Source: Actinomycetes bacterium (GTDB lineage Bacteria > Actinomycetota > Actinomycetes > S36-B12). Taken from it: a DNA stretch of 64,000 nt. Location: assembly GCA_024639145.1 (NCBI GenBank), contig JAHEIZ010000003.1, forward strand, positions 62,001 through 126,000, given 5' to 3'. Under the pieces are notes generated by a model. That model was not told the origin of the DNA. It worked only from the letters and a program-made list of their open reading frames with translations, and did not search any database. Position numbers and translations under genes: made by a program. Positions 1 through 64,000 of the stretch are shown here, piece by piece. How positions within the stretch are numbered: position 1 is the first letter of the stretch; every line of letters starts with the position of its first letter.

Positions 1-1
1 C

Positions 2-196
2 TCCATCGTGGTGCAGGATCCCGCGAACCCGTACCTGTCGAAGTTCGCAATCCAGAAGCCTGACTCGAATGGCGGTGGAAACTCGCTGATCTACAGCATT
101 CCCGCAAGTTCTCTCATCAGTGCCTATTCGACGACCCATCTCAGCCTTCCGAGTAAAGGCGTAACCCTCGACGCGAATGGCATGGCGGTCGGATAG
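2..196 (+). CDS. C-terminal fragment of a protein truncated by the window edge; function unknown
   Basis: Open frame from the window edge to the TAG at 194-196. Confidence 0.5.
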   Translation, partial: SIVVQDPANPYLSKFAIQKPDSNGGGNSLIYSIPASSLISAYSTTHLSLPSKGVTLDANGMAVG

Positions 197-275
197 CAGT
201 CACGGGCCGAGTTCACCGACATGCAGAGGGGCGGGCGGCCAATGGCCACCCGCCCCTTCGCATACCGAGCGCCGT

Positions 276-1991
276 CTAGCTGTTAGGCGGCTGGTGGAAG
301 CCCTTGTGCTCGTGCTCGAGGGCGATCTCATCAGCGGAGCTGACGCCTGCAGGCAGGTCGATCGTCATCTTCGGGCCCGTGAACCACTTCTTGGCCGACA
401 GGTGCCAGCCGATCCACAGCAGGATGAGCGCACCGATCGTGAGGATGGGTGAGTAGTTCACGAACTTCCAGTCGAACGGCACCTCCTCCGCGCTCGGCGA
501 GCCGTTCAGCCAGCGCAGGAAGCCCGGCGTGCCGGCAGGGGTGAAGGGCAGGATGAAGTAGACCGAGACAACCGCGATCTCGATGATCGCGAGCGGTGCC
601 ATCCACTTCCACTTCTTGCCGAGGTTCCACGAACCCTGCGGGAACGAGTCGCCCATGCGCCAGCGGTACCAGATCGGGATCAGGAACGACAGGAACAGGC
701 CGATGACCGCCACCGAGACCACTGCGTAGAACGCGGTCGGCACGATGATCGGTGCTTCCTCGGTGCCAATGTTGACCTCGAGGAGTGCCGGCAGGGTGAT
801 GATGATTGCCACGATTGCTGCGAGCCACACGGCGTTTGCCGGGATGTGGTTCTTGTTCAGCTTCGCCCAGTACTTCGCTCCCGGCACTGCGCCGTCACGG
901 CTGAAGGCGTAAGTCATGCGCGAGGTGCTGGTCATGCACGCGGTCGAGCAGAAGAGCTGACCGAAGGCCGAGATGAGCAGCACGAAGCCGGCGACCTTGG
1001 CATCGAGTGCCTGGGTCAAGATCACGGCCACGCCACCGCCGCCTGCCGTCACGTCGCCGGCGTTCTGCACGGCGAAGAGGAAGGCGAGCAGCAGGAACCA
1101 GCCACCGATAGCGGAGTAGAAGATCGACTTCCACAAGCCCTTGGCTGCGGTCTGCGATGCACCCTGAGTCTCCTCGGAGAGGTGAGCAGAGGCGTCGAAG
1201 CCGGTGATCGTGTACTGCGTGAGCAGGAAGCCCAGGGGCAGCACGTAGAACCAGAAGCCCCAGCCATCGGTGCTACCGCCATGCAGACCACCGGAGTTGT
1301 TCACGCGCATCGAGAAGACGTCACTGAAGCTCATGTGGCTGTCGGGCAGGACGATCAGGATCAAGATCACGAGTGCGGCGCCGAATACGTGCCACCACAC
1401 AGAGACGTTGTTGATCTTCGCCATGACGGTGCCGCCCCAGATGTTGAGGACGAGCACGATTGCCAGCACGACGATGAACATGATGAACACGCGTGAGAGC
1501 GAGTAGCCAGCTGCCCATGAGTCACTGAGCGAGCAGAGCGCGAGATCGAAGAAGGTCGCACAGCCGTAGGCCACCGAGGCGATGACCGCGAGCAGGCCGA
1601 TCAAGTTCAGCCAGCCCGTGTAGTAACCGGCCTTGGCGCCACCGAGCTTCGATGCCCACCAGTAGATACCGCCGGAGGTCGGGTAGGCGGAGACCAGCTC
1701 GGACATGCAGAAGCCGATGACCAGGATGAAGGCAGCAATGAGCGGCCAGCCGATCGAGATGGCAATCGGGCCGCCGTTGTTCCAGGCCTGGCCGAAGGTG
1801 GTGAAGCAGCCCGCCAGGATCGAGATGATCGAGAACGAGATGGCGAAGTTCGAGAAGCCCGACCAGTTTCTGGTCAGCTCCTGCTTGTAGCCCAGTTCTG
1901 CAAGACGACGTTCGTCGTCACTCATGGTGGATAGATCAGCCACCGCTGCCCTCCTCAGTAGCGCGGATGAGTCCGAAACCCCCTCGGACAA
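276..1991 (-). CDS. APC-superfamily amino acid/polyamine permease
   Basis: 571 aa, many hydrophobic helices, N-terminal APC-like 'NWSGFSNFAISFSIISILAG'; start could be downstream (MSDDERRLAELGY). Confidence 0.88.
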   Translation of the reverse strand: MSEGVSDSSALLRRAAVADLSTMSDDERRLAELGYKQELTRNWSGFSNFAISFSIISILAGCFTTFGQAWNNGGPIAISIGWPLIAAFILVIGFCMSELVSAYPTSGGIYWWASKLGGAKAGYYTGWLNLIGLLAVIASVAYGCATFFDLALCSLSDSWAAGYSLSRVFIMFIVVLAIVLVLNIWGGTVMAKINNVSVWWHVFGAALVILILIVLPDSHMSFSDVFSMRVNNSGGLHGGSTDGWGFWFYVLPLGFLLTQYTITGFDASAHLSEETQGASQTAAKGLWKSIFYSAIGGWFLLLAFLFAVQNAGDVTAGGGGVAVILTQALDAKVAGFVLLISAFGQLFCSTACMTSTSRMTYAFSRDGAVPGAKYWAKLNKNHIPANAVWLAAIVAIIITLPALLEVNIGTEEAPIIVPTAFYAVVSVAVIGLFLSFLIPIWYRWRMGDSFPQGSWNLGKKWKWMAPLAIIEIAVVSVYFILPFTPAGTPGFLRWLNGSPSAEEVPFDWKFVNYSPILTIGALILLWIGWHLSAKKWFTGPKMTIDLPAGVSSADEIALEHEHKGFHQPPNS

Positions 1992-2064
1992 TGCGAGGCA
2001 TCGGACACTAATGGCCGCAGTCTGCTCCCGTCGTGACTTCGTGAAAGTGCGACACGCGGGGCAT

Positions 2065-2082
2065 ATGTGACGGGTGTTACAA
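2065..2082. promoter_or_regulatory. Candidate LacI-type operator upstream of the permease
   Basis: ATGTGACGGGTGTTACAA, TGT..AC....GT..ACA dyad; its reverse complement resembles 9069-9086. Confidence 0.3.
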
Positions 2083-2113
2083 GAAATTCCAACATAAAAG
2101 CCGCAATTCGGGC

Positions 2114-3055
2114 CTACTGCGTGAGTACTTTCAGCAGTCGCTCGACTTCGGGACCATCGAATTCCGCGACTGCCCGGTCGTATTTCTCCATCCCCCAGCC
2201 CCAGTAATCGAAGTCAATCGGGCTGATCGAGGCCGAGATCGAGGCCCACAGGGTCCAGCCGTATTTGCTCATCAGCCCCCAGAGCCGGGCTCGGGCGACC
2301 TTGGCGGCGAGCTCCTGCGGACTCAGGCCCACCCAGTAGGCATGGACGAGCGTCTCCAGCAGTTCATCGGCCAGGGTCGACTCGCTCCAGATGTTGCCGA
2401 GTTCGAAGCTCGCCTCGTTATTGCCGGAGTATTCATAGTCAATGAGGCGGATCCGCTCTCCTTCGTCGATGAAGTTGCCGGCGAGCAGGTCGTTATTGCA
2501 GGGCACCGTGGGCTCAGGGCTCGCGGCCATGGCCCGGCGAATGCGCTCCACCTGAGGCAGGAACTCCTCGTATCTCGGCGGGAGCCGGAATCCACGCTCT
2601 CGCACGAGCGCGAGGTAGCGAGCCTGGATCTCGAACATGTTGAATTCATTGACGAATCGTGGGCCCGCGTGCAGAACACGGCAGGCATCAGCGATGCGCG
2701 GGAGGTTCGCCGGGAGCCCTACATCGGCCTCACTGAACGTGCGGCCCTCGATCCAGCCGACGATCAGAAGGTTCTCGTCGGGCAGGTACTCGACAACGGG
2801 TGCCCCTGCGCCCGATGCCGCTGCAGCCACAGAATTGCGATGCTCGTTCTCCCTGTTGATCGCCAGGGCGGATGATTCGTGCTCATAGACCCGCACCACC
2901 ACTGGGCCGTTCGGCAAGATCACCTTGTAATTGCGGTTGGTGATGCCGCCGGAGAGTGGCGAGGCCTCTCGGGCCTCGGCAAGGATCGGCACCCGGCGCA
3001 GCCGATCGGCATCAGGGAGCCCCGCGAAGGGGTCGACTTCCGCTGCACTGGCCAC
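2114..3055 (-). CDS. Aminoglycoside phosphotransferase / choline-ethanolamine kinase-like protein
   Basis: APH-like motifs 'PCNNDLLAGNFI' and 'IRLIDYEYSGNNEASFELGN'. Confidence 0.85.
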   Translation of the reverse strand: MASAAEVDPFAGLPDADRLRRVPILAEAREASPLSGGITNRNYKVILPNGPVVVRVYEHESSALAINRENEHRNSVAAAASGAGAPVVEYLPDENLLIVGWIEGRTFSEADVGLPANLPRIADACRVLHAGPRFVNEFNMFEIQARYLALVRERGFRLPPRYEEFLPQVERIRRAMAASPEPTVPCNNDLLAGNFIDEGERIRLIDYEYSGNNEASFELGNIWSESTLADELLETLVHAYWVGLSPQELAAKVARARLWGLMSKYGWTLWASISASISPIDFDYWGWGMEKYDRAVAEFDGPEVERLLKVLTQ

Positions 3056-3255
3056 GGGCAGAGAGTAGGCGAGCGGGGCCGGCCCCGCGTGTGAATGCGC
3101 TGGCGAGTGGCCCCATCCATATGGGCGCTTCAGGAAGCCCCCGATATCCGCATCGGGCTGCCTCGGCAGGGGCTAGTACGGCAGAGTTGGCCCAGCACCA
3201 TTCGGGCGCAATGCCCGATTCTCGGTGCTCGCACGCACCAGCAACGGAGGCATGG

Positions 3256-4620
3256 ATGAGCCGGCACGTTCCCCTCGACGTCGAGACCCTCAAGCGAGAG
3301 GTCGAGCTCGGGCAGATCGACACCGTCGCTGTCTCGATCACCGACATGCAGGGTCGCCTGGCGGGTAAGCGCATCCATGCTCAGTTCTTCGTCGATGAGG
3401 TTCTCGGCCACGGCACCGAAGGCTGCAACTACCTTCTCGCCGTCGATGTCGACATGAACACCGTCGACGGATACGCGATGAGCTCATGGGACACCGGCTA
3501 CGGCGACATGGTCATGCGCCCCGATCTGAGCACTCTGCACCGCATCCCGTGGCAGCCTGGCGCTGTCGGCGTACTGTGCGACGTCCTCTGGGAAGACGGC
3601 AGTCCCGTTGTCGCATCACCGCGCCAGGTTCTGAAGAAGCAACTTGATCGACTCGAGGCCGCGGGCCTAGGTGCCTTCGTAGGTACCGAGCTCGAGTTCA
3701 TCGTCTTCCTCGACACCTACGAGGAAGCCTGGATCAACGGCTACCGAAACCTGACTCCTGCGAATCTCTACAACGTCGACTACTCGATGCTTGGCGGCGC
3801 ACGAGTCGAACCGTTGCTGCGTCGCATCCGCAATGAGATGTACTCGGCCGGCATGACTGTCGAGAGTGCCAAGGGTGAGTGCAATCTCGGCCAGCACGAG
3901 ATTGCCTTCAAGTACCGCGACGCCCTCAATACCTGCGACAACCATGTGGTCTACAAGACCGGCGCCAAGGAGATCGCGTCGCAGGAGGACATGGCCCTCA
4001 CCTTCATGGCCAAGTACAACGAGCGCGAGGGAAATTCCTGCCATATTCACCTCTCCTTCCGCGGCACCGACGGCTCGATGGTGATGGCTGACGACAAGGG
4101 CGAGGAGGGCCTATCGGAACTCGGCAAGGCATTCATCGCCGGGCAGCTCGCTCACATGCGTGAGCTCACCCTCCTGTTCGCCCCGCAGATCAATAGCTAC
4201 AAGCGCTTCGTCGAGGGCTCATTCGCCCCGACTGCGATTCGATGGGGCCGCGATAACCGCACGTGCGCATTCCGCCTCGTCGGACACGGGCAGTCGCTTC
4301 GGCTGGAGAATCGCGTCCCCGGCGGAGACGTCAATCCGTACCTTGCGGTTGCCGGCATGATCGCCGCCGGTCTCGACGGCATCGACAACAAGACTCCCCT
4401 CGAGCCGATCTTCACCGGCAACGCCTATGGCAGCGACTCCGAGCGCGTGCCAACCTCGATGAACGAGGCACTCGCGCTTTGGGAGGGCTCGAACTGGATT
4501 CGTGAGACCTTCGGCGCAGAAGTACAGGCGCACTACGCCAACATGGCTCGCGTCGAGATCGCGGCATACGGAAGCGCCGTCACCGACTGGGAGCGCTACC
4601 GCAGCTTCGAGCGCCTGTAA
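3256..4620 (+). CDS. Glutamine synthetase family protein (gamma-glutamyl-amine ligase type)
   Basis: GS fold motifs (GTELEFIVF, GQHEIAFKY, CHIHLSF, NRTCAFRL, ENRVPGGDVNPYLAVAGMIAAGLDGI); start at 3256 preceded by GGAGG. Confidence 0.9.
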   Translation: MSRHVPLDVETLKREVELGQIDTVAVSITDMQGRLAGKRIHAQFFVDEVLGHGTEGCNYLLAVDVDMNTVDGYAMSSWDTGYGDMVMRPDLSTLHRIPWQPGAVGVLCDVLWEDGSPVVASPRQVLKKQLDRLEAAGLGAFVGTELEFIVFLDTYEEAWINGYRNLTPANLYNVDYSMLGGARVEPLLRRIRNEMYSAGMTVESAKGECNLGQHEIAFKYRDALNTCDNHVVYKTGAKEIASQEDMALTFMAKYNEREGNSCHIHLSFRGTDGSMVMADDKGEEGLSELGKAFIAGQLAHMRELTLLFAPQINSYKRFVEGSFAPTAIRWGRDNRTCAFRLVGHGQSLRLENRVPGGDVNPYLAVAGMIAAGLDGIDNKTPLEPIFTGNAYGSDSERVPTSMNEALALWEGSNWIRETFGAEVQAHYANMARVEIAAYGSAVTDWERYRSFERL

Positions 4621-4653
4621 TCTCATTTCTTCGTTCCCCGATCTAGGAGCACC

Positions 4654-6009
4654 ATGTTCAGCGTTATCAACCCGGCCACTGAAGAGGTCGTCACCACAGT
4701 TCCGTCGACTTCGCTCGAGCAGACCGACGAGGCCATCGCGCGCTCGCACGAAGCTCTCAAGACCTGGCGCGAGGTGACGCCCGGTGATCGCGCGAACCTG
4801 CTACGTCGCTTCTCCGACATCGTGCGCGCGCACGAGGATGAGCTCGCGCTTCTCGAGGTCGTGAACTCCGGTCACACGATCGGCAATGCCCGCTGGGAAG
4901 TCAACAACATCGCCAACGTGCTCCAGTACTACAGCGGCTCGCCCGAGCGACTCTTCGGTCGCCAGATCCCGGTTCCCGGCGGCATCGACATGACCTTCAA
5001 GGAGCCCGTGGGCGTCGTCGGCGTCATCGTGCCCTGGAATTTCCCGATGCCGATCGCCGGCTGGGGCCTTGCACCCGCACTCGCCGCGGGCTGCACCGTC
5101 GTTCTCAAGCCCGCCGAAGTCACTCCGCTCACTGCGATTCGCATCGGTGAGCTCGCGCTCGAGGCCGGTATCCCCGAAAACGTGCTCCAGGTGTTGCCCG
5201 GCAAGGGCTCGGTCGTCGGCCAGCGCTTCGTCGATCACGAACTCGTGCGCAAGGTCGTCTTCACCGGTTCGACTCAGGTCGGCCAGGGGATCATGGAGGG
5301 CTGCGCCAAGCAGATCAAGGCCGTGACCCTCGAGCTCGGCGGGAAGAGCGCGAACATCGTGTTCGCTGACTCAGATCTCGAGAAGGCCGCAGCAAGTGCA
5401 CCCGGTGGCGTCTTCGACAACGCAGGTCAGGACTGCTGCGCACGCTCGCGCATCCTCGTCGAGCGCAAGGCCTACGACCGCTTCATGGAGCTCCTCGAAC
5501 CAGCCGTGAAGAACTTCGTGTGCGGTGACCCCAATGACACCAAGACCGACATGGGCCCGCTGATCACCAAGGCTCAACTCGAGTCAGTGAAGTCCTTCGT
5601 TCCTGACGGCGCACCTATCGCCTTCCAGGGCACCGCGCCCACGGGCAAGGGCAACTGGTTCCCGCCGACCGTGCTCACCGGCACCGAGGCAGACCGCGCC
5701 TACCGCGAGGAGATCTTTGGCCCGGTCGTCGTTGTCGTCCCGTTCGAGGATGAGGCAGATGCGATTCGCATGGCCAATGACTCCGAGTACGGCCTGTCGG
5801 GCTCCATCTGGACCCGCGATATCGGCCGCGGCATTCGCGTCGCACGCGGCGTCGAAACAGGCAACCTTTCCGTGAACTCGCATAGCTCGGTTCGCTACTG
5901 GACCCCGTTCGGTGGCTACAAGAAGTCGGGCCTGGGCCGCGAGCTCGGCCCCGATGCCGTCGACGCGTTCACCGAGACCAAGAACGTCTTCATCAGCACC
6001 GAGGACTAA
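4654..6009 (+). CDS. Aldehyde dehydrogenase (NAD(P)+)
   Basis: ALDH motifs VPWNFPM, FTGSTQVGQ, ELGGKSANIVFADSD, QDCCARSRI, EEIFGPV. Confidence 0.93.
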   Translation: MFSVINPATEEVVTTVPSTSLEQTDEAIARSHEALKTWREVTPGDRANLLRRFSDIVRAHEDELALLEVVNSGHTIGNARWEVNNIANVLQYYSGSPERLFGRQIPVPGGIDMTFKEPVGVVGVIVPWNFPMPIAGWGLAPALAAGCTVVLKPAEVTPLTAIRIGELALEAGIPENVLQVLPGKGSVVGQRFVDHELVRKVVFTGSTQVGQGIMEGCAKQIKAVTLELGGKSANIVFADSDLEKAAASAPGGVFDNAGQDCCARSRILVERKAYDRFMELLEPAVKNFVCGDPNDTKTDMGPLITKAQLESVKSFVPDGAPIAFQGTAPTGKGNWFPPTVLTGTEADRAYREEIFGPVVVVVPFEDEADAIRMANDSEYGLSGSIWTRDIGRGIRVARGVETGNLSVNSHSSVRYWTPFGGYKKSGLGRELGPDAVDAFTETKNVFISTED

Positions 6010-6091
6010 TCTCATTCCTGCGGGGATGAAGCACTCGCACCACCTGCACGACACGAAATACCCCATCCGCATTGATCCCGGAAGAGGAATC

Positions 6092-6871
6092 ATGAGCAAC
6101 AGCAAGTGCAGCCGCCTCGAGGGCCGCGTAGCCGTCGTCACCGGTGGTGCCAGCGGCATCGGCCTCGCGTCGGTTCGTCGCTTCGCCGACGAGGGCGCGC
6201 ATGTCGTCATCGGCGATCTCGATCCCGTGTCGGGCGAGGCCGCGGCAGCCGAGGTCAACGGCACCTTCATTCGCACTGACGTCACGAATGCCGACGACGT
6301 CGCCGCGATGTTCAAGAAGGCCAAGGACACCTATGGCAGCGTCGACATCGCGTTCAACAACGCCGGCATCTCGCCGCCCGACGATGACTCGATTCTCGAG
6401 ACCGGGATCGATGCGTGGCGTCGAGTTCAGGAGGTGAACCTCACCAGCGTGTACCTGTGCTGCAAGGAGGTCATCCCGATCATGCTCGAGCAGGGCAAGG
6501 GCTCCATCATCAACACGGCGTCCTTCGTCGCCACCATGGCGGCGGCCACGAGCCAGATCAGCTACACCGCCTCCAAGGGTGGAGTGCTGGCCATGAGCCG
6601 CGAGCTCGGCGTGCAGTTCGCCCGCAGCGGCGTGCGCGTCAATGCACTCTCGCCTGGCCCGGTGAACACCCCGCTGCTCATCGAATTGTTCGCGAAGGAT
6701 CCCGAGCGCGCCGCTCGTCGACTCGTGCACATCCCCATGGGTCGCTTCGGCGAGGCCGACGAGCTCGCAGCAGCAGTCGCCTTCCTGGCCAGCGATGACT
6801 CCTCGTTCATCACCGCGTCGAACTTCCTGGTCGATGGCGGCATCTCGGGCGCATACGTCACCCCGCTGTAG
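6092..6871 (+). CDS. SDR-family oxidoreductase
   Basis: Rossmann TGGASGIG, NNAG, YTASKGG catalytic motif; probable start 6092. Confidence 0.92.
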   Translation: MSNSKCSRLEGRVAVVTGGASGIGLASVRRFADEGAHVVIGDLDPVSGEAAAAEVNGTFIRTDVTNADDVAAMFKKAKDTYGSVDIAFNNAGISPPDDDSILETGIDAWRRVQEVNLTSVYLCCKEVIPIMLEQGKGSIINTASFVATMAAATSQISYTASKGGVLAMSRELGVQFARSGVRVNALSPGPVNTPLLIELFAKDPERAARRLVHIPMGRFGEADELAAAVAFLASDDSSFITASNFLVDGGISGAYVTPL

Positions 6872-6883
6872 ATCGACCACGCT

Positions 6884-6947
6884 CGCGCAATCGCCGTCGA
6901 GGGAGAGGATCCGCATGTCGATCCTCCTCTTCGACGGCGATTGCGCG
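6884..6947. promoter_or_regulatory. Long imperfect inverted repeat / hairpin enclosing the start codon of the next CDS
   Basis: Left arm 6884-6911 CGCGCAATCGCCGTCGAGGGAGAGGATC; right arm 6920-6947 GATCCTCCTCTTCGACGGCGATTGCGCG; 25 of 28 positions complementary; 8-nt loop CGCATGTC contains the ATG. Confidence 0.9.
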
Positions 6948-7277
6948 TTCTGCACCCGTTCAGCCGGTTTCATCACCGCGCGCATCAAGCCGAGCACTGT
7001 GGTTCACGCCTGGCAGACCCTCGATCTTGATGAGCTCGGGCTCACTCCTGAGCAGTGCTCAACTGCCGTGCAGTGGGTAGGCGATTCCGGCGAAATTCGC
7101 TCAGGGGCCGCCGCGATTACCGCAATGCTTCGTGAGGCAGGTACCGGTTGGGCCGAGCTTGGTGCATTCGGAGAACTACCCGGAATCCGAACCCTGGCTG
7201 CCGGCAGCTATCGAGTGATTGCCTCGAATAGGCACCGATTGCCCGGGGGAACTCCCGCGTGCGAGATGCCCGACTAG
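6915..7277 (+). CDS. DUF393 / DCC-family thiol-disulfide oxidoreductase-like protein
   Basis: N-terminal MSILLFDGDCAFC signature. Confidence 0.85.
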   Translation: MSILLFDGDCAFCTRSAGFITARIKPSTVVHAWQTLDLDELGLTPEQCSTAVQWVGDSGEIRSGAAAITAMLREAGTGWAELGAFGELPGIRTLAAGSYRVIASNRHRLPGGTPACEMPD

Positions 7278-8020
7278 TGCGCTGTGCGGTAAGCCGTTGC
7301 CGCATCGAGGAAATTGCGGATCAGGCCGACATCGCGCACGCGTCGATCGGGATGCTCCGGATGCCACTGCACGCCGATCACGTATGAGCCGCGAGGGTCC
7401 TCGCACACCTCGATCGTGCCGTCAGGTGCCACGCCGGTGATCTGAAGATCTCCCGGATCCTTGACTGCCTGGTGATGCGAGGAGTTGACGGTGGCCTCGG
7501 TGCCGCCCATCGCCTTGGCGACAAGGGAACCCTCGATGAACTCGGCCTCATGGTCGTTGAACTGACCCGGCTTCACTCGATGGGTGACGTCGGAGATATC
7601 GGGCATGTTCTGATGAAGTGAGCCACCGTGGGCGACGGCCATGATCTGCAGGCCTCGGCAGATGCCGAACACGGGCATGTCGCGCTCGCGCGCGCCGCGG
7701 TACAACGCAATCTCGGAGGTGTCTCGCGATACTCGAGGAGCATCTGTGGTCTCATGCGGCTTCTCGCCGTAGAGCGACGGATCGACGTCGGCACCGCCGA
7801 CGATGACGAGGCCATCGAGACGATCGAGTACCGAGACGTCCGGATCAGTATCAGGAGGCAGGAGAACGACGCGTGCGCCCGACTCCTGGAAGAGATCGAG
7901 GTACCAGTACGGAAGCGTGGATGCCGTGACATCCCAGGCACCCCACTTTGCGGGCTCGAGGTAGGTGCTGACGCCGATAACTGGACGCGACACGTGCTCT
8001 CCTTGGTAATCGTTTCTCAA
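7274..8020 (-). CDS. Gamma-glutamyl-amine hydrolase, class I glutamine amidotransferase-like (PuuD-like)
   Basis: Motifs VIVGGADVDPSLYG, GICRGLQIMAVAHGG, GVQWHPE. Confidence 0.9.
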   Translation of the reverse strand: MRNDYQGEHVSRPVIGVSTYLEPAKWGAWDVTASTLPYWYLDLFQESGARVVLLPPDTDPDVSVLDRLDGLVIVGGADVDPSLYGEKPHETTDAPRVSRDTSEIALYRGARERDMPVFGICRGLQIMAVAHGGSLHQNMPDISDVTHRVKPGQFNDHEAEFIEGSLVAKAMGGTEATVNSSHHQAVKDPGDLQITGVAPDGTIEVCEDPRGSYVIGVQWHPEHPDRRVRDVGLIRNFLDAATAYRTAH

Positions 8021-9057
8021 TGCTGGGGCACAGCACCGGTCGAGTTTCTCACGATGAGCTCCGGGCGAAACATGAACTCATCGCGAGGGGCCGGCGTGCC
8101 GTTGATTTCATCCATCAAGGCCTGCACGGCTGCCGTTCCCATCGCATGCACCGACTGGCGCAAGGTGGTGAGGGGCGGATCGGTGAAGGCCATCAGCATC
8201 GAGTCGTCGTAGCCGATGACCGACACATCGCCGGGCACGCTCATTCCGCGCTGACGCACGGTGCGCACGACACCGAGAGCCATGAGATCCGAGCCGCACA
8301 CGATCGCCGTGCAACCAGCGGCCAGGAGATGGTGCGCGGCGGCCTGACCGCCTTCGACGGTGAAGAGGGAGTGATTGACGAGCGCTGCGGCCTCGTCGGC
8401 GCTGATGCCCGCATGTCGCTGCATTGCATCGAGGAATCCGGCGCGCTTGCGCACGACGGGCACGAAGCGGTCAGGACCAACGGCCAGGCCGATGCGCCGA
8501 TGGCCCATGGAGGCGAGGTGCGCGACGGCGAGATCCATCGCCGTGAAGTCGTCATCGGAGATGAACGGCGCATCGATGCCCTCGGCGTAGCCGTTGACGT
8601 AGACAACAGGGAGCCCGCGCTCAACGAGAGACCGGTAGCGCGACATGTCGGCGGAGATATCGGCATGACCGCCGCTGACGAAGATGATGCCCGCAACCCC
8701 GCGTTCGAGCAGGAGGTCGACGTACTCCTCCTCGCTCACTCCCCCGGGAGTCTGAGTGCACAGCACGGGCGTGTATCCGAGCTGGGCAAGCTGGGTCTCC
8801 ATGCCCTGCGCCAGCACCGGAAAGATCGGATTCTCGAGCTCGGGAACGATGAGCCCGACCAGGCCTGCGCGGGCACGTAACTTCGAGGGACGCTCGTAGC
8901 CGAGGACGTCGAGTGCGGTGAGAACCGACTGCCGCGTCGCATCGGAGGCCCCCGGCCGACCGTTCAGCACGCGCGAGACGGTGGCCTCGCTGACCCCCGC
9001 CTGCTCGGCAATCAAGGCCAGAGTTGCCTTGGGGGCCGGCGCATCGGACATAACCAC
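8017..9057 (-). CDS. LacI-family transcriptional regulator
   Basis: HTH 'LALIAEQAGVSEATVSRVLNGRPGASDATR' plus periplasmic-binding-like domain. Confidence 0.94.
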   Translation of the reverse strand: MVMSDAPAPKATLALIAEQAGVSEATVSRVLNGRPGASDATRQSVLTALDVLGYERPSKLRARAGLVGLIVPELENPIFPVLAQGMETQLAQLGYTPVLCTQTPGGVSEEEYVDLLLERGVAGIIFVSGGHADISADMSRYRSLVERGLPVVYVNGYAEGIDAPFISDDDFTAMDLAVAHLASMGHRRIGLAVGPDRFVPVVRKRAGFLDAMQRHAGISADEAAALVNHSLFTVEGGQAAAHHLLAAGCTAIVCGSDLMALGVVRTVRQRGMSVPGDVSVIGYDDSMLMAFTDPPLTTLRQSVHAMGTAAVQALMDEINGTPAPRDEFMFRPELIVRNSTGAVPQH

Positions 9058-9068
9058 ACTGTACCGAC

Positions 9069-9086
9069 ATGTAACAACGGCAACAT
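9069..9086. promoter_or_regulatory. Candidate LacI-type operator upstream of the lacI-like gene
   Basis: ATGTAACAACGGCAACAT, ATGT..C....G..ACAT dyad. Confidence 0.3.
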
Positions 9087-9129
9087 CGTGACATCGACCG
9101 AGAGGTCACCCGCATGGGAGGCTTCCTGC

Positions 9130-10398
9130 ATGCGCATGACCATGGCGATCAATGAGCCCGACTTCGCCTTCCTGCCCTGGGATCTCCCCCTCGAGGAATG
9201 GCCGGAGGATCTCGTCGTGGCACTCCCGCGGGGTATCTCGCGGCACATCGTGCGTTTCGTCCGCATCAACCATGTCGTGTACGCAGTGAAGGAAGTCGAG
9301 GAGCTCTTCGCTGATCGCGAGTACGGGCTCCTGTTCGATCTCCAGCGACTCGGGGTCCCCACAGTCGAGCCAATCGGCGTGGTCGCCGGACGCACGGACA
9401 AGGCAGGTGACGATCTGCCGGCGATCCTCATCACGAAGCACTTGGAGTTCTCACTCCCGTACCGGGCACTTTTCGGTTCGAGCCTCCGGCTCGATACGGC
9501 CGGCCGTCTGCTCGATGCGCTCGCCGTGCTGATCGTGCGCCTTCACCTCGTCGGCTTCAGCTGGAACGACTGCTCGCTGTCGAACACACTCTTTCGTCGC
9601 GATGCCGGTTCATTCGCTGCGTATCTCGTCGATGCCGAGACCGGTGAGCTGCACGACGTCCTCAGCGCAGGCCAGCGGGAATTCGATCTCGAGACCGCAT
9701 CCATCAACGTCGCCGGCGAACTTCTCGACCTGCAGATGGGCGGTCGGCTGCACGAGGGAATCGATCCACTCGTCACCGGCGTCAGCTTGCGTACCCGCTA
9801 CGACGCCCTCTGGCAGGAGATCACCGGCGAGCTCATCATCAGTCGAGAGGATCGCTACCAACTCGAGGCGCGCATGCGGCGTCTCAACGACCTCGGATTC
9901 GACGTCGCCGAGCTGCAGGTGAGCACCCAGCCCGACGGCGATCACGTGCGCGTGCAGCCGAAGGTCGTCGATGCCGGCCACCACTCCCGCAGGCTTCTCC
10001 TGCTCACCGGCCTAGACGTGGAGGAGAATCAGGCGCGCCGCTTGCTCAATGACCTCGACTCATTCCGGGTGAAGATCGGGCTTGATACTGACAGCGAGGA
10101 GGTGGCTGCCCACCGCTGGGTCAACGAACGCTTCGAGCGAGTGATGGCAGCCGTTCCGAAGAGCCTTCGGGGCAAACTCGAGCCGGCGGAGATCTTTCAC
10201 GAGGTTCTCGAGCATCGTTGGTTCATGTCCGAGCAGGCACTCGCCACCGTTCCTTTCGAGACAGCCATCGCGCACTACGTTATGACCGTGCTTCCGAACA
10301 AGCCTGATGAATCCGCCGTTCTCGGATCACGACTGGGCTCCCCCAGTGACGACACTGCCGAGCTGCGCATTGTGCTTCCGCCCGAGGCTGCCGAGTGA
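9130..10398 (+). CDS. DUF4032-like protein (kinase-like fold, actinobacterial)
   Basis: 'LVRLHLVGFSWNDCSLSNTLFRRDAGSFAAYLVDAETGEL' kinase-like segment. Confidence 0.7.
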   Translation: MRMTMAINEPDFAFLPWDLPLEEWPEDLVVALPRGISRHIVRFVRINHVVYAVKEVEELFADREYGLLFDLQRLGVPTVEPIGVVAGRTDKAGDDLPAILITKHLEFSLPYRALFGSSLRLDTAGRLLDALAVLIVRLHLVGFSWNDCSLSNTLFRRDAGSFAAYLVDAETGELHDVLSAGQREFDLETASINVAGELLDLQMGGRLHEGIDPLVTGVSLRTRYDALWQEITGELIISREDRYQLEARMRRLNDLGFDVAELQVSTQPDGDHVRVQPKVVDAGHHSRRLLLLTGLDVEENQARRLLNDLDSFRVKIGLDTDSEEVAAHRWVNERFERVMAAVPKSLRGKLEPAEIFHEVLEHRWFMSEQALATVPFETAIAHYVMTVLPNKPDESAVLGSRLGSPSDDTAELRIVLPPEAAE

Positions 10399-11585
10399 AG
10401 TCCGAGCTCAGTTCGCTTATCGTGATCGTCGCGATCGCGGCCATCGTCCCGATAATCGTGGGGCTGCTCCGGATCAAGGTCGCCCAGGTGGTTCTTCTCC
10501 TCGTCGGCGGCATTGTCTTCGGCCCCAGCATGCTCGGCTGGATCCGCATCGATGACCCCATCGCGCTTCTCTCGGAACTCGGCCTCGGACTCCTGTTCTT
10601 CCTCGCCGGCATGGAACTCGAAAGTCGTTCCATGCGCGGGAGGAGCGGAAAGCTTGCGGCTACCGGCTGGGTCACCTCGCTCGTGCTCGCGCTCGGGCTG
10701 AGCGCACTCCTGGCAACCAGCGGGGTGATCAAGGACTTTGCCGGCTTCGCCATTGCCCTCACCTCGACAGCCCTCGGCACTCTGCTGCCGATCCTGCGCG
10801 ACAACGGAAGTCTCGGTGGCCGGTTCGGTACTTACTTCATGGGCGCGGGTGCCTGGGGCGAGCTCGGCCCGATCATCGCGATTGCCGTCTTCCTCAGCAC
10901 TCGCTCCTCGTGGGCGGCACTGATCACCTTGCTGGTCTTCTTCGTTATCGCCCTGATCATCGGCGCACTCTCGCATGTGCTGAACACCGAGCGCGTTCGC
11001 ACTGTGGTTCTCGGCGGCTACCGCACGAGCTCGCAGACCGGCGTCCGACTGGCGATGCTCACCATCGTGCTCTTCCTCGGCTTGGCAATCGGCCTCGGAT
11101 TCGATGCCGTGCTCGGAGCCTTCATCGCCGGCATCCTGGCTCGGCGCATCGTTCCACGAGACGAGGAGTCCCCGCTGGAACTCCGACTCGAGGCAGTGGC
11201 CTTCGGGTTCTTCGTGCCCATCTTCTTCGTGGCCTCAGGCGCCAAGCTCGATGTCGACTCGATCATCGCGAACCCGGTTCCGATGCTGCTTGCCTTCGTT
11301 GCCCTGTTCCTGGTGCGCGCGGTTCCGCAGTTCGTGATCTATCGGAAGGCAATCCCGGACTGGGCCGAGCGAGCCTCGTTCTCGCTGCTCGTCGGCACGG
11401 CACTTCCGATCATCGTCGCACTGACGACCATCGAAGTCGATGCGGGTGCGATGAAGACCGCGAGCGCCGCTGCCCTCGTGGGTGCAGGCGCACTCACAGT
11501 GATGGTGTTCCCTCTCGCCTCATCGATTCTGAGCAAGCGCATCAAGCACTCAGTCGACGACATGCCTGCCGCAGTATCGGGTTAG
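10395..11585 (+). CDS. Monovalent cation:proton antiporter (CPA2-like)
   Basis: Polytopic; motifs ELGLGLLFFLAGMELE, LTSTALGTLLPILRD, DAVLGAFIAGILA. Confidence 0.9.
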   Translation: MKSELSSLIVIVAIAAIVPIIVGLLRIKVAQVVLLLVGGIVFGPSMLGWIRIDDPIALLSELGLGLLFFLAGMELESRSMRGRSGKLAATGWVTSLVLALGLSALLATSGVIKDFAGFAIALTSTALGTLLPILRDNGSLGGRFGTYFMGAGAWGELGPIIAIAVFLSTRSSWAALITLLVFFVIALIIGALSHVLNTERVRTVVLGGYRTSSQTGVRLAMLTIVLFLGLAIGLGFDAVLGAFIAGILARRIVPRDEESPLELRLEAVAFGFFVPIFFVASGAKLDVDSIIANPVPMLLAFVALFLVRAVPQFVIYRKAIPDWAERASFSLLVGTALPIIVALTTIEVDAGAMKTASAAALVGAGALTVMVFPLASSILSKRIKHSVDDMPAAVSG

Positions 11586-11586
11586 C

Positions 11587-12579
11587 TCAGCGACGAGCGA
11601 GTGAGGCCGCGTGCAAGGCGATACTCGTGGCCACGGCGGCGTTCAGTGACTCGGTCTTGGAGTCCATGTCGATGCCGACCAGCCAGTCGCAGGTCTCGCT
11701 GACGAGGCGGCCGAGGCCTTGGCCTTCAGACCCGACCACGATCACGATGTTTCCGCCGATGACCGCAGGATCAAGATCCTGGAGCGAGGTGCCCGAGTTC
11801 GCGGCAAGACCGATGACCGCGTAACCGGCCTTCTGCAGGCCTTGAAGGGCGCGCGTGAGATTGGTGACCTGCGCGACGGGAACGCGTGAGAGTGCACCGG
11901 CCGAGGTCTTCCAGGCACCTGGGGTGACACCGGTCGAGCGACGGGACGGAATCACGATGCCGCCGGCGCCGAATGCAGCAGCCGAGCGCGCGATGGCACC
12001 AAGGTTGCGGGGGTCGGTGACACCGTCGAGGGCGACGAGAACGGTCGCGGTCTTGAGCTCATCGAGTTCGGTGTACTCATAGGCGGGCACCGACAGCACG
12101 AGACCCTGGTGCACGCCGGTATCGGTCATGCGATCGAGATCAGTGCGAGTGACCTCCATGATCGGGATGCGGTAGGCGGTGGCCAGCTTCAACGCCTCAC
12201 GCCAGCGATCATCGGCTTCCATCTTGGTCTGCACATAGAGCGCCTTCGCGGGGATCTTGGCGCGCAGCGCCTCGACAACCGAGTTACGACCCATCAGGAA
12301 TCCACCGCCATCAGCAGTCGGACGCTTGCGCGGGCCCGATGCACGACCGGTTGCGGCAACCCCGGTGCGCTTGTTGATCTTCTTGCCCGCTGCCTCCTCG
12401 GCACGGCGGGCAGCAGCGCGCTCGCGACGCGCAGCCGGGTGATGCGGACGTTCGGTGGCCTTGGGGGTCGGCCCCTTGGGCTGCAGGCCCTTGCGCCGTG
12501 CACCACCGGTGCCGACGGTCGGGCCCTTCTTGGTGCCCGGATTGCGCATGGCCCCCTTGCGCTGTGAATTGCCTGCCAT
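11587..12579 (-). CDS. rlmB: 23S rRNA 2'-O-ribose methyltransferase, TrmH/RlmB family
   Basis: SpoU motifs LDGVTDPRNLGAIARSAAAFGAGGIVIP, IVVGSEGQGL, ESLNAAVATSIAL; basic N-terminal extension. Confidence 0.92.
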   Translation of the reverse strand: MAGNSQRKGAMRNPGTKKGPTVGTGGARRKGLQPKGPTPKATERPHHPAARRERAAARRAEEAAGKKINKRTGVAATGRASGPRKRPTADGGGFLMGRNSVVEALRAKIPAKALYVQTKMEADDRWREALKLATAYRIPIMEVTRTDLDRMTDTGVHQGLVLSVPAYEYTELDELKTATVLVALDGVTDPRNLGAIARSAAAFGAGGIVIPSRRSTGVTPGAWKTSAGALSRVPVAQVTNLTRALQGLQKAGYAVIGLAANSGTSLQDLDPAVIGGNIVIVVGSEGQGLGRLVSETCDWLVGIDMDSKTESLNAAVATSIALHAASLARR

Positions 12580-14003
12580 TACGCCTCCAGATTCCAGCGG
12601 ACACCAGTGGCGGTGTCCTCGATCTTGATACCGATGGCATCAAGGCCGTCGCGAATGGCATCCGCTGCGGCAAAGTCCTTGCGAGCTCGCGCCTCCTGGC
12701 GCTGATCGAGTGCGACGCGCACGAGTGCGTCGATGGTAGAGCGCGAAGTATCGGCATCGGTAGATGTCGAAGCCCACACCCAGGGGTTCACGCCGAGGAC
12801 GTCAACCATCGCCAGCACGGCAACGAATGCGCCGCGGATGGCCGCGGCGTCGCCTGCAGTCAGAGCGGCATTGCCCTCGCGCACGCCCTCGTGCAGCACG
12901 GCCATGGCCGCCGGCGCCGAGAGGTCGTCATCCATCGCAGCGTCGAAATCGGCCGGGCGAAGTGAGGGGCCCGAGCCATTCGAGGAGGCGGTGACATCGA
13001 GAAGTGATGCATCGGAGCCCAGTGCCTCGAAGGCACGCTGAAGGAAGCCCTCGATGCGGCGGTAGCCCTGCCCGGCTTCCTTCACTGACTCATCGGAGTA
13101 CTCGAGCATCGAGCGGTAGTGAGCCCCGACCAAGTAGTAGCGGAGCTCGACGGGGCGCACGCGCTGGACGATCTCGTCAACGAGCAGTGAGTTGCCCAGT
13201 GACTTGCTCATCTTCTCGCCGGCGGTGGTGACCCAGGCGTTATGCAGCCAGAAGTTCGCGAACGGATCGCCTGCGGCATTCGACTGTGCGATCTCGTTCT
13301 CGTGATGGGGGAACACGAGATCAAGACCGCCGCCGTGAATATCAAACTGTGCACCGAGGTACTTGTTCGCCATGGCCGAGCACTCGATGTGCCATCCCGG
13401 GCGACCCGGGCCCCACGGGGTGTCCCAGTACGGCTCGTCGGGCTTGGCGCCCTTCCACATCGCGAAGTCGCGAGGGTCGCGCTTGATCTGCGCCTCGGAG
13501 TCGGGCGAAGCAAGCATGTCGTCGATCTTCTGGCCGCTGAGCGAGCCGTAGCCGGCGAACTTGCGCACGTCGAAATAGACATCGCCATTGATCGCGTAGC
13601 CGTAGCCGGCATCGATCAGGCGCTGCATCATCTCGATCATCTCGGGAATGTGACCGGTGGCGCGCGGCTCGTAGGTCGGTGGGATACAGCCGAGCGTGTC
13701 GTAGGCGCGGGTGAAGTTGCGCTCATTGCGCATCGCCACGACCCAGTAGGGAACGTCCTCGTGCCCAGCGTTGTGGATGATCTTGTCGTCGATATCGGTG
13801 ACGTTGCGGATGAACGTGACGTCGTAACCCCTGGCGATCAGCCAGCGCCGCAGGACGTCGAAGGCAACCGATGAACGGATGTGCCCCACGTGCGGCGGTG
13901 CCTGCACAGTGGCTCCGCAGAGGTATATGCCGACCTTGCCCGGCACGATCGGGACGAATTCCCGGCTCGAGCGCGTGGCTGTGTCATAGAAGGAAAGAGG
14001 CAC
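12579..14003 (-). CDS. cysS: Cysteinyl-tRNA synthetase
   Basis: [53 protein letters not shown]. Confidence 0.96.
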
Positions 14004-14111
14004 GGGCCCAAGGGTACCGACTCCTGGAGGCCCCTCACGCCACGTGCCCGAGCCCCGAATGCCGAGATCCCCGACAGGCCGGAGCCGATCGGGGACCTCA
14101 GGACGCTGTGG

Positions 14112-14504
14112 CTACTGGAAGTTGACCTTGGTCGGGCTGAGGCGGACGACCACGCGGACGTTGTCGGTGCCGTCATCCCACGTGTAGCGCGGGGTGCCCA
14201 TGTACTTCTGGTTGAGGCGGTCGATGAGCTCGCGTCCGCCTTCCTCTGTCATGGTGACGTTGCCGCGCACCTCGACATACGAGTACGGGTTGTCCTTTGC
14301 ATAGAGCAGGACGCTTGCGCGCGGATCGCGCTGGAGATTGCGGTGCTTCTGACGATTCGTGGTGGTCGACATGAGCAGGTCGTCGCCTTCGCGCTCGACC
14401 CAGACGACGGAGAGCTGCGGCTGGCCATCGGGCTGCACGGTCGCGAGGGTGACGAACTCAGCGGCATCGAAGAGTGCCTGTGCAGCTTCGGGCAGTGTGG
14501 CCAT
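14112..14504 (-). CDS. Pyridoxamine 5'-phosphate oxidase / F420-dependent family protein
   Basis: 'FVTLATVQPDGQPQLSVVWVEREGDDLLMSTTTNRQKHRNLQRDPRASVLL'; start trimmed to MATLPEA. Confidence 0.85.
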   Translation of the reverse strand: MATLPEAAQALFDAAEFVTLATVQPDGQPQLSVVWVEREGDDLLMSTTTNRQKHRNLQRDPRASVLLYAKDNPYSYVEVRGNVTMTEEGGRELIDRLNQKYMGTPRYTWDDGTDNVRVVVRLSPTKVNFQ

Positions 14505-14544
14505 GATGATCTCCTTGGATAAGTCGAGGTGGATGGAATGTGGA

Positions 14545-15033
14545 TTAGGAAGGAAGAACTCCGGCAATAGCGATGGCCGCAACGCCCTCGCCCCGGCCGG
14601 TGAGACCGAGACCGTCAGTGGTCGTGCCGGATACTCGCACCGGCGCACCGATGGCGGCCGAGAGAACATCCTGCGCTTCCTCGCGCCGGGTGCCGACGCG
14701 AGGTGAGTTGCCGATCACCTGCACGCTGCCATTGACGATCGAGTACCCCGCTGCGCGTACGAGTGATGCGACATGCGAGAGCAGCGTGACACCGGAGGCC
14801 GAGGCCCACTGCGGATCAGAGGTGCCGAAGACCGAACCGAGATCGCCCAGGCCTGCAGCGGAGAGCAGCGCATCGCAAAGTGCGTGCGACGCAGCATCGG
14901 CATCGGAATGACCGGCGAGACCTGTCTCGCCCGGCCACAGCAGGCCTGCCATCCACATCGGGCGCCCCGCCTCGAATGCATGCACGTCGGTGCCGATGCC
15001 GGTGAGCACGGCGTAGGAGGAACTAGCTGACAT
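14545..15033 (-). CDS. ispF: 2-C-methyl-D-erythritol 2,4-cyclodiphosphate synthase
   Basis: [62 protein letters not shown]. Confidence 0.95.
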
Positions 15034-15730
15034 TGCCGCTCGCCCTTCGCTTGGCGAGCACGGCCTCGGCGAGGATCAGGTCGATGGGGCGGGTGACCTT
15101 GAAGGCCTCTTCGTGCCCGGGGATCACGTGCACGGTGACGCCCTCGCGCTCGACGAGGCCTGCGTCATCAGTAGCGATCGGAGCCGACGGATCGACTCCG
15201 GCATGCGCCGCCTGGAGAACTGAGCGCACAAAGCCCTGCGGAGTCTGGACGGCGCGCAGTGACGCCCGATCAGGAGTGGCAATGACGTTCGCCGCTGCAT
15301 CGACCTGCTTGAGAGTGTCGGCGACAGCCAGACCGGGAACGACTGCCGCGTGACCGGCGGTCACTGCAGCGACAACAGAAGCAATGAGCTCCGGCGGAGT
15401 GAGTGCGCGTGCCGCGTCGTGCACGAGCACGATGTCGACGCCTGCGGGTAGCGCGATCAGTGCGCGCGCCACGGACTCCTGGCGACTCTCGCCGCCGGCC
15501 AGCACCTCGATATCGCACGTGACATCGAGTTCGCCGAGCAGTGCCCGCACGTCATCGACGAAGTCGACAGGTGCCGCGACGACGATGAGATCGATGACCC
15601 GTGATGCGGCCAGACCACGCACGGCATGCACGAGAAGCGGGATACCGCCTACTTCGCGCAGGGCCTTGGGAGTGCCGGCGCCGAGGCGCTCGCCCTTGCC
15701 CGCAGCGGGCACGAGTGCCGCAGTGGTCAC
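15023..15730 (-). CDS. ispD: 2-C-methyl-D-erythritol 4-phosphate cytidylyltransferase
   Basis: [36 protein letters not shown]; adjacent to ispF. Confidence 0.94.
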
Positions 15731-15795
15731 GGGTGCTCCCCTCGGGTCGAGATCAGGGCGATCACGCGATCAACGCAAGATGCCCGGGGAACGAA

Positions 15796-16278
15796 CTAGG
15801 AAGCGAGTACCTCGTCGAGGATCGACTCGGCCTTGACCTCGTCGGTCTTCTCGGCAAGTGCGAGCTCGCTGACGAGAATCTGGCGTGCCTTGGCCAGCAT
15901 GCGCTTCTCGCCGGCCGACAGGCCGCGCTCGCGCTCACGACGCCACAGGTCACGCACGACCTCGGCCACCTTGATGACATCGCCCGAGGCGAGCTTCTCG
16001 AGGTTGGCCTTGTAGCGACGGGACCAGTTGGTGGGCTCCTCGGTGTACGGCTGGCGCAGAACGTTGAAGACGCGCTCAAGGCCGTCGGCGTTCACGACAT
16101 CACGAACGCCGACGAGATCGACGTTGTCGGAGGGCACGCGGACGGTCAGGTCGCCCTGAGCCACGCGAAGTACCAGGTACTCGCGATCCTCGCCCTTGAC
16201 CTTGCGAATCTCGACGGATTCGATGACTGCTGCCCCGTGATGCGGGTAGACGACCGTGTCGCCCACGCTGAATGCCAT
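15796..16278 (-). CDS. carD: CarD-family transcriptional regulator
   Basis: [49 protein letters not shown]. Confidence 0.95.
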
Positions 16279-16381
16279 GAAGATGGACCCCTTTCCAGGA
16301 GGGCCAACTTTACCACGTGATCAACGCCCCAATTCCCGATCGAGTGCCGCCGAGAATCCCCCTAGGGTTCCCCTATAGCCT

Positions 16382-16966
16382 GTGCCCGTGAAGCGATCAG
16401 CACTTACCTCAGCAGCCCTGGCCGTGGCCCTCGTGGCCGTCTCCCCCCTCCTGGGCGGGTGCTTCCAGGGCCAGCAGGCCACGACCACTGCCCAGGCCTC
16501 CATGAACAGCGGCGACGGAGTCCAGGTCCAGGTCGGCAACCTCAAGGCCCAGGGCCTGACCCTGGTACTTGGCACCGAGGCGGGCACGGCCTCCCTGATT
16601 GGTCGGTTCACCAACGTCGGCACCGAGACCGAGTTCCTGCGCAGCGTCACGATCGGCGACAAGACCATGGCCAACGGCGATGTCGCCGTGACCTCGGGCC
16701 TGGCCCAGGTGCTACCCGGTCAGTCGCTGGGATTCGGCTACCAATCCGACCAGTCCATCTCGGTCAAGAACCTCGATGCCGCCGTCAGCACCTACGTGCC
16801 GATCAGCATCGCGTTCGAGGTCAACGGCACCGTCGAGACAAAGGTTCTGACAGTCCCCGCAGCGGGCATCTACGAAGGCATCACGCCGAGCTTCCCGCCT
16901 GCCCCGGTCGCGAGCCCCGTAGCCTCCGCTGTCGCCAGCGCCGAGGCGAGCCCCGCGGCCAGCTAG
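16382..16966 (+). CDS. Putative secreted lipoprotein of unknown function
   Basis: Signal peptide with lipobox-like LLGGC; GTG start. Confidence 0.7.
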   Translation: MPVKRSALTSAALAVALVAVSPLLGGCFQGQQATTTAQASMNSGDGVQVQVGNLKAQGLTLVLGTEAGTASLIGRFTNVGTETEFLRSVTIGDKTMANGDVAVTSGLAQVLPGQSLGFGYQSDQSISVKNLDAAVSTYVPISIAFEVNGTVETKVLTVPAAGIYEGITPSFPPAPVASPVASAVASAEASPAAS

Positions 16967-16986
16967 CGTCGCTATCCCGAACATCG

Positions 16987-17015
16987 CGAAGGCCCCGCAC
17001 ACTGCGGGGCCTTCG
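16987..17015. terminator. Bidirectional terminator-like hairpin between convergent genes
   Basis: CGAAGGCCCCGCA CAC TGCGGGGCCTTCG, 13-bp perfect stem. Confidence 0.8.
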
Positions 17016-17036
17016 TTGTCGCAGGGGGTCGAGTCG

Positions 17037-17717
17037 CTACGCCTCGTACTTGTAGCCGAGACCGCGCACCGTGACGAGGTGCACGGGGTTCGCCGGGTCC
17101 TCCTCGATCTTCGCGCGAAGACGCTTGACGTGAACGTCAAGTGTCTTCGTGTCACCGACGTAGTCAGCACCCCAGACTCGATCGATGAGCTGGCCGCGTG
17201 TCATCACACGACCGGAATTGCGTACCAGCATCTCGAGAAGATCGAATTCCTTCAGCGGCATCGGTACCGCAGTGCCACGCACGGTCACCACGTGACGATC
17301 GACATCCATGCGTACGGGGCCTGCTTCGACTACCAGCGGCATCAGCTCGTCCACTTCGCCATGACGGCGAAGAACAGCGCGTACGCGCGCGAGTAACTCA
17401 CGTGAGCTGAACGGCTTCGTGACGTAGTCGTCAGCACCGAGTTCGAGTCCGAGAACCTTGTCGATCTCGCCGTCCTTCGCCGACACCATGATGATCGGAA
17501 CGTTGGACTTCCCCCGGATGTTCTTGCACACCTCGGTGCCGGAGATGCCGGGCAGCATGAGATCAAGGAGCACGAGATCAGCGCCATTCGCGTCGAACTC
17601 ACTCACGGCCGTGTTTCCATCGGCGGCCACGGTCACCTCAAAGCCCTCGCGCTTGAGCATGAAGGACAGTGCGTCGGAGAAGGACTCCTCGTCCTCCACC
17701 ACCAGGATTCGGGTCAC
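17037..17717 (-). CDS. regX3: OmpR-family response regulator, RegX3-like
   Basis: Receiver domain 'DLVLLDLMLPGISGTEVCKNIR' and winged helix 'RAKIEEDPANPVHLVTVRGLGYKYEA'; paired with SenX3-like kinase. Confidence 0.92.
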   Translation of the reverse strand: MTRILVVEDEESFSDALSFMLKREGFEVTVAADGNTAVSEFDANGADLVLLDLMLPGISGTEVCKNIRGKSNVPIIMVSAKDGEIDKVLGLELGADDYVTKPFSSRELLARVRAVLRRHGEVDELMPLVVEAGPVRMDVDRHVVTVRGTAVPMPLKEFDLLEMLVRNSGRVMTRGQLIDRVWGADYVGDTKTLDVHVKRLRAKIEEDPANPVHLVTVRGLGYKYEA

Positions 17718-18967
17718 TGATCTTCCTCTGCGTGGTTGAAGTTCTCGATGGGGTGAAGATCTTGGCTGTCATCGGGAACGATGACCGAGTCCATGATCTG
17801 GCTGTCATCGGGAACGATGACCGAGTCCATGATCTGGCTGTCATCGGGAACGATGACCGAGTCCACCATGAACTCGTGCGAGTGGCCGGCACCGGCCACT
17901 GTCTCCAGGTAGGCAGGCAGCCGGAGCGTGAACGTGGACCCGACGCCGACCTCCGACCACACCGTGCATTCGCCGCCATGGTTCTGGCAGACGTGCTTGA
18001 CGATCGCGAGCCCGAGACCTGTGCCGCCCGTGACACGCGAGCGTGCCGGATCGACTCGGTAGAAGCGCTCGAAGATGCGCTCGAGCTCGGATGCCGGGAT
18101 GCCTACGCCCTGATCAGTGACCGTGATCTCCACGATGTCATTCGTCAGTCGGCAGTCGATGGCGATGCGAGTGCTCACGGGCGAGTAGGCAACGGCGTTG
18201 GCGAGGAGATTGCGCAGCGCGGTGAGCAGCTGATTGCGATCGCCGTAGATCAGCGAGTCACACGGCTCGCCTCGCACGAACTCGATCGATGCCGCATTCG
18301 CCGCGGTGCGAAGTTCGTCGATCGCGCGCACGATGATCTCCTCGACCGGGACGATCTCGGCGCGCAGCACGGGGTCGTCTCCCTGCAGTCGCGACAAGTC
18401 GATGACGTCCTGAATCAGATGACCGAGTCGTGATGCCTCAAGCTGCATGCGCTCGGCGAAATGACGCACCTGCTCGACGTCGTCAGGCGAGGTCGCGATC
18501 GCCTCAGCGAGCAGCGACAGCGCACCGACCGGAGTCTTGAGCTCATGCGAGACGTTGGCGACGAAGTCGCGGCGGACGGCATCGACGCGACGATCCTCGG
18601 AGAGGTCGTCGACCAGGATCAAGATCGTGCCCGGTCCTATCAAGGCAGCCCGCGCACGCACTTCAAGGAGCTCTCGGCCGAGCGGGGGGCGGCGCACCAT
18701 GAGTTCCTGCTCACGTGGTTCTGCTCCGGCGGCCACCTCGACCGCGAGGTCGACGAGTTCGGGGATGGTCACCTGCGAGCGATTCACCAGGCCGAGGGCC
18801 ACGGCACGGGACGAGGAGCGAAGCACGGTGCCGTCGGATGTCACCACCATCGAGGCGGAGGGCAGGACGGCCAGGACGCGGGCGACCTCCTCGGGAACGC
18901 CTGGGAGGCCGTCGAATTCATGGTCGACGAAAGCGGGGATCGCGTCGACCTGCCGATGGGGAGCCAC
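17714..18967 (-). CDS. senX3: SenX3-like sensor histidine kinase
   Basis: FVANVSHELKTPVGALSLLAEA, NLLANAVAYSP, GGTGLGLAIVKHV; GTG start (VAPHRQ) suggested, ORF opens at 19087. Confidence 0.92.
   Translation of the reverse strand: MAPHRQVDAIPAFVDHEFDGLPGVPEEVARVLAVLPSASMVVTSDGTVLRSSSRAVALGLVNRSQVTIPELVDLAVEVAAGAEPREQELMVRRPPLGRELLEVRARAALIGPGTILILVDDLSEDRRVDAVRRDFVANVSHELKTPVGALSLLAEAIATSPDDVEQVRHFAERMQLEASRLGHLIQDVIDLSRLQGDDPVLRAEIVPVEEIIVRAIDELRTAANAASIEFVRGEPCDSLIYGDRNQLLTALRNLLANAVAYSPVSTRIAIDCRLTNDIVEITVTDQGVGIPASELERIFERFYRVDPARSRVTGGTGLGLAIVKHVCQNHGGECTVWSEVGVGSTFTLRLPAYLETVAGAGHSHEFMVDSVIVPDDSQIMDSVIVPDDSQIMDSVIVPDDSQDLHPIENFNHAEEDQ
17763..17863 (-). repeat. 36-bp in-frame tandem repeat (~2.8 copies) at the 3' end of senX3
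   Basis: Repeats of tggctgtcatcgggaacgatgaccgagtccatgatc encoding DSVIVPDDSQIM. Confidence 0.95.
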
Positions 18968-19039
18968 GTGAAAAGGATATGGGCGCGAAAAGCACCCGTT
19001 GGGCCCGAAAGGGGCCGATGCGCCGAGAGTTGGACAAGG

Positions 19040-19148
19040 GTTCACCTTCGACACCTGTTGTTCACCTACGAGGGGAATTTCGGTCACGCCGATGCCCGCG
19101 GCCGCGGTTGTGCCCGTTACCCTGGGATCCGTACACCTGCTGTTTACC
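19040..19148. promoter_or_regulatory. Candidate PHO-box-like direct repeats between senX3 and phoU
   Basis: GTTCACC at 19040 and 19060; GTACACC at 19131 and GTTTACC at 19142 (11-nt spacing). Confidence 0.55.
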
Positions 19149-19194
19149 CTGAGCTCCCCCTCCGGGAGTGCGGCGGGCAGATAGCCTGGAACGG

Positions 19195-19863
19195 ATGACC
19201 TACATGCGCGAAGCCCCCCATGACGAGCTCCTGGCTGTCAACGATGAGCTCGTCGAGGTCGCGAAGCTGGTCGGCGCCGCGATGAACCTGGCCACCTCCG
19301 CCCTCCTGAATGCCGATCTGGGCATTGCCCAGCAGGTGATCCAGAACGACGACGAGATCGATGTGCGCACCTCAGCCATCGAGGAGCGCTGCTTCGAGAT
19401 CATCGCGAACCAGGCCCCGGCCGGCCGCGACCTCCGCATCGCGATCGGAGCCTTGCGCATCGCCGCCAGCCTCGAGCGCATGGGTGATCTCGCCCGCCAC
19501 GTGGCCAAGCAGGCCCGACTGCGCTTCCCCAATACCGCGGTTCCCGAGGAGCTCGCCCCGACCTTTGCCCACATGGGCCGCCTGGCCGAGGGAATCATCA
19601 ACAAGACCGCAGCCGTCATCACCAGTCAGGACGTCACCCTCGCCACCGATATCGCCGACGAGGATTCGGAGATGGATCGCGTCCATCGTGAGCTCTTCAC
19701 CATCGTTCTCTCCCCTGACTGGCAGCACGGGGTCGAGGCGGCCATCGACGTCACGCTTCTCTCGCGCTACTACGAGCGTTATGCCGATCACGCCGTCAGC
19801 GTCACCAAGCGCGTGGTCAATGTCGTGACCGGTGAGCCCTATGCAGGAGTCCTGCTCGACTGA
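19195..19863 (+). CDS. phoU: Phosphate transport system regulator PhoU
   Basis: Two PhoU helical repeats ('LRIAIGALRIAASLERMGDLARHVAK', 'LLSRYYERYADHAVSVTKRV'). Confidence 0.93.
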   Translation: MTYMREAPHDELLAVNDELVEVAKLVGAAMNLATSALLNADLGIAQQVIQNDDEIDVRTSAIEERCFEIIANQAPAGRDLRIAIGALRIAASLERMGDLARHVAKQARLRFPNTAVPEELAPTFAHMGRLAEGIINKTAAVITSQDVTLATDIADEDSEMDRVHRELFTIVLSPDWQHGVEAAIDVTLLSRYYERYADHAVSVTKRVVNVVTGEPYAGVLLD

Positions 19864-19926
19864 TTCCCTCACGATGGGACCCCGCCTCCGCTGGCTCACG
19901 TGCGCCACATGCGCCACACTTGAGGG

Positions 19927-21297
19927 GTGACACTCGGCACCTTCCCCCTCGCCCACGCGAACGGCCTGTCGGCCCATCCGCGTCGTGTGGCGCTGCTGTC
20001 GATCCACACCAGCCCTCTTGACCAGCCCGGCACGGGTGATGCCGGCGGCATGAACGTCTACGTCGTCGAGACCGCCAAGCGCCTTGCCCTGGCCGGCACC
20101 GAGGTCGAGATCTTCACCCGTGCCACCAGCAGCGAGCACGCAGGCGTGGTCGATCTGGCCCCCGGCGTGAAAGTCCGTCACCTCACAGCCGGCCCTTTCG
20201 AGGGACTGCGCAAGGAGGATCTCCCCGGTCAGCTGTGCGCCGTCACTGCGGGCCTGCTGCGCGTGGAGGCATCGCATCCCGAGGGCTGGTTCGATCTCAT
20301 TCACTCGCACTACTGGCTCTCCGGCCAGGTCGGCTGGCTCGCGTCCGAGCGCTGGAACGTTCCGCTCGTCCACACGATGCACACCATGGCGAAGGTGAAG
20401 AATCTCGAACTTGCCGATGGCGATACCCCTGAGCCGCAGTTGCGGGTGATCGGCGAGGAGCAGGTCGTGGCCGCAAGCACGCGACTGATCGCGAATACCG
20501 GCATCGAGGCACAGCAGCTGATCGACCTGTACGGCGCCAACCCCGCTCATGTCGACACTGTTCATCCCGGTGTTGACCTCGAGATGTTCACTCCAGGCGA
20601 CAAGCAGGAAGCACGTGCGCGGCTCATGCAGCGCACGGCCGAGCGCAATCTCACCAGCCTTGCGGGCTTCGGCACCCGAGCGAATGAGCTTGCCGATAAG
20701 CGCATCCTGCTGTTCGTCGGCCGGATCCAGCCTCTGAAAGCACCCGACATCCTCGTACGCGCTGCGGCGCGCATGGTGGCCGATGATCCGTCGCTCCGCG
20801 ATGAGCTGCTCGTAGTGATCTGCGGCGGACCCTCGGGCAACGGCCTCGAGCATCCGACAAGCCTGATCGAGCTCGCGCATGATCTCGGTATCGCCGACAT
20901 CGTGCGCTTCGAACCGCCGAATGATCGCGCCACTCTCGTCGACTGGTTCCGCGCGGCCGACATCACTGTCGTTCCCAGCTACAGCGAGTCCTTCGGTCTC
21001 GTGGCCGTGGAATCACAGGCGTGCGGTACTCCGGTGGTGGCCTCCGCCGTCGGAGGGCTGCGCACTGCCGTGGATCACGACGTGTCGGGCGTGCTCATCG
21101 ACGGGCATTCGGTGAGCGCTTACGCGCACACTCTCGCGAGCCTGTTGCGCAATCCCGAGCGTCTTGCGAATCTCGCCGGGGGGGCTCGCATGCACGCGGC
21201 GACTTTCGGCTGGGAATCCACCACGGTGGGCCTACTCGACTCCTATCGCGCCGCGGTCACCAACTTCCGCAAGAGCGAGATGGCCGCCCGCGCATGA
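19927..21297 (+). CDS. mshA: D-inositol-3-phosphate glycosyltransferase MshA
   Basis: '[35 protein letters not shown]', GT4 '[29 protein letters not shown]'; GTG start. Confidence 0.94.
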
Positions 21298-21833
21298 CCG
21301 ACAGTACGAGCACTTCGAGCGGCAGCAGCCACACAGCGGCCGTGATCGAGGCCTACTGCATCAAGAACGACCTTCCCTGCGAGAAGACCATCACGCCAGA
21401 CACCAATAACACGACGTACGTGGTCGAGCTGCCTGGCACTCACAAGCTCAAGACCAACGTCGCTCTCAGTATCGGCAAGCACTCGCTCACGATCAACGCC
21501 TTCGTGGCACGCAATCCCGACGAGAATCACAAGGGTGTCTACGAGTGGCTACTCGAGCGCAATCGCCGCATGTACGCAGTCGCCTTCAGCATCGACCAGT
21601 ACGGCGATATCTACCTCACCGGCAAGGTGCCGAACGAGAATCTCAGCGAAGACGAACTCGACAGAATTCTCGGAGCCGTGCTCGAGTACTCGGATAACTC
21701 CTTCAACATCATTCTCGAGCTCGGCTTCGAGACGGCCATTCGCAAGGAGTGGGCGTGGCGCATAAAGTCCGGGGAATCCACGGCGAACCTGGCCGCTTTC
21801 TCTCACCTGGCCGCACCCCGCGACGCCGACTGA
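21294..21833 (+). CDS. YbjN-domain protein
   Basis: '[71 protein letters not shown]'; next to mshA. Confidence 0.85.
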
Positions 21834-21866
21834 CATTCAAGAATGTCGGTCGGGCAGAATCAGGCC

Positions 21867-22628
21867 ATGACCAATGCGCCGTACACCCTCATCCTGCTCC
21901 GTCATGGCGAGAGCGAATGGAATGCCAAGAATCTCTTTACCGGCTGGGTCGATGTCGACCTCAATGAGAAGGGCCTGGCCGAGGCCAAGCGCGGCGGTGA
22001 GCTGCTCAAGGAGGCCGGCATCCTTCCCGATGTCGTCCATACCTCCCTGCTCAAGCGCGCGATCAAGACCAGCCAGATCGCCCTCGAGGCCGCTGATCGT
22101 CACTGGATCCCGGTCGTGCGCAACTGGCGTCTGAACGAGCGTCACTACGGAGCACTCCAGGGCAAGAACAAGAAGGAGACCCTCGAGCAGTACGGCGATG
22201 AGCAGTTCATGCTCTGGCGTCGCTCCTACGACACTCCCCCGCCGGCGATCGAGCCGAACGACGAATGGGCGCAGACCCACGACGCTCGTTACAGCGCACT
22301 GCCGCCCGAGGCCGTTCCTGCGACCGAGTGTCTCAAGGATGTCGTCACTCGCCTGATTCCCTATTGGGAGGACGTCATCGTCGCCGAGGAACTTCGCGCC
22401 GGGAAGACCGTGCTGATTGCGGCTCACGGCAATTCACTGCGTGCACTCGTCAAGCACCTCGATGGCATCAGCGATGCTGACATCGCCGAACTGAACATCC
22501 CGACCGGCATCCCACTGGTCTACAAGCTCGACGAGAACCTGAAGCCGATCATCAAGGGCGGCCAGTACCTCGACCCCGCCGCCGCCGCTGAGGCAGCTGC
22601 GGCCGTGGCGAATCAGGGTAAGAAGTAG
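21867..22628 (+). CDS. gpmA: 2,3-bisphosphoglycerate-dependent phosphoglycerate mutase
   Basis: [54 protein letters not shown]. Confidence 0.96.
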
Positions 22629-22643
22629 CGGTCGTCATCCGCT

Positions 22644-22685
22644 CATGAGTGTGGCCCGCCTCCCTCGAGGCGGGCCACACTCATG
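22644..22685. terminator. Strong bidirectional terminator-like hairpin
   Basis: CATGAGTGTGGCCCGCCTC CCTC GAGGCGGGCCACACTCATG, 19-bp perfect stem between convergent genes. Confidence 0.88.
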
Positions 22686-22701
22686 TCGAAGGCTGGTGCT
22701 G

Positions 22702-22989
22702 CTACCAGCGCGGCTTCATGATGTCGATGATCTTTGGGCGCACGTCGAAGAGATAGACCAAGGTCACCACGGCTCCGGCGATACCGAAGATTCCGAAGGG
22801 ATTTCGGAACAGCAGCCCGGTAGCGAGCGCCGCACCCGTGAGCGCGAGCCAGAGGGTCTTGGACTTACGGTCAATCGCCGGGAAGGCCTGAGCAGGGCGG
22901 CGTGCGCAATCGATCAGAGCCCAGATCTGAAGACCTGTCAGAGCAAGCCACAAACCGAGGATCACGATGTTCTGAACGGAACCGAGCAT
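22702..22989 (-). CDS. DUF2516-family small membrane protein
   Basis: 'LWLALTGLQIWALIDCARRPAQAFPAIDRKSKTLWLALTGAALATG'. Confidence 0.8.
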   Translation of the reverse strand: MLGSVQNIVILGLWLALTGLQIWALIDCARRPAQAFPAIDRKSKTLWLALTGAALATGLLFRNPFGIFGIAGAVVTLVYLFDVRPKIIDIMKPRW

Positions 22990-23076
22990 GCCTTGACCCT
23001 ACGTGAGCAAGTCGGGACCGACCTTCCGAGGCACACTCCGCAAGCCTGGTGATCCCCATCGTCGTAGATTCCCCCC

Positions 23077-23823
23077 ATGCAAGTAGCCGGTATCGATCTC
23101 GCCTGGGGAAGCAGGGCGCGCACGGGCGTCGCTCTCACTGACGAGCACGGAGCGCTGCTTCGATCCGCCTCGGTGACATCAGATGAGGAGATAGCGGACT
23201 TCTTCCTTGGCAGCACGCTGAGCGTTGTCGCTATCGACGCACCGATCATCGTCACGAACCCGACGGGTATGCGCGAGTGCGAACGCGACCTCTCGAAGGA
23301 TTTCCGGAGATTTCACGCAGGCGCTCACCCGACGAACATGAACCAGCCGAGCATGCAGCCCGAACCGCGCGCGGGGCGCCTGGCCGTGGCCCACGGCTGG
23401 AATGCCGATCTTGAGAGCGTTCCGCATGCGCGTGCACCGATCGTGCTCGAGGTCTACCCCCACAGTTCCATGGTCGGCCTCTTCGGCCTCGATCGGATAC
23501 TCGCGTACAAGGCCAAGTCCGGGCGCACACCGCAGATGCGCAAGTCGCAGTTCTCCCGACTCGTCACACTCATGGAAGCAAATTGCGACCACTCGCTGCG
23601 GCTCCTGGGGAACCCCCGCTGGCAGCAGCTCGTGTATTCGGCGAGCACCGCAACACGGCAGTCAGACTTGAACGTCATCGAGGACGAGATCGACGCGATC
23701 TTCTGCGCCTACGTGGCCTGGATCTACGCCATGTCGCCTGATTCGCTCGTGAAATACGGAAGCGCGGCGACGGGCGTCATCGTGACCTTCCCGCCGCCGA
23801 GCTTCGCAGGCACTACTTCTTGA
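23077..23823 (+). CDS. DUF429-domain protein
   Basis: 'VAGIDLAWGSRARTGVAL', 'VVAIDAPIIV', 'ERDLSKDF', 'EVYPHSSMVGLFGL'. Confidence 0.8.
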   Translation: MQVAGIDLAWGSRARTGVALTDEHGALLRSASVTSDEEIADFFLGSTLSVVAIDAPIIVTNPTGMRECERDLSKDFRRFHAGAHPTNMNQPSMQPEPRAGRLAVAHGWNADLESVPHARAPIVLEVYPHSSMVGLFGLDRILAYKAKSGRTPQMRKSQFSRLVTLMEANCDHSLRLLGNPRWQQLVYSASTATRQSDLNVIEDEIDAIFCAYVAWIYAMSPDSLVKYGSAATGVIVTFPPPSFAGTTS

Positions 23824-23950
23824 CGACCACCGAGTAGGTCGCGACAGTCTTGCCGCCGCGCGTCACGGTCACGGTGGCCTTCCCGGCCTTCCCGCATAAC
23901 CACCGGCTGTGGCGGTGATAGTGATCGGTTGTCGGGCGGAGAATGACACC
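23813..23950 (-). pseudogene. Frameshifted C-terminal remnant of an Ig-like/secreted repeat protein
   Basis: VSFSARQPITITATAGGYAG in one frame continues as GKAGKATVTVTRGGKTVATYSVVVKK* in the next after a single-base shift. Confidence 0.55.
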
Positions 23951-23990
23951 CAGGTCTACCCACGAGAACGGCTCGCCACACACGCGTGAG

Positions 23991-24227
23991 TCAGCAGGAA
24001 CCGAGCCCTTTGTAGAAGCGCTCCGGAACCTGGAGTGGCCAGGAATCCGGGGTGCCGAGCTCACCGTGTGCCTGTTGCCAGGCTTCGTGCCAGCCACAGG
24101 GCAGGCACACCCAGATCTGCTCAGCATCCGCCGGCACTGACATGGAGGACACACCAGGGCCCTCTCCGGGTTCTGAGTCATTGGGCACATAGTGGCCGCA
24201 ACGAGCACAGATCGGCAGCCCCGTCAC
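23991..24227 (-). CDS. Small CxxC...CxxC (zinc-ribbon-like) protein of unknown function
   Basis: VTGLPICARCGHYVPND...QIWVCLPCGWHEAWQQAHGELGTPDSWPL; GTG start overlaps the upstream stop (GTGA). Confidence 0.6.
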   Translation of the reverse strand: MTGLPICARCGHYVPNDSEPGEGPGVSSMSVPADAEQIWVCLPCGWHEAWQQAHGELGTPDSWPLQVPERFYKGLGSC

Positions 24228-24457
24228 CAGCCCTTCCGCCACGACATCACTGCGAACTTCGACGCACCGGAGAGCACACTCACGACTGAGGCAAAGCTGC
24301 CGATCGAGCCGATCGAGAATGCCGAGCCAACGGAACCAATGGACATGAACGAGCCGTAGGAGCCGATCGACAGGCATGAGTTTCGCGAGTAGGCACTCAA
24401 TACCGACTGCCGAGACCGAATCGATCGGAGAGACTCTGCTGAAGCGTTCTTGTTCAT
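24224..24457 (-). CDS. Small Ser/Gly/Ile repeat protein ('SIGS' repeat), unknown function
   Basis: 77 aa with SIGSYGSFMSIGSVGSAFSIGSIGSFASVVSVLSG; starts 4 nt after the SOUL gene stop. Confidence 0.65.
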   Translation of the reverse strand: MNKNASAESLRSIRSRQSVLSAYSRNSCLSIGSYGSFMSIGSVGSAFSIGSIGSFASVVSVLSGASKFAVMSWRKGW

Positions 24458-24461
24458 AGAC

Positions 24462-24998
24462 TCAGTATCCGTTCTGATCAGTGGCCAATGCAGAGGTTTG
24501 CGCCATCACGTCAATGAGGACTTCGTTTCGACGAAGGAACCATGGCTTCCACGGCGGGTCATATCTCGCCCAAACCGGCGGACCGACCGCGGTCAATCCC
24601 ACGCTCGCCATCACCGTGCGCAACTCGGCTGCGTGACGCTCCACACTTCCGTATGTCCAGCGGCCTGACCAACGCGACGCCACTGCGAGATGCTCCGGGA
24701 TCTCGCGCAGGATGATGTTTCCGTCATCAGGCATGGGGTAGTCACTCAACGCCATGCCTCCCGGCAGCACGAAACTGACGGTCCACTGACTCGTGCGATC
24801 TGACTCCTTCTGCAGCACGGGAGCGGTCATTGCTAGTTGCTTGGCCGAGATGTATCGGACTAGCGGTCCGAAAGCGCGATTACCGGCGCGCTCAGCCGTA
24901 CCGGTGACCGTGAGGTCCGCGACGGTGCAACGGGAGTACCTCCGCAATTCAGCGGTCGAATACCGCGCGATTACCTCGTAGTGCTGCTGCTCAGTCAC
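24462..24998 (-). CDS. SOUL-family heme-binding protein
   Basis: 'YEVIARYSTAELRRYSRCTVADLTV', 'RYISAKQLAMTAPVLQ', 'WTVSFVLPGGMALSDYPMPDDGNIILREIPEHLAVASRWSG'. Confidence 0.88.
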   Translation of the reverse strand: MTEQQHYEVIARYSTAELRRYSRCTVADLTVTGTAERAGNRAFGPLVRYISAKQLAMTAPVLQKESDRTSQWTVSFVLPGGMALSDYPMPDDGNIILREIPEHLAVASRWSGRWTYGSVERHAAELRTVMASVGLTAVGPPVWARYDPPWKPWFLRRNEVLIDVMAQTSALATDQNGY

Positions 24999-25106
24999 CG
25001 CTCCTCCTTGTGCTGTTATTCCAGTATGCGCCTGCTCCGACAAGCTCTCGACCACGCATCGAGTTCCTGCAGGCTCCTGGACATGCGGACGACGCAGCGG
25101 GAGTCG

Positions 25107-25736
25107 TCAGGCGCTGAATTCAGCCACGAATTCCGCCCAGGGCTTCATGGCATCCCAGCCGCCGGTCACCGCAGTGAGGCACTCCTTCGTGCTGAGCCAC
25201 CTGCCCGGAGCTCGATGACTCGTCATTACGAGTGAGGTAAGTGCAAGAAGATCAGCAGCGGAGTCATCCTTCTTGTAACCGCGCGGAACTGTGGCAAGCC
25301 GCCAATCGGTGTTGAGATGCGGACCCTTCTTCTCGACAGCGGCAATGAGCTTCCGCACACGCGCCTCGCCGGCAGGAGTCGCGACCAGCTCACGAAAACG
25401 CCGCAGTATGGTCTTGTCGGGCTGATAGGCACCTGCGCCCAGCAGCATGCCGTCAGCAGAGAACTGCACGTAATAACCCGCACCCCCGAAGTCGACCCAC
25501 ATCGAGGCAGTCTCCTTGATCGGCGTCTTGTCATTGCCGAAGCGAGTGTCGCGGTACGGGCGGAAGATCTTCGGCGTGCCGTATTTCGCGGTGACGGTCT
25601 CGGCGAGTGACTCGAGCGGGCCTCTCACGTGTTCGACGTAGCGCTGCTTATTCGCCTTGAACCATTCACGAGTGTTGTTCTCCTCGAGCTCGAGATAGAA
25701 GTCCACGAGGCCGGGGCCGAATCCTTCGAATTCCAT
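25107..25736 (-). CDS. DUF2461-family protein
   Basis: 'FYLELEENNTREWFKANKQRYVEHVRGPLESLAETV', 'FRPYRDTRFGNDKTPIKETASMWVDFGGAGYYVQFSADGMLLGAGAY'. Confidence 0.88.
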   Translation of the reverse strand: MEFEGFGPGLVDFYLELEENNTREWFKANKQRYVEHVRGPLESLAETVTAKYGTPKIFRPYRDTRFGNDKTPIKETASMWVDFGGAGYYVQFSADGMLLGAGAYQPDKTILRRFRELVATPAGEARVRKLIAAVEKKGPHLNTDWRLATVPRGYKKDDSAADLLALTSLVMTSHRAPGRWLSTKECLTAVTGGWDAMKPWAEFVAEFSA

Positions 25737-25785
25737 GTCTCATTGTCCCATTCGCAATGGCGCCTGACGGAAACCTCGCGTCGGA

Positions 25786-26445
25786 CTATTGCTGACGCGG
25801 TGGCTGGCGGGCGAGCCACTCCTTGAACTCGGCATCCTGCTGATCACGCCATTCGACAACCTTGTCGGCGAGCTCCTGCGGAGTCAGCTCGGTGATCTTC
25901 GGGAAACGAATGCCTTGCGCGATCAGAATCCGACCCGTGACAAGAGAGTCAGCCTCGGCCCCGTGCCAGTCATCCTCACTGAGTTCGAGTCCGTACCGCT
26001 CGGCAGTCGGCTTGAGGCGACGCTGATTCTTGCCCTTCACGTACTTGTCGAACTGCCTGTCTATGACATGCGGGCAGATGGTGACCGAGGTCTTCAGCTC
26101 ACCGAGACCGTGGCGCTGGAGATTGGAATTGAGGATCGGGATGTCAAAGCCAGTGTTGAAGCAGACGATCGGCAGACCGGAGCTGTCGAGATAGTCGCCG
26201 ATCTCGGCAAGCGCCTCGGCTTGATCTTGGCCCTGGCTCTGGCTGATCTCATTGGTGATTCCGTGTACCTCGCTCGCGCGCTCGGGAATGTCGACGTCGA
26301 CCTTGATGAGCCATGACCGAGTCTCGTGGGGCTCGCCGTTGCGGAAGGTGACCGCCGCTGCGGTCACGATGCGATCCTCGTCGGTGTTGACGCCGGTGGT
26401 CTCAGTGTCGAAGGCGATGAACCCTTCGTCGATCCAGGTGCTCAT
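25786..26445 (-). CDS. DEDDh 3'-5' exonuclease (DnaQ-like)
   Basis: 'FIAFDTETTGVNTDEDRIVTAAAVTF', 'EVHGIT', 'PIVCFNTGFDIPIL', 'HGAEADSLVTGRIL'. Confidence 0.9.
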   Translation of the reverse strand: MSTWIDEGFIAFDTETTGVNTDEDRIVTAAAVTFRNGEPHETRSWLIKVDVDIPERASEVHGITNEISQSQGQDQAEALAEIGDYLDSSGLPIVCFNTGFDIPILNSNLQRHGLGELKTSVTICPHVIDRQFDKYVKGKNQRRLKPTAERYGLELSEDDWHGAEADSLVTGRILIAQGIRFPKITELTPQELADKVVEWRDQQDAEFKEWLARQPPRQQ

Positions 26446-26646
26446 GGTGCCCTCTCCGTCGTCCGACGATGCGAACCTACCCGCTAGGGACCATTCCCAC
26501 GCGAATGTCCACAGGCACCTCCGCTATCGATTGTGTCCAGAACTCTCATGCCCTTGGGCCCCAACGAGATCCAGCCCACACAGCAGGGTGGTCGATTCGG
26601 TCAATCAACCGTGCGTACGTCACACTTATCGGCAAGGGGGAAATAC

Positions 26647-26820
26647 GTGGGGACTAAGGATCAACGAACATCGCGGCTCAACATGCGGCTCACGTCGGGT
26701 GAGTTGAGCACCATTCGCGAAGCGGCTGCTGCCGCACAGATGAGCGTGTCAGCCTTCATGCTGTCTGCCGCTCTCGAGAAGGCCGAGGCCCAGCGCCTCA
26801 CTCCCACGTCGACGAGCTAG
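26647..26820 (+). CDS. Small ribbon-helix-helix protein (DUF1778/MobC-like)
   Basis: 'RTSRLNMRLTSGELSTIREAAAAAQMSVSAFMLSAALEKAEAQ'; GTG start. Confidence 0.65.
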   Translation: MGTKDQRTSRLNMRLTSGELSTIREAAAAAQMSVSAFMLSAALEKAEAQRLTPTSTS

Positions 26821-26963
26821 AACATAGGCCGGCGCCCGCCCCACGGGGGTGAGGAGCGAACGCCGGTGGCTCATCGTACGTACACCGGGTGATGTGCGTG
26901 GCCGGACACGAGTGACCCGCGTCACGTACGTGATCGCTGCCCTCACTGTGCATTCGAGCTGAC

Positions 26964-26993
26964 GAAGGGGTCGAGCTGGAGCCCGACCCCTTC
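26964..26993. terminator. Terminator-like hairpin
   Basis: GAAGGGGTCG ... CGACCCCTTC, 10-bp perfect arms, between convergent genes. Confidence 0.7.
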
Positions 26994-27007
26994 ATTAAGC
27001 GCGTGAG

Positions 27008-27514
27008 CTAGCCGGCGAGACAGCCCGCAGTGAACAGCGCCTCGGGGATCTGCGCATCGGCCGGGTAGGTCGTGCCATCGATCGTTCCGCATACGTCAGC
27101 AGCGGCCTTCGGGATCCAGAACTGGCCCTCGGCCTGGAAGATGAACGAGGTCGGTGCGCCCTGCGGCGAGTCGCCCTCGGAGCTGGACTCGGCGTCGGTC
27201 TCGGCACCTTCCTCGCCCGCACTGCCACCGAGAATGCCGGTCGCCACGGCCCAGCCGTTGTCGCACGCGACATCCTGGGTCTCGAATGTGTTGTTGGCGT
27301 TGATGGCCTGGGCTGCCTTGACGGCCTCGGGGCCGACCGTGGCCGCATCGCACGTGGTCATTCCGCCAACGGCGGCGGAGCTCGAAGGCGCTGAGCTCGC
27401 AGGAGCCGAACTGGCTGCCGCGGTGGAACTGCTGCTCGACGAGCAGGCGCTCAGGCCGGCGATGGACAGAGCCGCGGTGGCCGCGACTGCAGCAAACTTG
27501 ATGGAGTTACGCAT
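27008..27514 (-). CDS. Putative secreted lipoprotein, Ser/Ala-rich N-terminus, unknown function
   Basis: Signal peptide with LSACSSSSSSTAAASSAPASS lipobox region. Confidence 0.75.
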   Translation of the reverse strand: MRNSIKFAAVAATAALSIAGLSACSSSSSSTAAASSAPASSAPSSSAAVGGMTTCDAATVGPEAVKAAQAINANNTFETQDVACDNGWAVATGILGGSAGEEGAETDAESSSEGDSPQGAPTSFIFQAEGQFWIPKAAADVCGTIDGTTYPADAQIPEALFTAGCLAG

Positions 27515-27730
27515 GTGAAATCCCTTGTTAGTGAGGAAGCAGACTCCTCATTCTCAGGCTCGCAGGGGTGCCCATGCGCGTTGAACACGCCCGGATCGCC
27601 GTGATCTGGGCCTCGTACGGGTGGTGCCGGCTTACGCGGGGCCGTAGTCGGAAAAGCGGCCTCCGTGCACTTACCCTGGAGGGGTGGGGCCGATCGGCCA
27701 CATCCGTGCAGAGAAGTGAGTGGGACAGCC

Positions 27731-29203
27731 ATGAAGCGGGTTATCGGGGTCATCGCAGCGCTAGTGGTCGGAGCATCGGGGCTTGCCCTCGCCGCACCGG
27801 CATCCGCCGACGGAGTCGTGAACCTGACGGTGCGTGACGGCATTGTCGGGGTCCAGCAGACCATCGATGCCCAGATCTCGACCAGTGGCGTGGGAGGCAC
27901 CGGCACCGTGACCTTCGCTGCCAACGGCCAGACCATCGGCACCGACGATGTCGGCCCCACCCTCGGCTACGACGCGCAGGTGTACTGGACTCCCACGACC
28001 GGGGGTGGCCGGGTGAATATCACCGCCTCCTTCTCCGGCGGCGGCAACGACTCGACCTCGGTCTACATCGCCACGGTCTCGACCCAGACCACGATCAGCT
28101 CCCCCGGCTCCGCCGCCTCGAGTTCGACCATCACGCTCACTGCGCAGGTGTTCGCGAAGTCCGGTTCGTACATGCCCACCGGCAACGTGACCTTCTTCCG
28201 GAGCTCAGGCGGAAGCATTGGCAACGGCAACCTCAATGGGCAGGGAATCGCGACGCTCGCGTACCCGCTGGGCAATGCCTCGGGCAACGTCTCGTTCTAC
28301 GCAAAGTACAACGGCGATGCGAACGCCAAGGCATCGAACAACTCTGCGACCACCACGACTCGGGTGTCCTCGCAAGGCTCGTCGGTGACATTGTCCGTCC
28401 CTCAGACCAATTACCTGAACACTGCCGTGCCGCTCACTGCTGTCATCAATCCGAACACAGGCACGGGAACCGTGACCTTCACCGTCTCGGGCAAGACCGT
28501 CGGCACTGCGAACGTCTCCGGTGGTTCCGCCTCCGTCACCTGGGTGCCCACGTCGACCGGCAATCCGAAGGTCACCGCGACCTACTCGGGCGGCAACGGA
28601 GTCAGTGGGTCATCGGACTCGAAGACCGTCGCCGTTGCGCAGTCGCTCAAGGCCGACAGCATTTCCATTGATCCGGTCGGAACTCAGGGCCCGGTGCTCA
28701 ACGGACAGACCTTCGTTCTCGCGAACGGAGCGTCGGTGCAGACGCAGAACTCCTCGGCTTCCGGACTTCCGGTGTCGATCGCCGTGGTCGGCCCCTGCGC
28801 CTACAACGCCGGCAACTCAACGTTCAGCGTGCAGGGCGTGGGCGGCAAGTGCACCGTTGCGGCATCGACCGCGGGCGGAAACGGATTCGCTCCGGGCAAG
28901 CTCACCTTCTACATCTCCACCACGACCGGCTCGCAGACCGCGAACGTTGCCGCACCCAAGTCAGGCACATACAAGTCTGGCAAGACCCTGACCCTGGCCA
29001 AGCCCGGCACGGTGACCAACCTCAACCAGGCCATTTCCTGGAAGGTGAAGTCAGGCGGTGCTTACTGCAAGATCACCCGTGCAGGCGGAGCCGTGAAGCT
29101 GAAGCTGGTCAAGAAGGGCACGTGCACCGTCTGGGGTACCGCGCCCGCGATAGGCACGCAGTGGGCGGCCTATCAGACCACGCGCAAGTACACGGTGAAG
29201 TAA
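27731..29203 (+). CDS. Secreted protein with bacterial Ig-like repeats
   Basis: Signal peptide; repeated 'GTGTVTFAANGQTIGT', 'PTGNVTFFRSSGGSIG', 'GTGTVTFTVSGKTVGTANV'. Confidence 0.8.
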   Translation: MKRVIGVIAALVVGASGLALAAPASADGVVNLTVRDGIVGVQQTIDAQISTSGVGGTGTVTFAANGQTIGTDDVGPTLGYDAQVYWTPTTGGGRVNITASFSGGGNDSTSVYIATVSTQTTISSPGSAASSSTITLTAQVFAKSGSYMPTGNVTFFRSSGGSIGNGNLNGQGIATLAYPLGNASGNVSFYAKYNGDANAKASNNSATTTTRVSSQGSSVTLSVPQTNYLNTAVPLTAVINPNTGTGTVTFTVSGKTVGTANVSGGSASVTWVPTSTGNPKVTATYSGGNGVSGSSDSKTVAVAQSLKADSISIDPVGTQGPVLNGQTFVLANGASVQTQNSSASGLPVSIAVVGPCAYNAGNSTFSVQGVGGKCTVAASTAGGNGFAPGKLTFYISTTTGSQTANVAAPKSGTYKSGKTLTLAKPGTVTNLNQAISWKVKSGGAYCKITRAGGAVKLKLVKKGTCTVWGTAPAIGTQWAAYQTTRKYTVK

Positions 29204-29333
29204 TTCGCTGGTCGTAGCCGACCCTCGGCACCATCCGTGCCGGAAGTCATCACGCGGTAACACTCGGTCCTGCCGCCAGCACTCCTGCAGCCGCCCGATG
29301 GCCTAGCCTGCTCGAAGGAGCAGGGGGAGCCAG

Positions 29334-30278
29334 ATGAACAGCAGGAGCAATGGGTGTCGCGCGCGCACTGAAGGCGATCGCGGCCGAGGCAGGTGGCGGG
29401 TACTTGCGCCGCTGCCCTTCCTGATCACACTCCTCCTCGCCGTCGCGATCGGCGGAGCATCACCGTCATTCGCAGGCAGCATCTGCCGCGATGGCACCTG
29501 GACCGCATCCGAGGGATCCGGCACCTGCTCACACCATGGCGGTGTCGCCCAGAAGGGCGTGGCCAAGCCCGCAGGCTCCACGGTCATCGGATCGGGATCC
29601 GCATCAGGTATCAGCAGCACGTCAGGGACCTCGACTAGTACACCGGATCCGCTCGAGAGCAGCGGCAGCGGCAGCCAGGCCATTGATCCCGCGTCGAAGA
29701 GTCTCGGCTCCGGCGGGCGGGATGCCGCACTCGCCGTGCTGGCAGCGCTCCCCACGCGACCTTCGACAGCACCCGGATACGCGCGATCGAAATTCAGGCA
29801 CTGGATCACCCAGCCGGACGGCTGCTCGACCCGCGAGGCCGTGCTCATCAGGGATGCGATCACCGTGAATGCGAAAGGCTGCCGAGTGGTCTCCGGAACC
29901 TGGCTCTCGCCCTATGACAACACCACGTGGACCTCGGCCAGTCGTCTCGACATCGATCACATGGTGCCCCTGAAAGAGGCCTGGGTCTCGGGCGCCTCCA
30001 CGTGGACGGCGGCGCGACGGCAGGCCTTCGCCAATGACCTCGGCTGGCCCGGCTCCTTGCTGGCCGTGTCAGCTTCCTCGAACCGGTCGAAGGGCGACAA
30101 GGATCCGGCTCGGTGGATGCCGCCGAATACCGGGTACTGGTGCACGTACCTCTTCGACTGGGTCGACGTGAAGTACCGCTGGTCGCTGGCAGTCGATTCG
30201 GCGGAGAGATCCGCGATCACTGACGACCTGGCGAGTTGCCCGGATGACGGCTTCACCCTGGCACCACTGGCTCAGTAG
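29334..30278 (+). CDS. Secreted HNH-family (DUF1524-like) nuclease with DUF3761-like N-terminal module
   Basis: 'CRDGTWTASEGSGTCSHHGGVA'; 'SRLDIDHMVPLKEAWVSGASTWTAARRQAFANDL'; 'ASSNRSKGDKDPARWMPP'. Confidence 0.8.
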   Translation: MNSRSNGCRARTEGDRGRGRWRVLAPLPFLITLLLAVAIGGASPSFAGSICRDGTWTASEGSGTCSHHGGVAQKGVAKPAGSTVIGSGSASGISSTSGTSTSTPDPLESSGSGSQAIDPASKSLGSGGRDAALAVLAALPTRPSTAPGYARSKFRHWITQPDGCSTREAVLIRDAITVNAKGCRVVSGTWLSPYDNTTWTSASRLDIDHMVPLKEAWVSGASTWTAARRQAFANDLGWPGSLLAVSASSNRSKGDKDPARWMPPNTGYWCTYLFDWVDVKYRWSLAVDSAERSAITDDLASCPDDGFTLAPLAQ

Positions 30279-30328
30279 TCTTCGGGGCCCGATGTGCGGC
30301 CGGCGATGACGTGTTGCATCATCAGTAG

Positions 30329-31327
30329 GTGGATGTATCCCTCGCGCTCTGGCTCGGCACCCTGGCCGGCATCATCGCCCTGATCTCACTCGACTTCATC
30401 GCCGTCTCGCGCAAGCCCCACGAGGTGCAGTTCCGCGAGGCCCTCCTGTGGTCCGTGTTCTACATCGGTATTGCCGTGGCATTCGGTATCGCGTTGCTGA
30501 CTTGGCAGGGATCAACTGCCGGCAGCGAGTACTTCGCCGCGTACCTGGTCGAGAAATCGCTCTCCGTCGACAACCTCTTCATCTTCATCATCATCTTGAC
30601 GCAGTTCGCCGTACCCGCGAATCTTCATCAACGAGTCCTGCTCATTGGCGTCGTGCTCGCGCTCGTCTTCCGCGCGATCTTCATCGCCATCGGGGCTGCG
30701 GCACTCGATGCGTTCAGCTTCACGTTCGTGCTCTTCGGCGCACTTCTGATCTACACCGGAATTCAGCTAGCCAGGCATCGCAACGAGGACCCCGACCCCG
30801 GCGACAATTTCGTGGTGCGCAAGGTTCGTCAGCGCTACTCCTTCACTGACGACTACCACGGAACGAAATCGTTCATCAAGGTCAATGGCAAGCGGATGGC
30901 GACGCCCCTGCTCCTGGTTATGATCGCGATCGGCTCCACCGACTTGCTCTTCGCGCTGGACTCGATCCCCGCAACTTTCGGAGTGACGTCAGAGCCGTAC
31001 ATCGTGTTCACCGCCAACGCATTCGCCCTTCTCGGCCTGCGCGCGCTCTACTTCCTGCTCCAGGGCTTGCTCGACAAGCTCATCTACCTGTCCTTGGGCC
31101 TGGCCATCATTCTCGTATTCATCGGCGTGAAGTTGGTTCTCACCTTCGCGCACGGAATGAACCCCTCGATTCCGCACATCCCGACCAATGTCAGCCTGAT
31201 CGTGATCGGGTCGATTCTGATCATCACCGGCGTCGCCTCATGGATAGGCGTGCGCAGAAACCCCGATGCCATCGCCCATGCCGGGCGCGTGACCGAGCCT
31301 CGACATCGCGATGAGCCGCAGCCCTGA
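30329..31327 (+). CDS. TerC-family membrane protein
   Basis: 'AYLVEKSLSVDNLFIFIIIL', 'IAIGSTDLLFALDSIPATFGVT', 'NAFALLGLRALYFLL'; GTG start. Confidence 0.92.
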   Translation: MDVSLALWLGTLAGIIALISLDFIAVSRKPHEVQFREALLWSVFYIGIAVAFGIALLTWQGSTAGSEYFAAYLVEKSLSVDNLFIFIIILTQFAVPANLHQRVLLIGVVLALVFRAIFIAIGAAALDAFSFTFVLFGALLIYTGIQLARHRNEDPDPGDNFVVRKVRQRYSFTDDYHGTKSFIKVNGKRMATPLLLVMIAIGSTDLLFALDSIPATFGVTSEPYIVFTANAFALLGLRALYFLLQGLLDKLIYLSLGLAIILVFIGVKLVLTFAHGMNPSIPHIPTNVSLIVIGSILIITGVASWIGVRRNPDAIAHAGRVTEPRHRDEPQP

Positions 31328-31359
31328 GCTTCTCTCAGGACACGTCAGCAACGCGAACT

Positions 31360-31812
31360 TCAGGGATCCAGCGCATCAAGTTCACGGAGCAGGCCCATCT
31401 GCACTGATGTACGAGGGGAGTTCGTCTCGACGACCACCTGGGGCTCTGGCTCAACCTCAGTGATCACTGGTGGCTTCGCCGAGTCCAGCCGAAGCCTGTC
31501 GCGAAGTGCGCGCGGTGAGTTGGGCGCATAGATTCCGATGATGTCCGAATCACGCGGAACAACGGGATCGTCATCAGTGCTCGACATTGCGAGCAGCTCG
31601 GGCGCGGTCTGCAGCAGGCTTGCCTCGTCATCCGCCGCAGCCGCGAACCATTCCGGGGATTGACGTCGCGTCGACCGCATGGTGATACCGGCTGACTCCG
31701 GGTGAAGTTCCGAGAGCGGAAGCTGCTGCTGGAGGGCGAACATCGCATAGGCGACGGTGCTCAGCGAGGCAGCGGGATCCAGGTCGGTCGGGGGTGCCCC
31801 CTGATCAGACAC
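31360..31812 (-). CDS. Hypothetical protein in the pilus locus
   Basis: GTG start overlaps the 3' end of the upstream ATPase gene. Confidence 0.55.
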   Translation of the reverse strand: MSDQGAPPTDLDPAASLSTVAYAMFALQQQLPLSELHPESAGITMRSTRRQSPEWFAAAADDEASLLQTAPELLAMSSTDDDPVVPRDSDIIGIYAPNSPRALRDRLRLDSAKPPVITEVEPEPQVVVETNSPRTSVQMGLLRELDALDP

Positions 31813-33484
31813 GGCGGAACAGCCCCTTCTTTCGCGATCCCGAGACAAGTTCGAGCTCACCTTGTTCCTCGACTTCAACGGAGAGGGGCAACTCGACAGG
31901 CTCCGGCGCGTTTGCGTGGACACCGCCGGCCATTCCACTGCCGGCTGGTTTCGGACTGCTCACCTCGAACTCGACGAGCCCACGCCCGGGAAGGCAGGTG
32001 CGCGCGAGCTCGTTGTAGGCAGGACCGATGAGGGGATGGTCGAGAAGTGTCTGCATTCGGTGGAGATTGGTGGCCGTCAGAACATCCTTGGTGGCAAGCG
32101 GGATCACGCCGACGACAGGAACCCCGAGCCCGGCGGCCAGGATCTGCTCGCGCTGCATGCCGACACCGGCGACGCTCTGGTTGACGATGATGCCGATCTT
32201 GTCGCGGCTGATTCCCAGGCCGGACTCCTCGGCCGGTGCGGTGATCTCGCGAAGCGCGCGCGCCATGCCCTGAACGGCAGTGCTGGCGAGCGTGGTGATG
32301 AACAGCACCTCGGTTGCCTCCGGAAGGCAGACCTTCGCGATCAGAGGATCCAGGTACTGCACGGAGGTATCCATGACGACAACATCGAACATCCGCTGCA
32401 GGCTTCGAATGATCGTTCGGTAGAACTCAGGCCCGACAGTGTCTGCCGTGCGCGGACGAATCGGCGCAAGAAGCGCGTGAACTCCGAGTGCCTCCTCGAA
32501 CACCAGGTGACGGCGAATCGTGAGCTCATCCCACACCGGCTGGACGCGAATGTTGAGGGCAGTCGGCATGTACTTGCCGATCAGCGAGGCAACCTGACCA
32601 TCACGGGTGTCCATGTCGACGACGCAGACACTCAGCGGCTTGCCGCCCTCCTTCGATGCTCGAGCAATCGAGGCGGCAAGAAGCAGCGCTGCCGTCGATT
32701 TGCCCGAGCCGCCCTTGCTCGACGTCACAGTGATAGTCACCTGGCCGGGAAGCGGCGGTCGGGCGAGCAACTCCTGCGAAGCACCCGAAGTACTGCTCCC
32801 CATGGGTGCGTCAACCGCCGGCTGCTGCCCGATTCCTAGATGGGGCATCGCGGGTGAGGACGGAGACGGGTCCGCGGTGGCGGCGGGAGCGCCGGCCGAC
32901 GGGGGCGCGGTGGAGGCAGAGGCGTGCGCGGCCTCGCTGAGTCCGGGAATACCGGCAAGATCGGGATCGATGCTTGCAGGCACGGCGTCCATCTGGGCCT
33001 CGGCAGCGACCAGAGGGTCCTCAGGCCATTCGATCTCGGAGTCGAGCACCGCGCGCATGCACTCCAGCGCTTCGCGCTCACCTTTTTCCATCGGCATGAA
33101 GTGGACCTTGATCGACTCGGGTGCCACGCCGATCGCGAGAGCTTCGCGATCAATTTGTGCTCTCAGCGCCTCGAGCTCGGTCGAGTGCCAGATCGCCACG
33201 AAGACGTGCGCCTTCGCATTCGCCATCGCGACGATGGCTCGTGCTGTCTGCTCACGTTCGTCATGCGAGGTCGCGTCGCCACGATGAAGGGAATCCGAGA
33301 AGACCAGGATGCGCGAGTGCGCATCCAGGATGCCGCCCGAGAGCGAGGACCACATCTGCGCGACGCTGCCTTGGCGCTCTTGTACGCGCCAGACAACACC
33401 GGAGGCGTTGAGCAGCGCGCTCACCTCGGGTTCGGCCACGACGATGACGCCCGGCCCGTCTGACATTGTCATGTGATCACTCAT
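31805..33484 (-). CDS. MinD/ParA-superfamily ATPase, CpaE/TadZ-like
   Basis: Deviant Walker A 'TVTSSKGGSGKSTAALLLAASIA', 'CVVDMDTRDGQVASLIGKYM', 'DVVVMDTSVQYLDPLI' after an N-terminal non-ATPase domain. Confidence 0.8.
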   Translation of the reverse strand: MSDHMTMSDGPGVIVVAEPEVSALLNASGVVWRVQERQGSVAQMWSSLSGGILDAHSRILVFSDSLHRGDATSHDEREQTARAIVAMANAKAHVFVAIWHSTELEALRAQIDREALAIGVAPESIKVHFMPMEKGEREALECMRAVLDSEIEWPEDPLVAAEAQMDAVPASIDPDLAGIPGLSEAAHASASTAPPSAGAPAATADPSPSSPAMPHLGIGQQPAVDAPMGSSTSGASQELLARPPLPGQVTITVTSSKGGSGKSTAALLLAASIARASKEGGKPLSVCVVDMDTRDGQVASLIGKYMPTALNIRVQPVWDELTIRRHLVFEEALGVHALLAPIRPRTADTVGPEFYRTIIRSLQRMFDVVVMDTSVQYLDPLIAKVCLPEATEVLFITTLASTAVQGMARALREITAPAEESGLGISRDKIGIIVNQSVAGVGMQREQILAAGLGVPVVGVIPLATKDVLTATNLHRMQTLLDHPLIGPAYNELARTCLPGRGLVEFEVSSPKPAGSGMAGGVHANAPEPVELPLSVEVEEQGELELVSGSRKKGLFRRV

Positions 33485-33930
33485 CGCACACCCTCGGAGG
33501 AAGTAGCCGTGCTCTTGCGCCCAAAACGTCGAGTGGCCTTCGCCTCGAGGCGTGGGCCGTTCAGGATGAAGTCGGTCTTCGGGTCGAGCATGCGCACCGG
33601 CACGACAGCCTCGGCAAGAGCCGCGACCTGTTCGAAAGTCGAGCGTGCGACGATGCGCGGCGCCGCGGCATGCTCGGCTAGAGCACTATTGATGTCGGCA
33701 TGCATTTCCGCCACCACCTCGGGTGCATCAGCCATGACTTCGGGGATGGCACTCACGTCATCCGGAAGCGATGACGAACCGACTTCGTCAAGACCGTCGA
33801 CTGTGAACAACTGATCGAGGCGATCGAAGGCGGTGGCGCCGAACACCGAGTTGGTCGGCTTGCCCTGCTCGGGGTGATCGCCGTCGACGAAGAAGGCAAT
33901 TCCGTCAGGATCCTTCACCACCTCACTCAC
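33481..33930 (-). CDS. Hypothetical protein in the pilus locus
   Basis: ORF with GTG start overlapping the upstream gene; co-directional operon. Confidence 0.5.
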   Translation of the reverse strand: MSEVVKDPDGIAFFVDGDHPEQGKPTNSVFGATAFDRLDQLFTVDGLDEVGSSSLPDDVSAIPEVMADAPEVVAEMHADINSALAEHAAAPRIVARSTFEQVAALAEAVVPVRMLDPKTDFILNGPRLEAKATRRFGRKSTATSSEGVR

Positions 33931-34396
33931 CGCCTTCGAGTGACCACTGGGCAGGAATGAGATCCGGAATGGCATTCGCATGCTCGCGCATCGAGACCAG
34001 TTCGACGAGGATGCCCCGGGTGTCGAGGGCCAGGTCGAGCGCTTCGATCGGCAGGTCTGCGGGCACGTAGTCATGGCGATGCCATTCGATGGTGAAGCTG
34101 TATGACTCCTCGTCACGAATGGCTTCCATCGCGATCGCGAACATGGGGTCGTCCGTCGCGATGATCGCACTGGCCTGGAACCGAATCGCGGAACTGGCAC
34201 CCACCGCGCCATCGATCAAGATCGCGATGCGATGGAAGGGCGCAGAGGACAGCGTCAGGGAGTCATCAGTGAGCGAATCGGCCCACGGGTGCACCGGGCC
34301 GAGGTCGCCGATCGGGGTTACCGAGAGCACCAGGCCACTGCCGACCCGGCTCAGGTACTGACGGCCCGAGCCGTCGATGTCGATCCACGCCCTCAT
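33923..34396 (-). CDS. Hypothetical protein in the pilus locus
   Basis: 157-aa ORF; GGAGAGGGGG upstream of the ATG. Confidence 0.55.
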   Translation of the reverse strand: MRAWIDIDGSGRQYLSRVGSGLVLSVTPIGDLGPVHPWADSLTDDSLTLSSAPFHRIAILIDGAVGASSAIRFQASAIIATDDPMFAIAMEAIRDEESYSFTIEWHRHDYVPADLPIEALDLALDTRGILVELVSMREHANAIPDLIPAQWSLEGGE

Positions 34397-34420
34397 GACG
34401 CCCCCTCTCCGAAGGGGTAT

Positions 34421-34540
34421 CGGCTCGATTGGAGCCGAAGGGTGGGAACGCGGCTCGATTGGAGCCGAAGGGTGGGAACGCGGCTCGATTGGAGCCGAAA
34501 GGTGGGAACGCGGCTCGATTGGAGCCGAAAGGTGGGAAGC
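34421..34540. repeat. Four tandem 30-bp repeats, each with a perfect 6-bp inverted repeat
   Basis: cggctcgattggagccgaagggtgggaacg x4 at 34421, 34451, 34481, 34511; CGGCTC-GATTG-GAGCCG in each. Confidence 0.97.
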
Positions 34541-34555
34541 TCGTTCGAATCGCGG

Positions 34556-35356
34556 CTAGAACCCCATGGACCCGAGGTAGGCGTCGGTCATGGGAGCCCC
34601 GGCGAGGACGCCGATAGCGAATCCGCCGATGAGAAAGGGGCCGAAGGGGATGGCGGTGCCCGATCGAGCTCGGCGGGCGAGGAGCAGCCCGATAGCGACC
34701 GCGCCGCCGAGGAGCCACGCGGTCATGAGGCCCACCACTGCCGGACCGACTCCGATCCATCCGAGGATCAGGCCGAGGGAGGGTGCCAGTTTCACGTCCC
34801 CCATGCCCATGCCCCGGCCGCCGGAGAGGAACCAGATTCCGCCAATGGCCAGCAGCCAGCAGCCCGCACCCGCGAGCGCAGGGACACAAGGCCATTCCCC
34901 CGTCACGAGCCCGTCGATGGCCAGGCCCACCACTGCTACGGGGTAAAGGAGGAAGGTGAGTGGATCCGGCAGACGCTTGTGGTCGAGATCGATGACGAAC
35001 AGGGCCACGAGGATCGCTGAGGAAGCGAGAAGCAGCGGGAGAAGCCCGAGAGAGCCTGAGGCGATCGAGTAGGCAGTGAGCCCGCCCCAGATGATTGCCG
35101 TGACGAGTTCGACGATCGGGTATCTCGGAGATATCGGCGCGGAGCATCCTCGACACCTGCCACGGAGCAGCAGCCAGCTGATGAGCGGAATGTTGTCGCG
35201 ATTGGCCAGTTCACCCTCGCAGCGAGGGCACTTCGATCGGGGCGAGATCACGGATTCACCAAGGGGAACGCGGGCAATCACTACGTTCAAGAAAGATCCG
35301 ACCGCTAACCCGAGGAGGGTGAGCAGGCCAACGATGAGGATGCCCGAGGAGTTCAT
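34556..35356 (-). CDS. pilD: Prepilin peptidase / type IV leader peptidase
   Basis: 'CPRCEGELANRDNIPLISWLLLRGRCRGCSAPISPRYPIVE', 'VIDLDHKRLPD', 'GMGMGDVKLAPSLGLILGW'. Confidence 0.94.
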   Translation of the reverse strand: MNSSGILIVGLLTLLGLAVGSFLNVVIARVPLGESVISPRSKCPRCEGELANRDNIPLISWLLLRGRCRGCSAPISPRYPIVELVTAIIWGGLTAYSIASGSLGLLPLLLASSAILVALFVIDLDHKRLPDPLTFLLYPVAVVGLAIDGLVTGEWPCVPALAGAGCWLLAIGGIWFLSGGRGMGMGDVKLAPSLGLILGWIGVGPAVVGLMTAWLLGGAVAIGLLLARRARSGTAIPFGPFLIGGFAIGVLAGAPMTDAYLGSMGF

Positions 35357-35374
35357 GTCGGTTAACTCCGTTCG

Positions 35375-36130
35375 CTAGAGCGACGGCGAGGCGAAGTCCT
35401 CGGGAACGTGCACTCCGTTGACCGACTTTCGCCCGGCAATGCCCACTGCTCCACCGGCGATCAGAGCAGCGGTGATGACGATAGCCTCCGCGCGAGTGAA
35501 GCCACAGGCGCCGGCGATCTCATCAACCGTGTTAATGCCGTCGACGGCGCGCATGAATGCTGCAACCTCTGACGATGCAACGCAAATCTCGGCCTCGGCA
35601 TTGACCTGGCGCAGAACGGTCTCCTTGGTCGTGGATCCAGGAGCAACTCCGTTCCAGATGCGCTGAGATCGCTCCTCGCGTAGATCGATGGCCGAGATGA
35701 GATCCTCGACGGAGGCGGGCATGGTGCAGAGCTGATCGGTCGTCTCATTCGCCTCGGCCTGGACCTTGGACTTCGGGAGCGCGAGCGCCGCCCCGAGGCC
35801 CGCGAGTAAGTACTCGGCATGCAAGGCGGCGAGGGTGTCGACCGGCAGCCAGTCGCGATTGATGGCGAAGCGTCCGACTTCGTGATCTCGCTGCGTGTGC
35901 TCGACGCTCGCACTGAGCTCGCGGATCCGTGACTCGTCGAGGATTCCGGCCGCAATCATGCGGTTGGTGAGGTGCGGGGTGAAATCTTCCACCTGCACGG
36001 AGTACACCCCACCCTCGTACATGTAGATGGCGGCACTCGTGCCGGTCGCCGGATCGGTCGCGACCAGACGGCCTGTCCAGCCCTTCTTCGACTCCGATCT
36101 CATGGCCTTGGCCAACTGTGCGTTCTCCAT
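35375..36130 (-). CDS. DUF4388/PATAN-like protein in the pilus locus
   Basis: 'GWTGRLVATDPATGTSAAIYMYEGGVYSVQ', 'LTNRMIAAGILDESRI', C-terminal winged-helix-like segment. Confidence 0.45.
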   Translation of the reverse strand: MENAQLAKAMRSESKKGWTGRLVATDPATGTSAAIYMYEGGVYSVQVEDFTPHLTNRMIAAGILDESRIRELSASVEHTQRDHEVGRFAINRDWLPVDTLAALHAEYLLAGLGAALALPKSKVQAEANETTDQLCTMPASVEDLISAIDLREERSQRIWNGVAPGSTTKETVLRQVNAEAEICVASSEVAAFMRAVDGINTVDEIAGACGFTRAEAIVITAALIAGGAVGIAGRKSVNGVHVPEDFASPSL

Positions 36131-36137
36131 GAGTTGT

Positions 36138-36890
36138 TTATCGGATGAGATCGTCGGGCAGGGACACCTCGTGAACCGGGCATCTGGGAGCACCCGCATG
36201 GTCGACAGTGCCCACCATGAAGCCCGGGGTACCCGTGCAGCCGGTCTTGCGCTCGTCCCGGTAGATGCGCGCTATGCCGGAATAGGTGTCGAGATGCACG
36301 ACCTTTGCAGCACGACTTGCCGCCTCGGACTTGTTCACGACTGACGACACGTGCTCAGGAGTGATCTCGAGGATCTGATCACCATCACGAACGCGCCATT
36401 TGTAGTGTTCGAGGCTGAGATCACCCTGCACCTGCTGACTTCCGCCACCCGGCAGCAGCACGGTGATCGTGCATCGCGTACCCAGCAGCGGGGTCGTGTC
36501 GAGGGTCTCACCGGTTGCCAGGATGAAGGTGTTCGCCAGAGTGCCGGCGAATCGGCCGTAGCCCAGACGCACGTCGTAGCACTTACCCACATGCTCGCGA
36601 ATCAAGGCGTCCGCATCTTCGAAACTTGCCGCCATTCCCTCGATGAGCACTCGAGGCATGTCCTGATGGGTCCGCATCAAATCAGCGAGTTCCCACGAAT
36701 AGGAACGGATGGTGCGCTGCCCGGCTGTCCCCTCGTGATCCGAGCCGTGTACCTCGGCACCGGTGATCTTCGCGATGAAGTGCTCGGTAAGCCAGGTCCA
36801 CATCAGGATGCCCGGCGTATCGGAGTAGATCCAGGGAACCGGTTCGAGTGCCTCGGCAGTCATTGAGCGTCTGCTTTCTATCGCGGTCAC
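36138..36890 (-). CDS. Hypothetical protein in the pilus locus
   Basis: 250-aa ORF in operon, overlapping its upstream neighbour by 4 bp; no family recognised. Confidence 0.55.
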   Translation of the reverse strand: MTAIESRRSMTAEALEPVPWIYSDTPGILMWTWLTEHFIAKITGAEVHGSDHEGTAGQRTIRSYSWELADLMRTHQDMPRVLIEGMAASFEDADALIREHVGKCYDVRLGYGRFAGTLANTFILATGETLDTTPLLGTRCTITVLLPGGGSQQVQGDLSLEHYKWRVRDGDQILEITPEHVSSVVNKSEAASRAAKVVHLDTYSGIARIYRDERKTGCTGTPGFMVGTVDHAGAPRCPVHEVSLPDDLIR

Positions 36891-38047
36891 AGGATTCCCG
36901 CTGCACCGACCTGGGTCACTACGCGCTGGACAGCAGCGGCGGCCGTCTTGGGGAGTACGCCCAGCTCGGCAGCGAGCTCCTGCCGGCTCAGTTCACCCCA
37001 GAAGCTCAGGTAGACGGCTGCCAGTGCCATCGGATCGGCTGGTGACGTGCCGCGCGTTGAGGCGGGGCTCATGACCGAGTCGATGATGGCCTTGGTGAGC
37101 ATCGCATCAAGCTGAAAGCTCGTGCTGTCATCCGCCACGTCAATGGTGTCGGCAGCGTCGACGCCCTCCGACTCCTCCCCCATGCTCCCGCTGACTATCG
37201 AGTCGTAGTTGCGCATACCGGCGACCTCGGCCACCGCGATCTCGCGCTTGCGCAGGTCACCGACCGTGGTCTTCATACGATCAGCGAGTTCAGACTCAGT
37301 CGGACGACGATGCAGCGTGGCCATGGACTCATCAATGGCATGGTTGAGATGCATGTGATCGTCGATCAGCGTGCGACCCCAGGCGGCACGGGCAGCATCC
37401 TGTGGCCACTTGCGCAGTTTCCCGAGCATGAACGAGGCGAAGTTGAGCGTGCCATTGCGACCGATGCGATCTGCATCGAAGCGATCGGCATGATCCGAGA
37501 TGAAGAGGTACATCATCGACCTGGTGTCATCGTCATCGATCAATTCGAGATCGGCGACGAGCTTGCGGCGAATCGCGTATGTGCGTGGATAGAGCCAGTC
37601 AGTGGTGACAAGCAGGAGCTGCCCGAGGAGATCGCCGGGAATCGAGTCGACATCACGGAAGGGAACCGATGCCTCGACACGCATGTTCATGACCTCGAGG
37701 CCGTGATCATCACACCACTGGCGAATCAGCTTGCGCGCCTGCTGACCTTCGCCCTCATTCACCCAGATACGGCTCTGGCCGTCACTCCATGCACGGGTGC
37801 GCGTCTCGAGCGGAAGGTCGGCCATCAGGGCCGAAAGATTCATCTGCCCGGTCGTGCTCCAGTGAACCCGATCGCACACCATGGCCGGTGCCATCGCAAG
37901 AATGTCGCGTTCCGTGAGATCACCGACCACCATGTCAGGGATGCGGCGGCCCAGACGATGGGTTGCCGTGACGATGGAATCCTCGCCGAGCGCAATCGAC
38001 TCGGAGAGATCGTGCTCGGTGTCGAGGCCGACCGTGATGGCGGACAT
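36887..38047 (-). CDS. Divergent sigma-70-like protein
   Basis: 'GTLNFASFMLGKLRKWPQDAARAAWGRTLIDDHMHLNHAIDESMATLHRRPTESELADRMKTTVGDLRKRE' resembles sigma regions 2.4-3; C-terminal HTH-like 'LSRQELAAELGVLPKTAAAAVQRVVTQ'. Confidence 0.5.
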   Translation of the reverse strand: MSAITVGLDTEHDLSESIALGEDSIVTATHRLGRRIPDMVVGDLTERDILAMAPAMVCDRVHWSTTGQMNLSALMADLPLETRTRAWSDGQSRIWVNEGEGQQARKLIRQWCDDHGLEVMNMRVEASVPFRDVDSIPGDLLGQLLLVTTDWLYPRTYAIRRKLVADLELIDDDDTRSMMYLFISDHADRFDADRIGRNGTLNFASFMLGKLRKWPQDAARAAWGRTLIDDHMHLNHAIDESMATLHRRPTESELADRMKTTVGDLRKREIAVAEVAGMRNYDSIVSGSMGEESEGVDAADTIDVADDSTSFQLDAMLTKAIIDSVMSPASTRGTSPADPMALAAVYLSFWGELSRQELAAELGVLPKTAAAAVQRVVTQVGAAGIL

Positions 38048-38048
38048 A

Positions 38049-38459
38049 TCAGGCGTGTCCGGCCAGGACGCACATGGCGCGTGCGAGGGTGTCGGGCTCC
38101 TGCTCGACCCGTGTGCCAATACGTGCGTCGACAGAGTCAGGATCAGGAAGTGACGTGAAGGCGGGGTCGTAGGCACTTAGCTCATCGATCAGGCGTGCGA
38201 CCATTCCCACGGCGAGGCGGGCGGCCGGAGCCCCGGCAGTGATGTCGCTGGTCGTGCCGACGGTCACCGCGAGGGTGACGACGACGCGATTCGCCTCGGA
38301 CCCGACCCCGACAATGCGCACGGGGGCCTCATGGGAGAGCGCGATGACCCCGGCAATCGCAGCAGCAGCAGCGGGAACGCAGGCCCGAGTGGGAGCGACC
38401 CGAAGGCCCACCTCCACGACCCGCTGCAGACCAGCGGTGCCCTCAACCCACTCACGCAT
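38049..38459 (-). CDS. Hypothetical protein in the pilus locus
   Basis: 136-aa ORF ending immediately before the sigma-like gene. Confidence 0.5.
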   Translation of the reverse strand: MREWVEGTAGLQRVVEVGLRVAPTRACVPAAAAAIAGVIALSHEAPVRIVGVGSEANRVVVTLAVTVGTTSDITAGAPAARLAVGMVARLIDELSAYDPAFTSLPDPDSVDARIGTRVEQEPDTLARAMCVLAGHA

Positions 38460-38596
38460 TACTACTCCTTGACCCGATGCCTTGTGTACGTGCTCCCCTA
38501 TGACGTAGGTGGGTATCGGATCGGTTCCGCTGTGGAGTAGACCAAATTTCTAGTTTTTTGTCCCCAGTTACCTGGGCGGGACGTCCCCTCCCACGC

Positions 38597-38627
38597 AGAA
38601 CGGCCCGGGCAGGGCCCGGGCCGTTCT
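38597..38627 (-). terminator. Strong hairpin downstream of pilA
   Basis: AGAACGGCCCGGG CAGGG CCCGGGCCGTTCT, 13-bp perfect stem. Confidence 0.85.
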
Positions 38628-38645
38628 GGTCGCGCGTGGTCCTGA

Positions 38646-39077
38646 CTAGTTCAGGGTCAGGCCGGTGGCGCACGTGGTGACAGGGGTCGCGGTCGAGGAG
38701 AGACCGCCTGCGCCCGAGTCGTAGGTGTACGACTGCAGGGATTCCACGTTGCACCCGGTGATCGTGTAAGCCGATGCGCCGTTCATGGTGATCGAGACGC
38801 CATTGCCCGGTGAGAGCTTGAGCGAGATCGGCAGGCTCGTCAGGTCAGTGGCAATGGTGGGGTACGCATTGTTCTGCGTGTAGAAGGTCTCCATCTGCTT
38901 GGCCGTGGTGTCGATATCCGACTTCACGCCTGCATCACGTGCGCTGTTGCGCTGGTTGAGGAAGACCGGGATGGCGATAGCGGCAAGGATGCCGATGATT
39001 GCCACGACGACCAGAAGTTCGATGAGGGTGAACCCGGCGTCGCGCTTCTCCTTGAGTTCTTGGAAGCGAACCAACAT
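38646..39077 (-). CDS. pilA: Type IV major pilin
   Basis: 'KRDAGFTLIELLVVVAIIGILAAIAIPVFLNQRNSARDAG' class III signal peptide. Confidence 0.95.
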   Translation of the reverse strand: MLVRFQELKEKRDAGFTLIELLVVVAIIGILAAIAIPVFLNQRNSARDAGVKSDIDTTAKQMETFYTQNNAYPTIATDLTSLPISLKLSPGNGVSITMNGASAYTITGCNVESLQSYTYDSGAGGLSSTATPVTTCATGLTLN

Positions 39078-39187
39078 TGTGTTCTCCTGTAACTAGGACC
39101 CCGGTGGGGTGCACCCTCAGTGCGGGGGTTGCACTATGTGTTTCGGACCGTTTCGGGTTTCGTGCCCGTCCGATCGCACTTTTTTCG

Positions 39188-40391
39188 CTACTTCACCAAG
39201 TCGAAGATCTTGAAGATCGGCAGGTAGAGGGCGATGATCATGCCACCGACAAGCGAACCCAGGATGACGATCATGATCGGCTCGATCAGTGCCATCAACT
39301 GCTCAGTCGTCGCGGTGACCTCCTGGTCGTAGAACTCCGCGATTTTCTTGAGCATGGAATCCAGTGCGCCGGTGTCCTCGCCCACGGAGATCATCTGCAC
39401 GACCATCTCCGGGAATACCTCGTGTTCCGATAGTGGCGCAGCCATTCCCGCACCCTGCCGCACGCTCTCCTTCACCGAGTTCACCGCTCGGGCAATGATG
39501 ACGTTCCCTGAAGTGTCGCCGACGATGTCGAGTGAAGTGAGAACGGGAACACCCGCCGCGAGCAGGGTCGAGAAGTTTCGGGTGAAGCGCGACAGAGCGA
39601 TCTTCTGGAAGAGCTGCCCGAAGACCGGAAGCCTGAACTTCAGCGGGTCGACGATGTTGCGGACCTTGAGATCTGTCTTGTGATTGCGGTACCAGATCAC
39701 CCCGAAGATCACTGCCGCGACAACAGGAACCGAGAAGATCGGGTTCTTGATGAGATTCGAGAGATTCACCAGGAATTGCGTCGGGGCGGGTAGCTCTCCG
39801 CCGAGCTGGGCGAACATCGAATCGAAGACAGGTACGACAAAGATCAGCATGCCGATGACGATCACGACCGCAATGACACCGACTGCGATTGGGTAAGTGA
39901 GCGCCGCCTTGATCTTGCCACGAAGGAGTACATCAGCCTCGAAGGAGGATGCGATCTCGAGCATGGTGGTATCGAGGAATCCACCTACCTCGCCCGCACG
40001 GATCATGCTCACCATCAGGGGCGGGAACTCCTTGTGTCGAGCCATGGCGATCGAGAGCGAGTCACCTCGCTCGACGTCAGATGTGATCGATCGAAGGAGA
40101 TCCTGCAATGCGGGATTCGTCGACTGATCGCTCAGGATTCGAAGGCAGCGAAGGATGGGAAGGCCCGAGGAGAGCATCGTGGCGAACTGCCGCGAGAAGA
40201 TCGCCAGATCCTTGAGCTTCACGCGTGGCTTAGTGAGCTGGATCGACCGGTTCAGGCCCTTGTTGGTGACCTCCACCGCGATAGGGGTCATGCCCGTAGC
40301 TCGCACCCGTGCGATCGCATCGGCCTCACTCGTAGCCGTGATCTTCGACTCGACGAGCCGGCCCGTGCGCGCACGGGACTTCACCAGGTAC

Positions 40392-40405
<14 letters not shown>
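39188..40405 (-). CDS. pilC: Type IV pilus inner-membrane platform protein
   Basis: 'LAIFSRQFATMLSSGLPILRCLRIL', 'FTRNFSTLLAAGVPVLTSLDIV', 'ALIEPIMIVILGSLVGGMIIALYLPIF'. Confidence 0.95.
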
Positions 40406-41774
<1,369 letters not shown>

Positions 41775-41788
41775 TCGTGCTCCCTTTC

Positions 41789-43471
41789 CTACGCGGTGAC
41801 GCGCAGTACCTCGGTGATCGTGGTCGCACCGAGTGCGACATTGAGCCAGCCGTCCTGGCGAAGGGTGCGCATTCCTTGCTCGATCGCCATCCGGCGAATC
41901 TCGTCCGATGATGCTCGCGAGGTCGCCAGCCGTTCGATTTCCTCGGTCATCGGCATGACCTCGTGCATGGCAAGTCGGCCTCGATAGCCGGTGTGCGCGC
42001 AGCTTGAGCAGCCGACAGCGTCGAAGATCGTCGGGGTGATGCCGTTCGGAGCTTCGAACTTGATGACTTCGAGCTGGGAGGAGGTCACTTCACTCGGCCG
42101 CTTGCACTTGTCGCACAGGCGACGGGCAAGACGCTGCCCGGTGGCGCACTGAAGTGCCGAGCCCAGGAGAAATGGCTCAATGCCCATCTCCGAGAGACGG
42201 GTGAGGACACTCGGTGCATCATTCGTGTGCAAAGTGGTGAGCACGAGGTGGCCGGTGAGTGCGGCCTCAACGGCAATCTGCGCAGTCTCGTGATCGCGAA
42301 TCTCACCGATCAGCACGATGTCCGGGTCGGCACGAAGGATCGCGCGAAGGCTCGAGGCAAAGGTCAGGCCCGCCTTCGCGTTCGTCTGCACCTGATTGAT
42401 ACCGGGGATCCGGTATTCGACAGGATCCTCGACCGTGACGATGTTGACCTCAGGACGTATGACAGCGTTCAGCGTGGCGTACAGCGTGGTCGACTTACCC
42501 GATCCCGTCGGGCCGCTGACGATGAGCATGCCGTAAGGCCGGTCGTACGAGGTCTTCCACTTCTGCAGGTTGGCCGGCGAGAATCCGAGTTGAGGCAGGC
42601 TCATCATGACCGCGGAATTATCGAGAATTCGCATGACGATCTTCTCGCCCCAGACCGTGGGCAGGCAGTTCACGCGGAGATCGATCTTGCGACCACCGGC
42701 TACCACCGAGAGTCGACCGTCCTGCGGGCGTCGCCGCTCGGCGATATCCATGTCAGCCATGATCTTCAGGCGCGAGATCACCGCGGACTGGATCTCCTTG
42801 GGCGCAGGAGCCATTTCCTTGAGTACGCCATCAATGCGATAGCGAATGCGGATGCTGTCCTCGGCGGGCTCCACGTGAATATCCGACGCCTGATCGGCGA
42901 TGGCCTGACTGAGCAACAGGTTCACGTAACGCACCAATGGGGCGTCCTTGGTCGACACCACCGGGGTGGAGAGATCGACTGCCGCTTCGTCCTGCAGAAG
43001 ATCCTTGACGAGTTCGCCCAGCTCCGCCTCGGCGCGATAGAGAAGATTGAGACGAGTCTGGATCTCCCCGCGCAGGCTGACTGCGAAGCGCACAGGCTGG
43101 CGGGTGATCGCCTGCAAATCCTCACGCACCTGCCAGTCCATCGCGGTCTGACTATCGGCAGCAATGGTCACACCGCGCTCATCGAGCGAAATAGGAATCA
43201 CGGAGTACTTGCGGGCCTGCTCACCCGTGAGCAGTGCGATCGCACGCGGATCGACCACGTAGTCGAGGATCTCGCAGTAGTCGAGGCCCGCCGCCTGCAC
43301 GGTAACCCGCACGACATCCTTCTTCGACACGGCGCCCTGACGCACGAGCACCGTCAGGACAGGCTCGGCAGTCGCGTGCGCGCTTGCCTCCGCGGCGATG
43401 AGCTGATCTGCCGTGATGAGTCCTTCGTCAACGAGAAGCTCAGCGGCACTGCGTGTTGCCTGCTCGGTCAT
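41789..43471 (-). CDS. pilB: Type IV pilus assembly ATPase
   Basis: 'GMLIVSGPTGSGKSTTLYATLN', 'DPDIVLIGEIRDHETAQIAVEAALTGHLVLTTLHTNDA', CDKCKRP/CSSCAHTGYRGR zinc motif. Confidence 0.95.
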   Translation of the reverse strand: MTEQATRSAAELLVDEGLITADQLIAAEASAHATAEPVLTVLVRQGAVSKKDVVRVTVQAAGLDYCEILDYVVDPRAIALLTGEQARKYSVIPISLDERGVTIAADSQTAMDWQVREDLQAITRQPVRFAVSLRGEIQTRLNLLYRAEAELGELVKDLLQDEAAVDLSTPVVSTKDAPLVRYVNLLLSQAIADQASDIHVEPAEDSIRIRYRIDGVLKEMAPAPKEIQSAVISRLKIMADMDIAERRRPQDGRLSVVAGGRKIDLRVNCLPTVWGEKIVMRILDNSAVMMSLPQLGFSPANLQKWKTSYDRPYGMLIVSGPTGSGKSTTLYATLNAVIRPEVNIVTVEDPVEYRIPGINQVQTNAKAGLTFASSLRAILRADPDIVLIGEIRDHETAQIAVEAALTGHLVLTTLHTNDAPSVLTRLSEMGIEPFLLGSALQCATGQRLARRLCDKCKRPSEVTSSQLEVIKFEAPNGITPTIFDAVGCSSCAHTGYRGRLAMHEVMPMTEEIERLATSRASSDEIRRMAIEQGMRTLRQDGWLNVALGATTITEVLRVTA

Positions 43472-44601
43472 CGTGTCCTCCCGGCGGTATACCCGGCGCG
43501 CTTGAGTGCCACGTGCAGATCGGAGACCTGCCCAATGACTCCCTCGGCGTCGGCAAGGCTGATCTCGCCACCGAGCACGAGCCGCACGAGGTCTTGTTCC
43601 AGGGTGCGCATCCCGTAGTACTCACCCTCGGCGATGATCTCGCTGAGCATGATGGTCTTCTCGGGATCACTGATCGCATCGCGCACTCGGCCATTGCTGG
43701 CGAGGACTTCCACCACCGGCAGACGCCCCTCATGTCGTTGCGCCGCAACGAGTCTTTGGCAGACGACTCCCATGAGCGACTCAGCCAGGGCGGCTCGCGC
43801 CTGGCGCTGCTCGCCGGCCGGGAACATGTCAATCATTCGATTGACGGCATCCACGGCGCTCTTGGCATGCAGGCTGGCAAGCACGAGGTGGCCCGTCTCC
43901 GAGGCCTGCAGTGCCGTACGCAGGGTTTCGAGATCGCGAATCTCGCCCACGAGTATGACGTCAGGATCCTGCCGCATACCCGAGCGCAGAGCGGTGGCGA
44001 AATCCTCGGTGTCGGTGTGAATCTCGCGCTGGCTCACTGTCGAGAGTTGATCTCGATGCAGGAACTCGATCGGATCCTCGATAGTGAGGATGTGGCACCG
44101 ACGGCTGCGGTTGACCAGGTCAATGAGCGAGGCAAGTGTCGTGGTCTTGCCCGAGCCGGTGGGACCGGCCACGACGACCAGCCCGGCCTGAAGGCTCGCG
44201 AATTCGGTGACAATCGAGGGAAGCCCGAGTTCCTCGATCGTGGGAACGTGCTCACGCACGTGACGCAGCACCATGCTCGCAGTTCCGCGCGTGCGATAGG
44301 CATTTCCGCGGAAGCGGCCGATGCCATCGACCTGCAGGGCGAAATCGCATTCCTGGTGCTCGAGGAATTCCTCGCGGTCCCGAGGAAGAGTCAGGGCATC
44401 GAGCACGAGCGCCTCGGCGTCGTCATTGGTCAGGGCCGGATGATCGACAGGATGCAGGCGCCCCGAGATGCGCAGGAGCGGAGGTCCGCCGACCCGGATG
44501 TGCAGGTCGGATGCCCCCTGGTCGACCGCAAGTCGCAGCAGGGCAACGAGGGCCTGCGGACCGATCACCGCGGTCGCCTCCTGAAGGCCTGACTGACTCA
44601 T
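43468..44601 (-). CDS. Second PilT/PilU-type ATPase
   Basis: 'GLVVVAGPTGSGKTTTLASLID', 'DPDVILVGEIRDLETLRTALQASETGHLVLASLHA'. Confidence 0.93.
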   Translation of the reverse strand: MSQSGLQEATAVIGPQALVALLRLAVDQGASDLHIRVGGPPLLRISGRLHPVDHPALTNDDAEALVLDALTLPRDREEFLEHQECDFALQVDGIGRFRGNAYRTRGTASMVLRHVREHVPTIEELGLPSIVTEFASLQAGLVVVAGPTGSGKTTTLASLIDLVNRSRRCHILTIEDPIEFLHRDQLSTVSQREIHTDTEDFATALRSGMRQDPDVILVGEIRDLETLRTALQASETGHLVLASLHAKSAVDAVNRMIDMFPAGEQRQARAALAESLMGVVCQRLVAAQRHEGRLPVVEVLASNGRVRDAISDPEKTIMLSEIIAEGEYYGMRTLEQDLVRLVLGGEISLADAEGVIGQVSDLHVALKRAGYTAGRTR

Positions 44602-44658
44602 ATGAGGTGTTTCGGCTCAAGGCGGCCCGCCGGGCACGGATGAGCCGATAAACCTGAT

Positions 44659-45786
44659 GTGAAGAACACCGCCGCCCCGCGACTGGTGGGCCTGGACCTG
44701 GGCTCCTCCGGGCTACGTGCGGTCGAGGCCCGTCATGGTCGTGACGGCTGGCGCATCGTGAAGGTCGCCGAGACCGAGCTTCCGGTCGGTGCCATCCACG
44801 CCGGACTCATCGTGGATCAGCCAGCAGTAAGCAAGGCCCTGAAGCGCCTGTGGCGCGCGGGCAGGTTCAGTACCCGCAAGGTGGCCGCTGCCATGAGTGA
44901 TGCGGGAGTGATCACGCGCCAGGTGGACCTTCCCTGGATGCCGGCCGAGGACTTCCGGTCAGCATTGAAGTACCAGGTGGTCGATGCCCTGCCGGTGGAT
45001 CTCGCGACAGTGGAGCTCGACTACCAGCCACTTTCCGAGTTCTCGGTCCCCGACGGACACGGGCACTCCACCGACATGCTCCAGGTGCTGCTCGTAGCGA
45101 CGCCTACGGAAGCCGTGACCGACCTATGCGCGGCCCTCATCGCCGCACGTCTTGAACCCGTCCAGGCCGACACCTCGGCATTCGCCCTGATCCGGTCAGC
45201 GTGCGGCGGACGCTTGCAGGATTCGGATGAGTGCACGGCACTCATCGACATCGGGGCCGATGTGGTCACCGTTATCGTGCAGCAGGCCGGTCGCCCTCTC
45301 TTCATCCGTTCCATTCCCGGGCAAGGCGGCGAGATGGCTACGCTGACCGTCGCCTCAGCCATGGGGATGGATCTGGATCAGGCCCGCGACCTGGTGATCG
45401 CGACAGGGCTCAATGGCCCACCGCCCGTGATCACTCCCGTCGCGGAGTCCAATGTCTTCGGCCTGCTCGCCAGCGCTGGGGAGACTCCTATCGACGTAAC
45501 CACCTCCCGCGCGATGGCACTCATCAACCCGTGGGCCACAACTCTCGTCGGAGCAATTCGCGATTCGCTCGACTACTTCCACGCCGCGGGCGGAGCACGC
45601 GTATCCCGGCTCGTCCTGACCGGTCGCACCGCCGAGCTCAACGGCCTGTCCGAGCGCATCACCACCGAACTGCGCATACCGGTCTCACTGCTCGATCCCT
45701 TTGACGGCCTTGTGCGCGCTCGCCGTGTCACGGATGTCAACTCGCGGCCCTACGCCGTCGCCACCGGCCTGGCCATGGGGGCCTGA
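44659..45786 (+). CDS. pilM: Type IV pilus assembly protein PilM
   Basis: 'RLVGLDLGSSGLRAVEARHGRDGW', 'LKYQVVDALPVDLATVELDYQPL', 'ALIDIGADVVTVIV'; GTG start. Confidence 0.9.
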   Translation: MKNTAAPRLVGLDLGSSGLRAVEARHGRDGWRIVKVAETELPVGAIHAGLIVDQPAVSKALKRLWRAGRFSTRKVAAAMSDAGVITRQVDLPWMPAEDFRSALKYQVVDALPVDLATVELDYQPLSEFSVPDGHGHSTDMLQVLLVATPTEAVTDLCAALIAARLEPVQADTSAFALIRSACGGRLQDSDECTALIDIGADVVTVIVQQAGRPLFIRSIPGQGGEMATLTVASAMGMDLDQARDLVIATGLNGPPPVITPVAESNVFGLLASAGETPIDVTTSRAMALINPWATTLVGAIRDSLDYFHAAGGARVSRLVLTGRTAELNGLSERITTELRIPVSLLDPFDGLVRARRVTDVNSRPYAVATGLAMGA

Positions 45787-45787
45787 C

Positions 45788-46624
45788 ATGGCGAAGAGCA
45801 AAAGGTCAGAGTCGACGCCGTTCTGGAAGATGGAACTCGGGAAGAAGAAGGCCGCCTCCATCGAGGTCGAGCATCCGGAGTTCGAACGAGCACTGCCTCG
45901 TGTGAACCTCATTCCGGTCAGCGTGCGCGAGTCGATTTCCGTGCGCAAGATCAGGCGCGGCTACGTCTTCGGTTTCCTCGGAATCCTGGTGGCAGTCACG
46001 CTCATCTGGCTCATGCAAAATGGCTCGATTCTCGAGCAGGAAGCACGTCTGACCTCGGCGCAGAACGAGAGCAATGCGATCAGCAATCAGGTCAAGGCGC
46101 TGGCGCCTGTCGAGCAGCTCTATCAGCAGATCACCACGCAGGAAGCCTTCATCACCGACGCCGTGGCCTCGGAGGCACTCACCTCGAGCCTGCTCGAGCA
46201 GTTGCGCGCAGTCGCCGGCCCCAGCGTCGACTACTCAAGCATCTCGGTGAGCTTCACCGGAATTCCGAAGCCGGAGCTCAGTGCACACCCCGAAACCGCC
46301 CTCAACGAATGCCCCAATGCCGACCCCTTCGGCAAGGACATCACGGTCGGATGTCTCACCTTCAGCGCGCAGGCTCCGACACGGGCCGACGTGTCCAAGT
46401 TCTTGGTTCGTGCCGAGAGGAATACCTTCCTCGTCGGGCCATATGTCACGGCGAGCACGATCACCCAGGATGCCGATGGGAACAACAAGCTGAACTTCAG
46501 CGGATCGGCGGGAATTTCGCTCGATGCCCTGCGCACCTCCTTAACCACCGAGCAGATCGCCGCCCTGCGCGAAGCCGCGCTGGCAAAGACGGGCGAAGCG
46601 GTCGCGGATCCGACGGCGAAGTGA
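45788..46624 (+). CDS. pilN: PilN-like protein
   Basis: 'RVNLIPVSVRESISVRKIRRGYVFGFLGILVAVTLIWLMQ', coiled coil; position after pilM. Confidence 0.82.
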   Translation: MAKSKRSESTPFWKMELGKKKAASIEVEHPEFERALPRVNLIPVSVRESISVRKIRRGYVFGFLGILVAVTLIWLMQNGSILEQEARLTSAQNESNAISNQVKALAPVEQLYQQITTQEAFITDAVASEALTSSLLEQLRAVAGPSVDYSSISVSFTGIPKPELSAHPETALNECPNADPFGKDITVGCLTFSAQAPTRADVSKFLVRAERNTFLVGPYVTASTITQDADGNNKLNFSGSAGISLDALRTSLTTEQIAALREAALAKTGEAVADPTAK

Positions 46625-46628
46625 CGAC

Positions 46629-47330
46629 ATGAGCGAACATCGCAAGCGGAACAATCTCCTCGCCGGCGGAGCGATCCTGGCCGTTGCCACCGGGGCAACG
46701 TGGTTATTCGTGCTGTCGCCGAGACTCTCGACAACTTCGGATCTCGAGGCGCAGACGTCCACCGTCGAGGCATCGATCATCGCCCAGCAGCATCACCTTC
46801 GCGAGCTCAACACCATGGTCAAGGATGCGCCGGAGGCTGCCCGCCGAGTGCAGAGCCTGCTCTCGCGCATGCCTCAGCAGGCCGACCTGCCCTCGCTGTT
46901 CACGCAGATCACGTCCGTCGCGAAGAAGGCGGGAATCTCGGCCCAGGATGTCTCGGCGATCACCCCATCAGTGCCGGTGCCGATCGACGCCGCGAAACAG
47001 GGCCAAGGGCTCGTCTCGGATGCGCAGCAGTCCCCCGAGCGCACTCGAGTCCAGGTTGCGAAGCTCGACCTCAGCATGACCGTCGTCGCGAATGCCGATC
47101 AGCTACAGCGCTTCCTGCGCGGCCTGGAACAGCTCGACCGTGATTTCCTGGTGACCGGGGTAAATGTCGCCGCTGATCCATCCGACCCGCAGGGCCAGAA
47201 GCAGTCAGCCACGGTCACTGCCACGACTTTTGTCTTGCAGTCGCAACTGCCAAACCTTGAGAAGAACGTGAATGACCTGCTCGCGCAGGTGAAGGCAGAC
47301 TCGACTGCCGCAGTCACCTCTACGCCGTAG
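46629..47330 (+). CDS. pilO: PilO-like protein
   Basis: Single N-terminal TM, coiled coil, 'LPSLFTQITSVAKKAGI', 'LQRFLRGLEQLDRDFLVTGVNV'. Confidence 0.82.
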   Translation: MSEHRKRNNLLAGGAILAVATGATWLFVLSPRLSTTSDLEAQTSTVEASIIAQQHHLRELNTMVKDAPEAARRVQSLLSRMPQQADLPSLFTQITSVAKKAGISAQDVSAITPSVPVPIDAAKQGQGLVSDAQQSPERTRVQVAKLDLSMTVVANADQLQRFLRGLEQLDRDFLVTGVNVAADPSDPQGQKQSATVTATTFVLQSQLPNLEKNVNDLLAQVKADSTAAVTSTP

Positions 47331-48123
47331 GTATCCACGTGCGAGCAAGCCGCGCGCCATCACCTGAGCCCACGCTTGCCACGAGCGTCTGACGCACGAG
47401 TGAGACAGCCTGGCCGAAGTCATCGGGTACGCCGGCGAGTCGTGTCAACGCCGCAACGGCGAGATCCCAGCGCACCTGAACCGTGAGAAGTGCGGTGTCG
47501 CCGATGGCCAGGGCTGACTCGACCAAATAGGCCTCCAGGGTGAGCATGTCGGCCTCGTAGGCGGCGGAGATCGCGCCGTTGATATCGCCGCGCACGCGAT
47601 CTGCCAGTGCATCGCGCATGCGTTCCTCGGCGTCTGCCCGTCGCTGGGCGATGAAAATCCCCGCGCGCAATCCGCCGAGTCGAGCCTGACAGGCCTCGCG
47701 TAGCCGATCGGGAGTCGGTGCCTCGAACGATGCCAGGTGATCGAGGCTGCTGAATCTCGCACCGATGTCGTCGGCGAGATCCTCGTCGACCGCCTCGAGC
47801 ATGCGTGAGCGCATGCTCTCGATGAGATCGCGCGCCGAGGCGAATGCACCTGCACCGCGCTCCAGGCTCTCACGCAATGCTCGGGCTAGTCGATCACCGA
47901 GTGCAAAGAAGGGGGTCTGCGGCGAGTGGGTGACGACAACGATTCGTTCCCACGCCACGGCCTGGACAGTGGCAACATCCCCGGCCCAGGTGCAGAGGAC
48001 CGCGTTCGAGATATCCCCCTGTTCCGCATAGGTCACGGACATCGGAGTGAGAACGTGCACTCGTTGGAGGAGATCGGCGTAGATCTCCTCGGCCGAGATG
48101 TCGTCGTCATGCACACCGTTCAC
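47320..48123 (-). CDS. Hypothetical protein in the pilus locus
   Basis: 267-aa ORF; no family recognised. Confidence 0.5.
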   Translation of the reverse strand: MNGVHDDDISAEEIYADLLQRVHVLTPMSVTYAEQGDISNAVLCTWAGDVATVQAVAWERIVVVTHSPQTPFFALGDRLARALRESLERGAGAFASARDLIESMRSRMLEAVDEDLADDIGARFSSLDHLASFEAPTPDRLREACQARLGGLRAGIFIAQRRADAEERMRDALADRVRGDINGAISAAYEADMLTLEAYLVESALAIGDTALLTVQVRWDLAVAALTRLAGVPDDFGQAVSLVRQTLVASVGSGDGARLARTWIPTA

Positions 48124-48174
48124 CCTTGCCTCCGGCGCACAGTCTACGAAGGGGCTGAATGCCGCTAGCCCGCA

Positions 48175-50391
48175 TCAGGTGATCGTGATCGTGAGGTTCT
48201 GCGCCGCACGACTACCGTCGGGCTTGGTGACGATGTATTCGATGACTGTCTGCCCGACCGTCGAGGGCGCGAGGAATGAGATCTGGTTACCCACCACGGA
48301 CGCCGTACCGACACCTGCCTTGATTGCGGCACCCGTCAACTTGTTTCCGGCGATGTCATTAGCGAGCACGTTGTAGGTGCGCGTAGTCGAGCGCGCCTGC
48401 GTTCCCGAGTCAGCGACGAGCCCTGCGAGGGCAACCGGATCACGACGAATGCTCGTCTCGGAATACGCCTTCACCTTCCAAGGCTCATTGGAGAGCTCGA
48501 GCATGTACGGAGGAGGATCCTCCACCATGTATCGCTGGTCGTACTGATAGAACTTCTGGTACGCCGCTCCTCCGCCGCTGACGCCGACGGGGCACCGATA
48601 CTTCTGCCCGAGTGAGCCTCGCAGGTAAATGCCGCCCATATTCGACCCGTGCGTGGCGTCCTGCGAACCGAAGCACTGCGTGAGCACCACCGCCGCGAAG
48701 TTGTAGATCACGTTCTTGTTCTTCTGCCAGTTCCAGTCGGCGGTCTCGTTCGCAGAAGTGGTGTTCGCGTCAAGCGGGCGATACGCATACAGGAAGCGGT
48801 AGGGCACGAGACCAAGCATGTTGTTCGAGGTGAGCGGCGGCACCCCGTAATCCGCCGCTGCGGTGTTCGTCTTATTCGTATCGCTGGAGTCGATGACCGG
48901 ACCGGTAAGGGCGATGTCGTGCTCGGTCGCGATCGTGACTGCACCAGTGAACTCGCCCTGGACGAACACGTCACCCGCATCGCAGTCGTACCACCCCGGA
49001 TCGCTGCCGAACTTTTCTGAGGGGAATCCCTTCTTGCCCGTATACGAGGAGTTGAAGAGTTCCGTCTGCTCGGCGGCGGCCGGAATGATGAATGGGTAGC
49101 TATTCACGTTGGTCGCGTTCTTCTTCAGGCACGCCGCCGAGGTGCCGGCGACCCAACGGTTGGCGTCACCCACGGGCGGACTGAGGGTGCCCTGCACGTA
49201 GACGACTCCGTTGAAGCCAGCCGCCTTCATCGCACCGAGATCCAAGGTGATAGTCGGCTGCACGGCAGGTGTCGCGGGATTCGCATACAAGGACGTACCG
49301 CCGCACATGCTCGTGGTGGCGCGAGTCGACGGACTCGTCACGGCCATCGTGCCGTCAGCACGGAATCGAATTCGGGTGGGCCCGGTGAAGACGCAGCCCT
49401 TATCCATCGCGAGTTCGCGCATGCGGCTGTTCGATGCGGGAATCTCGAGCACGGTGTCATAGGTCGGATTCCAGAGCTTGCCGGTCTGGCTTCCGCTGAG
49501 TTCGGTGGCCTTGTAGGTGGTTCCGGACCCCCAGGCACCGCTCGTGTTCGAGCTCACGTCACTCGTATTGATCCATCGCATGCCCTCCGGGCAGCCGGCC
49601 ACGCCTGTCGTCACCGGTGGGCACGATGTCGTGATGGCACCGTCGAATACGGCCGTGGAGTTTCCGCCGGTCGACAGCGGATCAATATTCGGGATTGCGC
49701 TCGACAGGTACCAGACGTCATTGGTGTGAATTCGACCCTTGATGCGCTCGGTGTTGTAGATGCCCGCCCACCGGCAGAAGTTTGAGTTTCGGTGAATGCC
49801 ATTGAGCGGGCTGGTGCCGGTCTTGCTCACCTGCCCGGCGGCAGCCCACCGTCGATTCGTGCACAGTTCGGCCGCGACTGTCGGATCGGCATAGGCACCC
49901 GGAAGGCTGGGAGCCATCGACTCGATGTCGCTGATATAGACGTAGTCGAGGGTCGAGCGCTTGGTCAGCACGGCCTCGACCGTGCGCGTGACACCGTCAA
50001 CTTTGCCGGTCGAGGAGATCCGAAGCTCACCCGCGACAAGGGCGCGACTCGTGTCGATCGAGTACGTGAACTGCCCCTGACCTGCTCCGCCCGGAACATC
50101 AGCCCAGCCGGTCAATGCGGGATTCGACGAGTCAGGCGCGCGCAGGAAGTAGCGATTGTCGACGAGCAGCCGGGCGCGATAGTCATCAACGCCCGCCTCT
50201 GCGGCGGCCTGCGCGGCAAAGGATTTCTCGCTCCTGTCGGACGGACGCACAGCATTGATCGTGGCCTGCGCCAGAACCAGCGAGAGTGCCACGAGAGCCA
50301 TGCACCCGATGATCACGATGATCAGGGCCGAGCCATCATCCGGACTCGCAGCGGTGCGGTGGCGCATTCGCCCGAGGACACGACTCATCAT
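48175..50391 (-). CDS. Large PilX-like minor pilin / pilus-associated protein with C-terminal Ig/cadherin-like segment
   Basis: N-terminal 'DDGSALIIVIIGCMALVALSLVLAQATIN...AQAAAEAGVDDYRARL'; C-terminal 'TRTYNVLANDIAGNKLTG...VIEYIVTKPDGSRAAQNLTITIT'. Confidence 0.75.
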   Translation of the reverse strand: MMSRVLGRMRHRTAASPDDGSALIIVIIGCMALVALSLVLAQATINAVRPSDRSEKSFAAQAAAEAGVDDYRARLLVDNRYFLRAPDSSNPALTGWADVPGGAGQGQFTYSIDTSRALVAGELRISSTGKVDGVTRTVEAVLTKRSTLDYVYISDIESMAPSLPGAYADPTVAAELCTNRRWAAAGQVSKTGTSPLNGIHRNSNFCRWAGIYNTERIKGRIHTNDVWYLSSAIPNIDPLSTGGNSTAVFDGAITTSCPPVTTGVAGCPEGMRWINTSDVSSNTSGAWGSGTTYKATELSGSQTGKLWNPTYDTVLEIPASNSRMRELAMDKGCVFTGPTRIRFRADGTMAVTSPSTRATTSMCGGTSLYANPATPAVQPTITLDLGAMKAAGFNGVVYVQGTLSPPVGDANRWVAGTSAACLKKNATNVNSYPFIIPAAAEQTELFNSSYTGKKGFPSEKFGSDPGWYDCDAGDVFVQGEFTGAVTIATEHDIALTGPVIDSSDTNKTNTAAADYGVPPLTSNNMLGLVPYRFLYAYRPLDANTTSANETADWNWQKNKNVIYNFAAVVLTQCFGSQDATHGSNMGGIYLRGSLGQKYRCPVGVSGGGAAYQKFYQYDQRYMVEDPPPYMLELSNEPWKVKAYSETSIRRDPVALAGLVADSGTQARSTTRTYNVLANDIAGNKLTGAAIKAGVGTASVVGNQISFLAPSTVGQTVIEYIVTKPDGSRAAQNLTITIT

Positions 50392-51098
50392 GACTGTCCG
50401 TTCGCGAGGATGACCTTCTGCGCCACGGACTGTGTCGCGGAAGTACCCCCGATGGTGAACTGCACGGCACGAAGCGTGGCAATCTGCGCTGCCGTGAGGG
50501 TGCCGTTGACGGGGGGGACGAGCTCGACCATCGGCGGGGAAGGAATACCTGCCGTGGGCGTTCCGGCCTTGAAGTACCTCACGCTCAGAGTCGGCGTATT
50601 GGTCGTGCTCACCGGCACGAGCAGTCGCGTCGTGCACGTGGTATCCGCCGGCAGAGCGCGGCAGCCGTTGTTCACCGCCGCCGTGTAGATCGGGCGTCCG
50701 GTCGTCATGTCAGGTGCCCACGTCGACGTGACGATGCCCTTCGCCGTCTTGGTCAGGGTGACCTTGTACGGAACTCGATCGGCCTTGCCGGCACCCGCGA
50801 AGGTGTAGAAGGTCACCACGGGCTGACCAGCCACGGTGCCTGCGTAGTCGAATGAGGGCACGATCGGCGAGTTCGCATAGGGGTTGTCGGCATACCGAAT
50901 GAGGCGGGATATCCATTCGGATGCGTTCTGCTGCTCCTGCTGCACGGAATTGCGGCCAGTGGTGTCACGAATACTGCGCACGCCACTGATCATGAAGATC
51001 GACGTGAGGATCATCAGCAGGCTGAAAATGCCCATCGCCACGATCAATTCGATCAGCGTGATTCCGTCGTCCTTGCCGTTCATGACGTCATGGCTCAT
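50388..51098 (-). CDS. PilW/PulJ-like minor pilin
   Basis: 'DDGITLIELIVAMGIFSLLMILTSIFMIS' prepilin N-terminus. Confidence 0.85.
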   Translation of the reverse strand: MSHDVMNGKDDGITLIELIVAMGIFSLLMILTSIFMISGVRSIRDTTGRNSVQQEQQNASEWISRLIRYADNPYANSPIVPSFDYAGTVAGQPVVTFYTFAGAGKADRVPYKVTLTKTAKGIVTSTWAPDMTTGRPIYTAAVNNGCRALPADTTCTTRLLVPVSTTNTPTLSVRYFKAGTPTAGIPSPPMVELVPPVNGTLTAAQIATLRAVQFTIGGTSATQSVAQKVILANGQS

Positions 51099-52501
51099 GG
51101 CGTGCCACTTCCCGAGGGCGTAGCGGTCGGCGTCGGCGAGGGAGTCGGGATATCAAGGTTTGCAATCGGGAAACTCACCGTCACGCGAGCGCCCTTGGGA
51201 TCAGTCGGAATTCCCGTAGGAGTCGGAGTAGGAGTGGGAGTCGGTGATGCCGACGGGCTCGCCGAAGCGACAGGGGCGGGTTCAAGCGTGACGACCTGGT
51301 TGGCCCCGGGCGCGGCAGCGGAAGTCAGAGTCCACTTGCCGTAGGGAAGCTCGACCCGAAGGACGCCCGTGGAATCCGTCGAGCCAAGGTCATACGTCGG
51401 TGGCGTCTTGCAGGGGCCCGTGGCTTCGGCGGCCGGCGTGGCGCGCACGAGTGCGTTCGCCGGCAACCCGCGCACGCGCACCGTCACTGCGTTCACAGGC
51501 GCAACGGTCTTGGCTCCCGGCGTCACCGCGTACCAGGTGCGATTGATCGCCGTGGTTCGCGGAGCCGCGAAGCTCGCTGGGTCAGCGGCGATGCACGTAC
51601 CGAGCCACGCCTGGTAGCCGCCGACCGATGGCCACAGGCTGCTGACGGTCTTGGGATATGCCGTGACCGCGACCGGGGAAATTGCCAGGGGGTCGAGTCC
51701 CATCGAGAGTGGAATCCCGGCCGGAATCGGGAAGTCGGTCGTGGAAGACGTGAATTCCATCGATGACGCGGCGGCGTACTCGAATGACATGCGCGTTGTC
51801 TGCGCGGCCACGACGGCGCTCGTGATGGTGGTGCCGTTCACGATTCGCGGAACGTATCCGCCGCGATTGACCGTGACCTGCCAGGACGCACTCGGAGCGA
51901 GCTTCGGAACGAAGACGCAGCCATCAGGGCCGGTGATGAATGTCGACGTGGCACCGGCCGCCGCCACATCACGCACCTGCAGTGTCACGCCGCTGACGGG
52001 GTTCGCGCGCTCATCTGCGACCTTGATCGCGAGCTGTCCGGTGTCGATGAGCGAGGAGTCATCACCCGGCGCAATGATCGTGTCGCTCACCTGCGGGTCG
52101 GAGATCGTCGCGCCGGAGACTTCCACGTGCACGCGCATGTAAGCCTGGCCTGGTGCGGCAGCCTCGCACGCGTCGGTTGCCTGATTCAGTCCGACCCAAT
52201 TGCTCGTGGTCGAGATCGTGAACACACCCTCGGGTGTCGTAGTCGTGCTCGTCGTGTTTCCGATGGTGATGAAGTCCGTCCCGAGCTCTCGCTGCCGCTC
52301 GATCTCCGAGCGGGCCAGGTTCGAGGCGTAGACCCGATCGGAGTTCTCGCGCACGGTGCGAATCGCGGTGATGAGGATGCCGACTGTCGCCGTGGCCGTG
52401 AGGGCAAAGACCAAGGTCGCGACAAGGATCTCGACGAGTGTGAATCCCTCGTCACCTGACGGCGCGCCCTGCCGCTCGAGGTCGGCCCTGCTCCCGTTCA
52501 C
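51095..52501 (-). CDS. PilV-like minor pilin with Pro/Ser/Thr-rich C-terminus
   Basis: 'GDEGFTLVEILVATLVFALTATATVGILITAIRTVREN'; GTG start suggested at 52501. Confidence 0.85.
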   Translation of the reverse strand: MNGSRADLERQGAPSGDEGFTLVEILVATLVFALTATATVGILITAIRTVRENSDRVYASNLARSEIERQRELGTDFITIGNTTSTTTTPEGVFTISTTSNWVGLNQATDACEAAAPGQAYMRVHVEVSGATISDPQVSDTIIAPGDDSSLIDTGQLAIKVADERANPVSGVTLQVRDVAAAGATSTFITGPDGCVFVPKLAPSASWQVTVNRGGYVPRIVNGTTITSAVVAAQTTRMSFEYAAASSMEFTSSTTDFPIPAGIPLSMGLDPLAISPVAVTAYPKTVSSLWPSVGGYQAWLGTCIAADPASFAAPRTTAINRTWYAVTPGAKTVAPVNAVTVRVRGLPANALVRATPAAEATGPCKTPPTYDLGSTDSTGVLRVELPYGKWTLTSAAAPGANQVVTLEPAPVASASPSASPTPTPTPTPTGIPTDPKGARVTVSFPIANLDIPTPSPTPTATPSGSGTP

Positions 52502-52678
52502 CGAACTCCCTCCGCGCACGCAGATATCGGGGAATCTCCCCAGAGGGGTATCGGCTGAGGCCCGCGTGGAAGGTCGGCTGCCGGGCTGCAATTCCGACCC
52601 ATATGTCGCATTTATCCGACACGGGTGTGGCGGGTGGGGTGATGGCCAGGGACAGCACAGGCGAGGTACCGTCAGTCC

Positions 52679-55285
52679 ATGGCTTCCCCTGCCGGCCCGC
52701 TTCGGGCTGCCGGTCGCTGGCTCGCGCCCGCCACCAGCGGCTCCGACCAGGCCACCTGTCACCTGCGCATCGGCGTGGTCGGCGTGGTCTTCGCCGGACT
52801 CTGGGCAGCCGCGATCATCGCCGCCTTTGGCTTCATGTACTCCGATATCGGCAACGAGATTCCCGGTCCGGATGTCCTGCTCGCCGGCATCGTCCTCGTG
52901 GCGATCAGCGTGTTCACCCCGCAGGCTCTGTTCCGCACCGGCACTGAGTCATCGACCAAGCGCATCCTGGCTTCGCCCACGCGTCCCATCGCACCGTGGA
53001 GTACGAGCACGATCTCGTTCAACGCGATCCTGGTCGGCGCCATGCTGGCGGGACTGTATGCGGAGCCTGTCATCGCCTTCCTGCTATTCAGCCTCGCCTA
53101 CGTGATCCGCATGGCCGTGCTCACTCGACGCGACGCGGTGCGGGATCCCAATTCGCGTTTCCACCAGCTCACCTCGGCATTCAGCGCGATGCTCATCGCT
53201 TCCATCGCGTACTCGATCGTGCGCCCCCTCGCTTCCGCGGTCACGCTGAACTTCTCCGTCATTCCCTTGCTACTCGCCGGGATCGTGGCCTTGTATCTCG
53301 GTCTCATCCTCAACGCGGTGGATCGCTGGGCGCGGTGCGAACGACACGGATGGGCCGCAGCACGCGACCTCATTGACGTACGACGGCTGCTCGTCGCCGC
53401 GGTCAGTGCCGCAATCGCCTGGATCGTCGCAATGACAGGGGAAATCCTGCCTCGCATCGACGGCGACCCCACCGGCACGGCGCTTCCTGCTCTCGCTGCT
53501 CTCGGCGTATTTCTCGCGTGCTGGCTGCTCCTCTGGGCTCTCTCGATCAGCATCTGGCGCACTGAGGCCAAGCGCACTCTCTCACTCTGGCGCAGCCAGC
53601 AATCCGTGATTCTCACTCGACTCTCCGAAGGCTCGCTCGATCCTGATCTCGCCGCGAAGGCGGCACTGAACATCACGAGTCGGATGGCTGCAGTTGTCTT
53701 CGGCGCGACTCGAGTGCTGACCATTCACGACGACGGAGATGGCTCGATCAGTCAAAGCCTGGTGCGCACTGATATCTACCCGGGCTCCCCCGAGACCCTC
53801 CCTGTCACCCCCGCCGGACGTTCAGGAATGCGCATCCCACTGAGCGTGGACAATCGCACGACAAGCAGCGTGACGATCAGCGACTGCCTGCTGCCCGGAC
53901 GCTTCCTCATGCGCTCGCGGTCACTGGTCGATGAGTTCAGCGAACTTGCGACCATTGGCCTGCTGTCACCGGAGCTGAGCCGGGGCGCGGACCGAAATGC
54001 GATTGCCTTTGCTTCCATGTTCGAGGGCAGCTGGCCGAACATGAACGCGCTGGATCAGGCCATGCTGAGCATGCGCGAGCGATTCGATCGCGCCCCGCAC
54101 CTTTCCTCTCTCATTGTCGGCGTCTACGCGATCAATGAGATCGCCGCACTGGCCGGCGGGCGACATGAGCATGCGGCCGTGTCGCACGTCATGCGCTCGA
54201 CCCTCTCTTCCCCCCTGTTCAACGGAACCGACGTCTTCGTGGCGTACGAGAGCCCCGGTCGCGTCTGGGTGGCGGTGAGCGGCGGTCCGATCATCCGCAA
54301 CACGATTCAGCTGCTTCGCGACCTGCAGGATTCCCTCAACTCCTTCGGCCGCGCAGCTTCGAGCGCAACCGATCTCGAGGTGTTCGTGAGCGTCTCATTT
54401 GGCTACGCGGCACACCAGGTCGACGACCTGTCGCCCGAAGGCTTGATCCAGACCGCTCGAGATCGCCTCGCCGCCGACCAGTCCGCGCGCAATCCGCTCT
54501 CCGACCCCGACTTCAGCACCCTGGAGCTCACACCGGAACTCTTCACTCGTACCGAGCCGACTCCCGTGACCGTCGACAGCCTGCTGGATGGCATGACGCG
54601 GGATCGGGGCACCGATGCCTTCATCACTGAGTCGCTACCTCTGCTCTCCACGGCCACTGGCGCGCACGAGGGGACACTGATCAGCGTCGGATGGGTGCGG
54701 GAATTTCGCTACTTCGACATGCGTGCGCCCGAGAACCTGCTGAAAGCAGTAAACCGCCAGCCGCATCTCGCTGCGCTGGCCGCCGAGATCTCGCTCGATG
54801 CCCTCGTATCCGAGCTTGACACGTCACCCATGTGCATGATTCGCATGCCCTCGGTGCTGCTGCACCCTGAAGCCGGCGAGCTGGCCCTGCCCAACCTGAT
54901 CGTGCCCAAGCTCGATCGCATCCAGTGCCAGCGAACGGTGCTGCTCTTTGACGAAATCCCGGCCGGCGGCGGACAGACCCTGCGCATGCTCGCAGACAGA
55001 GGACTCAATATCGCCGTCACTGCGGCGGCTGCTGCATCCGCGAACTCCGGCGACCTGGCCGGTTGGTCGCGGTGGGCAATCGTGTTCCCGAGTCACGTCA
55101 TGCAAGGCTCGCACGGCGTCGATGCGCTCACGATCTCGCAGACCGCGAGTGCAGGCGCGTCGGCCGGCACACGCCTCATCGGAATGGTGATTGGCTCGAT
55201 TGATGTACGAGCAGCGCAGGCCCAAGGCATCTCAGCCGTGATTGCCACACACGCCCACTCCGCAGAACGAGTAGAGCACTCCTGA
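52679..55285 (+). CDS. Polytopic membrane protein with degenerate GGDEF-like and EAL-like domains
   Basis: N-terminal multi-TM region; 'LEVFVSVSFGYAAHQVDDLSPEGLIQTARDRLAADQSARNP' matches the GGDEF C-terminal pattern; 'RTVLLFDEIPAGGGQTLRMLADRGLNIAVTAAAA' resembles a decayed EAL segment. Confidence 0.5.
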   Translation: MASPAGPLRAAGRWLAPATSGSDQATCHLRIGVVGVVFAGLWAAAIIAAFGFMYSDIGNEIPGPDVLLAGIVLVAISVFTPQALFRTGTESSTKRILASPTRPIAPWSTSTISFNAILVGAMLAGLYAEPVIAFLLFSLAYVIRMAVLTRRDAVRDPNSRFHQLTSAFSAMLIASIAYSIVRPLASAVTLNFSVIPLLLAGIVALYLGLILNAVDRWARCERHGWAAARDLIDVRRLLVAAVSAAIAWIVAMTGEILPRIDGDPTGTALPALAALGVFLACWLLLWALSISIWRTEAKRTLSLWRSQQSVILTRLSEGSLDPDLAAKAALNITSRMAAVVFGATRVLTIHDDGDGSISQSLVRTDIYPGSPETLPVTPAGRSGMRIPLSVDNRTTSSVTISDCLLPGRFLMRSRSLVDEFSELATIGLLSPELSRGADRNAIAFASMFEGSWPNMNALDQAMLSMRERFDRAPHLSSLIVGVYAINEIAALAGGRHEHAAVSHVMRSTLSSPLFNGTDVFVAYESPGRVWVAVSGGPIIRNTIQLLRDLQDSLNSFGRAASSATDLEVFVSVSFGYAAHQVDDLSPEGLIQTARDRLAADQSARNPLSDPDFSTLELTPELFTRTEPTPVTVDSLLDGMTRDRGTDAFITESLPLLSTATGAHEGTLISVGWVREFRYFDMRAPENLLKAVNRQPHLAALAAEISLDALVSELDTSPMCMIRMPSVLLHPEAGELALPNLIVPKLDRIQCQRTVLLFDEIPAGGGQTLRMLADRGLNIAVTAAAAASANSGDLAGWSRWAIVFPSHVMQGSHGVDALTISQTASAGASAGTRLIGMVIGSIDVRAAQAQGISAVIATHAHSAERVEHS

Positions 55286-55291
55286 GACACG

Positions 55292-55327
55292 AAAAGACCC
55301 TGATACGCATGGCGTATCAGGGCCTTT
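55292..55327. terminator. Bidirectional terminator-like hairpin
   Basis: CCCTGATACGC ATG GCGTATCAGGG (11-bp stem) flanked by AAAG/CTTT. Confidence 0.85.
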
Positions 55328-55339
55328 CCACGTTCAGTG

Positions 55340-55825
55340 CTAGATACCTACGGCCTCGCGTACGAGCGTGACGGCACTGGCAGCCTTGCCGCGCACATCG
55401 TGCGCAACCTTGCTCATCTCTGCCTTTACCTCGTTCACCGACGAGAAGCTCGGCATCTCGACCTTCGGCAGGCTGACCTTGGGAAGATCGAACTTCGGGA
55501 TGTCGAACTTGGGCATGTCGACCTTCGGCATCGAGAACTTGGGCATCTCGACCTTGGGGAGTTCGAGATTGAGCAGGTCGATCTTCGACACCTTGGTCTT
55601 GGCCGAGTCGGCGATCATCGTCGCGCCATCGGTCACGGCCTGCGTGGTCTCCTTGGCCTTCACGACCGACTTGCGCGCGTGATGCTTGACGGTCTCGGTG
55701 GTGCCGACGGGCAGCTTCTTCTTCGCCACCGTGACTGCCTCGGGTGCGTCGCTGAACTCGGTCACGACATCGTCGATGACGATCTCCTCGTTGACCGGCA
55801 TGTCGAATTCGCTATTCGGTTCCAT
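55340..55825 (-). CDS. Repeat protein with MPKF/LPKV 5-residue repeats, unknown function
   Basis: 'LELPKVEMPKFSMPKVDMPKFDIPKFDLPKVSLPKVEMPSF'; downstream of an XRE regulator. Confidence 0.7.
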   Translation of the reverse strand: MEPNSEFDMPVNEEIVIDDVVTEFSDAPEAVTVAKKKLPVGTTETVKHHARKSVVKAKETTQAVTDGATMIADSAKTKVSKIDLLNLELPKVEMPKFSMPKVDMPKFDIPKFDLPKVSLPKVEMPSFSSVNEVKAEMSKVAHDVRGKAASAVTLVREAVGI

Positions 55826-56237
55826 GAGTGTCCTCCGTTGTGATTTCTGGATTCAATGTCTCGTCATCCGAGGGGTCGGATGCGGCGGTCGCGGCTGCGG
55901 CCTGGTTCTCGGCTTGGAATGCTGCGTAGATCTGCAACAGCGTGGTGCGCTGGCGCTCGGTGATCGTGCGATCAGAGGCGATCGCTGTCGTGACGGTGTC
56001 ATCGCCCGCACGCTGCGCGAGGATGCCGGCCTGCACGTAGAGCGTCTCGGCGGAAATGCGCAGGCCCTGGGCGATCCGGCCGAGAATTTCGGCACTGGGC
56101 TTACGCAGGCCACGCTCCACCTGGCTCAGATATGGGTTGGAGACATCGGCAGCCTTGGCGAGCTGGCGCAGTGACATCTGCGCCTGGTCGCGTTGGTCGC
56201 GGATGAAGTCTCCGAGCCCGCTTACGTCGATTCCCAT
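55812..56237 (-). CDS. XRE-family transcriptional regulator
   Basis: HTH 'MSLRQLAKAADVSNPYLSQVERGLRKPSAEILGRIAQGLRISAETLYVQAGIL'; start could be 56255. Confidence 0.9.
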   Translation of the reverse strand: MGIDVSGLGDFIRDQRDQAQMSLRQLAKAADVSNPYLSQVERGLRKPSAEILGRIAQGLRISAETLYVQAGILAQRAGDDTVTTAIASDRTITERQRTTLLQIYAAFQAENQAAAATAASDPSDDETLNPEITTEDTHGTE

Positions 56238-56255
56238 GCCTCCAGTATTACCCAT

Positions 56256-56275
56256 GTGCTTGCATTTGCAAACAC
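56256..56275. promoter_or_regulatory. Candidate operator for the XRE regulator
   Basis: Near-palindrome GTGCTTGCATTTGCAAACAC in the divergent intergenic region. Confidence 0.35.
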
Positions 56276-56342
56276 AAGCGCTTACTCCCGCTAGCAGACA
56301 GGGTGATTCCCTCATGGAATTTCGGTGTGGGAGCCTTCGGGC

Positions 56343-56831
56343 ATGCGGATTGTCATCCAGCGAGCTTCCGGCGCCCAGGTCATCGTCGACGGTCAGGTCA
56401 CCGGGGCCTTCACCGGCCCGGGCCTGGTGATCCTCGTCGGGGTCACCCATGCCGACACCCCCGAGACCGCCGCCAAGCTGGCCGACAAGGCATACGACAT
56501 GCGCCTGTTCGATGCCACCCATGCCGAGGCGGCGCAGGCCTGCCTGCCTCCTGGCACCGGAAAGGAACTCTCCGCGGCCGACCTCGGGCTCCCGGTTCTC
56601 GTCATCAGTCAGTTCACCCTGTACGCGAACACCCGCAAGGGTCGGCGTCCCACCTGGGACACGGCTGCTTCAGGTGATGTCGCGTCACCGATCATCGATG
56701 CGTTCGCCGAGCGGTTGATAGCTCGCGGCGTGGATGTTCAGCGTGGAGTATTCGGCGCCGATATGCAGGTGTCGCTCACCAATGACGGGCCGATGACGAT
56801 CATCGTTGATTCCTCCGACGGCGCGAGCTAG
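56343..56831 (+). CDS. dtd: D-aminoacyl-tRNA deacylase
   Basis: 'MRIVIQRASGAQVIVDGQVTGAFTGPGLVILVGVTHADT', 'VLVISQFTLYANTRKGRRPTW', 'FGADMQVSLTNDGPMTIIVDS'. Confidence 0.95.
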   Translation: MRIVIQRASGAQVIVDGQVTGAFTGPGLVILVGVTHADTPETAAKLADKAYDMRLFDATHAEAAQACLPPGTGKELSAADLGLPVLVISQFTLYANTRKGRRPTWDTAASGDVASPIIDAFAERLIARGVDVQRGVFGADMQVSLTNDGPMTIIVDSSDGAS

Positions 56832-57808
56832 TCAGCCGAGACCACAACTTCCTGCGATGCGCTCACATCGCCTTCCGCCGTGCGAATGATGAGTTCAGCA
56901 TCGACGGGAACGTTGCGCTTGAGGATCGCCGTAGCGACTGGGCCCAGTTCAAAGTGACGGGCACCGGTGCCCACCCAGCCGATCTCCTTGTCGTTCCAGT
57001 AGACGCGATCACAGTGCTGGGGCGCGATCTCCGCACTTCCGTCGACATGCAGGATCACCAGACGTCGCGGGGGCTTGCCGAGATTCTGCACGCGCGCCAC
57101 GGTCTCCTGGCCGCGATAGCACCCCTTCTGCAGGTGCACAGCCGGACCGATCCATCCGACCTCATGCGGGATCGTGCGGTGATCGGTCTCGAAGCGGAGT
57201 CGAGGGACGCCCGCCGAGGCGCGAATTGCCTCGAGTGCCCACGTGCCCGACAGGGTCTCGGCGGCATCAAGCCACGGATCGAGCTCAGTGCGAGGGATGA
57301 TGACCTCACGGCCTGAAAACCCCCGTGCAGCAAAAACTTCAGGGATCACATAGGTCGGGTGATCGGGGTCCGTGTCTCTGCAGGGCTCCCACACGACCGC
57401 GAAATCGTCGGTCACATCTGCAACCTCAACACGAAGCATGAACTGCATTCTGCGCAAGTACTCGACGAGTTCGTCTTGGGTACCGGGCTCGACGATCAGC
57501 CAGGCCGTCACTCCATCATCAACGATGTGCAACTCGTGCTCGACGTGGCCATTGGGGCTGAGGATCAGCGCGAGTGCACTCTCACCCTGCCGGAGATTCT
57601 CGAGATGCTGCGAGGTCAGGGTGTGAAGCCAGCTGATGCGGTCTGCACCGGTGACCGTCACCACGCCGCGATTCGAGATGTCAACCGAGGTGCGGCCCTC
57701 CATGAGGGTACGTTGCTCGCGATGCGGGTCGCCGTAATGCCAGGCAACACCCTGGTCAGGGATGCCCTCAGGCGGGCGGATCGCATCACTGCGATCGAGC
57801 GAGCTCAC
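56828..57808 (-). CDS. ygfZ: YgfZ/GcvT-type folate-binding protein
   Basis: 'HLQKGCYRGQETVARVQNLGKPPRRLVILHVDG', 'VVTVTGADRISWLHTLTSQHLENL'. Confidence 0.9.
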   Translation of the reverse strand: MSSLDRSDAIRPPEGIPDQGVAWHYGDPHREQRTLMEGRTSVDISNRGVVTVTGADRISWLHTLTSQHLENLRQGESALALILSPNGHVEHELHIVDDGVTAWLIVEPGTQDELVEYLRRMQFMLRVEVADVTDDFAVVWEPCRDTDPDHPTYVIPEVFAARGFSGREVIIPRTELDPWLDAAETLSGTWALEAIRASAGVPRLRFETDHRTIPHEVGWIGPAVHLQKGCYRGQETVARVQNLGKPPRRLVILHVDGSAEIAPQHCDRVYWNDKEIGWVGTGARHFELGPVATAILKRNVPVDAELIIRTAEGDVSASQEVVVSAD

Positions 57809-58254
57809 AGCTCGTCGTCTCCTTCGAGGTAATCCTTGGGCTTACCGGCGCAGTCTGCGCAAAGCCCGTGAATCGACACGTGCGCGATATCGGTCTCGAA
57901 ACCGTGATCAGAGTGCAGACGCGCGACGAAGGGCTCGGCAATCTCGGAGTCGACGCTGCTGACCTTCGCGCAACGATCGCAGACAAGGTGAATGTGCACG
58001 TGCTCATCAACCGCATGGTAGGTCGGCGCTCCGTGTCCGATGTGCGCGTGGGTAACAAGCCCGACATCCTCGAGTACTTCGAGAGTGCGGTAGACGGTTG
58101 ACAGATTGACGCCGGTGGCAGTGCGCTGCACCTCGATCAGGATCGCCTCGGGGGTACCGTGACGAAGGGTCTCCACCGCTTCGAGCACCAGCTGACGCTG
58201 CGGCGTGATGCGGTAGCCGTGATCGCGAAGTCGGCGATCCCAGTCGTCAGTCAT
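57805..58254 (-). CDS. Fur-family transcriptional regulator
   Basis: 'GYRITPQRQLVLEAVETLRHGTPEAI', 'NLSTVYRTLEVLEDVGLVTHAHIGHGAPTYH', 'HIHLVCDRCAKV', 'HGLCADCAG'. Confidence 0.95.
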   Translation of the reverse strand: MTDDWDRRLRDHGYRITPQRQLVLEAVETLRHGTPEAILIEVQRTATGVNLSTVYRTLEVLEDVGLVTHAHIGHGAPTYHAVDEHVHIHLVCDRCAKVSSVDSEIAEPFVARLHSDHGFETDIAHVSIHGLCADCAGKPKDYLEGDDEL

Positions 58255-58804
58255 CTGCGGCTCCCGTTGATAGCTCCATGACCTTCTGCAGGCTGGCCGC
58301 GAGGTGATTACCCATCGGCTTGCCCATAGCCATCATGTCGAAGGTCCAGAGAAGTTTCTCGCCGACGAGGCCGTAGAGGCGTTCGCCCTCCGAGTACTCC
58401 TTCGCACTCGAGGTTGCCCCGACGCTGGTGGTCTTGAGCACTGCCTTGGCTCCGGTGATGCGCGCATTCTCCAGGCCGGTGATGGTGACCTCGCCCTCCC
58501 AGACCTCGGCGTAGCCGGTCGGATGAGCCAAGGTGAGTTCGATCCTGTTCTCCGGACGCGGACGCCAGAATCCGGTCTCAGTGGCCAGGGGCTTCACGCG
58601 CTCGCCGTCATCATCGAGCAGCCAGCTGCGGGAGATGTAGGCCATGAAGGGGCGACCATCGGTCGCGAATGAGATCTCCTGACCAAAGCGGAAGTCCTCG
58701 ATACCCGGGTACTGGCCGGTGCCCACGCCGACCCAAGTGCCCAGCAGCCATGACAACGGAAGCAACTCCTCCGGAAGCTCGCTGGGAAGAGGTGCGGTGC
58801 TCAT
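58247..58804 (-). CDS. FABP-like / nitrobindin family protein
   Basis: 'LLPLSWLLGTWVGVGTGQYPGIEDFRFGQEISFATDGRPFMAYISRSW'. Confidence 0.9.
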   Translation of the reverse strand: MSTAPLPSELPEELLPLSWLLGTWVGVGTGQYPGIEDFRFGQEISFATDGRPFMAYISRSWLLDDDGERVKPLATETGFWRPRPENRIELTLAHPTGYAEVWEGEVTITGLENARITGAKAVLKTTSVGATSSAKEYSEGERLYGLVGEKLLWTFDMMAMGKPMGNHLAASLQKVMELSTGAADD

Positions 58805-58905
58805 GAGTTGCTCCCCCGAAAGAGTCGGATGACGATCACGATCGACACGACTGAGATTGCCGCGACCGCGACCACGAGCAGGCCCGTGTAGACGTTGTCG
58901 ACCAT
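58801..58905 (-). CDS. 34-aa predicted single-pass membrane protein
   Basis: MVDNVYTGLLVVAVAAISVVSIVIVIRLFRGSNS; ATGA overlap with the nitrobindin-like gene. Confidence 0.5.
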   Translation of the reverse strand: MVDNVYTGLLVVAVAAISVVSIVIVIRLFRGSNS

Positions 58906-58924
58906 GTACGGCAGCCTACCGTTC

Positions 58925-59299
58925 ATGACGTCCGCGCCTCGAAGCCAACTGCTCATCAAGGTAACCGCAGGAAGCGACGCTCCCGAGCGCTGCTCGCAGG
59001 CCTTCACGGTGGCCGCGACCGCGGCGGCGAGCGGTGTTCAGGTGTCGCTGTGGCTCACAGGTGACGCGGCATGGTTTGCCCTGCCCGGTAAGGCCGCCGA
59101 ATTCGAGCTCGAGCACTCGGCATCTCTCAGCGAGCTCCTCGATCAAGTACTGGAGTTCGGCACGGTCACCTTGTGCACCCAGTGCGCAATGCGCCGCTCG
59201 ATCAATGTCGACGACGTGCTCAACGGCGTGCGTATTGCCGGTGCAGCGGTCTTCGTGGAGGAAGCCATCGCGCCCAATACGCAGGCGCTCGTGTACTGA
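58925..59299 (+). CDS. DsrE-family protein
   Basis: 'LLIKVTAGSDAPERCSQAFTVAATAAASGVQVSLWLTGDAAWF', 'VTLCTQCAMRRSINVDDVLNGVRIAGAAVFVEEA'. Confidence 0.7.
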   Translation: MTSAPRSQLLIKVTAGSDAPERCSQAFTVAATAAASGVQVSLWLTGDAAWFALPGKAAEFELEHSASLSELLDQVLEFGTVTLCTQCAMRRSINVDDVLNGVRIAGAAVFVEEAIAPNTQALVY

Positions 59300-59305
59300 G
59301 AGCCG

Positions 59306-59968
59306 TTACGACCCAGCGGGCGAGGGCGTCATCGACGGCACGGGTGCGGGCAGCGATTCTGCCGGTGAGGCGACCGCAGGCTGACTCGGGCAGCCGGGAC
59401 CGGAGAGCGACGGTGAAGGTGACGCCATCGCTGCAGCGATCTGCGCCTCGCCTGCGATCTCGGTGAATGCGTTGCCCAGTGCGATGTCGACGACCTTCTT
59501 CGGGCGATCGTCTTGCACGAGAATCGCACCCGGGAAGTAGAACGCCAGCAGTTCGGCATTCGCGCGGCCGTTCACTCCATAGCGAATCTGGCCGACGCCC
59601 TCGAGCACCTTGCCCTGCGGATCGTTATCGACCTGCTTGATGGTGAAGCTGCGCGCCTTGAGAACCTTTGCGACATCACTGGCCAGACCGACGCGATCAG
59701 TCGCATTCCAGACGTTGAGCTTGACCTTCCCGCTGCGCGGGAGTACCTCGGCAGCGGTGACCATCGTGGTCTCGCAGGGAAGCGGTGCCGCCGATGCCGA
59801 TGCGAGGGATTCGGCCTCGGGAGCCGACGAGCCATTGAGCAGGCGCGAGAGCCCGAAGCCGACGGCGAAGAGCACGGCGATACCGGCGAGAACGATGAGG
59901 ATCGGAACCCAGATAGGGCGGCGGCGACGTGAGCGACCGCCGGTGGGGCGTCGGAACTCCGCGCTCAT
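59306..59968 (-). CDS. Membrane-anchored LytR_C-domain protein
   Basis: 'VKLNVWNATDRVGLASDVAKVLKARSFTIKQVDND' and an N-terminal TM. Confidence 0.8.
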   Translation of the reverse strand: MSAEFRRPTGGRSRRRRPIWVPILIVLAGIAVLFAVGFGLSRLLNGSSAPEAESLASASAAPLPCETTMVTAAEVLPRSGKVKLNVWNATDRVGLASDVAKVLKARSFTIKQVDNDPQGKVLEGVGQIRYGVNGRANAELLAFYFPGAILVQDDRPKKVVDIALGNAFTEIAGEAQIAAAMASPSPSLSGPGCPSQPAVASPAESLPAPVPSMTPSPAGS

Positions 59969-60447
59969 GCTCTCTCCTCCCGTCGCTCAGCCATGAAATC
60001 GAGGACCAGCCTGCCACATTCATTCTCGAGCACTCCCGCGACCACTTCCGGCCGATGGGCCATCCGGCGGTCGCGAAGGAGATCCCAGTGAGAGCCCGCG
60101 GCGCCGTACTCCTCATTCCAGGCGCCGAACACGACTCGGTCGACCCGAGCCATGGCAGCCGCACCGGCGCACATCGGGCATGGCTCGAGGGTCACGATGA
60201 GGGTGCAGCCCGTCAGACGCCATTCACCTGTGGCCTGGGCTGCCTGTCGAAGTGCGAGCACCTCGGCATGGGCAGTCGGGTCACCGGTCGCCTCGCGCTG
60301 GTTTCGAGCCCGGCCGATCACCTCACCGGTCGGGCTCAGCACGATGGCACCGATCGGGAGATCAGGAGTCACGCCCGCGGGTGTCGGGCACATGGCCTCG
60401 TCGAGTGCGATGCGCATCGCGGCGACATCGGCGGGTGAGTGCTGCAC
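59965..60447 (-). CDS. tadA: tRNA-specific adenosine deaminase
   Basis: 'PTAHAEVLALRQAAQATGEWRLTGCTLIVTLEPCPMCAGAAAMARVDRVVFGAWNEEYGAAGS'. Confidence 0.94.
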   Translation of the reverse strand: MQHSPADVAAMRIALDEAMCPTPAGVTPDLPIGAIVLSPTGEVIGRARNQREATGDPTAHAEVLALRQAAQATGEWRLTGCTLIVTLEPCPMCAGAAAMARVDRVVFGAWNEEYGAAGSHWDLLRDRRMAHRPEVVAGVLENECGRLVLDFMAERREERA

Positions 60448-60449
60448 GA

Positions 60450-60941
60450 CTAGCGCGCCCGAAGGGCCTTATCGAACTGCTCGCCAAGGCCGAGGCGCTT
60501 GGCGATGGCCTTGACCTGGTCGTCGGGGTACATATCGGACTCGTCGACGAGCAAGGAGATCTCATCGGCATCGATGCCGAGGTCGGTGAGTATGGCGATG
60601 TCGCCGATCGGGATGAACTCCTCGAGATCGTCTTCTTCCCATTCAAGACCGATGAGATCGGCGGCCTCCTCGGCCAGTGACCAGTCGAGGACGGCCACTC
60701 CATCGCTGATGAAGACACGGGTGCCGATGGCATCGACACGGAAGATCAGGAAGAACTCGTCACCGACACCTACGAAGCCGAAGACGCCGTTCTCACCGGG
60801 CAGCTGACGAAGGGCCGAGACCAGGGAATCGACGGTGGTGGCGATGCGCGCCGGCATCGCAGAGGACACCCAGCGGCCTTCTTCGCGCCACGCTGCGGCA
60901 GCGAAGTCAATCGCCTTGAGGTCGACCTCCTGGACAGTCAC
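60450..60941 (-). CDS. Actinobacterial 'tRNA adenosine deaminase-associated' protein
   Basis: Adjacent to tadA; 'GVGDEFFLIFRVDAIGTRVFISDGVAVLDWSLAEEAADLIG'; GTG start. Confidence 0.8.
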   Translation of the reverse strand: MTVQEVDLKAIDFAAAAWREEGRWVSSAMPARIATTVDSLVSALRQLPGENGVFGFVGVGDEFFLIFRVDAIGTRVFISDGVAVLDWSLAEEAADLIGLEWEEDDLEEFIPIGDIAILTDLGIDADEISLLVDESDMYPDDQVKAIAKRLGLGEQFDKALRAR

Positions 60942-61018
60942 GAGCCCATCGTGGCACGCGCCGGGCCGATCCGTCACCACGAGGTACATGAGTGAGGCCG
61001 AACGGTTACCCTCGCCCC

Positions 61019-61660
61019 ATGCGCACACTCGTGATCGATCATCCCCTCGTTGCCCACAAGCTCGGCAAGCTCCGCAAGACCGACACCTCGTCGGCGACCT
61101 TCCGGTTGCTCGCCGAGGAGCTCGTGACGCTGCTTGCCTACGAGGCCACCGATGATCTCGAGGTGCAACCGGTCAGGATCTCGACTCCTGTCGCCGACTG
61201 CACTGTCGTCGAGCTCATCGACCCCAAGCCGCTGATCGTCCCGATCCTGCGGGCAGGCCTGGGGATGCTCAACGGCATGGTCAAGCTGATGCCCACCGCC
61301 GAGGTCGGCTTCCTGGGCATGGTGCGCGATCACGATTCGCTTCTCGCGACCACCTATGCCGACCGTCTCCCGCACGACCTTTCCGATCGCACGGTCTTCG
61401 TGCTCGATCCGATGCTGGCTACCGGCGGAACGCTCGTCGCGGCAATCGATCTCATGCTCGAGCGCGGTGCCCGCAACATCACGGCGATCTGCCTTCTCGC
61501 TGCACCGGAGGGCGTGAAGATGGTGGAGGATGCCTACGGCGACCGCGATGTGAATGTCACTGTCGTGACTGCCGCCATCGACGATCACCTGAACGAGAAG
61601 GGCTACATCGTCCCCGGCCTCGGTGACGCGGGCGATCGCCTCTTCGGCCTGGCCGAATAG
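61019..61660 (+). CDS. upp: Uracil phosphoribosyltransferase
   Basis: '[44 protein letters not shown]', '[20 protein letters not shown]'. Confidence 0.96.
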
Positions 61661-61662
61661 TC

Positions 61663-62136
61663 GTGTCGACGTTGACGGCGGCCCAGGTCGCAGAGCAGGA
61701 AGCCTCTCTTGTCCTGAGCTCCTTCACCCTTGCCGACGCAGTCGGCTTGGGCGCGATCGCGCAGTCGCGTGCCGAGAGCGAGGATCTCCCACTCATCATC
61801 CAGGTGCGTCACGGTCGTCGTATTGCCTTCATGGTGTCCTTGCCAGGCTCTCAGTACGACTCTGAGAACTGGATCAACCGCAAGGCCGCAGTGGTCGAGA
61901 AGTTCGATACCTCCACGCTCTATCAGAAGCTTCGCTACACCGAGCGCGGCACGAACTTCGCCGATGCCACGGGTCTGAGCACCACTGAATTCGCGGCCTA
62001 CGGCGGAGGCATGCCGATCGCAGTAGGCAACGTCGGAATCGTCGGCAGCATTTACGCCTCCGGGCTTCCTGACGTCGAGGATCACGCGTTTCTCGTCGAG
62101 TGCCTTCGCGAGCTTCAAGCAGCGCAATCCCTGTAG
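61663..62136 (+). CDS. UPF0303 / heme-degrading-domain-like protein
   Basis: 'LPLIIQVRHGRRIAFMVSLPGSQYDSENWINRKAAVVEKFDTSTLY', 'VGNVGIVGSIYASGLPDVEDHAFLVECL'; GTG start. Confidence 0.8.
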   Translation: MSTLTAAQVAEQEASLVLSSFTLADAVGLGAIAQSRAESEDLPLIIQVRHGRRIAFMVSLPGSQYDSENWINRKAAVVEKFDTSTLYQKLRYTERGTNFADATGLSTTEFAAYGGGMPIAVGNVGIVGSIYASGLPDVEDHAFLVECLRELQAAQSL

Positions 62137-62184
62137 TCGCGTCACCTGCACGCATCGGCGCCCATCTCGCACTAGCGTGTGCCT

Positions 62185-62334
62185 GTGCTCTGGATATTTC
62201 TGCTGTGGATCATCGTGTTCGTCGGCATCTTCTGGCGTCAGCGCTGGACCCTGCCCCTGGGCCTTGTCGGCCTCATCGCCACCGTCGTGTTCTTGAAGAT
62301 GAACATGGACTCGACCATTCCGCTGAACTTCTGA
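62185..62334 (+). CDS. 49-aa small membrane protein
   Basis: GTG start; MLWIFLLWIIVFVGIFWRQRWTLPLGLVGLIATVVFLKMNMDSTIPLNF. Confidence 0.5.
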   Translation: MLWIFLLWIIVFVGIFWRQRWTLPLGLVGLIATVVFLKMNMDSTIPLNF

Positions 62335-62338
62335 GGCC

Positions 62339-62995
62339 GTGATGACGACACAGGTGAAACTCGCGCGCGTTCTCAATCTGCTTGCCCTGCTGGCATTGCT
62401 CGGGGTGCTCAGCGGCTCCCTGCACCTTCAGTTCGGCCAGGGCGAGCCGCCATGCCCGCTCTGCCTGGTGCAGCGCTCCGGCATGATCGCACTCGCCGTG
62501 GGCCCGCTGCTGAACCTGTTCACCGGCATCAAGGTGCGTAACTACGCCTTCGCGATCCTGGCCGCCTGCGTCGGCGGCGCCGGAAGCGTGCGGCAGATCC
62601 TGTTGCACATCGCCACTCCGGGTGACCCCGGCTACGGCCCCAAGGTCCTCGGCTTTCACCTCTACACCTGGGCTGACATCACCTTCCTGATCGCGATCAT
62701 CGGCATCGCGATCCTGCTGATGTGGCCCGGCCAGTTCGCCGCGAATGACCGCGGGATCCTGGGCTCCCCCGGCGTGATGCGGGTACTCACCATCACCGTC
62801 GCCGCCTGGTACTCGATCTACCTGATTGCCATGACGATATTCATCATCCCGATGTGCGGCATCGGCATGTGCCCGGCGGATCCGCCGGAGACCACCTATC
62901 TGCCGAGCAATGGCGCCTGGCTGGCCATCGGCGGTGCTGGAATCCTCTCCTTGCTCATTGGCATCATCAGTAACTCGCGTATGCGTCGTCGCTGA
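62339..62995 (+). CDS. Disulfide bond formation protein B family
   Basis: 'LNLLALLALLGVLSGSLHLQFGQGEPPCPLCLVQRSGMIAL' CxxC motif, 4+ TM. Confidence 0.88.
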   Translation: MMTTQVKLARVLNLLALLALLGVLSGSLHLQFGQGEPPCPLCLVQRSGMIALAVGPLLNLFTGIKVRNYAFAILAACVGGAGSVRQILLHIATPGDPGYGPKVLGFHLYTWADITFLIAIIGIAILLMWPGQFAANDRGILGSPGVMRVLTITVAAWYSIYLIAMTIFIIPMCGIGMCPADPPETTYLPSNGAWLAIGGAGILSLLIGIISNSRMRRR

Positions 62996-63069
62996 CTATC
63001 ACCCCTCTTCGGATCCCCAGCAGGGGGATCGAGGGTGACCTGGCCGTCGTACATGGGCAGAATGCTCCC

Positions 63070-63858
63070 GTGAAGACAATCGCAGTGATGGCCAATAAGG
63101 GCGGCGTAGGCAAGACCGGAATCACCCTCGGGCTGGCCGGTGCGGCCGCCCATCGGGGCTTGGCGGTGCTGGTGATCGATCTTGATCCCCAGGGCAATGC
63201 CACCAGCCACTTGAAGACCCGCAAGGGCCGCATGTCCCTCGCTGACGTCCTCGCCTCTCCGATCCCCGAGACCTTCGTCGATGCGATCAGCATCTGCGAC
63301 TGGGACGCCAGCATTGGCGAGGTCGACGTCCTGCCCTCGCACCCCGACATCATCCGCTTCGACGCCTGGAGCCCCGGTCGCAGCACGACCAAGCTTCGCC
63401 GTGCCATGAAGGATGTCGAGGGCTACGACCTCGTGCTGATCGACTGCCCGCCGTCCCTCGGTGCGCTCACCCGTGAGGCACTCACGGCAGCCAATAAGGC
63501 CCTCATCGTCACCACGCCGTCGTACTTCGGTGCCCAGGGCGTCGAGAAGTCCCTTGCCGAGATCACCGAGATCCAGAAGACCACCAACCCCGATCTCGAA
63601 TTCGCCGGCGTGGTCATGAACCGCTTCCGTCCGACCGCCGAGGAGCACAACTACCGCCTCAGCGAACTCAACGACATCGTCGGTGCTCGCACCATCCTCA
63701 AGCCACTTCTTCCCGAGCGCATGGTGTTCCAGCAGGCGGAGGGCTCCGGTGCACCCGTGCAGGCCATTCCTGGCGTTGCCGCACGCGAGGTCGGAGAGAT
63801 TCTCAACTCGTACTTGACCAAGTTGTTGCGCGAACCGCGCAGCACGGAAGGCGTCTGA
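63070..63858 (+). CDS. ParA-family ATPase
   Basis: 'MANKGGVGKTGITLGLAGAAAHRGLAVLVIDLDPQGNAT', 'YDLVLIDCPPSLGALTREAL'. Confidence 0.93.
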   Translation: MKTIAVMANKGGVGKTGITLGLAGAAAHRGLAVLVIDLDPQGNATSHLKTRKGRMSLADVLASPIPETFVDAISICDWDASIGEVDVLPSHPDIIRFDAWSPGRSTTKLRRAMKDVEGYDLVLIDCPPSLGALTREALTAANKALIVTTPSYFGAQGVEKSLAEITEIQKTTNPDLEFAGVVMNRFRPTAEEHNYRLSELNDIVGARTILKPLLPERMVFQQAEGSGAPVQAIPGVAAREVGEILNSYLTKLLREPRSTEGV

Positions 63859-63933
63859 CCTAGCCCGAAAGCGATACACGGGCGAAACACTGCGCCGCCT
63901 GCTCGAAACACTGCATTCGTAACGTCGGCCTCA

Positions 63934-64000
63934 TGACGGGGGCCAAGCAGACCGCGGTGATCACGCCGTTCGACGAGATGTCGGGCGAAGGCGGACCACG
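63934..64000 (+). CDS. N-terminus of a protein truncated by the window edge; possibly a circularly permuted ATP-grasp protein
   Basis: MTGAKQTAVITPFDEMSGEGGPR; the 'FDEM' N-terminus resembles that family. Confidence 0.3.

Follow-up and report, generated by a model that had tools for sequence, protein, structure and literature searches.

RNA thermometers of the ROSE and fourU types sequester the Shine-Dalgarno sequence with a complementary stretch, and their structures are weak and melt in the physiological range. The stem described here, which encloses the start codon of a DCC1-like gene (DCC), also covers a Shine-Dalgarno sequence but is not melted by 60 C in silico. Ribosome-binding-site-sequestering hairpins are also found between cistrons, where structure over a downstream start would silence the gene unless it is opened. 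Coupled examples are phage f1 gene VII-IX, MS2 coat-lysis and E. coli rpmI-rplT (reviewed in PMC12548453). The DCC hairpin resembles these systems in having structure over the downstream start. Two things set it apart from them: the whole stem follows the upstream stop codon, so that a ribosome on the upstream gene is not expected to unfold it, and the stem is of unusual length and built from an inverted copy of codons belonging to DCC itself.

A helix of similar length (32 bp) and almost perfect pairing in the 5' leader of S. aureus cspA hampers ribosome binding; trimming of this helix by RNase III activates translation (PMC3386247). Unlike the cspA helix, the DCC hairpin carries the start codon in its loop and uses coding sequence as one arm. 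Template-switch (quasipalindrome) mutations predict a near-perfect reverse-complement copy beside its source, as is found at DCC, although the cases studied are in RNA genes and reporter genes (PMC8794818, PMC7202029) and an armless ancestral state is not available for DCC. The DCC hairpin belongs with the known start hairpins that sequester the ribosome-binding site; its length and self-copied build are unusual. In literature searches on start-codon hairpins, none of the titles or abstracts listed described the DCC case.

A hairpin around the DCC start codon

The window is a stretch of 64,000 nt (G000:C87:62001-126000) from an actinobacterial draft genome of 2.52 Mb in 90 contigs. Coordinates of the features are collected in Table 1. 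A glutamine-synthetase-like gene, an aldehyde dehydrogenase gene, the short-chain dehydrogenase (SDR) gene and DCC follow each other in the same direction and meet the convergent PuuD-like gene, which by synteny is the neighbour also in a congener without DCC. DCC thus closes an operon-like run of genes, and we infer that the run is transcribed as an operon. Its product scored 57.6 bits against PF04134, above the curated cut-off of 27.8, and is a DCC1-like thiol-disulfide oxidoreductase. The spacer from the SDR stop to the DCC start is 43 nt long, and 28 nt of it are the left arm.

Table 1. Positions of the genes and hairpin elements (window numbering unless a locus is named)
Feature	Position	Strand	Remarks
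SDR-family dehydrogenase gene, upstream of DCC	6092..6871	+	Stop codon 12 nt ahead of the stem
Left arm, in the SDR-DCC spacer	6884..6911	+	With Shine-Dalgarno-like GGGAGAGG (6901-6908); near-complement of DCC codons 3-11
Loop, 8 nt, CGCATGTC	6912..6919	+	DCC start codon ATG at 6915-6917
Right arm	6920..6947	+	DCC codons 2 (last base) to 11, ILLFDGDCA
DCC1-like gene (PF04134)	6915..7277	+	120 aa; DGDCAFC motif; Pfam E = 3.6e-15
PuuD-like peptidase C26 gene, convergent	7274..8020	-	4-nt overlap with the DCC stop codon
pyrH start hairpin	L143:4358-4416 (G000:C54:124358-124416)		Start L143:4384; Shine-Dalgarno AGGAGGG in left arm, ATG in 23-nt loop
MFS transporter gene hairpin	L199:892-933 (G000:C25)		Starts 906/912; 14-bp perfect, CGGGCGAGGAAGGG/CCCTTCCTCGCCCG
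Hairpin of PBP-like, probably lipoprotein gene	L248:15567-15618 (G000:C7)		Starts 15577/15585; 19-bp

A sequence-only reading of this DNA had described the two arms as complementary at 25 of 28 positions, and a repeat search recovered the same arms, 89% complementary and 8 nt apart. The sequence bears out its placing of the ATG within the loop and of a purine-rich Shine-Dalgarno candidate within the left arm. The right arm does encode the conserved N-terminus it had named, which is that of PF04134. The left arm, which it had taken for an inverted copy of the gene's own start, is indeed a near-perfect reverse complement adjoining codons 3-11. The sense RNA is better paired than the count of 25 suggests: the three non-Watson-Crick positions are two G-U and one A.C, and 27 of the 28 positions pair. 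Given the base composition, at least 25 matches in 28 would arise by chance with a probability near 7e-12 per placement; for loops of 3-60 nt the expectation is about 0.001 stems of this kind across the entire 2.5 Mb genome. Within 657 kb of its own genome the hairpin is the top-scoring short-loop inverted repeat. A search for a GC-rich stem followed by a T run gave no terminator-like site at the stem, nor was a sigma-70 promoter-like site found there. The hairpin matched no known RNA family in Rfam at the gathering score.

Three other readings of the start were rejected. An N-terminally extended DCC frame from 6795 has no in-frame upstream start codon in the sister species (described below). 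An antisense frame of 307 codons that would begin in the loop (minus strand, from 6916) has no ATG there in the sister species, which carries GACATTCG in place of GACATGCG; the antisense start is not kept. For a leaderless start within the left arm, inspection of the sequence found no TANNNT-like -10 at the right spacing.

Folding of the region 6860-6970 gave a minimum free energy of -59.7 kcal/mol (z = -6.0), and none of 200 shuffled sequences was as stable. The DCC start region (-38 to +40), at -52.4 kcal/mol, lies below all 574 gene starts with which it was compared; these starts were roughly called (mean -23.5, s.d. 6.4, lowest -46.8). Except for the A of the A.C mismatch, the bases of the Shine-Dalgarno region were paired at every temperature folded, and the paired ones remained more than 85% paired at 60 C. 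Holding positions -18 to +15 open is predicted to cost 28.8 kcal/mol. The paired Shine-Dalgarno region and this opening cost of about 29 kcal/mol support the earlier suggestion that the ribosome-binding site would be sequestered.

Conservation of the stem and origin of the left arm

The sister species (G002) is represented by CANFQC010000003.1, a metagenome-assembled genome of separate origin. It shares the gene order and the hairpin, and its DCC protein is 81% identical. Between the two DCC genes dS is about 0.85 and dN/dS about 0.14, and the protein is, as judged from the sequences, under purifying selection. The left arm shows no substitution and one inserted base, which is bulged, and the loop shows one substitution. 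Of the two substitutions in the right arm, one falls on the sole A.C mismatch and the other on the terminal pair. That pair is lost in the sister stem, whose core has no substitution besides the one at the A.C mismatch. Over the other 331 columns of the gene there are 71 substitutions. Within the stem, 1 of 10 codons differs at its third position, compared with 48 of 109 codons elsewhere (p = 0.03). No compensatory double change was found in the stem between the two species, which offer only two sequences.

About 31 nt ahead of the SDR start (window 6060-6091) are also unchanged in the sister species, and no hairpin is present there; farther up, the SDR upstream spacer has several changes and gaps. 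Because this stretch is equally unchanged with no hairpin, conservation of the left arm may reflect other constraints, and by itself the sequence conservation does not prove selection on pairing. The hairpin is shared at a dS of about 0.85 and is therefore not recent; the comparison marks it as an old feature that has probably been kept.

When the junction was compared in relatives, as the sequence-only reading had proposed, the hairpin was present in the sister species and lacking in the other DCC homologues. Among 110 DCC loci, only the source locus and the sister locus (represented twice, L002 and L031) have such a stem, and these have the lowest start-region energies of the set. Beyond these two, the closest homologues share at most 56% identity and are without an arm of this kind. 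In a third congener (G001) the SDR and PuuD-like genes are present, DCC and the arm are missing, and there is no comparable stem behind SDR. In the place of DCC this congener carries genes which we take to be DUF4260-like and TetR-like (L129:3499-4525, G001:C99), and the SDR/PuuD-like interval of this congener appears as a swap site for small gene modules. No close relative with DCC and without the arm was found among the genomes compared; the third congener is without both. A DCC homologue in another genus (G030:C74) has a different inverted repeat, perfect over 15 bp (L022:1466-1507). The right arm of that repeat lies over the GTG start and its loop holds a -10-like TTAGGCT, so the gene is probably leaderless. 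Two relatives within that genus did not show a repeat of this type.

We infer from the arrangement of the arms that the left arm most likely arose by template-switch (fold-back) inverted copying of the first DCC codons. Template switching has been reported to build stems in one event (PMC8794818). The copying could have been seeded by a short natural complementarity between a GGAGG-type Shine-Dalgarno sequence and CTC CTC Leu codons. The imperfect positions are the same in both species, which argues against continuing correction of one arm by the other. The earlier suggestion of a recent templated inversion can be kept in part: the event predates the split at dS of about 0.85 and so was not recent, and a templated inversion is plausible as the older origin.

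A possible translational brake and its alternatives

In the most likely reading, to which we give an even chance, the hairpin acts in cis as a brake on the translation of DCC, the final gene of the SDR operon. In mRNA reading through from SDR, the DCC start would fold into the 27-pair stem, which would bury the Shine-Dalgarno sequence and expose only the ATG in its loop. Basal translation of DCC would then be very low. Initiation might occur before the right arm is transcribed, or after a helper opens the stem, or on a transcript that lacks the left arm. Judged by the reach of a ribosome on its mRNA, ribosomes terminating at the SDR stop, 12 nt before the stem, should arrive at its foot and not open it; by these coordinates, the upstream ribosomes are not placed to enter the stem, as translational coupling by unfolding would have them do. 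If translation is nearly abolished at equilibrium while the protein is under purifying selection, some route of opening must exist. This raises the question of how a purifying-selected gene is translated when its start is locked in so strong a stem. Repression in vivo and selection on pairing are both presumed. If the reading is true, a single fold-back copying at a gene start can instantly create a strong translational control element.

The same stem could be a tolerated relic, an inverted copy made by template switch that is harmless and has no regulatory role, either because DCC is needed only at a low level or because it is made from another transcript. The left arm does read as an inverted copy of the first DCC codons, one-event creation of a stem by template switch is documented (PMC8794818), the protein would constrain the right arm regardless, and an unchanged upstream stretch with no hairpin is found at the SDR start as well. 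Against this, the core pairs are all intact despite a dS of 0.85, the stem codons show fewer synonymous changes than the rest of the gene, and similar start hairpins recur, and are kept, at other genes; we consider a relic rather unlikely. A site for RNase III or a barrier in the mRNA, by which the duplex is cut or 3'-to-5' decay is blocked, is likewise a rather unlikely account. Its role would be to mature or stabilise the upstream SDR mRNA and uncouple the DCC cistron, with any effect on the DCC start a by-product. The 27-pair stem exceeds the duplex of about 20 bp that RNase III can use, the almost perfect 32-bp helix of the S. aureus cspA leader is a precedent (PMC3386247), and the stem stands directly after the SDR stop codon. 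However, a cut within the Shine-Dalgarno sequence and first DCC codons would be expected to destroy the gene start rather than mature it, and no such stem follows SDR in the congener that lacks DCC.

The arms also form an inverted repeat in DNA, which could be a palindromic operator or cruciform, and in G030 a DCC gene has its separate 15-bp repeat around the -10-like TTAGGCT. The DCC arms, however, far exceed the length of ordinary operators, a sigma-70 promoter-like site was not found here, and two of the three departures from complementarity pair in sense RNA only, so an element acting at the DNA level is very improbable. The thermosensor-like control put forward in the sequence-only reading would have the sequestered Shine-Dalgarno sequence freed on warming; the predicted structure stays closed from 5 to 60 C with no melting, and by this modelling an RNA thermometer is most improbable. 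Fold-back chimeras can yield such structures in assembly or amplification, and this is a draft assembly of 90 contigs. The possibility of an artefact, which the same reading had left standing, becomes negligible with the same hairpin, carrying substitutions of its own, in the separately assembled CANFQC010000003.1.

Start-codon hairpins at other genes

When 1.85 Mb of the same genome were scanned for stems placed around a start codon with a Shine-Dalgarno sequence in the left arm (score at least 14), five hits were obtained (four genes, one probably a false start), where 0.5 were expected from shuffled sequences. DCC is not among the five, having been missed by the crude gene caller, and counts additionally. 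Two candidate hairpins were set aside. The one at a CorA gene (L250:2484) likely belongs to the end of the gene upstream, and CorA itself probably starts farther down; that at L259:15832 likely marks a false internal start 18 codons into an open reading frame.

The product of the gene that we presume to be pyrH, so named for its position after a tsf-like gene, is UMP-kinase-like and matches PF00696. The right arm of its hairpin corresponds to codons 6-14. The two species have identical stems and differ in the loop, and the hairpin also occurs in several further family members and is absent in others (L217-L246). Its pairs partly covary: for example, G-C is replaced by C-G in column -82 and A-U by G-C in column -70; the family stems were chosen as the best stems, which biases toward pairing. 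Pairs were counted per right-arm column; MAFFT misaligned the left arms. It had no match in Rfam, and a literature search for a tsf-pyrH start hairpin found no paper that combined all of these terms.

The MFS hairpin has two possible ATG starts in its loop, and its stem is kept in the sister species with one G-C to G-U change near the end and an insertion just outside. All three congeners keep the stem at the PBP-like gene, and in G001 most of the loop differs. These conserved hairpins at the pyrH, MFS and lipoprotein genes raise the likelihood that the DCC hairpin is functional. On the sequence comparisons, long start hairpins may recur in this lineage, and if the brake reading is true they would offer a set of testable cases within one genus. 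The broader proposal, that the lineage uses recurrent self-copied start-codon hairpins at DCC, pyrH, MFS and lipoprotein genes as strong cis-acting translational switches in operons, is one we regard as doubtful. Each hairpin would then have arisen by inverted self-copying of the first codons and would be opened by some factor. Elsewhere in the genome, a perfect inverted repeat of 20 bp with a 12-nt loop, GATTTCTCCCTATCGGAGAC, lies at L156:1466-1517 (G000:C88).
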